Origin: Hydra vulgaris
Taxonomy: Eukaryota; Cnidaria; Hydrozoa; Anthoathecata; Hydridae
Direction: 5' to 3'
Assembly: GCF_038396675.1 (NCBI RefSeq)
Contig: NC_088922.1
Span: 9,661,001-9,725,000, forward strand
Length of the DNA: 64,000 bases
Shown here: in pieces, positions 1 to 64,000 of the stretch
How positions within the stretch are numbered: the first letter of the stretch is position 1
Layout: each line of letters starts with the position of its first letter
The notes under the pieces: generated by a model
What the model was told of the DNA's origin: nothing
Seen by the model: only the letters and a program-made list of their open reading frames with translations
The model's database searches: none
Translations under genes and position numbers: made by a program

Positions 1-113
1 CAGGTATAACTGACTCAATACAATAATAACGTTTGAACAGCTTATGTGATGAACAGAGAAATAGTGTGATATAGTGTAAAACAGATTTGTTTTTAAATTT
101 ATTATTTTTTTAG

Positions 114-263
114 TCACTTGAAAAGCGACATAAAAAACTAAATCGTTTGCATTATGATATACTTGAAAAAGATAAGCTGATGGAGGAACAGAAGACTTCT
201 TATGAAAGTACCATCAGACTATTAACAGATGATTTGAAGAATAAAAACTTATCAATAACAAAG
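114..263 (+). CDS. Internal exon of a coiled-coil protein (possibly CEP85-like)
   Basis: The exon follows a T-rich tract ending in TAG at 111-113 and ends before a GTTTGT donor at 264. It is 150 bp, phase 0 at both ends, and reads as 50 residues rich in Lys, Glu and Leu with a heptad-like pattern (SLEKRHKKLNR at the start, TIRLLTDDLKNKNLSITK at the end), typical of a coiled coil. The same-strand exons at 4919 and 13508-14007 probably belong to the same gene, which would run off the left edge. Assignment to a centrosomal coiled-coil gene rests on the C-terminal exons and is inference. Confidence 0.5.
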
Positions 264-319
264 GTTTGTCATAAACATAAAACAAGGCCAAAAATAAGAA
301 ATCAAATGTTTATTTTTTG

Positions 320-2673
<2,354 letters not shown>

Positions 2674-2765
2674 ACAATATAGAAGATACAAGTTTAGCAA
2701 GCAACCGCAAAGTGGTTGCTAAGGTGGCTTTATGTAAAGGGTGTTCAAAAAAAATATTTTAAAAC

Positions 2766-3341
2766 AAGAATATACAAGAAGCCAAATTTGGAGCAAATAT
2801 AAAAAATAATACAATTACAAAAGAAAGTTCCAAAATTTGACATTTGCCTTGTGCTCGAGTGACAAAATACCCTGAAAAATGTTCCTAATTGTTTAAAAAA
2901 ATTTTTTTTTATATAATCATAATGGTCCAAATTTTTTTTTTAATTGTTGTGTATCCTGGTTTTTAAATAATTGTTGTTTAAAAAGATTTCACATAACTTA
3001 AGAAAGGAAAACAATTATTTTTAAAAAAACTTATTTTTGCATATTTGCGCAAAATTATTTTTTTGCGAAATATTTTTTTTATTTAAATAACAATTATGAA
3101 AAAACTAGAGTACCCAACAATCTAAAAAAAAAACTTTAGACCATTTTGATCACATTAGAAAAAAAATGTTTACAAATTATTGAAATTTACCTTGCGCTTA
3201 AAGCCAAATAATTTAGGAACAATTTGGGGTATTTTGCCGCTTGAGTATAAGGTAAATGTCAATATTTTTTGGAATTTTTTTTTTGTAATCGTATTTTTTT
3301 TTATATTTGCTGCAAATTTGGCTTCTTGTGTATTCACGTTT
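2766..3341. mobile_element. Foldback (inverted-repeat) element
   Basis: The left arm at about 2766-2892 and the right arm at about 3210-3341 are imperfect reverse complements for roughly 125 bp; for example CAAGAAGCCAAATTTGGAGC on the left matches the inverted GCTGCAAATTTGGCTTCTTG on the right. The loop of about 320 bp is T/A-rich with no gene. Structure and length fit a foldback MITE; exact ends and a target duplication were not resolved. Confidence 0.6.
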
Positions 3342-3423
3342 TTAAATTATTTTTTTTTGAACTACTTTATATGCAACATTTTTTCATAGACATTAGTTAT
3401 TTAACAGGCATGTTGTTTTTTTA

Positions 3424-4424
3424 ATGCATCTTGAATCTAATAAATTACTTTCTAATTATCAATATGGGTTTTGATCTTCTCGTTCTACAGCTGGTTTGCT
3501 AACAGTAATAAATAATAGGTTTTATCGTGCATTAGATAAAGGTGGAGAGGTTAAGGCCATTGCTCTTGACATTTCAAAAGCTTTTGATAAAGTTTGGCAT
3601 GCTGGTCTTTTCCATAAGCTTTCTTCTAATGGTGTATCTGACAACATCTTTAAGATTATTAAATCCTTCCTTTCCAATCATAGTATAAAAGTTATCCTTG
3701 ATGGACAACACACTTCTTCTTATTCTGTAACTTCAGGGGTTCCTCAAGGTTCTATTCTTGGCCCTACACTCTTTTTAATTTACATCAATGATCTTCCAGA
3801 TATTCTCACATCTAAGGTGGCATTGTTCGCTGATGATACTACTATTTATTCTTGTCATGATAAGAAGCCAACACTCTTTGATTGCTTGGAGGGGGTATTG
3901 GAGTTTAAAAAGGATCTCACTTCTGCTACAGCATGGGGCTCACAGTGGCTGGTGAATTTTAGTTCAGATAAAACTCAATTTTTTTCAGCCAATCATTATC
4001 GCAATAATTTAGATCTTCCTATATTTATGAATAATAATGTACTTGATGTAATGTAAATAATAATGTACTTGATCTACCCTTCATCTTCTAGGATTAACTC
4101 TTACTTTCGATCTTCCTTGGAAACTGTGCATCAAATCCGCAAATACTGTAATGGGCACTGTTCTAAAGAGCTAGTGTCTTTTGTGCCACCTACTAAAATT
4201 CATTCTCGTGTTACTCATCATTCAATTAAGTCTCATCCTTTTTCTGTGACTGTTCCTAAATGCTCCAAAAACTCTTATTCCTTTAGTTTTTTTCCTTGAA
4301 CATCAGTTCTTTGAAATTCGCTTCATTCATCTTGCTTTCCTGATTCATATAATTTGCAATCTTTTAAGTTGTCTGTCAATCGTTATCTTGCTTTAGAATC
4401 TTCATCTTTTTTCTTTCAGTAACT
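3424..4424 (+). mobile_element. CR1/jockey-like LINE fragment: reverse transcriptase (LINE family A)
   Basis: Reads as the palm of a non-LTR reverse transcriptase: LDISKAFDKVWHAGLFHKL, GVPQGSILGPTLFLIYINDL and the catalytic FADDTTIYSC. The frame from 3496 to 4056 is preceded by LMHLESNKLLSNYQYGF, which is broken by a stop. Near 4056-4140 an internal deletion joins the post-palm region to the C-terminal tail (GHCSKELVSFVPPTKIHSRV, SHPFSVTVPKCSKNSYS), which ends at about 4421. The same family appears on the minus strand at 33905-37330. The copy is 5'-truncated and inactive. Confidence 0.9.
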
Positions 4425-4918
4425 TCCAACTCTAATAGTGGTTGCTTGCAATCAAGACCCTTGTTGGAATAGAAGATGTTAAAAAAAAGTTGCAGTTTGT
4501 TTCATTAGCGGTGAGTTTGTTACGCAAAATTTATTGGTTGTGTGAATTAATAATTGATCAAATATTTGGCATGCAGCTGTCACTAACTTTTATTGCATTT
4601 CTGTTTTTGTGGAGCTTATGCTGTAATGAAAAATATAAGTCAATTAAGTTTTAGAAAAGGTGTTTAATTTTGGTTAGAAAATTTTTACTGAAAGGAGAAT
4701 TAAACCATGTTTCTTTTTTGTTTATTAGTATTAGAAGGATTTAGATTTGAATCATGTAAGAAATTAGTTAATCCAGACTTTTCTAATGCATCTTTATAAG
4801 TAGGAGGAGTCTTTTGAAAAGATTATTTTCTTACTTATCACAAACATCTTTTGATTGTCTCACATAAAATGATAGTCTAAAGAAAATCATTAGAATTCAT
4901 TTTGTTTTGTATTTTTAG
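4425..4918. other. Intron-like AT-rich stretch without recognised features
   Basis: Lies between the LINE fragment and the exon at 4919. A 70-codon open frame at 4442-4654 shows no recognisable motif and is probably chance. Confidence 0.4.
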
Positions 4919-4981
4919 ATTAATGCACACAATCAAGAAATTATGTCTTCTAGTCTTGATTATCAAAAAGAGTTAAAAAAA
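4919..4981 (+). CDS. Short internal exon of a coiled-coil protein (possibly CEP85-like)
   Basis: A TTTTTAG acceptor precedes 4919 and a GTAACA donor follows 4981. The 63 bp are phase 0 at both ends, compatible with the exon at 114-263. It encodes 21 residues (INAHNQEIMSSSLDYQKELK plus K), polar and coil-like. Membership of the same gene is inferred from strand, phase and character. A further candidate at 6433-6467 (IRRAENYIELL) has a poor donor and is less certain. Confidence 0.45.
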
Positions 4982-7400
4982 GTAACACGTTTCATTTTGT
5001 TCTTTTAATAACTAATTGTTTACACTTATTATAAATAATTTAAAAATTATATTATAAAATTGAAAATAATTAATTATATTATAAAATTGAAAAAACTGTT
5101 TAGTTTGTTTAAGCGAGGCACGTTTTTAATGTCTTCGTAAATTCACGTATAATATCACTGAAAAATATATGGAAACAATTTTTAAAAACAGGCGATAGTT
5201 TTTATTAACTAAAAAAATTAATTCATATTCTCTATGGAATTAATTACTAATTTATTTTCTTTGCTTGTATACTTTGATTAGTTTATTTAGTAATTTTGAT
5301 ATACTTTGCACTTTTGCATAAAATTATTTGTTTATTATAAATATATTTTGATTGAGTAGTATAAAGACTGCTACACGCAAGAATATATGGACTCTTTCAA
5401 CATTCTCTTTAAAGAGGTATTTTATGTATAAAAGCAACTTTAAAAAGTTCTTTTAAGTTTATTTTGAAAAAACATTTATTTTCACTGTGTGTAATTATGT
5501 TATTAAATTATAATTGTGCAATTATTCTGTTTATTAAAAAAATGTTATCATTTAAGTATTATGTTTTTGCTGTATGTTATTATTTAAAAATGAAATATTA
5601 TGTTTTTGTTATATGTTATTATTTAAAAATAAATTAAAAACAAGTTATACAAAATTATTTTTTTTTAAATTATAAAAGTTCACAAGTTATTTTTTGCTTT
5701 GTTTTTACCCTAAGTACTCTCATTAAAATAACAAAATTAAAAGAAATTAAACTATTTAGTTAAAATATATTTAAGATATTAAAGGCCAAAAATATTTTAT
5801 TTAATTATTATTTATATATAAACTTTGTTTTAATTATTTATTTTATTAGTTTTAAGTATTTCATAAAAATATGTATATACTTCATTAATTATTTTTTTAT
5901 CATAATTTTGAATTTTTCGTGAAAACAATAAAGCAACTATCAATGTATACTACTCGCAACTTTTACTTGCAACTGTAACCATAAATAAAGGGAACTGAGA
6001 ATTATGTTATTAAAAACATTTTACGCAAAAAGAAATAAGCTGAAAGGTGAGAAATTCCAAGTTAATGTTTAATTAAGAAAAATAAATTATAAAACAAGAT
6101 AAAATTCTGAAAAACAGAAAAATAAAATATGAAAGGATAATTTTTATAATAATGATTAGAAATTATTTGAATCAGATTTCATTAAACATTTTAAAAAGTG
6201 AGAGTTTTTTGCTAAGATGTTTTTTGTTGTTGTTAAGGTTGTTGTTCAAGAGATTTTTTGAAAAATTTTCTAAAAATTTTTGTAGTAATGCACTCTAGGT
6301 TTTGTTTTTGTTTTGTTTTTTTATTGGGTCTTTTAAGTCAAAGTTTTTATAGATTTAAAAGTTTTTTTCTGCAAGCTGCATTTTCAATCTGTAAACAATA
6401 ATTTGATATAATTAAATAAAAAAAACTTTTAGATCAGAAGAGCTGAAAATTACATTGAGCTTTTAAGGTCCAAAGCTTCATCATAAAAATTTATTGGATA
6501 GTTTAAAAAATTGTTTAGGAATGTTTAGATTTTAAATAATATAATAAATAAAGTTTGTTTATTCAAAATTATGGTTGTCATTTATTACATATATAACACA
6601 GGGTTGTCATTTATTACATATATATTACTAAATGCATAAATGCTAAAAAAATACAGACAACTGGTATCAATTTTGATCCTGAAAAATAAAAAAAATCAGA
6701 AAATGTCAAAATCTAAAATAATTATCAAGTTAAATAAAGTTTTAAATTTATTTAAAAAGTTTGTTAAAAAGGTCTTATTGTTTTCAAAATTTTGACGAAC
6801 ACAAAATGGTAGATCATAAGTATTTGCCATTAAATTAAAAAACTTTTCTTTTTTTTTTTTTTTTTTTTTCAAGTTTTAGTTTTACTTTTAGTAACATCAA
6901 AAGAATGCAAATGAATAGTTGCAGTATGAATAGGGTTGTTGTTTTTAGTTTGTTCAAATCAATCGTTGAAGTTAATCAAAGTTTATTGCTAATAAAAGCA
7001 GACACTTTTAATAATTGTACATGATTTTTATTAAACATGTTTACAATATTGCATACAATATTGTTGATCTTCATTACATGTGTTTACAATATTATATTAT
7101 ACAGTATTAGGCAATAATAAGTTACTTGTTTTTGATTTTTCTTTTATAGTTTTTTAAAATACTTTAGTTAGGTTGTCAATTTTATTGATATTTGATTGGC
7201 TTATTGGCATCATTAACAGGTTGTAAGTTGCTAAAATTATTTGGTAGTTAAATAGTTTTGATAAATATGTTGGTGTCATAAATGGGCACAGATGTTCTAG
7301 AATTGACTAGAAGATTGTTATTTAGGTTTTGCTAAAGTCTTTGTTCTTTTTAATGAATTAGCTCCTCGCAAGGCTGCTTTTAATATTAAGTTAACATAAG
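4982..7400. other. AT-rich intronic stretch
   Basis: No gene or complete transposon is recognised. It holds a poly-T run at about 6847-6870, a short direct duplication near 6577-6630 (TCATTTATTACATATAT twice) and a weak exon candidate at 6433-6467. Confidence 0.4.
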
Positions 7401-8000
7401 CTGTAATTTGTATGGAATACATAAAGAAAGTGATTTTTTCAATTGTTCAAATAAAATTTCAAATGTTGGAAGCAACTTTGCTGAATGATGTACCACATGA
7501 GATTATGTTTTGCTTGATAGAACAAGTGATAATAGCTAATTTGAGCAGCAACCATTGTATTTGTAGAAAAAGAAAGAGATGCAGTCTTACATTGAGTTCC
7601 TCAAGTTTGACAGCTGGAGCAAGTCTATCACATTTACAGTTTGATTTTGGGCCTTGTCTAAAAGTAAAATGATGCTCATTAGAAGAACAAGCCAAATATG
7701 ACAACATTATTTCATAAAATGACATATAAGAGACACAAAAGAGGCAAGGAATAAAATCAGGAGTGAGAAATCAATGAGCACAATTAAAGTAAACCGTAGC
7801 AGATGCTAGCTTTGCAATTGTAACTATGGTTTCCATGAGAGTTAATCCTGAATCAAAGAGACAAAAGGTTGAGGACTCGGTATAATGTTGTGATATATTA
7901 GAAGCAGTGAGAATGTTATGATGCATTAAAAATGAATATCAACACCACTGATAATTGTTAGCAATAAAAAATTGAGTTTGGTTTGTTTCAAAATTCATCA
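7400..8000 (-). mobile_element. Heavily decayed LINE family A fragment
   Basis: On the minus strand this resembles the post-palm and C-terminal part of the LINE at 33905-37330. Shared landmarks include GCAGATGCTAGCTTTGCAA, TTTCCATGAGAGTTAATCCT and the AAAAATTGAGT segment, in the same order. No long frame remains, so it is an old copy. Confidence 0.6.
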
Positions 8001-8535
8001 GCTAGTGTAAGCTCAAATGAGAAAGGAACAAAATACCAAGATAATGTTTTTTTACGTATACAATTTGTTTCTATGAAACAGCTGTTGCTATTGGATTATC
8101 TTTAATGTGAACTCAAAGTCCAATTTATTCATTTATAAATTCATAGTGGTATTTCCTCAGTTTCATTCATAGTGGTACTTCCTCAGTTTTACCTTTTTTA
8201 AGGTTTATTACCAAATCATGACTTTGAAATCAAATGATGATATTGCTCAAATCCCTGGTTATTTATTTTGAATACCTGCTTCATAAATAAATCTCCATCA
8301 TCTGTGTATTTATTAGTTCCTAATGTTTATGGCTTTTTTATGTTTTATTTAAGTATATCAGAAATAAAATAAAAATTAAACTTTTTGGCAAATGTTGCTT
8401 AATTAACACCTAACAAAATTTTATTGAATATTACAATTTGATGTTTAAAGATAGTTAATGAACTAGTTTACATCAGATCTTTGTAAAATATAAAGGAATA
8501 GAAATTGTAAAATATAAAGGTATAGACTGATAAAA

Positions 8536-8727
8536 GAATGAACCGAATGTTTTATTTTTTATTTTTTATATAATATAGAATGAACCGAATATTTTAATTT
8601 ATTTTTTATATAATATAGAATAAAGCCAATGCAGTCGATGTTTTATTTTAATAATAAAAGTTTATTTCATAAAGTTTATTTTCTTATAAAGTCAACTTTT
8701 ATTGTTAAAAATAACATTCGGTTCATT
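8536..8727. mobile_element. MITE-like element of about 190 bp
   Basis: The inverted termini GAATGAACCGAATGTT (about 8536) and AACATTCGGTTCATTC (about 8710) enclose AT-rich sequence with no coding potential. The terminal motif is repeated internally near 8579-8595 (GAATGAACCGAATATT), suggesting an internal duplication. Confidence 0.55.
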
Positions 8728-9035
8728 CTGTTTCATAGCAAATTGATTTGTTTATTTTTTTGTTAAAAAGTAGTACATTTTATAATCAGAAAACAAACAG
8801 ATTATACTGAGATTGTGAGAGTTTAGTTTTAGTTTAATTAACTTATATATAGTGATTTTTATAATTATTTAGTATTAAAAAATATAGAGATATGAGCTTC
8901 ATATTAAAATATATAGATATATGAGATATTGTTGCATCTAATAATTTACCTAATTCAATGAAGATAATCCCAGAGACTAAATATCAACCTAAATTTGTAA
9001 CAAAAGAACCACAAAAAAAATTTTTAGAGCAACAT

Positions 9036-9345
9036 ATTTTCTAAAGCTATCTTAAAGACTTTATTAAAGTCTAAAGCTTTTGAGCAACATATTTTCTAAA
9101 GCTATCTTAAAGACTTTATTAAAGTCTAATATATAAACTACTCCACTTTTGCTAATTATTACAACATTAAATATATCTACTTTGCTATCATATTAACCAT
9201 CATCCATTACAAGTGTAACTTCAGGTGACATTCAGATAATATTCAAGAAAATAAGCTTTAAATTTATCTACTTTGCTATCATATTAACCATCATCCATTA
9301 CAAGTGTAACTTCAGGTGACATTCAAATAATATTCAAGAAAATTT
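9036..9345. repeat. Two local tandem duplications
   Basis: A block of about 48 bp containing GAGCAACATATTTTCTAAAG occurs twice between 9027 and 9128. A block of about 85-95 bp containing TACTTTGCTATCATATTAAC and CATCCATTACAAGTGTAACT occurs twice between 9165 and 9345 with very few differences, so the second duplication is recent. Confidence 0.8.
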
Positions 9346-9605
9346 TAAATTTAAATTTAAGAAAGAATGCCTAGAGTTGCAAAAAACACGTTTTTTTTTC
9401 TTTTGTGTTTTTGGGTTAAAAAAAACGTGTTTTTTTGTTGTTGTTTTGACATTTTTTTTGTTTGTTTGTTTGTTTTGGTGTTTTTTAGGCTTATTTTGAG
9501 CAATTTTTAATTTTTTTGGCATACATTTTGAAATAATTTTCCTTTATTCTAATATATTTTTAGTATATGATCATTAAAAACACAATACACCTTTTCACAG
9601 TTTTA

Positions 9606-10540
9606 GTATAGAGCATCAAGAATTAAAAAAGAAAAACGATAACTTAAAAAAAGAACTTCAGCACAAAATTAAAGAAAAAATAGAACGAAAAAAAGAACTT
9701 CACGAAAAAAAGAACTTCATGAAAAAAAGAACTTCAGCACAAAATTAAAAAAATAAAGATTTATATGAAAAATTAACTTCAACCACATCAGTTATTACTA
9801 TGAAACCAGACAAATTTGTATATAAACATAATCTATACAAATCGTGTTATTGCAACTTACTTGTATACAAACATTTATTTTAAAAATGATAGATCTTGCG
9901 ACTTTTATACTGGCCTTACATCTGTCAATGTGTTTCATGAGTTACATAGTGCAGTATCACCATTAATCAAAAGAAGATAAAGTGATGTTAAAAAAACATC
10001 TACTGCTGTTTTTTGAAATTTAAAAAAACCCTAAACTATTTGGACCAAAATAAAAGTTATGCAGCAAAGATGAATTTTTAATGATGTTAAGGCTTGGATT
10101 ACTGAAAACTGGTTTTGCTGACAGGTTTAAATATATTTAGGATTAGCCAGTGCAATATTTTCTTCAATGGTTTATCTCACTTTTAAAGCACAAGGCTTAC
10201 ATAGACTAAATTTCAGATAAAGAAATGACAAATCGCAACAACTATTTAGATTGCATTCCAAAATCCTCTTTTATAATGCATGATAAAGGCTTAAATATTA
10301 ATACTGAATGTTCTGAACGTTTTATCTACCACACAGCTCACCCTGGTTGGAAAGGTGCAGCTCGAATGACTTGACAAATGACAATGACAAATGAAGAACT
10401 AAACAAAATAAAATAAATTGCTAATTTAAGGATATTGGTTGAACAAGTTAAGAAGAAGACCAAAGACATTTCAAATTATGTCAACAGAGTTTCTGCTAAC
10501 AATGTTAAAACTATTTGATGATATTATTTGCTTAGCTTTG
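9606..10540 (+). pseudogene. Decayed transposase, DDE_4 / PIF-ISL2EU-like
   Basis: A coiled-coil stretch at about 9612-9750 (ELKKKNDNLKKELQHKIKEK) is followed by pieces in shifting frames: FYTGLTSVNVFHELHSAVSP (about 9900), KSSFIMHDKGLNI (about 10260) and EELNKIK-stop-IANLRILVEQVKKK (about 10400). In DDE_4-type transposases these correspond to the FYTGxPS segment, the ADKGFDI third-aspartate segment and the IANxRIHVERxIxRxK tail. Many stops and frameshifts make it a relic. The match is by remembered motif order, so the superfamily call is moderate. Confidence 0.5.
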
Positions 10541-10604
10541 AGTAATCTAAGAAAACCAATATGTTTAGAGTGACTTTATAACAAATCTGTTTTTACATTG
10601 ATAG

Positions 10605-10607
<3 letters not shown>

Positions 10608-10694
<87 letters not shown>
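10608..10694. repeat. (TA)n microsatellite
   Basis: About 87 bp of TA. Confidence 0.95.
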
Positions 10695-10697
<3 letters not shown>

Positions 10698-11514
10698 TTA
10701 GCTTTAAACTCTACATTAAGCTCATATAGAATTTAAAAAAAAATAGTTAAATTTTTTTTTTTTAAATTGAAAAGTCAATGTTTTGAGGTACTTCTTTTTC
10801 ACTTGTTTTTTAATATGATATTTAAACTGGATTAGACAGGCTCTTTATTTTAATACTTATATAAGACTAATGGCACTGGTTTAATAATATTATTTGATAA
10901 ATCTTAGTTTTGCTTTGTAAATCTCAAACAAATTACTGATAAAATAATGTTTATGTTTTTACCTCCATTGCGTGCATGAATTTTATATCAGAACTGTGAA
11001 AAGGTGTATTACATGTAAAAGCACCAAATTTAACTCACATTTTTAATAAAAAATTGAATTAGCTTCAAGTTAGTTATACATCTAGGCATAGGTATGGGAA
11101 TGTTTATTCATCATGTTGTATTCTTCCTAACAACTGTGATAAAACTCTCATTATATTTAGACACTTTTCTTATCCTATAAGAAAGTTACCATTTTAATTT
11201 TGATAATGTAAATATATTAGTATATAATACCATGCCATTTTAATATCAGACTTCAAATGCTCAAAGAATTAACCAATCTATCAAGGTTATTTAATTATTT
11301 AAACATTTATATATTGTGTAGTAATTTAGTCTTACATTGTTTGTTTGTTAAATTTGTCAAAAAAATATATCGCTAGTAGGCCCTTATAAAAAAAGCCCTA
11401 TACTGAACTTAGTTTCAAGGAAAATCTAAAAATTTTGAATTATTATTATTTACTGAGTTTGCCAGACCACCTTTATCTGATGATTTGTAATTTATCTATT
11501 CATAATTTATTTTT
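10695..11514. other. AT-rich stretch without recognised features
   Basis: No supported exon or transposon. Confidence 0.4.
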
Positions 11515-11561
11515 ATATATATATACATACATATATATATATATATATGTATGTATGTATG

Positions 11562-11600
<39 letters not shown>
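11515..11600. repeat. TA/TATG compound microsatellite
   Basis: TA, ATAC, TA, ATGT and TA runs in succession. Confidence 0.9.
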
Positions 11601-11602
<2 letters not shown>

Positions 11603-11994
11603 CAAACTAGCTCAACATACTGCTCCTAACAAAAACAAATTGAAAATTAAAGAAGCATTCCATATTAATTGGAAAAATCCATCATTAAATAAACAAACTG
11701 TTTATTATAATATAGATTTGTCAATCTAGTTTGTTTTATTTACGTTATTTTTATGCTACTTATGGTATCATAAGTTGTATTATAATTTTTATTGGTTTGC
11801 AATAATTCTATTTGTCTGTTAATATTTCTCAGTAATGTCTTCACATTTTGATTTTGATATTCCAGAGTTTTGAATTGTAATTTTATCTTTTGAAAATGTT
11901 GTAGTTTAACTACAAAACATGTCAAGATTTAAAAAAATTGTGTTTTTCTTAAAACATTCGTGTAAAAAAGTTTAAAAATTCGTGTTTTTCTTGA

Positions 11995-12034
11995 CAAGCT
12001 TATGGAGAAGACAAAGGTCTTCTCCATAAGCTTG
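11995..12034. repeat. Perfect palindrome at a LINE truncation point
   Basis: The 18-bp arms 11995-12012 and 12017-12034 are separated by AAAG. The right arm is the first sequence of the LINE fragment that follows, so the left arm is an inverted copy of the LINE's truncated 5' edge. Confidence 0.85.
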
Positions 12035-12525
12035 CTTCATTTCGTGTATCTGGGAAAGTTTTGAGATTGTTAAATGGTTTCTTATCTACAGTAATGATCT
12101 TCCAGACAGCTTTATATCTAAACTTATTCTTTTTTCTGATAACTCAACTTTATACTCCTGTCTTGACAAAAAATCTTCTCTTTTTGATCGCTTAGAACAG
12201 GCAGCCAATCTTGAATCTGATCTCACTTCTGTAACAGATTAGGGCTCGCAGTGGCTTGTAAATTTTAACTCCTACGAAACTTATTTTACTGCAAACAACT
12301 ATCGCAACACTGTTGACATTCCTATATTAATAAATAGGAACCCTCTCACTGAGTCGTCTTCTTTACATCTTTTTGCATTATCATTTACTATTGGCCTTTT
12401 ATCTGAGCCATTTATACAATTGATTGCGATTAGCATCCGCTAAGGTTGCTTCTCTTCATCGTGCTTGCCATTTTCTTACTCCTGATTCAATTCTCTACTT
12501 CTACAAGTCTCTTATTCGTTTTTGT
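12013..12525 (+). mobile_element. LINE family A fragment, degenerate reverse transcriptase
   Basis: Reads as HKLASFRVSGKVLRLLNGFL, then after a gap NDLPDSFISKLILFSDNSTL (the family FADDTTIY site changed to FSDNSTLY, so the catalytic Asp pair is lost), then GSQWLVNFNS after an in-frame stop. The 3' end runs into the TA microsatellite at 12526. Same family as 3424-4424. Confidence 0.8.
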
Positions 12526-12546
12526 ATATATATATATATATATATG

Positions 12547-12577
<31 letters not shown>

Positions 12578-12589
12578 GTTTATATGTAT

Positions 12590-12679
<90 letters not shown>
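12526..12679. repeat. (TA)n / TATG compound microsatellite
   Basis: About 154 bp of TA with TATGTATG interruptions. The three overlapping open frames here are simple-repeat artefacts. Confidence 0.95.
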
Positions 12680-12681
<2 letters not shown>

Positions 12682-13404
12682 AATATAATTAAATATAGTA
12701 AGTGTAAATAAACAATGTTTATTGTGTCAATATATAACACTTAAAACAATTAAGATAAAATTGAGGGAGACAAAATTATTTTAGAAGTTTTTATACAGGA
12801 CTGCTCCAACCTTTAACCTTACCAAAAAAAAAGAGTTTCAGTAAATTTTAGTATTAGTTGTTCTGTTTAAATCTGAAATTAAAATATGAATTAAGATACT
12901 GCCATTAAAGTTAAGTTTAATAGCTTAAATAATGAATTTTTAAATATTTTCCATAAGAACCAAAAAAACGCACCCCTGCGTTTTTTTTCCAAAAAAGTAA
13001 CTAAAAAAAAGCAAAAAACAAAAATGTGCATGACATCTCTAAGCATGTCTTAAAAAAATTTTAATGGCAAAAAAAAATCAGAATATCTTTCTCTTTATTT
13101 TTTATTTGAGTATTTAAAATGTACATAGCAATAACAATAACAAAAATAGTATTTCTATAAATAGAATTTTCTAAATTTTTTTTGAAATAAAAAATTTGTC
13201 TAACAATTTGTTAATTAGTTATGTTAAATTAGTTTCTATATTTCAATTTTTAGTTGTTAATTATTGGATTGTTTATTTGATTTATTTATATTATATATCT
13301 ATTATAAATTTATTTATAATAGTTTTAAATAAAATTATTTTTAAAAAATTAAAATTTATTAAATTAAATAATTTTATAGGAATCTAAACCATGTTTGTTT
13401 TAAA

Positions 13405-13439
<35 letters not shown>

Positions 13440-13507
13440 TACATAAATTATTATAAGTTTATCAAGATACCATCAGGGTTTCTAATTTATTTTTATAATC
13501 ACACTAG
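12680..13507. other. AT-rich intron-like stretch with poly-T run
   Basis: No exon is supported. A run of about 30 T lies at 13409-13438. Confidence 0.4.
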
Positions 13508-14007
13508 ATATGTAAATGCGCTGATGATGTTCGATCTTTTGTCAAGTTATGCAGTTCAAGAGTAAAAGGAATGGAACCTGATTTAAATGCTCTTTTGGGT
13601 TTAAATGGTAAGTTTTAATTTTGAATAATAATTTTTAGGTTAATAGGTGTTTTCTAGGTTTAAATGATAACTCTTGGTTACTTTTAAGTTTAATTAGTAA
13701 CTTTTTTCAAAAAAGAAAAAAAAAATTTTACTTTTCTTAAAAAAAAAATACCATTTTTAAAATTAAATCTTGAATATTTTGAGTATTATAAACTTTTTAT
13801 TCTTATTTTTTACTTTTTATTCTATTTTTAGATTCACCTGAGAAATCCCAAACAATATTTCAAAGTGTTGCATTGCCAACTCTAGATACCCTTCAATTAA
13901 AATTTTCAGAGATTGCAGATGTGAGAAAAGAAATTGATGGTTTGCGTCGCAGTGTGTGTGAGCATTATGCTCAGGAGATTGGGAATAATATGTGCATTAG
14001 TCAATAA
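13508..14007 (+). CDS. C-terminal two exons of a coiled-coil protein, CEP85-like
   Basis: Exon 13508-13607 follows a CTAG acceptor, ends in phase 1 before GTAAGT and reads ICKCADDVRSFVKLCSSRVK then GMEPDLNALLGLN. Exon 13832-14007 follows TTTTTAG and joins in frame (GLN-D-SPEKSQ), ending ALPTLDTLQLKFSEIADVRK, EIDGLRRSVCEHYAQEIGNN, MCISQ, stop. The RxxxCxxYAQxxGxxxxxxQ ending and the LLG segment before a final coiled coil resemble the C-terminus of CEP85, a centrosomal protein, as I remember it. The splice joins are seen directly; the family name is a moderate inference. Upstream exons probably include 114-263 and 4919-4981. Confidence 0.55.
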
Positions 14008-14958
14008 TGTTTTTCTTTAGTTAAATTTTGTAGTTTTCATACTTTTGTTTGAATGATATAAATTATTTTATTTTTAATTTTTTTTTTCTGTTCACATTTT
14101 TCAATTCTAAAAGTTTTAAATTAATGAGGGTTTGTATTGCAATAAATAGGGGGTATATTAGGTGTATAATTTTTCTTAGGTGTACTTTTTTTTATTGCTG
14201 TTTTTTAAATTTTTGCCCTTTTGCAAAAAATGAAAATTTAAAGCTTTATCATTATAATTAGTTAATATTTATTCATAAAATAATTGATAATGTTCTAAAT
14301 ATGGTGTAGAAAGTGTGGAAGGGTGAAAGGTGTATGAGGTGTGAAAGGGTGAAAGATGTAGGAAGTTTCAAAAAGAACTTTCAGAGATTAGAGTCAAAGA
14401 TTCTTTTTTTTTTTAATGTAGTTTTGAAGTTCTAAAATTAGTTAGAAACTTCTGAGGTTTATTGAAAAAGAAAAAAAAAGACTTTAAACGTTTTGAAATC
14501 AATTATTTCTGAACTCAGAATTCTTATGTATAAATGTAACCTGGTATCTAGGTTCAAAAGTTATTGTTTTAAGAACTCATAAAGATGTTTTTATTAATGA
14601 TGTTTAGAAGTTCATAAAAAATTTTGGAGCTTCAGGAATAAAGGAGTCCAGTTAAAAATAGAGAATCTTTGGCTTTCAACACTAGAACCTTTTCTTGGTT
14701 TAAATTGTTTTGCTCTGCAAAAATAATTTTAATCTAAATTAATGAAAATAAATGACATAAAATGAATTATTAAAATGTTATAAATACTAAAATAAAATAA
14801 ACCTTATATAAATAACAAATACACTTATAAAATTTTCAAAATAAATTTTTATTTGTAATTATGATATTATTTATTCATTTTATAATTGTTTATATTCAAT
14901 GAACTATTGGCATTGTTTATGCTCTTTTAAAAACTGTTTTTTAGACTGTTTTGTAGGT
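14008..14958. other. Intergenic AT-rich stretch upstream of PRELID1
   Basis: No gene supported. Short duplicated motifs GTGTGGAAGGGTGAAAGGTG / GTGTGAAAGGGTGAAAGATG lie near 14311-14360. The 70-codon frame at 14049-14261 shows no recognisable motif. Confidence 0.4.
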
Positions 14959-15510
14959 ATGAAGTTTATTGAGACAAGTTCTAGTATAAATCATTCTTGG
15001 TTCAATATCAGTTCGGTGTTTTTTTGTAGATATCCGAATCCATATAGTAAACATGTTCTTTCTGAAGATGTTATATCACGAAAACTTGAAAATAATATTT
15101 TAAAAACAATACGCTTACAGTCTAAGACAAATGATGCTCCTAACTGGTTAAAGCGTTTCCTTCCATCTTCAACTGCTTATATTGTTGAAGAATCACATGT
15201 AGACTTGAAAACTGGTGTTATTATGACATATACCACTAATTTAAATTTGAAGACACTGCTACAAGTTGATGAAAAGGCTTTTTTCTTTAAATCCCCTGAT
15301 GGCTCTACTAAAGTGAATCGTCAAGCTTGTATTAGATCAAATTTATTTGGTTTATGTCATGCATTTGAGTCCTTTGGGTTAAAAAGATATTGTTCAAACA
15401 TTTCGAAGATGGAGAAAAGCTTTGATTATGTATTAAAAATAAAATCTCCTCAGCCTATTTCGCATCTAAATTATAATTTACCTGACATAAGCAATGCATT
15501 TCCAGTTTAA
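14959..15510 (+). CDS. PRELID1: PRELI domain protein, mitochondrial lipid transfer (PRELID1-like)
   Basis: A 183-residue single-exon gene. PRELI/MSF1 proteins pair with TRIAP1 in the mitochondrial intermembrane space and carry phosphatidic acid between membranes for cardiolipin synthesis (family knowledge). Direct evidence: MKFIETSSSINHSWFNISSV at the start, the signature YPNPYSKHVLSED at about residues 25-37, a WLKRFLPSS segment, the beta-strand NLNLKTLLQVDEKAFF and a C-terminal helix with KRYCSNISKMEKSFDYVL. The ATG at 14959 is chosen because it aligns with the usual N-terminus just before the domain; the open frame extends 20 codons further upstream without resemblance. YPNPYSKHVLxED favours PRELID1/prel over PRELID3 or PRELID2. 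It is a little shorter than the human protein at the C-terminus. No stop or frameshift interrupts it. Confidence 0.88.
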   Translation: MKFIETSSSINHSWFNISSVFFCRYPNPYSKHVLSEDVISRKLENNILKTIRLQSKTNDAPNWLKRFLPSSTAYIVEESHVDLKTGVIMTYTTNLNLKTLLQVDEKAFFFKSPDGSTKVNRQACIRSNLFGLCHAFESFGLKRYCSNISKMEKSFDYVLKIKSPQPISHLNYNLPDISNAFPV

Positions 15511-16081
15511 ATTTTAAAAATTTTAAATATGAGAGGGTTTTATTTTAATTATCTATCATTTTAAACTTTTATCAAATTAGAATGATAACACTAGAAAATA
15601 GATAAAAATAAGGTTGCGTAAAAAATTTGAAATATACTTCAACACGTACACAAACATTTTTGTATGTAAAAGTATTAGGATGCTTGCATATATAAATATA
15701 TTCTTTCACACACACACATTTTTGTATGTATAGGTGTTTAAATTCATATATAAGGCAGTGTTTTTTTATATAAAAAAAAATAAAAGTTTTGTAGTTTTTT
15801 TAATTCGTTTTAGAGCTACCAATTAACGAACTGTATATACTCCTTTTCTACCCTCTTTCTTTTCCTTTTCTTTTTTCTTTAAGAGCTGGGGGTTAATAGA
15901 GCATAATTAAATTTTACAATAATTTGTACGTTTTATTATAAAATAAATTATAAATTTATAACAAATACTATATTTAGTTTTGCGTAATTAATACTAAGTT
16001 TTTGTAAAATCAGTTTTATACTAAGAAGAATAAAACTACTAAATCCTCAGTTAAAAAAAATGTTCAAACCAATTTATTATA

Positions 16082-16262
16082 ATGTTAATAATAAAAATTA
16101 TTATTATTATAATAAAAATTGTTATTAATATTATTATTATTGTTATTGTTGTTATTATTGTTATTATTATTATTGTTATTATTGTTATTATTATTATTAT
16201 TATTGTTATTATTGTTATTATTATTATTATTACTATTATTATTGCTATTATGCAATACTATA
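16082..16262. repeat. (TTA/TTG)n trinucleotide microsatellite
   Basis: About 180 bp of ATT/GTT units. Long Ile/Val and Asn-only frames on opposite strands come from this repeat. Confidence 0.95.
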
Positions 16263-17099
16263 TTTAACATTTATTTAATTTATTTATTTATTTGATCATT
16301 TTTAGTAGTATACAAAATATACAACTAAATATGACCAATTATGACTATAAGCGTGGCTATACTTGTTGTTATTAAATTTATATTTCTCAGTGTTAAATTC
16401 TTGTTGATTATTCTGTAGTATCCTCTAATTATTTTAAATAGAAAAATAGTTTGAAATATAGTGTGCATATAAAGTATTATATATAGTAAATACAATAATT
16501 ATATCACACAAGACCACACAGGAAAAAAAAAAAGAGTCACATTTTAAAAGTTTTGCGAAAGTAAATATTGATCAGTTATAAAAGTTTTTATAAATGATCA
16601 ATGATTTAGATAATATTTTTGTTTAATAGATAGTCTGTGGTATGTTGTATATATATGGCGTAATCAATCTATTTTTGACTTTTTTTTTTTTTTTTCCCCT
16701 GCTCTTTACATTATTTTTATATCACCTCATATGATGATATGATCGCACAAAAAAATTTTAAGTTAATCATAGGTTCAGTTTTCTAGCATTTATTAACTAA
16801 TATTTAATGTGTCCACCTCATTTGTATGTTGTTCACCTCAGGCACTTTTAGGTCAGCAGTTAGGTGGGCATTGCCAAATGTTTGCCCTAATTCTGACAGC
16901 TACTATATTTAAAACAAAGAAGAAAAAAAAGTTTAAATATTAAATTTTAAATAATTGTTAAACTTTAAATAAATAAATTAAACTAAAGCTTTTTCTTCCT
17001 GATTTTTAGTTTTTGCTTTATATGAATACCATTATAAATGATCAATATCTCAAAACTTTTTAAATGTTATGTTGTTTTTTCCTGCGTGCTCTTCATTTT

Positions 17100-17141
17100 A
17101 ATGTATACATACATACATACATACATACATACATACATACA

Positions 17142-17227
<86 letters not shown>

Positions 17228-17250
17228 CACACACACATATACATATATAT
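17100..17250. repeat. (ATAC)n plus (TA)n compound microsatellite
   Basis: About 17 ATAC units, then TA, then ACACAC. Confidence 0.95.
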
Positions 17251-17572
17251 AGTTTAAAATATGGTTGAACTGCGTTAAAAAAAACAAGCAGATGAATTTT
17301 AATAAGATTTTCTTAATAAAATAAAGTTATACAAAAAAAATAAACTTTTGATGAAACTTTTTAAAATCAACATTATGTTTCATTAAGTCAATAACCTTTA
17401 AAGGTTTTTAGTGAGACCAGATTCTACTGGATTATTTTTTTTTTATTTTTTCAAAACATAATTCTTAATTTTGAAAATTAAATTATTTTTAATTTTTATT
17501 TACATAAATAAAGAAGGAACCAAAAATAAAAAGGAATTAGCTTATAATATTATTTAATAACGCCAATAGTAA

Positions 17573-25905
<8,333 letters not shown>

Positions 25906-27524
25906 AATTCGCGTAATACAAAACAGAATTTGAAAATGTAACTGAAGCAAAATGGTAATTCTCAAGATTTTAGGCGATATTTTGAAACCACTTCCATTTT
26001 AGATATTAAAAAGATTTTCATTTTAGTATGTTTAAAATCTTCTATAGAGTTTGTTTAAATAGCTTCTCGATGAAAGGCTAGATTTATTGGTTTAGAGTTG
26101 TTTGGTTGAATACTCGAACAAGTTTTGACGTGTGTAACTCGATAAAAGTCACAAATAATTTCTATAATTATTTGTTATATATAAATTAATTTGAAATATG
26201 AGTTAATATTTTAAAAAATCAGAAAATTTTGTTTTTATATAACACTATAACGTTGACGTTTCCTCAGTCTTCGAAGATTCCGAAATTTAAACCGTCTTTC
26301 GAGTATCTTTATTTGGCTAATCGGATATTAAACAAAACTTTTTTTATAATTGCTTGAATGAAGACCATGCCGAAAAACTGTAAACACGTTTATGTATGAT
26401 ATGAAAACTTAGCTCCCATTCTTTTTCAACTTAATTTCCTTAATCCTTGCATTATGGGGGAAACGCGAAAGTTTAACAAAGTTTAAATTTGTTATTTGCA
26501 AAATGTAATAAGAACGTTTTTAACTATGGAAACCAAGTTTAATATCTTTTTAAACTTTATTCCGATTGGGATGTACGCGGAAAAAAATCATAATTCCATA
26601 CTATATTTTCGGGTTGCTTAGCTACGTGCTAGTGGCTACTGTTCAAATATATCCTTTGCACATTATTCTAAGATACAAAGCAACTTTATCCAGTTTAAAA
26701 AAATATTCAGTCGATTTATTTTATCGGTCACAAAAATTGAACGCATGATAAAACAGTGGGAAAGCAAGAAAACACAGCTGAACAAATTATTAGTTTTCAA
26801 TCTTCCCATTGTTTGCAGTACTAAATCCCGAAGAAGGATTGGTTTGCCATACGGTTTTTTAAATAAAACAGATTGAGGTAAATATATGCAACTTTATCTC
26901 GTTACCTGTATTCTAAGGAACAACGAACGATTTAAATTTGACGAGGTTATCTTTTTTTTTTTTTCTTATATTTTTATTAAGTTTTTTTTTTAATGTTTAA
27001 AACCATATACAGAACTCCAATTCTTACAATATAATTCGCTCCTTCATGTAGTTGCCACCATAAATATGCATTGATGCGTGAGCCTTGTGAATAATGTTTT
27101 GTCAGGTGTTAGCTTTCACGCTCAGTTGATCTTTTATCTCCCATGCTCCGTTGATACCCAATAGGATTTTAACTAATAAGGGGGGTTAATATAAAGCTAT
27201 CTTTGAAAATAGGGGGTTAACTGGAAGTTTTCGAAAGAAAAAAAAACATATAAAAACTTAAAATATGATTTGTTTTGAAAATTTATTTTTAACTTTTAAA
27301 CATTCTTCTCGAAAATAAACTTGAAAAACCGCATTGGCAAAAAAAGTTCAGTTTTTTTTTTTTTACGAAGTATTTTATTGTACTAAAAAATACCTCAGTT
27401 AGTACTTCTGGATTAACACCCCGAATCCACGGTTGTGGTTTTTTTTTTTTAGTAAAGCACCTTCAGTTTACTTATCCAGTTAGGATTTCAATGGAAAATA
27501 ATTTTAAAATAGGCTTTATACAAA
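25906..27524. other. Intergenic region between TFB1M and the zinc-finger gene
   Basis: No gene supported. A T-rich tract ending in TAG near 27452 could be a 5' leader acceptor for the next gene (trans- or cis-splicing), but this is speculative. Confidence 0.4.
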
Positions 27525-31781
<4,257 letters not shown>

Positions 31782-31865
31782 AATTTTTATTAAGGAATTT
31801 ATATGACTTTTATAAAAATGTAGATAGGCATTATGTTAAAGAATTTTGTATTTTAAATTTTATAT

Positions 31866-31993
<128 letters not shown>

Positions 31994-32109
31994 GTTTATG
32001 TTTATTTTTATGCTGTATAATGAAACAAAACTTCATTTTTTACGTGTATAATCATGTAACTGAAACTAAACTGCAATTGAAATTCTTTGAACGCAATACT
32101 TTCTAAAAG

Positions 32110-32143
32110 ATGTCATATATATCTATATATATATACACTTATG

Positions 32144-32201
<58 letters not shown>

Positions 32202-32220
32202 TATATACACACACACACGA

Positions 32221-32277
<57 letters not shown>
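32110..32277. repeat. (TA)n followed by (AC)n microsatellite
   Basis: TA to about 32207, then about 70 bp of AC dinucleotides with one GAACACAT interruption. Confidence 0.95.
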
Positions 32278-33055
32278 ACTCGTATGATTAATGATATCAT
32301 AATGATTCGCCTAAAAACTTTATTTGTGTCATCTGTAATATCAGATCATTTTACTTAAGATCAGTCCTATTTTAGCTGTTTAGATTTCACAATTAATTGA
32401 GTTCAGCTTTAATTAGTAAAATGTTCTACATAACTTTGAACAAAGATGCTTGAATAGAGGAATGAGAAGGAATGAGACGCGTTATTTTTTTAGACTTTAA
32501 GGCGCTGCAAGCATAACCTACCGGTATTTTTACAAAGAATTGAGTGAGAGCGTTCAGCAAGACATTCTTTATCAATTTTTGCAGTGGACGAATGTGTACT
32601 TTAGTTACTCTAAAATCATTTTATTTTGATGCCGGCGTTATAATCACTGCGCCATACTTGCTTAATTTAATTTCAAGATATTTGAAAGTAAGTTTAATTT
32701 TAAGTATAAAAATGACGTATATAATAAAACATTAAAACAATCAAAAATATCACTATATATAAAAAAAAAATATAAAAAAAATATATCTATATAAGATAGT
32801 TTAATCAAACCTCGGCCACATTCACACTAAAAAATTTTATTGACCGGATTATTATAGATTTATACTGCTGCACTATACATCATAAGATAGCTTAGTCTTT
32901 CAGCTACAAAACTACATAAACTGTTCTAACCTTTGTAAGAGATTTTGGCATTACCATTAAAAATAGTACAGTGTCAAAAACTTTGAATCTTACCCTTTGT
33001 ACTTAACATTGCCATGTTGATTTAAAGTTATTAATTAAGTGATTTTAAGTCATTT

Positions 33056-33250
33056 GTGCGGCCGTAGCACAGTGGTTAGAACGCTTGCTTTATAAGCAGG
33101 AGATCCAGGTTCGAAACGAGCTCTGGACATATTTTCGACATATAGTCCCCCCTTAGGTGACTTTGAAAGTGATCTTATTCTCGCCTAAGATGACATTACA
33201 AATAGGGGGCAAGATTAAATCTTGTTTGGAAACGTCATTAAAAAAAGATT
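33056..33250 (+). repeat. tRNA-derived SINE-like sequence
   Basis: An A-box-like TAGCACAGTGGTTAGAACGC (33065-33084), an anticodon-arm-like stem CTTGC-TTTATAA-GCAGG and a B box GGTTCGAAACG (33109-33119) are spaced as in a tRNA. The 5' GCGGCCG has no matching 3' acceptor strand and the T stem does not pair, so it is not a functional tRNA gene. A body of about 130 bp follows (TAGTCCCCCCTTAGGTGACT, then two AGATTAAATCTTG-like units). Confidence 0.6.
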
Positions 33251-33904
33251 AAATCTTTAGCAAATAAGATTAAATCCTGTTTTAAATGGTATTTAGGGTT
33301 TGAATGCGATTGGAGCATACAAACCCTAAACACCATGGATCCGCGCTTGCCTAGTTCTCACGTCTACTCCAATTCGTTGTGTTAACACAACTTACTTTGA
33401 AGCTAAATGATTTAAATCCAAAATATGACATGATAAGGTAGCTTTTATAATTGCGAACAAATAATAAAAATAGTACTTAGCGAAAGTTATCGTATAGCAT
33501 TCAATAAAAACATTGTTTATAAAAATATCATTTAAAAATAATATTCAATAGAATAATAATGCAAATTGTATTAAGCTACCATATACATCATGTAATAAAA
33601 TTCTTATAAAAAGACTTTTAAAGATTGAGTACATATTAGTCAGAATTGTTCTCACAAGTAATACAAACTAAATATTTAGTGCAATCTCTAGCAATACTTG
33701 ACATGCGTTGTGGTACCATTTGTAGGATTCCTGGAAAATCATTAGTTTCCTTTTACAAAAAATTACATTGCATTATCCACAAGGAGTTCTATCTTTTTTG
33801 TAATTACTTTGTTAATTTTCCCATTATTCTTTTGATAAGTTCCTTCTTTAATTTTGGATTTTCTCTAATTTTCACAATTGTTAGTTGCTTTTATTATTTC
33901 TAGT
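33251..33904. other. AT-rich stretch without recognised features
   Basis: The 85-codon frame at 33646-33903 is hydrophobic low-complexity translation of AT-rich DNA with no recognisable motif. Confidence 0.4.
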
Positions 33905-33971
33905 GTGCTCCAAAAACGCTTATTTGTCTAGTATTTATAAAAAACTAGACAAATAAGCGTTTTTGGAGCAC
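33905..33971. repeat. Perfect palindrome, 28-bp arms, at the LINE 3' truncation
   Basis: Arms 33905-33932 and 33944-33971, loop of 11 bp. The right arm is the end of the LINE family A coding sequence on the minus strand (segment encoding PKCSKNAYLS); the left arm is its inverted copy. Confidence 0.9.
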
Positions 33972-36900
33972 TTAGGAACAGTCACAGAAAAAGGATGAGA
34001 CTTAATTGAATGACGTGTAACACGAGGATGAATTTTAGTTGATGGCACAAGAGACGCTAGCTTTTTAGAGCAGTGCCCATTATAGTATTTGTAGAAAAGA
34101 GAAAGAGAAGCAATATTACGACGATGTGATAATGGTTGGAGGTTGGCTGCAAGAGCAGGTCCAACTATGTTTACAATGCGTTTTTGCACCTTGTCTAAAA
34201 GAGATTTAAAAGAAAAGTAGTTACTTTGATGAATAAAATCCTTAGTAAAATTTTTTAAAACTATTTTATTCCATAAGAATGGTATTTAAAACTATTTTAT
34301 TCCATAAGAATGGTCCGCGATAATCAATACAAAATTTAAAAAGATTTGTTTGAAAAATGGGCTGCTTTATAAAATTATCATTCCGCAAAATGTATTTATT
34401 TTTATCTTTCGATGAATACAAATTATGGAAAGAAATAGGGGATGAATTGGTTTTACATTTAAACATAAAACAAAGAATATTAAAAATGTTAAGCTCATAT
34501 ATATTAAAAACTTTCATTTCAAATAATAGAGGCTTGGCATGAGAATAACGGTCTTTAAAATATATGAGACGTGCTACATGCTTCTGCTGACAATAAAGAG
34601 GTTTAAGTTTAATTTTCTTTGCACTACCCCAAGCAATGTTTGCATAGTTTATGTGACAATGAATAAATGAGTGATGTAATTGTACTAAATTACGTTTATT
34701 TAAAACATTTCTTGCTTTGTACAATATTCCTATACTTTTTGAAATTTTACTTGATAAGTTTTTGATGTGACTTTTCCATGTTAGATTTTCATCTATACAA
34801 ACACCTAGAAAGTTGGTTACTGTTACTTGTTCAATTTGTATATTGTCAATAACAAGATGAGGCATGTTAATTGGCAGTTTATGTTTTTTGATAAGAGGAT
34901 GGAAAAGAACCCATTTAGTTTTATCAATGTTAAGAGATAATATGTTAGTCTTAAACCAGTCTGATATTTTGTTTAACTCGATGTTCAAGCAACTAAATAA
35001 AGTAGGAATGCTTTTGTGTGACATGAATAAATTGGTGTCATCAGCAAACATAATTGTTATTAAATCCGAGACTTTGTATAAATCATTAATATAAATAAGG
35101 AAAAGAAGAGGTCCTAATATGGATCCTTGAGGAACTCCACATGTAATATTTAACAAATTTGATGATAATGTTTCATCGGCGTAAACAAATTGTTTGCGAT
35201 TAGTTAAATAACTTTTTAACAATTTTAAAACATTGCCTGTTATACCACAACATTTTAATTTTTTAGCAAGAATTTTATGATTAATGGTATCAAACGCTTT
35301 CGCAAAATCAATAAATACTCCCAATGTGAATTTAGAATTATTAAATGAGTCTGATATACTTCATGTAAGCTGAATAATTGCATGCTCTGTTGAATTATTT
35401 TTTTTAAATCCATATTGCATGTTATATAATAATTTGTTTGATAAAAGGTGATTGTATATTCTGTTGTACAAAATTTATAGAGATTTATAGAGATAGAGAA
35501 TAGAATCCGAAGTAAGAAAGTGACAAGCTCGATAAAGAGATGCAACCTTAGCAGATGCTAATTTTGCAACTGATTTGATATACGGTTTCCAAGAGAGATT
35601 GGAAGTAAGAGTTAATCCTAGAAGATAAAGAGTAGATGACTCATTGAGTACATCATTGTTCATAAATATAGGAAGATCTAAACTATTGCGATAACGATTG
35701 GCTAAAAAAAATTGAGTCTTATCTGTATTGAAGTTCACCAGCCACTGTGAGCTCCATACTGTAGCAGAAGTGAGATCCTTTTCAAGCTCAAATGCCCCCT
35801 CCAAGCAATCAGAGAGTGTTGGTTTCTTATCACGACAAGAATAAATGGTAGTATCATCAGCAAACAATGCCACCTTAGATGTGAGAATATCTGGAAGATC
35901 GTTAATGTAAATTAAAAAGAGTATAGGGCCAAGGATAAAACCTTGAGGAACCCCTGAAGTTACAGAATAAGAAGAAGAGTGTTGTCCATCGAGGACAACT
36001 TTCATTCTACGATTGGAAAGGAAGGATTCAATAATCTTAAAGATGTTGTCAGATACACTATAAGAAGAAAGCTTATGGAGAAGACCAACATGCCAAACTT
36101 TATCAAAAGCTTTTGAAATTTCAAGAGCGATGGCCTTAACCTCTCCACCTTTATCTAATGCACGATAAAACCTGTCAGTTATTACTGTTAACAAATCAGC
36201 TGTAGAACGAGAAGAGCGAAATACATATTGATGGCCAGAAAGTAAGTTATTAGATTCAAGATGAGAAATTAAGTGTTTGTTAATTAAAGATTCAATAACC
36301 TTGCTTATGATAGGAAAAAGACTTATGGGACGGTAGTTAGACGTAGCAGCACAGTGTGAGGAAAACCATGGAGGAGAGTCAGGCTCAACCTGGAATCGTC
36401 GAGAGGGAACAAAAGATTCCATGCCAGCCTGAATCCATAAAGTTATGTAAGATGCGCATTTGTCGACAGGAAGACAAAAGATTTCTACCCAAGGGCCATC
36501 ACGAAGAAAATCACGGAAAGAATCTCAGTCAGCTTTACTGTAGTTGTAAGAGGTTCGATAATAGGGGGATTTGGGTGATGAAGAAGCATGAGATATTAGT
36601 TTTAGAGAGATCAAACTGTGATTAGAAGCACCTAAGTGTGAATGTGGAGAAACTAAGCACTGACTAAGATCAGAAACAAGACATAAGTCGAGTAGAGAAG
36701 GTGAATGATTCGGGTTGTCAGGAAAGCGAGTTAGAAAGTTGACTATTTGAGTTAGAGATTGTGAAAGACAAAAGTTGTGGGCTTTAATGCCTGCAGAATC
36801 ACTGACACTAGAGCCAAACCATTAAGAGTGGTGAGCAATAAAGTCACCGACAACAACTATTTTAGCTGATGGATAAAGAGAGAGGGCTTGGTCAATATAA

Positions 36901-37330
36901 TCAGAAATAACATCAAAAAGAGTGCAGTCTTGAGATGAAGGAGAGCGATGTAGAACAAATAGAAAGGCAATAGAGCGAAGTGGTGCTAAACAAAAGCACA
37001 TGAAAGAATAGTCTTTGGATTCAAACCTAGTTTCACAACAAATGGATGAAATCTTACGAATGTAAATTCCCAGGCCAAGCATGTGACTATTGGAGTCTTT
37101 ACGAATTAAGGGAAGATAACCATCAACACTAAGATTGCAAGATGAGACAGCTAAACTCAAATTAGTCTCACAAAGAGCAAGTAGGTCTGGTGAACTTTGC
37201 AAGAGATAAGACTCAACAGAAGAAAAGTTACTTGGAAGACCACGAATATTAGTGAATGATAGGTTTAGAGAACTTGGTGATGATGATGGTTTTTTGTGTT
37301 TTATAGTTTTTGGTACTTTATTCCTTTTAA
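33935..37330 (-). mobile_element. LINE family A copy (CR1/jockey-like), split by another LINE
   Basis: Read on the minus strand: an APE-type endonuclease (37202-36822) with LLALCETNLSLAVSS, LHRSPSSQD and VVVGDFIAHHS; then the reverse transcriptase (36422-35475) with NYRPISLFPIISKVIESL, SKAFDKVWHVGLLHKLSS, GVPQGFILGPILFLIYINDL and the active site FADDTTIYSC. The frame stops at LTSDSILYLYKSL, interrupted by a second LINE (34206-35475). It resumes as LLDKVQKRIVNIVGPALAAN and ends near 33944. Stops and the GDFI change (usually GDFN) show the copy is dead. The 3' end is a palindrome instead of a tail. Confidence 0.88.
34206..35475 (-). mobile_element. 5'-truncated LINE (family B) nested inside LINE family A
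   Basis: A 352-residue frame at 35324-34266 is a reverse transcriptase: GVFIDFAKAFDTINHKILAK, LKSYLTNRKQFVYADETLSS, GVPQGSILGPLLFLIYINDL, the active site FADDTNLFMSHKS, and downstream KIKLKPLYCQQKHVARLIYF. A frameshifted piece just upstream (NHLLSNKLLYNMQYGFKKNN) shows it begins inside the RT domain, so it is 5'-truncated with no endonuclease. GAGATTTA occurs at both junctions (about 34201 and 35477), a possible 8-bp target duplication. A 29-bp tandem duplication near 34263-34314 lies at its coding 3' end. The palm motifs are intact. Confidence 0.85.
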
Positions 37331-38160
37331 AATTAGATTAAAGAGCCTAACTCAAAGCATAGATAGTAATCAGAACATCGTTTAATAGCGCAAGCAATTG
37401 CCTCATTATTATTAATAAACCCTAAGCCGTAACAAAGGGCTCCAAATGTGGCCTCCACAATGCACACCAAAAGTACAAACACCATCCATGCACAACATTG
37501 CACTGTAAATACTTTGATATTTTTCAGGTGTTGATGGATTCAACCTCTCTGAGAGTTACCACAGTGTTCGGGAAACCTAACTACCAGCCGGCCTCAGAAC
37601 CATAAAACTGAGTTTTAGAGCTGTACCCTCATTAGGAGATAATAGAATGAGTTGCCTAGTCATAAAAACAGAGACACAAGCAAAACCCATGCATTGAGTC
37701 AAGAAGATCCAGCATTCAACATCCTAAACTGGAAACAATGTATTAAAAATACATCTGCGCCAGCCTAACAGATGAAGAAGGGGTGAGAAGCTGGTCAACA
37801 GATAGAATCTGTTTACCCCTTAAGTCTTTGCCCAGGAGTATTTATACAAGACAGTAGCCGGATGCATTTAACATCTGCCCAAGATGAGCATTTTTATCGA
37901 GAAACCATCTCTAGCCTTTACTCAACCAAGATCCCCAAGGCGGAATTGGCATCTCCTAGCCTTTGCCTAAAAAGGCGTATCCTACAAGGCAGCAGGGCAT
38001 ATTCGCTAACTTTGTGCAGTGGTCTCAAGATATGATAAAATCTCCATCCTGTAGCGTAGCAACAAAAAATGGTTCCCTCGCAAAATTTAATCCGAGCCCC
38101 TAAATTCCTCTTTCTCCCCCCCCCCCCCCTAACCTCCTTCTTGATAAAAAATGTTATACA
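37331..38160. other. GC-richer stretch, possible 5' region of LINE family A
   Basis: Follows directly on the 5' side of the minus-strand LINE endonuclease and is richer in G+C than its surroundings (ACCAGCCGGCCTCAGAACC, GTAGCCGGATGCATTTAACA). No long frame. It may be the LINE 5' untranslated or ORF1-related region. A run of about 14 C lies near 38117-38130. Confidence 0.35.
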
Positions 38161-40195
38161 TGGAAACAAAATTCTTATTTTTTCTTACGTTCGTAGCTGT
38201 AAATTTAACATCTTTTAAATTTAATTGAGCTGCTGTTTCTGCTTTAATAGCTAAAAGGCATACCACAGAAAAACAATCTTGCGCTTAAATGTGGTTGTCA
38301 TTATACCGGTGAATGATCAACTTATATTACAATATGCTATTGTGGACACGGTTAAAACGCGGAAATGTGGAAATTTTCAACGTGTAAAAAACGGGAATTT
38401 TCTCCTAACTTTACCCCAATTGCTGCTTCTTCCCAAACCCTAAATTGATCCTATGCATTTTTCACTTAAATCTGTCATCGTTTGTTGTCATTTGTGGATC
38501 TTATATTTTTGTATGCATGCATACAGAAGTTGATCCATGACTCAGTGGTAAAAGGTACTGTTATGAGGTTTGCGGAGCATAAGGAGCGGGTATCCCCTCG
38601 CGACTTATGGTGTTGGTGGAGATTGGGGTGGTGAGAGTTGCCCCCATAAATATATTTGTAAGTGCAGTTACAAAATAATCATAAACAATTGTGGTACTTT
38701 TTAATATAAAACATTATGTCTTCATAATAATATCAAACAGCATATTTTTTATATAAAACATTATATGTGTTCTCAAGCATGACTCTTGCATAGGTATTTT
38801 GTACATGACCATTCTAAAACAACTTGCATTGTTTTTCCAATTATTTTAATGTGCATAAAAACTGCGTATTATATGAGAAGGCATAAATTATAAAATAGGT
38901 TTATTAATATTGGCTGATTACAAATTAATAAATACCAGTTTACAAGTTAATTAACACTATTTGACTACATTCTACAAGTTCATAAACACAGTAGACTACG
39001 TCAGTATTAATATCTGGGTAAATCTACATAAAAGCAAGGCTGTTAAGGCAATCATCAACTATAGAAGAGTGATTTTAAAAGCTGGATTGATTGATTGCTA
39101 CAGTTATACCTCATTTAGATACGGCAATTCACCATAATAACAATATTGCAAATTTCTTATTTCCCACAAAGCAAGGTAAGTTGTAAAATATTTCTAATTT
39201 TGTAAAATATTTTTAAAAAATTTTGTAAAATATTTACGCACTGAAAATGATGACTCTGATCTGAAATGTTTAATTGCACTCATTTTGACTTCACTTCATT
39301 TTAAAAATTCGCCCCGATTTTTAACAGTGACTGATCAGTCAATAAAATTGTAAAAATCATTGACACAAGTTAAATAAATTTTAAGTGTTGGCAACTGTTT
39401 CATTTGACAAATGTCATGAGTACTACTATCCAAAGTTGAAGGAGTTATAACATTATGAAATGAGTTTTTTTATAACATTTTGTAACCTCTGTTACAGAAG
39501 AAGTCTTTTTAACGGACTTTCTGCTTAACCGTGACAACTTTTACTTTTCCTCTTGTTTTAACTATGTTATTTTTCTTAACAAATCTTAAATTTCAAAATC
39601 TTTTTCAACTAAAATGACAACCACAGAAAAATAATTGATTTGAACAAGAGATTTTTGTTCATGACAACAGTTGTTATGGTAACATAAAAAACGGGATCTA
39701 GGAGTCATGGAAATTTTAAATGCTTCACCCAAATCAATCTATTTGACCCTTAAACTATCGTGATAAAACTTTAAGATGTTCTGAAAAAGATAACTAAGAT
39801 ATCATTTTTCAAAGATAAAAACCAAAATTGGTTTAATTCAGCTGACAAAATTTTTTTTTTGATCATTATATTTTGCAGTTGAAGAAATTTTACAACCTAC
39901 AAAAGTTTAAAAATAAAATTAATGGTAGGAGTAAGAAGAAGACATTATATTTGTCTTATCGCCGAGCTCCGTGTTACAATATAGGGTAAAGTTTGGTAGC
40001 CCTAGACACTTTAGGAAAAAATAGATTTTACCCTTGTACTAACAGAAAACAAAGTGTCAAAAGACTTTTATAAAAGTATAAACATTTATCTATCAAATTA
40101 GAAACAAAAAATAATTATTGTGTACCTAAATAATATACAAAACATAGAAGAAAAAATGTTAGAAAAAAAAGGTATGTTTTAAAATTGGAGGGTAG
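38161..40195. other. AT-rich stretch without recognised genes
   Basis: A tRNA-like fragment near 38530-38610 (GACTCAGTGGTAAAAGGT, then GCGGGTATCCCCTCGCG) is too weak to call. GTAAAATATTT is repeated three times near 39183-39235. Confidence 0.4.
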
Positions 40196-40845
40196 CCCGG
40201 ACGCATATTTTGAAACCCTATACAGGGTCAGAATAGGCAGAAATATGAGCAATCTGATTCGCCGATTTTGAAAGAGAGGCAAGTGCGCCTTAGCTGAAAA
40301 ATATATTTTTAATCTAAACAGATTATTGAAATAAATTTCATAGTAATGATAAACTAAGTTTCTTAATACAAGTTTTGTGTTACTATCAACACAGGAAATT
40401 AATTTTATTTTAGCACTCTTCAGAGTAATTAAAATGTATCAAAATCTATTTGTACAAGAGAATTTTCACTCGTAAAAATCTCAAAATTTCAATAAAGTTT
40501 ATCTTGGTAATGGAGGTTTTATCTGTTGTTAATTTAAAGAAATGGAAAAAAAAAATATGTGTTGAAGTAAATTCGAAAAGATCTATAAAAGTATTTCTCA
40601 TAAAACATGTTCTTGGCTTTGAAGCATACTCAAATACAAAGTTTATATACAGATGTACGAGACTACTTGTGAAGTACTTTTGCATATAAAATTTTACCAG
40701 ACTACAGGTGAAGAACTTTATTTATAAGTTGATTTATATGTTAATTATAAAGAGTCGAACATTAGAGTTTTTAAATAAAGAAAATTTGTACTTATTGCAA
40801 AACTAGCTTACATGTTCCATGACAATATATGAGCTCTGAGGAGAT

Positions 40846-40989
40846 TTTGTTTTTATGTTTTGTTTTAACCATAGTTTTAATTAAAACTATGGTTGAAACA
40901 AAACATAAAAACAAAGAGTTATGTAATAAAAAAAATGTATCAGTCTCCTTAATTAAGGAGACTGGTATATTTTTTTATTACATAACTCT
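40846..40989. repeat. Two adjacent palindromes with essentially no loop
   Basis: The first has 35-bp arms (40846-40880 / 40881-40915) with one mismatch. The second has arms of about 37 bp (40915-40952 / 40953-40989) with a few differences. Both are centred on TTAATTAA-type sequence. Confidence 0.9.
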
Positions 40990-41267
40990 AATAAAACATC
41001 GTCTTAAACCATTTTTAAAAATAATTTTTAAAAATTTTGGCAGGCGGCATTAACTTATATAAAAAATATTATTTGAAAATTTAACAAAAGAAGTGAAATT
41101 TATGTTTGTCTACTGAACAGTAATTTTTTGTACAGTTACATATAAACACTGACATTAAAAGCAAGAAAAAGTATTGAAGTCAAATAAGTTAACCAAATAA
41201 AAGTGGATGATGGCAAATAATTGTAGCAATTTTTGTATTGTAATACTTAAAAAAAAAGATTTAAAAA

Positions 41268-41345
41268 AACCAAACTAAGTGGTTAAAACCAAACTAAGTG
41301 GTTAAAACCAAACTAAGTGGTTAAAACCAAACTAAGTGGTTAAAA
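41268..41345. repeat. 19-bp tandem repeat, four copies
   Basis: Unit GTGGTTAAAACCAAACTAA, near-identical copies. Confidence 0.9.
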
Positions 41346-42444
41346 TCAAACGTTATAATGAAAAAAGAGTAATAAAAAAATACAATAAAATTATCAAAAA
41401 AAAAAGAACAAAATAAGTTGCTATGAATGTTTTTGTTATTATAAAATGTATTTTGTATATATAAACTCTTGAAATATTTAACTTGAATTTGCATGTGTGC
41501 AATTTAGCAAGATTTCTAATTGTGTTTCTGGTCAAATGTAATGTTCTATAATGTTCATGTTTTATAAAGCATGCTCGATACAAAGTTTATATGCAGTTGC
41601 ACCAGACTACTGGTAAAGTACTTAAAATATAATTTTTTTCTTCTTCAGGAGTATATAATGTAAAATAAATTGATAGCATAATAAATATAAAATTTATCAA
41701 ACTTTGTTGCTTTATTTGATATTATTTACCATCAGTTGCTATTAAAGGGTAAACATTTTTTACCAATTATAGAATACAATAACCAATATTTTGTTCAGGT
41801 TTAAAGCTTTATATCGACAAACATGTGCTTTATGTATATATTGACTTTTGAAATTGAGATAAACAACAACATGAACTTGTATGTTTGCAATTTTTCTACT
41901 TTTTTCTACTTTTTTACACTTAGTTCTTTATAAAGGTGTGGTAAGTTAAGAGTTATTTTTGACTAATACTCTTATTCAAATTGCAATTAGTTATATGGTT
42001 ATAATTTTAATATTTTTACAACTGTTTCATTTATTTTGTTTATTATTGTAATCAATATTTTATAAAACTTTAAGAAAAGAAAATAATCTTGTATAATTTT
42101 TTGCACCGTTCTTACTACTTACGTTCGTACTTTTTTTTGTTCTTTTTTCTAAATTAAATTGCCCTTTTAAATAAAAAGTTACGAATTAAAAATGGAAATG
42201 GTGAGCTATGTGGTTAAATGAAATATCAAATCTTTTCTAAATTCAAAAAAATCTAAAGCGAGTTTTTTTTTGTTATTATTTGGCAATTACTCAATTTCAC
42301 TTTTATTAATCAATACGTTTTTTGACATTTGTATTTGATTCAAACTTACGCGCAAAAGCCTCTCTTTCAAAATCAGCGAATCAGATTGCGCATATCTCTG
42401 CCTATTCTGAACCTGTATAGGATTTCAAAATATGCGCCCCGGAC

Positions 42445-43379
42445 ACATAGTTTTACCTTTTTTTTTATCAGTGTGACACAAATATAATACATAATTATTT
42501 AGCATTGAACTATTCTAAACACAATTTAAAAAAAACTCGCCTATAAAAATTGCCTCTGATATGTAAGGAATGGGAATGAAAATGCCATTATTTAGAAATA
42601 TAAACATTAGCTTTTTACTAATTAAAATAAATACTTTAAAAACACTTTTTTCAAATCTAAGATCTTTTTATCGGAATTAAATGAATTAATATTATAGGTT
42701 TGTATATTATATTAAATGTATGTATATTATATTAATATTTATATAAAAAAGTTGCTCATTTTTAATATGTAAACAGAAGTTGTCCGGAACCACCCTTGAA
42801 ACATACCTCATTCACAAATACTAGTTTTAAAACCAGTGAATTAAAGTATTAAACGAGTTTTTTTTTTCTTAAATAATATTGTAAATAAAAATGTATCCTT
42901 AAACGATAAAAAATTATTGTTTACATAAAATTTAGGTTGATTAATATGTGAATCAAATACATCGCTCGTCTGGTGGTGGGACTTCTGGAGATTAAATTAC
43001 TTATATTATTTTTTAGTTGATGTAGTTTTTTAAAAGTTTTTAGTGTTATTTTATTCATCTATTTTAAAAGAAACATTTAAAACAAGATAAATCAAAATCT
43101 GTGTGTATTAAACCCCACTTGATTTAATTTTAAACTTATTAAGTGAAATATTCTTCTCGGCAACAATTATTGGAAAACTTTTTCAAAAAATGGCTCGCGA
43201 TTCTGGATTGAATAAGAACTCAGTTTTGAATAAGATTTTGGTACAACAAAATTGTTTATGGAAAATCTTGTAGAATACTTATGGTGTATTTCTTCAAAAT
43301 AAGTTTTAAACTTTTTTAGAGACAATCTGTTTTATATTTGAACTGTAAAAACTAGATGGATGTTAAAATTTAAGAATAT
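42445..43379. other. AT-rich stretch without recognised features
   Basis: No coding sequence or repeat structure that I can support. Confidence 0.4.
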
Positions 43380-44089
43380 TTAAGGCACCAAGTCACGTAA
43401 AAGAGGTTTACAAGGAACAGCTGTACCAGCTCCAAATACAATGCAAACAGCATGTTTTTGCTTGCTGCACAGTTTTCTTAACTTAGCGTGATTAGTACTT
43501 GTCCATTCGATATTACGGTAAGTTAAATAACTATGTATAAAAGAAGAATATACATATTTTAAGGACCTAAATTTTAAAGAGCTCCTAGATCATGCCGATA
43601 TTTTTGAGATTTTTTTTTAATGGAGTTTCTATGTTGTTTCAATGATAGATTTTTATTAAAATTTCCTCCTGAAAAAACTGACATCAAAAGTTTGCCTTTA
43701 ATGTCAGTTTTATTAAATTGGAGATGGGTAGAATAAGAGGTGTTTCTTTTGATTTGCCTGATGTGTGGAAAAGGAAAAGCTTTGTTTTTTGAACATTCGA
43801 AGACAATTTGTTGCACATAAACCACTCATTTACTTTATTTGGTTCTTTATTGACTACTTTAAAAAGTGTTTCAATATTTTTATGAGAATAAAAAAGATTA
43901 GAGTCATCTGCAAATAAAATAAAATTTAATAAGTTTGATGATGAAGATAAATAATTAAGGTATATAAAAAAGTAAAGGTTCAAATATAGAAGCCTGTGGA
44001 ACTCCACAAGTTATAGCATTTTTGCTTCCTTCTATATCTTCATATTGTATGTATTGTTTTCTGTTCGACAAGTAATTTTCAAACCAGTG

Positions 44090-44128
44090 CACAGTGAGCC
44101 AGATTTCACTTTTAATGGAAAAAATTCA
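44090..44128 (+). promoter_or_regulatory. Left terminal signal resembling an RSS (heptamer-23-nonamer)
   Basis: CACAGTG at 44090-44096 is the canonical V(D)J heptamer. A 23-bp spacer (44097-44119) is followed by AAAAATTCA (44120-44128), an A-rich block where the nonamer would be. Confidence 0.7.
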
Positions 44129-44542
44129 TAACTAATTTAATTTTTTTTTTATTTCGTTACTATGGATACCTTTATTTTGCTTAGCAACAACCTATTTTTG
44201 ATATTTGCATATATTTTATGAGTGCTTTATTTACAATATTTGGCATGAATACTTTATTTACAATATTTAGCATGAATACAATATTTGGCATGAATATGAG
44301 ATAACGCTTCTTACAAAAGTGATAACTTTTTTATTTAGTTGCTATGGATACTTATACTGCTTAGTAACCCAATTTCCTTAGTTACAAAGGGCTAAATTAA
44401 TTTTTGAATAAATTTTATCGGATTTTTGACCCACCTATATTGAATAACAATTAAGCATTCAGGTAAATAATGTTTTAGCAATAATAAAAACAAAAAATAA
44501 TGCAAGAAAACATTTTCAATTTTAAATTATATCAAAAGTTTA

Positions 44543-46313
44543 TTAAACATTAATATCGTTTGAAGATTGTTTAAGTAATTGTAAAACATCTGAAGAAAAT
44601 CTTTTATGATTTGTTCGGTGTGATATTGATTTACGCAGTGATGAAATGACAGGATCACTGGAAACTAGAAGTATATTGATCAGATCAGTATTTGTTGCTC
44701 TTCTGAATGTTTTTTGGATGAAATTTTTGCGATAAGATTTGAAGTCTTTTCTACCCTATTGAGCTTCTTCTGACATAAGTGCGATGGGTAATGTAAGACT
44801 TTTAACTATGTCATGTCTATGTATCAATACTTTGTACACAGATTCAGCCATGTAATACCATGGATAAAGAGACATATATAGTCTAACAGTGTCAAAACAA
44901 TAACCCTTGAATTTTAGGCAGTCTATTTCATATCCTAAAGAGAGTGTTATCAAGATAATGTAAAATCTGAATATAAGGTTTTAGTCAATACCCAGAACTT
45001 CAGCTGTTTGTTCATATGCTGCAAAAGCACGCCTTGAAGTATTGCCATTGTTGCATTTTCCAGAACCACCACTTTTAGGAAAATTAACAATAAGTTCCAT
45101 TTTGTTCATAAAATCAGTCTGAATCTTTTGTTTAACTACAGATGCATTTTCTTTGCGTTCTTTAAATCTTGCTGGCCACTTCCTTGTTTTTTTTTTTTAT
45201 ATGCAATGTGCAAAATCATCTCAAAAAATTGAGTCCATAAATGGAGACTGAAAAGACCATATTAAAACTTTCTGTTAATATAATCTATATTAAAGATATC
45301 AAGACTATTCATATTTTTTGGAGAGACACCACATACTGAACAGTATTGGTGTGAGTTAGTTTTTTCAGATAATATCGTTTGAACCTTCCATCAATCATTG
45401 TAAGTTCAATAATAGAGTTCACTTCAATAGAAGATCCGCAAACCTCTTATAAATCATAGCCAAGCTTTCTATTTCACTTTTAATCTACTGATCTTCGATC
45501 ACAGATTCCTTGGATTCCGTTTTGAATGCAAATGTTATCTACAATAGGCTATGGATAGCACCTTTTGATTTCTCCAAATAGGTACCTTTTCGTTGCTGTT
45601 GTTAAATCCAGTCAAATGCAATGGGACTAGACAAGTAATAAACAATGATTCTTTACGTTTTAAATCTCTGTTCATGTCAGGTTCTGATAAAACTTGTTTA
45701 TAAATGCTTTGGTCAGTAGCACCATTAAAACTAGCCTCAGATCAATATCAAGTGCCTCAGAACAGGTTTCTGAACTGCACAGATTCTTTTCAAAGTATGA
45801 GTCATCAAATCTTTTAAAGGAATTGAAACTGAATAGTCCTCCACAACTTTATCTGCAGGATAGCATTGTAATTGACATGGCATTATTGTAAGCGGGTTAG
45901 ATGTTATATTCTTTCTCCAAGGATCCACTTCTAATCCTTTGGTAAGAAGCTTTTGTCAGACTGGCATCAATTATTAAAGCCAGTGCTTCGCCTGCTGAGT
46001 AATTACTTGCATTATCTGTATTTGAAATATTTAAAACGTTCTTGGCAGCAATAACGATAGATTCATCTCTTAATTTTTTACTAGCAGCAAAAAATAATAT
46101 ATTGGATGAATGAGATTCAAGTAAGCCAGATACACGCCATTTTTTAGTTTTATTAGAACTATCATCAAATGTAACTGGTTTCTGACCACGTCTACTTGCA
46201 ATTGGTTTGTTGTCTTTTTTTCTAATAATTAAATATTCATTAAGCCAATTCACAAACTTCTTTTCAAAGTTTTTGACAGTATAGTTTGCAGATTTCCACT
46301 TTATTTTATTCAA
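44543..46313 (-). pseudogene. Decayed Transib/RAG1-like transposase
   Basis: Minus-strand pieces in order. 46313-45897: MNKIKWKSANYTVKNFEKKF to GEALALIIDASLTKASYQRI. 45928-45737: MPCQLQCYPADKVVEDYSVS, IPLKDLMTHTLKRI. Then FNGATDQSIYKQ (about 45715), where my recollection of the family has FDG, so the first catalytic Asp is probably lost. ITCLVPLHLTGFNNS follows. ELTMIDGRF (about 45395) keeps the second Asp, then after a frameshift HQYCSVCGVSPKN (a CxxC as in the RAG1 zinc region). FPKSGGSGKCNNGNTSRRAF (about 45070) parallels RAG1 NGNFARK. YPWYYMAESVYKVLIHRHDI and LPIALMSEEAQ (44756) hold the final Glu region. The end is VSSDPVISSLRKS to a TAA at 44543-44545. Several frameshifts and stops; inactive. 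Alignment to RAG1 is by eye. Confidence 0.78.
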
Positions 46314-46877
46314 TAAAGAAATCGTTGAACAGCATGCCTAAAATTGAAGTCTTTAAATTCAGCAATTTTTGGCTGAATAAATTTTAATATATCTTCGGTA
46401 ATATTTTAAAAAAAAATCTGAATGGCGATTTATAGGGAACGAACAATCAATGGAAACTCGATTGAGGCATCATATAGCTTAAATAAATATAAGACAGCAC
46501 ATGGCAAATTGTGACAATTATTAGTTATAGTGTAGCAAAAAATAAATTTCTTAAAGGTTGTTTTTTTTAACTGCGATTTTCAAAGTATAACTGAGATAAC
46601 ATGCTATGACAAATTGATTTCACACAATTGTTTTTCTAATCTCTAAATACTCTAAAATAACATGTACTAATTTTTTGTTTTAAAAACGTAGATGTAATTG
46701 AATATCACACAACGCTGATGTCACCGTAATTGTTTATAATTTTTTATTTTTTTAGTTTCAATATTCAAATGCTCAGAGCCCTGGTAACTAAGGGATTTAG
46801 TATAAATAAATTATTCATAAATTTCTCTTAATATATACAGATACTAAAATTAATTAAGTTTTCAAGATTAGACAACT

Positions 46878-46916
46878 AGATTTTTTCCCATTTTGTCTAC
46901 CTACTGGCCCACTGTG
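46878..46916 (-). promoter_or_regulatory. Right terminal signal resembling an RSS (heptamer-23-nonamer)
   Basis: Read on the minus strand: CACAGTG (46916-46910), a 23-bp spacer (46909-46887), then AAAAAATCT (46886-46878). Spacing is identical to the left end. Confidence 0.7.
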
Positions 46917-48254
46917 CAGTGCAAGTTTAAATCTTTTATTCCTTAATGTTCTATTTCTTAAATTAGAATGGAACGATATATGGTGTCAAAAGCTTTGGAC
47001 AGATCAATGAAAACTCCCTAATGTTAAACAGTCTTCTTTAAAGACATTAGATGTTTTACTAATTCTACTGAAAAAAAACCTGCTTACTATACAATATATC
47101 ATTTTTAATTAAATAATTAACAGTCTATTGTGCATTTTACGTCCAAGTAAATTAAAAAAACACGATAATACAGAAATAGACCAGTAATTTGAATGGGCTG
47201 ACTCATCTCCAGCCTTAAGAATTGGAGTAACTCGAGCAGTTTTTAAATTATCCGTAACTATACCTGATTTAAAAGATAGGTTGAAAATATGAAATAAGAA
47301 TGGTTCAATTATATGATAGACTAATAATTTGTTAATTAAAATTATTTTAATATATTGACACTAACTTTATCTGATCCTGCACTTTTGTTATTTTTAGACT
47401 TTATAAAGCAGATCGCAACTCAATTGTCTAGCTTTGATTCTTTCATTTTTTTATTAGAAGTTTTTAGATAGGAATCAAATGTTAGTGAAGTTGGAGGAAT
47501 ATTTTGCGCAAATTAGAGCTAACACTTACAAAAAACTGTTCGACTTCTTCACAAAAAATTTGCAGCTGTTAGCGCTTAATCACAAACTAAATTACCGTAA
47601 AATAAAGTTTTTTTGGCAAAACGTTTTTTAGTGATTTTGAATTTGTATAAAACGTTTTTAGAGTTAATGCTTTATTGTATTGTCTACAATCTTGTGATAG
47701 AAAAAGTTCATAAGCATTGTTAGCATCGTGAGATTGAAGAATCAGCTCCCAATCAACGCAGTTGATTTGAAGGTTGCAATATTGTTGTGTGGAGTTTCCA
47801 TTGATCTGTTGTTTAAATTAAATATGTTTTGAGGGAGTATTATTAGGTATTATGTTAATTGTAATAAGAAATGTTAGAAGATGATTAGACGAATCAGTTT
47901 TTATTATACCTGTACTAAAGCAATTTTTATTTATAATTATATTATATTTATTTTTTAAAGCAAAAATTATTAGTAATTATGCTATCGAGTAGAGTAGAAG
48001 AACATTTTGTGGTTTGGTTAATGTTCGAATGAGATTATTTTGTAATAGATTCAGTTCATGACAAAGTAAACATGCTTTTGAGTTTTATTAACTTGGGTTA
48101 AAAAGTGTGTATGCAAGTTTTAAATTTTTTTAAATTAGCTGCTAGTTCTCTATAAACAGCATTAACAAGTATGTTTTTAGATTTTTGGGTAATAATTTGA
48201 ATGCGCAATGACTCGCAATCTCGGTGTTAATTTTCGTTAACACCGAGGTCATTA

Positions 48255-49229
48255 GGGTAGATTAGGGTAATATGAGCACGTTGGTAATATAAGCATACTT
48301 AAAGGTTTCTTAGATGTAAGCAGTTAAGTTTAAGTTGCTTGGTATTTGTTGAACCAACTTTATGTGGCAATTACAGTAATCAGTACAATTAGCGTAAATT
48401 TATATGCAGTAATTAGCGGCTATCATCTAATTAAAACGCTGTTAAAAATTTTACGTTGATAAAATAATATCATCACCCATAAACAAATTTGTGGTGCTAA
48501 AATAATAAAATTAATTTTTTTATAAAAAAAAAATGTTAGCTAAAAATCCAATCCATTTTTGTTTGAAAAACCATGCATAGAAACATTTAGTTTTGACTTT
48601 ATTAAAAGATGCCATTTTTGTGTAATATGAGCATGCTCATTAAAAAAAAAGATAAAAAATTTTAATATTTTAATAATACTAAATAATTTTTCTGTAATTT
48701 AAATTCAAAAATTCTGAATTTTTATCGTTCAAAGGTTTGAGTTAATAAAATTGAAAAAATAACAAACAAATTTTTTTGTTGTTGTTGTTGCGGAAAACAT
48801 AGTAGTACTTTTTCAATAAAAAGTGGTTCAAAACTTAATCTTTTAATGATAAGTTTTGTTAATAATTAATCATTATATTCCAAAAATTGGTTCTTATTGT
48901 CAGGTTGGTATTTTTTTACTTAATGTTATTTTTTCGAGCTAATTTAAAGTGCTCATGTTTACCAAGTGGTCTTGGTAATGTGAGCATTTTTCCTACTTTT
49001 TAAAACCTCGTGTTCTTACGTGTTTGTAAGAAACAATTTCGAGTGCCCAAATATCTACGTAGATCATGAATCCTTATTCATGATCCACATAGATATTTGG
49101 GCACTCGAAATTTTTTCTTTCAAGTTATTCTTAAAAATTGTTTATTCGCAAAAGTTTTGGAACCAGCATAATTATTTTAGAAAATATTCCAATTTTCGCC
49201 TAAGGTGCTCATATTACCCTAATCTACCC
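48255..49229. mobile_element. Non-autonomous element inserted in the LINE endonuclease
   Basis: The inverted ends GGGTAGATTAGGGTAATATG (48255) and CATATTACCCTAATCTACCC (to 49229) are perfect for about 25 bp including GAGCAC. The interior of about 0.97 kb is AT-rich without a gene; the motif of no/with-TATGAGCA type recurs internally (near 48630 and 48980). It separates SINFISRGVD from the next LINE segment. The target duplication is unclear. Confidence 0.7.
49035..49112. repeat. Palindrome, 36-bp arms, 6-bp loop
   Basis: Arms 49035-49070 and 49077-49112 with two mismatches. It lies inside the element at 48255-49229. A short chance open frame crosses it. Confidence 0.9.
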
Positions 49230-50440
49230 CACGTGATATAAAATTAATAGAATTATGAATAAAAATACAAACACCTCCACCTTTACGGAAATTTTGCGGT
49301 TGCTTAATTGATACGTAATTTTTTAATTCAAGTTGCCAATTATGTTCGTTATATTTACACCAGGTCTCTATAAGACAAATTATTTTGAAACCGTGCTTTA
49401 ATTCATGCATTAAAAGTATAAAACTTTTGAAATTTTTATTTATACTTTAAATATATATATTCAAAAATGAAAATATATTTTTATATTGATGAACATAAAG
49501 TTTAGAATCAGAAATTGAACAGTATTTGCTTTCTAATGAATTTAGATACTTATTGACTGAGTCATTTCATTAATAAGTTTAGTTACTAAATTATCATCCA
49601 TTTTAAAACAAAAAACAAAAATAAGAAAAAAAGAAAAAATATATTGGTACTTATATAGTATTAGTGGAGACAGCATCTCCTTTCTTCACAGCCCAATTAC
49701 CAATGACTAGTTTGTCGTAGGATATTACCGCGACTCGCATTCCTTATTTATGCGCTCTCTGAAACCCTTCATTATTTCTGTAGTTTCAGTACTAAAATCT
49801 TAATTTATGAAAATGTGTTTCCCTTTAAGCTTGAACGGTTTTTTGAGTATTTTAGCTTTGTCCTTATAATTTAACAGCTTCAGAACTATTGTTCTGTTTT
49901 TTACCGTCTCTTGGTCCCACTCAATGTGCTCTTTCAATTTTTGTATTTTTAGCCTCTAGGCATTCTTCTAACAATTTATGTACCTTGTTTTCAGATTCAA
50001 CCCATATTTCATTAACGCTTTTTTTTTATTCGATATATTTTTAAATTATTCGAACAACCTTCCATCTCTCTAAGTTTGTTTCTGATTCTTAATATTTTAC
50101 TTCTATCTTTAACTTTGTTGTTAATTTTTTTTACTTTTGTTTTATTATTTCAAACTTTAAAAAAATTACTTCATCTTAAGCAGAAATAAATATTTTAATT
50201 TCATTGAGTTTGGTTTCCAAAAATATTAGCTTTTGAAAATCAGCGTTTCAAGTTTATCGAGCCGTTTCGTTAAAATTTTCATATTAGCGGAAGTAATATA
50301 AGCAAAGTTCTTTTCTTGTTCTTTCAAAAGTTGTTCAGTTTTCTCCAAGATAATATTACTTCGATTTTCTAACATACCAGCTACCATTTTTTTATATTTT
50401 CCAATGATATTACTTTATCCATTGCTTTATTATTTTACAT

Positions 50441-53400
50441 AATGGCTTTACGCCTCTAAAAAAAGTTGTGATTTTTTTGTTAAACTACACCAAATTTAAT
50501 TTTTGATCATAATGTTTGGTTAAATAATAGGGTTTTTAGTTTGATGCTAATAATTTTTAGAATTCAATTTTTGGACCATAATGTTCTATTACAACGTTTA
50601 AATTATGTCGCTAAGGGCTTGCTAAAATAAAAAAATTTAACTAATTTCACTTTAAAAATACATATTAAAAAAATTTGATACTTTTCAAATATTTTGGTTA
50701 AAAACTTTAAGTAATTCAATCTCGCCCACAGAAATAATGACACACAGAAAAATGTCGCCTGATGTATCGGGCGCCATTATATTCGTTCTGTGACCGAGAT
50801 TGAATATAGTAGGTTGGACAGAAAAGAATTTTGCGCATAATTAATTTTATATAATTTTATTTTTTGTTTTAGTAGTTTATTTTGAAATTTTAATAACATT
50901 TACAAATGTTTGAAATAGTTTATTATATAATTAAAAAAAACAACGACATTAAATTGGTGGAGTTACATTAGCAAGTATGATATGGAAAAACTTATAAAAA
51001 TCAACAAACTTTCTTTAATATTTACTTCTTTAAATTACAAGAGAAAGTATCGTTGAAATATAAAGAATAAGAAACAAGAACGCTAGTACGATCAGGTCTT
51101 GTCACAGAATGTGAACCATACAGCGACACCACTTCTTTAGCTATGGTTTCTTTAAGGTTAAGGTTAATAAGATCTTAATTAAATACTCAATATAAAGAAG
51201 AAATATATGCTATCTTTCTAAAAATGAGTTGATGAAAGCGTTTTAACAACCAACTCTCTCGCACCTGTACTGCTTAAAGCTATGGAAATTCGTTGCTATG
51301 GATATCGTTTTTCGTTGTCACTAAATGCTGTATTGATAATAAGTTAATCATTAAGGGTAAACAAATCCAAAAAATACTTTTTTTTTATTGCGATTTTTAT
51401 GCCACACTAAGTAGGCGTACTATATTATCACGTAGCACATGGTTTAGTATTTAATGATGTGCTACGCCTCGTTGTAAAGGCAATGCGACCGTCCGTAAAC
51501 AATGTCACCTAAATTTAACTTTTAGATTAAGGAGATCATTTTCTTTCTTGAGAGGATTTTAGCATTTAAATCTCCGCGCCAGATAATCTCTTACGTCTAT
51601 TTAAAAAAGGAACTGATGCGTGACGTTGTTTATCGATAGCCAATAAGTAAGACTAATAAAAAATAAAAATAATAAATAAAGACGCAATTAACATATTGAA
51701 TTATATTTTTCAAATGTTTGCGAATGTTTGTTACAATACTTTTATACAAAAAATCGTTTTATGTATAAAAGTATTTTTATTGTACTTTATTTCATTCATT
51801 CAACTAATTTGGGATTAGTCTGGAAAACTGAATAAACTCGAATAATATTATTAGAAAAATAGAAGCCGCGTTTATTTTTTAGCATTTTACCAATTTTATT
51901 TATAATTAAAAGCATTGACCTTTTTTTAAGATCGGCCTCCACCTGCTGTAGAATATAAAATACAACCTACTTCGAAATTTCGTGAAGTTCGGGATTTATT
52001 CAAAGTTCATGAAATTCTTGAGTTACTCAGATTTTAAATGTTTTTTTTCAATGAACTATTTCTATTATTTTTTTAAAAATCTTTTAAATATTTTATTAAA
52101 AACATTTTAACAATGTTGTAGCATCTAAATCTTTACTTTAGCAATTGTCGGCTGCTTTTAAAGTTTATCAAAGTTTTTATACTAAACTATGTTGCTTTAA
52201 AAACAGCCTTTTTTACTGCCGCACTCGTAGTAGTTCATCCGTTTGGTTCTGTTATTTTTTTAGGCGATATAAATCATTCTTTTTCACTTTCAATAATAGC
52301 TATTCAACTTGATAAATAAATTTATTTGTCTATGTCGAATTTATTATTAGAACTTTTATTGTACATTATTTATACTTATTAATTATTATTTATTATGTAT
52401 ACTTATTATATGAACTTAGGGCTTAGGCTAATAATTAGTCTAGAATCTAAAAGCTCTATTATTTATTTGCTTGTTAATTTTTTGGTTTCATTAGATTAGT
52501 GACCTAATTTTAAAAATAATAATTATATTTTAACTGGACTTGACATTATTAGTTTATTAACAATAATTCTCTAAATGAAGGTTAATTTTCCTAGATGGAA
52601 AATCAACCGTCATTTCATACTGGCTACGTGCAACCTAGGTTAGTAGAATGGTTATATATTTAAAGATTATAAAGATAGCACGACGATCTACACTTCAGAC
52701 CTTGCCAACGGGCAAACAGCGTATCTGACCGAGGGCCAGTTTTTAACTACGCTTAACTATAGTTGCGGTTTTAGTGATATTAAAATATAGGTAAAAAGTG
52801 TTGCACATATGGCTGTATTACAAATTATTTATCCGCAAAAAAGAAATCTGATTATTTAAAGCTCTCAGTTTAAAGTTTTTGGGAATATCGTCCTAAATTT
52901 CCACAATCTATTTGGCCAGGCGTACCCTCTTGTCAAATTCCGACTCATCTTCCATTACGTCTAACAACTCCTTTGTGTTTTCAAAATTTCAAAAGATGAA
53001 TTATCAACTTTTTAAAAAAAAGATGAAGTGGCATTTGCTGAAATATAAGTAATGAAAGAGATTTAGGTGATCCACTCGTATGTCTTTATGATTAAAAACA
53101 CTATTCATTTACTATCGCAAGTATATTCAAATGGGGTTCGGTGTTTTTTAATCAAGATCAGTGACGAGTTGCATTTTAAAACTTATCACTATGATGCCAA
53201 AATAAAGTTTCTACAACTTCTAAAAGCAGAATTTCAAAAATCAGCACATGTTCTATATTAGAAGAAGTTTTACGTTAATTAAAGAATTTGATTTTTGGAA
53301 GAAAAGAAAATGTAATTCAGGAACATTTAGCTTCTGTAAGTACACAATGTGTTGGTAGTAAGATTTATTCTAAAGAGGTTATTATCATATCTTTTTGGTA

Positions 53401-53584
53401 TTTTGTTACATCGAGAAGTTTGTATAATCACTGGCGAACAGATTACTAATTGCCTTCCGTAAGAACTTTGACAAAAATGACTTCAAAAGTTTCTAAATTA
53501 AACGAGAAACATTTTTTGACAAGTATTTTTTCATCGAGTACTTGTTAATCTAATATTAATATTTTTAATCTAATATTTAATCTA
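50441..53584. other. AT-rich stretch without recognised genes
   Basis: Apart from the palindromic unit at 50714-50805, no gene or transposon is supported. The 64-codon frame at 53067-53261 has no recognisable motif. Confidence 0.4.
50714..50805. repeat. Short imperfect palindromic repeat
   Basis: ATTCAATCTCG...CACAGAA on the left pairs with TTCTGTG...CGAGATTGAAT on the right, around GCCTGATGTATCGGGC. About 92 bp, MITE-like. Confidence 0.6.
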
Positions 53585-53760
53585 AAAGGTTCGTTAACTG
53601 TATAATTCGTTAAAACAATATTTATGCCATTAAATACTGACGCCCCTGAGTTGTTTTTTTATAAACGATACCGAATTGGAGGCATTACTTGATGAAGATC
53701 CATGCCAAACACAGAAACATTAGTAAATATTTTTTAATAAGTTTTTTTTTAACAGTTTGT
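53585..53760 (+). mobile_element. Mariner-derived fragment joined to a dispersed repeat
   Basis: About 53590-53670 (containing CAATATTTATGCCATTAAAT and GACGCCCCTGAGTT) is repeated at about 59535-59601. It is followed directly by GAATTGGAGGCATTACTTGA and GATCCATGCCA, a piece of the mariner coding region also found at 60110-60150, here reading LLDEDPCQTQK. Confidence 0.6.
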
Positions 53761-54016
53761 TTTTTATTTCATGATAAAGTTTATGTTTAAAAAAATGTTG
53801 CTATACCATGGTGGCACAAAACTCATGAAAAATTATCCGCACAAGAATTCCTTCGTGTGGAAATAATGTCCAAGGGAATTGTAGTGCTTTAATCATTAAT
53901 ATTTATCCAATGAGAATCAACTAATTGTTAATTTTTGCCCAGAGAGAAAAAAGGAATGTTGCAATCATTACAATGTTAATTTGAGATCGTGTGTTTATGC
54001 TGTTTTGGATTTTATA

Positions 54017-54930
54017 ATGGCAGTAAACAAGTATAATTTAGCTTTTCAAGAACGTATTATTAAAGATTATAAGAAAGGAGTCAAACAAAAAGAATTTGCA
54101 ACAAAATACTCCATTAACAAGTCGCCTGTATGTCGAATAATCAAACGATTTATTAAAGGCAGTCCTTTAGAAACAGAACATAAAGGCGGAAGACCACGCA
54201 AAACATGTCGTTTCAGCAACAGAAAAATTTTTTGCAGTGTTAAAAATAATCTTTTCGACAGTGCTAATGATATCATTAAAAAACTAAACCTTTCTGTGTC
54301 TCAAAATACAGTTTTTAGACGGTTACAACTTTCAGGACTTTTGAGCTTTAGATCAGTAAAAAAATCTTTCATTTCTCAGAATCGAAAAGCTAGAACTGAA
54401 TTTACAAATGCGCATAGAGAGTGGACTAAAAATGATTGGAATAGAGTATTGTGGAGCGATGAATCAAAGTACAATTTGAAAGGTCCTGATGGCAATTTAA
54501 AGTTACGTAGGCCTAAAGAAAACCCTTACATATAAATATACAAGACGAACAATCAAGCATGGTGGTGGAAAAGGTGCAATGGTTGTTTTTCTGTTTTTAG
54601 TGGAGTCGGAGTTTATTTATTTACAGAATAAATGGCATTATGGATCAATATATTTATCGTGATATTTTCAAGGAAAACGAATGGTTTGAAACAAATCAAG
54701 TTAAAGTAATGAAATGGCCAGCTCAATTACCTGATCTCAACCCGATTGAAACTTTATGACACCAAGTTGAACTTTTCCTAAAACACAAAACGCTGATGAA
54801 GTATATAAAGCAATTAAAACCACGTGGAGTGAGATTACACAAGAAAAAATTAATAAACTCATAGAGTCTATGCCGAGAAGATATTCCATGATCCTAAAAA
54901 GTAAAGGATATGCCATTAACTATTATTAAT
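54017..54930 (+). pseudogene. Broken Tc1 transposase
   Basis: ATG at 54017 (MAVNKYNLAFQERIIKDYKK). Paired helix-turn-helix domains (KQKEFATKYSINKSPVCRII, NDIIKKLNLSVSQNTVFRRL), the GGRPRK motif between them, and the first catalytic site WSDESKYNL. The frame stops at 54535. Frameshifted pieces continue as RRTIKHGGG, IYRDIFKENEWFETNQVKVM and KWPAQLPDLNPIETL, where a stop replaces the usual Trp. The segment holding the second Asp (FQQDNDPKHT in Tc1 proteins) is absent, so an internal deletion removed it. Terminal inverted repeats were not identified. Confidence 0.88.
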
Positions 54931-55193
54931 ATTACTTAATATTAACTATTGAGACTAATATTAACAATTGATTTTAATATTTTTTAGAGCAGCTATAAAA
55001 AAGTTGCTAATATTTTGAAAGATTTTTGCATTAAAATACAAAATTAAGCAAAAAAACACGTTCATTAATTTTCAAGTGGTCTTATTATGTACAAATCTTT
55101 TTTCTTATATATAATATTAACCAAAATTGTTGTAATTAGTAACCGAAGTAGAAAAACTTTTTTATTTTACTTGGTTGCTATGTTTTGTAGGAC

Positions 55194-57820
<2,627 letters not shown>

Positions 57821-58274
57821 CAACTACTAAACATATTTTAGTTCCAAATAAAAAAATGGTTTTTTTAAACAAAATGCATGGTAAAAAACAACCTAAAACG
57901 AGCAAAGCTTAATACAAGATATTTTTTACTGATATCGCCGTGTGCCAGATTTCTATTTGATAAAAATTTGTTTATAACAAATTGAGTTTTTATACTTGAA
58001 AAAAAAAGAAAAAAAAGAAATTAAAATTACTAACAAATTTTCAACTAAACAGCAAATGTAACCTTGTGGCGTTTTTTGTGAAAAACAAAAAAACTGGAAA
58101 CAAGTTAAATAATGTAGGCAGATTTTGGCAATAAAAAACTCATTTTTACTGCGAGCACGGTAAAAATGAACTTTTGAAGCAAAATAAATTTTTATGCAGA
58201 AATAAAATGTAGAAACTTACTTTCAATCTTGCAAAAGAAATTGAGGAAATTCTCGACTACTTATTATGTAAAAC

Positions 58275-58510
58275 AACAAATAGACTACTATCGTACAAAT
58301 AGACTACTATCGTACAAATAGACTACTATCGTACAAATAGACTACTATCGTACAAATAGACTACTATCGTACAAATAGACTACTATCGTACAAATAGACT
58401 ACTATCGTACAAATAGACTACTATCGTACAAATAGACTACTATCGTACAAATAGACTACAATCGTACAAATAGACTACTATCGTACAAATAGACTACTAT
58501 CGTACAAACG
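58275..58510. repeat. 19-bp minisatellite, about 12 copies
   Basis: Unit ATAGACTACTATCGTACAA repeated head to tail with a single substitution (ACTACAATCG in the eleventh or so copy). Near-perfect identity implies recent expansion or gene-conversion homogenisation. Confidence 0.95.
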
Positions 58511-59534
58511 ATCTAAAACTTGTAAAGCAGAGTTAAAACGCCTATAACATTTTTGCCTCTAATATCCCAACTTGCTGACGTGTGATAAATATCCAAGTCG
58601 TATTTTGCCTAATGAACCTATATCAAAAAAGGTCCCAATTTAACGACTGATTTATTGAATGGGAGTATGTCACTGTCCTACCCTTCTCCCACCCATACTC
58701 TTTGCGCCGACCTTAACTACATCTAGCCATCAATATCCATTCTGAAGAGCGTATTTGAAAGGAATAGGAGATTTTGAGAATTGTTTTGTCCTAATTTTAA
58801 GAGTTTTAATTTTTTGTTATTATAAATATCAAAACACTGTTTTTATGATTTCAATAATATCAAATTATTTAGATACAAATTATAAAGATTCGAAAGTGAA
58901 AAATTGTTTCGGTAAATTTTCGATAATATAAATAAATTTCGGTACAGCTTTCAGAATTTTCAATAAATTCCGAGCTATATTTATGATTTCGACAATTAAA
59001 AAATGTATCGATTGAATATCGTGAATTTCGAAAAGTGAAATTCATTTCGGTTCAAAATTAAGTAATTAGAAATCATTTCAAACTTACCAAAACAAAAATA
59101 GAATTTCGAAAAGTTTTTTTTTTGATCAAAAATTCAACTTTTGCAAAAGTGAACAAACCTACTTTTTCTAGAGATAAATTTCTAATTTTAAAGTCAAAAT
59201 AATAAGCTTATAATATTATAAACACAATATAGTTTTAATATTCAATTAAAAGTACCTAATAATTCAAAATACCAAATCGCCTCATAAAAAATGCAACAAA
59301 ACATAGAATATCGTAAAAAAACATAGAATCTTGTATCAAAAAATAGAATCTTTTTATCAAAACATAAAATTTCGTATCAAAGCATAGAGTATTATAACAA
59401 AGCATAAAATCTCATAGCAAAAAATCCTTAAAAAAATATATTCTGAAGTGTTTTGATAATTTTCTAAACCAAATTAAAACTGGTTAACATATAAAATCTT
59501 AATTAATTTCCATGTTTGATTGTTTATAAACTGT
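58511..59534. other. AT-rich stretch with degenerate short repeats
   Basis: No gene. Degenerate 17-22-bp units containing AACATAGAATC / AAGCATAAAATCTC run from about 59290 to 59430, and TTTCGAAAAGT-like motifs recur near 58900-59120. Confidence 0.4.
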
Positions 59535-59601
59535 GCAATTCGTTAAAACAATATTTATGCCATTAAATATTGACGCCCCTGAGTTTTTTTTTTTTATAAA
59601 C
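59535..59601. repeat. Dispersed repeat shared with 53590-53670
   Basis: Contains TTCGTTAAAACAATATTTAT and GACGCCCCTGAGTT as in the copy near 53.6 kb, ending in TTTATAAACGA. The last bases overlap the ACSF2 stop and penultimate codons. Confidence 0.75.
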
Positions 59602-61943
59602 GACCTTCTTTTAAAAGTTTAGTCATGGATTCTCGAAGTTCGTTTTTCTTAACCTATAATAAGTAAAAAATATATTAACACTAATTATGCATATTTTAAA
59701 AATAATTACACGTACTATTAAAGTATGCATTGAAAACGAGCGTTTTATATTGAAACTCATAACTCGGCGGGTATAAATCCGATCGGACTGATGTAAATTT
59801 TACCTGAAAGTTAAAACCCTAGGCTGCTAACATCAGTCCAATTTCAAATGCCGGAGTGTTAAGAGGCATTTATCCAAAATATTAGGCATGGCTGAGTCCG
59901 TTCATACAAAACCGTTATTGCGGGGAATTCTTTTACATTACTTCCACCGAAAGACAACAACAGCTGAGGCGCATAGAAAATTAGTGGAAACATACGACGA
60001 CAATGCTATTTTAGAACAAGTATGTAGAATTTCAACAATTCAAAGGTGGTGATTTTGACCTCGAAGATGAAAAACATCCAGGCGCTGTGAAAAAGTTTGA
60101 TGATACTAAATTGGTGGCATTACCTGATGAAGATCCATGCCAGATACAGAAAGAGCTTGCGGAAACATTGGGAATCGATCAATCAACAGTTTCTAGGCGC
60201 TTGATACAACTGGGAACGATTCAAAAGCAATGCAATTGAGTGTCGTATGAGTTGAAATTGAGGTACATCGAAAGACAATTTTTTACCTGCGAACAGCTGC
60301 TCGCGCAAGATTCCTCAAGTCTACATAGGTATTATTAGGAGCAAAAACATTCGGAGAAGATAATATCTGGAATTTCTTCTTGCGTATGCGCTTTGGTTTA
60401 AACAATACCAAATAAAACCATTTATAATGATGTAACTTTACAAATTTGTTAAATATCTTTTTATTTCTTTTCATAAAAAAATTAGAACTAGAAGTTCAAA
60501 AACATGTTCTGTTATGTTAATAGTATAAACCTCTTTTTGTTGCAATAGTAATTGTTGCATGGCAATTCAGAACAGATAGATACATCATGTTTCAAGTACT
60601 TTCTAAAATGGAATTATAGAGACGTGTTGCATGAGCACAAATATTCGTTCCAAAATACTAACTCATGCAGTGTTAAAACCATTGAGTATCATTTCATACT
60701 ATCTTGGATGATCACAGAAACATTTTAGGAATTTTTATAAATAAACAATATATATATATATATATATAAATTTTGATGGAAAGCAAGTAAACAGATTGAA
60801 GATCTCAGTGTAACTGTTGCTGTAGAAAGGATAGTAGTAAGTGTTACATCGCCTGCTATGAATGACACTAAAAACATACTTCTAAGTGTTGTTCAGTCAG
60901 CAAGCTCAAAAAGTATTGACTAGGCTTAAGTAATTTTGAATCTGCTAAAATACTTTGATCATATTGTATAGCAAATATTTGGTGTTTGCTGTAACACTAT
61001 GGTGTTTAATACTAGAGTACACTCTAGAGCTATTGTTTTCCTTAGTTCCATTCTCAATATTCCACTTCTATGGTTTTACTGCAGGAGATATATGCTAGAG
61101 ATACACATTTTTCTCTAACTTTATGGAGGCCTTGATTGAAGAGAAGACGAGCCCAAGAAAAAGTTTATATTTTAAACTCCAGAAAGCCTTCTGTTTAGTC
61201 AAGGAAAAGGTGGACAAGATGATAGACCTGGTTAGGTTTGATTGGAGTCACCTTTAGGCTGGATCACTCATGCATCAAATCGCCAAGCAAGCTCTGGAGT
61301 TTGGAAAAAGAGCCCTTGTCAAAAAGACATTTGTCATGTGACCATGTGACATAAAAAGTAATGCATTTATTAAAATTAAAAATAAATTTTTAATTTTAAT
61401 AAATAATATGCACAGTTTTTTTGTGTGGCTAATATTGGCTGGGTATAAACAAATCTTTCGTAAGCCTATAACTACTAATGATTCAATCAGCTTAAAATTG
61501 ATGATTCAACCAATTTAAAATCAATGATTCAATAATTAAAAACTTAAAATCCAACTAACCTTTCCTGTAACTGTCATTGGGTACTCAGTAACAAAATGAA
61601 AATACCGTGGAACTTTATAATGAGAGACCTAGAACAAACTCTGGCAAATTAAAAAAACTCAAAAATTAAAATTATGTAAAAAACCAAACCTTTAAAAATA
61701 ATTACCTTATCTTTGCAGAATACTTTTATGTCATCAGCTGTAAGACTGGAGCCAGTTTTTAATCTGAACTTTTTAAATGAAATTTATTAATAAACCAAAA
61801 ATAAACACTAAAAATTAGTTTTGAAAATAATAGAAAACAATCATCAAATTAAAAACAGTGTTCTCATAGAAAAATAATACAACCATCAACCTGATAACTG
61901 CACACACCTCTTCACCCATCCTGTAATCAGGAACACCAACTAC
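59594..61943 (-). CDS. ACSF2: Acyl-CoA synthetase family member 2-like, C-terminal four exons
   Basis: Minus-strand exons 61943-61891, 61763-61706, 61628-61560 and 59653-59594 join in frame. They encode [60 protein letters not shown] and [19 protein letters not shown], stop. This is the C-terminal AMP-binding subdomain of ANL acyl-CoA synthetases. The PxTxxGK motif with the catalytic Lys (TVTGKVKK) closes over the adenylate; VVGVPDxRxGE and KxPRY are family hallmarks, and the VxHYKxPRY...FVTxYPxTxTGK pattern fits ACSF2, a mitochondrial medium-chain fatty acid activator. Upstream exons were not found between 61944 and 64000. The 1.9-kb last intron holds a mariner relic. The stop codon lies at the edge of a dispersed repeat. 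Confidence 0.82.
59690..60290 (+). pseudogene. Decayed mariner transposase, 5' part
   Basis: An ATG at 59889 starts [20 protein letters not shown]; then [20 protein letters not shown], a frameshift, [40 protein letters not shown] and [16 protein letters not shown]. This is the DNA-binding half of a mariner transposase (different subfamily from 22492-23766). The catalytic half is missing; a remnant [14 protein letters not shown] stretch follows. It lies in the last intron of ACSF2, opposite strand. Confidence 0.75.
60291..61559. other. Last ACSF2 intron, remaining part
   Basis: AT-rich with a short TA run near 60746-60768. No additional exon is supported. Confidence 0.4.
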
Positions 61944-62269
61944 CTGTAACACACATATATATACATACACTACCAGCAAATTGAAAACATCTTTTACAAA
62001 AATATTGTACTTGGTGTGTTTTTTAAAATTGAATTTTAAGAAACGTTATAAACTAATTTATTAATGAACATTTGCTAAATTAAATTTTAAGAAAATTCAA
62101 GATTTGACTTGCATTTGGACAAACAAGGTATTATAAAGAAATGAATCATTTAAATGGATGCAGCTATATGAATGTATAAATCATATTTTTTCAAAGATAT
62201 ATTACATAAAACAGATAAGGTGTAAAAATTAAAATGTTTTTAAAAATTTGTACTTCCTCCTTTATTTTG

Positions 62270-62680
62270 AACTATTTTACAAAGATTTTTTAGCATGCTT
62301 TAGATCATATTTTGCAAAGTTTTTGTAGGAATCAGATCCAATTGGTGCTGGCATTTGTTCCAGAAAAATTTTATAAATTTTACAAACTGTTTTTAATATT
62401 TTGGCATTTAGTATTAACTACTGGTGCTCAATGAGACTTAGATATGGAACTTCTTAATGGAATTTATTTTAAAGTATTGAGAAGTTATATGCAATATATT
62501 TGGGGTTGTTTTCTTGTTGAAAGATATACAACCCTAAACCAGTTTTAGCAACACTTTTATCAAAGTTTTTATCTAAAATACTAATGTAACCAGTGCCAGT
62601 AATTTTAGAACCTATTTTGAATAAATTTCTGACTTTTAAATACAATAAACCCCATATCATAAGCAACTCTCCACCGTTTT
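62270..62680 (-). pseudogene. Decayed Tc1 transposase fragment in an ACSF2 intron
   Basis: The minus-strand frame 62666-62469 reads MIWGLLYLKV, KITGTGYISILDKNFDKSVA and GLYIFQQENNPKYIA. The last piece matches the FQQDNDPKHT second-Asp box of Tc1 transposases with Asp changed to Glu. Downstream fragments (CKIYKIFLEQMPAPIGS) include degenerate sequence. No terminal repeats seen. Confidence 0.65.
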
Positions 62681-62917
62681 TTTACAGTAGTTTGTATGCA
62701 GCTCTGTATTAATTGCTCTGAAGGTCAGCAACATTTCTTTTATATTTATTTAAAATTTATTTGAAATAATAAAAAATAATGAAGATTTAATTACTTTTAA
62801 ATTTAGTTTTGCAGAGATAGTTTTGCAGAGCATTGCAATTGTGTACAGAAATACAAAATCTGTACTTTCAAAAGATTGCTAATTAATTTACTTTTACAAT
62901 GATAAAAATCCTGTTAC

Positions 62918-63016
62918 TAAGGCAACATTGTTGTTACTTATAACAATTTGTTGTTACTTATAACAATTTGTTGTTACTTATAACAATTTGTTGTAAGTAA
63001 CAAGAATGTTGCCTTA
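62918..63016. repeat. Palindrome with internal 20-bp direct repeats
   Basis: AAGGCAACATTGTTGTTACTT on the left pairs with AAGTAACAAGAATGTTGCCTT on the right. Between them TTGTTGTTACTTATAACAAT is repeated three times. About 98 bp. Confidence 0.8.
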
Positions 63017-63701
<685 letters not shown>

Positions 63702-64000
63702 TTTAATTTTTTTAAATACAGGCTATATAAAAAATACATTTGGTAACTTTTTTTACTAATCTAATTCTTTATGGTTTTTTAGCAACAAAGAACAAACCAA
63801 AACCCTTAGCCAGCAACTGAAGTTTTTTTTTAACTTTCTATATTTCTTGAGCATAAGTGCTTACCGATAAACTTATAATCAAATTAAAATACTACCATAG
63901 TTGGGTTTCAGTAATCATACTCTGTAAAGACTTTTTAAAGTCTTAACAAAGTAAAACAGGAATAATTACTATGCTGTAGTAAAAATAAATTAATTTATAG

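Follow-up and report, generated by a model that had tools for sequence, protein, structure and literature searches.

Positions 44090-46916 of the window, the 64,000-nucleotide stretch of Hydra vulgaris DNA analysed here (contig 3, 9,661,001-9,725,000), almost certainly (probability about 0.97) hold a dead cut-and-paste transposon of the Transib superfamily, which was inserted into an older LINE and belongs to a lineage sister to a young family. The ends, the target duplication, the continuity of the empty site, the transposase homology, the lesions and the open-frame young relatives that argue for this reading can all be read from the DNA sequence. In the course of events that they suggest, a Transib transposon from the same group as the structurally solved Helicoverpa enzyme jumped into the LINE, doubling the 5-bp target CAGTG. 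The inserted copy came from a sister lineage of a young family that remains abundant in this genome. It has since died: its 5' part was deleted, stops and frameshifts built up, and the first catalytic Asp was lost. Judging from studied relatives, the protein would cut the CACAGTG ends by nick-and-hairpin chemistry using a D-D-E site, with a 5-bp stagger on insertion. The parts of the locus are as follows.

43389-44083, minus strand: decayed reverse transcriptase of the host LINE, part downstream of the insertion.
44085-44089: left target site duplication CAGTG, read from the sequence.
44090-46916, minus strand (coding strand): dead Transib element of 2827 bp that retains both termini, placed from its ends, motifs and genome matches.
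44090-44102, plus strand: left terminal inverted repeat CACAGTGAGCCAG; young copies read CACAGTGGGCCAG.
44156-44188: inverted pair of the motif GTTRCTAWG close to the element end, from a half-site scan.
44338-44368: second paired inverted motif, from the same kind of scan.
44543-46405, minus strand: transposase relic, start codon lost, from alignment to the young copy L014.
46407-46413: break point of a deletion of about 440 bp that took 5' sequence and the first codons.
46904-46916, minus strand: right terminal inverted repeat CACAGTGGGCCAG.
46917-46921: right target site duplication CAGTG, read from the sequence.
46937-47017, minus strand: reverse transcriptase of the same host LINE, part upstream of the insertion (GVFIDLSKAFDTI).

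The first-pass annotation of this DNA had claimed CACAGTG inverted ends and a 5-bp duplication of CAGTG for the element, and both are present: position 44090 is the first base of CACAGTGAGCCAG, position 46916 is the last base of CTGGCCCACTGTG, CACAGTG stands inverted at the two termini and CAGTG flanks them directly. When the element was removed and the flanks were rejoined with one CAGTG, the LINE reverse-transcriptase homology was unbroken and free of gaps at the junction (one script comparison, against another LINE of the window). Because this homology runs across the rejoined junction, the element boundaries are fixed independently, and the continuity without the element shows that it landed in a pre-existing LINE. 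The host LINE relic carries stops of its own.

In coding order the minus-strand relic shows SFNGATDQSIYKQ, MIDG, CSVCG, GNTSRR and SEEAQ, so that the series of motifs from MIDG onward that had been read from the raw sequence was recovered in the translated relic. The change of the first catalytic Asp to Asn, also part of that earlier reading, is real: Asp occupies this position in 28 of 28 aligned young copies, and the window copy is the only one of the 29 aligned copies in which it is altered. In the alignment to L014, seven codons of the window copy are stops, the final codon (659 of 659) among them, and eight of its ten indels shift the frame. The window copy is missing roughly 440 bases of the young copies, among them the start codon and some 21 codons. 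The relic itself cannot make an enzyme; at most, enzyme supplied by other copies could move its ends.

Differences between the window copy and L014 number 59, 51 and 67 at codon positions 1, 2 and 3, and the pN/pS ratio of this one uncorrected pair is 0.53, silent changes being favoured. As the differences from this one young copy lean toward silent changes, the lineage of the window copy was probably under some selection before the copy died. The same bias, together with the partial retention of the motifs, is what a host gene domesticated from a Transib element at this locus might show. However, the frame is broken repeatedly, the start codon is deleted and the first catalytic Asp is gone, both ends and the target duplication are still in place, and selection on the mobile lineage before insertion accounts for the silent bias. 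Domestication, which was dropped on account of the broken frame, thus has a negligible probability. The locus reads instead as a dead transposon, and its relatives are numerous.

The genome searched comprised 911,502,276 bases in 15 contigs. Apart from its own locus, the element DNA matched many places at 85-87% identity, mostly over query positions 55-2318 together with matching end pieces. Of 1450 candidates 40 were scored, one of them the window copy itself, and copy counts are therefore lower bounds; the scored places match over about two-thirds or more of the element. Genome-wide, with up to two mismatches, there were 832 left-end and 665 right-end sites, and reversed controls gave none. 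The exact matches listed for contig 1 (40 left and 43 right ends) form at least 33 left/right pairs within 8 kb, 2972-3620 long, and include no short forms.

The relatives are young. The mean pairwise divergence of 28 young copies is 1.0%, and each departs by 0.06-0.78% from the sequence of the commonest base in each column. The window copy departs from that sequence at 267 of 2783 positions (9.6%). No copy of the window's own sublineage at more than 87% identity was found among the 40 scored of the 1450 candidates, and the sister-lineage reading consequently rests on one copy. Full-length intact copies, which the first-pass annotation had proposed should be collected, do exist: the complete 659-residue frame is open in 9 of the 28 aligned young copies (L012-L015, L017-L019, L029 and L033), the frame of L030 stops two residues early and the other 18 are broken. 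Eight of the nine full-frame copies keep the catalytic D, D and E; in L013 the second Asp is replaced by Tyr.

Thirty loci, including the window copy, were fetched, and a script placed both ends in 29 of them, the exception being L031. The duplications of these other copies, named beforehand as a point on which the Transib identification could fail, are also of 5 bp: among the 29 mapped copies 21 are perfect, five have one mismatch and three have more (L011, L025 and L030). Inspection by eye, allowing for a damaged or misplaced end, found matching 5-mers in L025 and L030 and none in L011. Perfect duplications begin with C in 19 of 21 cases and end with G in 18. Among the 28 young copies, CACAGTG is exact at the left end in 25 and at the right end in 26.

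An intact homologue of 659 residues was compared with PDB. Its sole match up to E 1 was the Transib transposase of Helicoverpa (2.3e-104, residues 155-649). Three fragments translated from the window were also searched; 44981-45196 and 44756-44980 matched the same chain (2.4e-6 and 2.2e-13), and 45897-46337 matched nothing. We considered whether the relic derives from a different superfamily of DNA transposons that has similar ends and also makes 5-bp duplications, as CAC-type ends can occur in other superfamilies. The length and strength of the match to a Transib transposase make this extremely improbable. The case for a Transib relic, as first put forward, draws on transposase homology, ends and the 5-bp duplication together.

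The relation to RAG1 is more distant. The Pfam RAG1 model matched neither the intact homologue nor six window fragments, so that the link to RAG1 by sequence requires related families. A profile built from three Transib families of the genome matched HzTransib (2.2e-128), RAG1L (2e-19) and RAG1 (7e-13). A lack of significant matches to Transib/RAG1 profiles had been named at the outset as a refutation, and this outcome did not arise; through the three-family profile the core of the window family is seen to be related to those of RAG1 and amphioxus RAG1L (ProtoRAG). In the aligned core the window family is 43% identical to HzTransib, in contrast to 18% each to RAG1 and RAG1L, and HzTransib, L014 and L052 (a second family of this genome) are mutually 43-49% identical.

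These values bear on the idea that the element is a RAG1/RAG2-like (RAGL, ProtoRAG-type) transposon from which the RAG2L gene has disappeared. Its ends would suit such an origin, as CACAGTG is also the RSS heptamer. PMC7204232 states that RAGL elements also make 5-bp duplications, as the window family does. However, in addition to the low identity, a segment following the zinc-site cysteines that L051 (a third kind of element), RAG1L and RAG1 have in common is missing from the window family. Moreover, no other stop-to-stop frame of more than 83 residues was found on either strand of the nine full-frame young copies, which indicates the lack of a RAG2-like gene in one piece, the kind of gene that such a scan sees (short spliced exons would escape it). 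The RAGL reading was dropped for want of a second large gene and for the low identity to RAG1L and RAG1, and we regard it as very unlikely. Of the original label "Transib/RAG1-type", the Transib part stands, and "Transib of the Helicoverpa type" describes the element better than "RAG1-type", given 18% identity to RAG1 and no second large gene.

HzTransib (PDB 6pqn and 6pr5) resembles the window family in the three catalytic positions and in the GNT(S/A)RR and SEEA blocks. Its alignment leaves about 150 N-terminal residues of the Hydra protein unaligned, including a GRKP stretch. A GRP-type nonamer-binding domain has been described for Transibs (PMC9435367), and GRKP sits there in the Hydra protein.

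The Pfam RAG1 model matched 24 places in the Hydra genome, all above the cut-off, and matched none of 14 control genomes. Twelve of these places (L039-L050) align with the window-family protein at about 27-62% identity, depending on the piece, and their translations resemble one another. The 12 places fetched among the 24 look like members of the L052 family. L052 belongs to a second Transib family, the protein of which is 48% identical to that of the window family. Three loci (L052, L053 and L054) were scanned for ends, and L052 alone showed them: its element, 2453-5486 on contig 11, has CACAGTGGGTCA-type ends 3034 bp apart and the duplication CCTAG. The third kind, L051, is a weaker match with an intact frame of 732 residues in a 3390-bp element (1190-4579, on contig 7 within 15154000-15159500) that has CACAGTGGGCC ends and the duplication CCACG. 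Against PDB the L051 protein matched HzTransib (7.4e-26), RAG1L (1.8e-12) and RAG1 chains (from 5e-8).

In a small unrooted tree (six sequences, long branches, no outgroup), L051 falls between the Transib group and RAG1/RAG1L, with inner-branch bootstraps of 100, 100 and 96. Subgroup I Transibs have been described as nearer to RAG1L and as having an equivalent of the RAG2-binding region, which Subgroup II lacks (PMC9435367). Since the segment after the zinc-site cysteines is found in L051 and is missing in L014, L052 and HzTransib, the window family would probably fall into Subgroup II, and L051 into Subgroup I. Hydra vulgaris thus appears to hold both published subgroups, and its Subgroup I-like L051 combines an intact transposase and a RAG1 match over the core with proper ends and a 5-bp duplication.

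Outside the gene the young copies carry GTTRCTAWG half-sites as three inverted pairs, 22-28 bases apart, and the window copy retains two of these pairs. One young copy has six exact half-sites, whereas 500 mononucleotide shuffles averaged 0.11 and never exceeded two. If one mismatch is allowed the excess is much weaker (12 half-sites, where 300 Markov samples averaged 3.1 and reached 12 at most). The L051 element contains no GTTRCTAWG half-sites, and six occur in the 61,173 bases of the window outside the element of 44090-46916. The paired motifs may bind protein or may be what is left of old duplications.

A dead Transib in Hydra is a known kind of finding in a host where such elements have already been reported, because Hydra Transibs stand in published trees and are listed as putatively active. 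The alignment of PMC9435367 takes in two Hydra vulgaris proteins, HvuTransib-7_HMp and HvuTransib-9_HMp, and the Transib tree of PMC4411706 contains Hydra magnipapillata. In Hydra AEP, PMC12220107 gives CMC-Transib as one of 14 putatively active element types, which is expressed yet is one of three types outside the top 20% by expression. HvuTransib-7_HMp, HvuTransib-9_HMp and CMC-Transib share superfamily and host with the window family. No paper matched a search for Repbase-style family names, a weak result since the search also missed PMC9435367, which prints such names with a prefix. PMC7204232 notes that earlier work had described solitary RAG1-like loci in cnidarians, and gives Transib as less than 22% identical to RAG1 and RAG1L.

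Within these bounds, an identification of Transib made from raw sequence alone has been confirmed and the relic has been placed in a recently expanded group. The relic itself offers nothing new for the evolution of RAG; the interest lies in its family and neighbours. Only tentatively, and with more doubt than confidence, would we suggest the broader picture that at least three Transib families coexist in this genome, all bounded, as far as examined, by CACAGTG ends and 5-bp duplications, that one of them is very young and numerous, with some open frames and with family-specific paired subterminal motifs, and that one intact transposase lies between the Helicoverpa type and RAG1. If that picture is true, Hydra could serve as a living host for tests of RAG-related transposition and of steering by subterminal sites, because young and RAG1-nearer Transib families would coexist there.

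Transposon remains also abound elsewhere in the window: frames for mariner-type and Tc-type transposases and for reverse transcriptases lie at 22649-23329 (plus), 53900-54535 (plus), 34266-35360 (minus), 35475-36524 (minus) and 3475-4056 (plus). An open frame at 14845-15510 (plus) matches the PRELI family (E 1.4e-32) and is a host gene or a retrocopy. Three open frames at 28741-31781 (plus) are perhaps exons of one gene, the last having six C2H2 zinc-finger stretches (Pfam), and look like a host gene. A tandem array at 58276-58508 has a 19-base unit in 12.3 copies with a 99% match.
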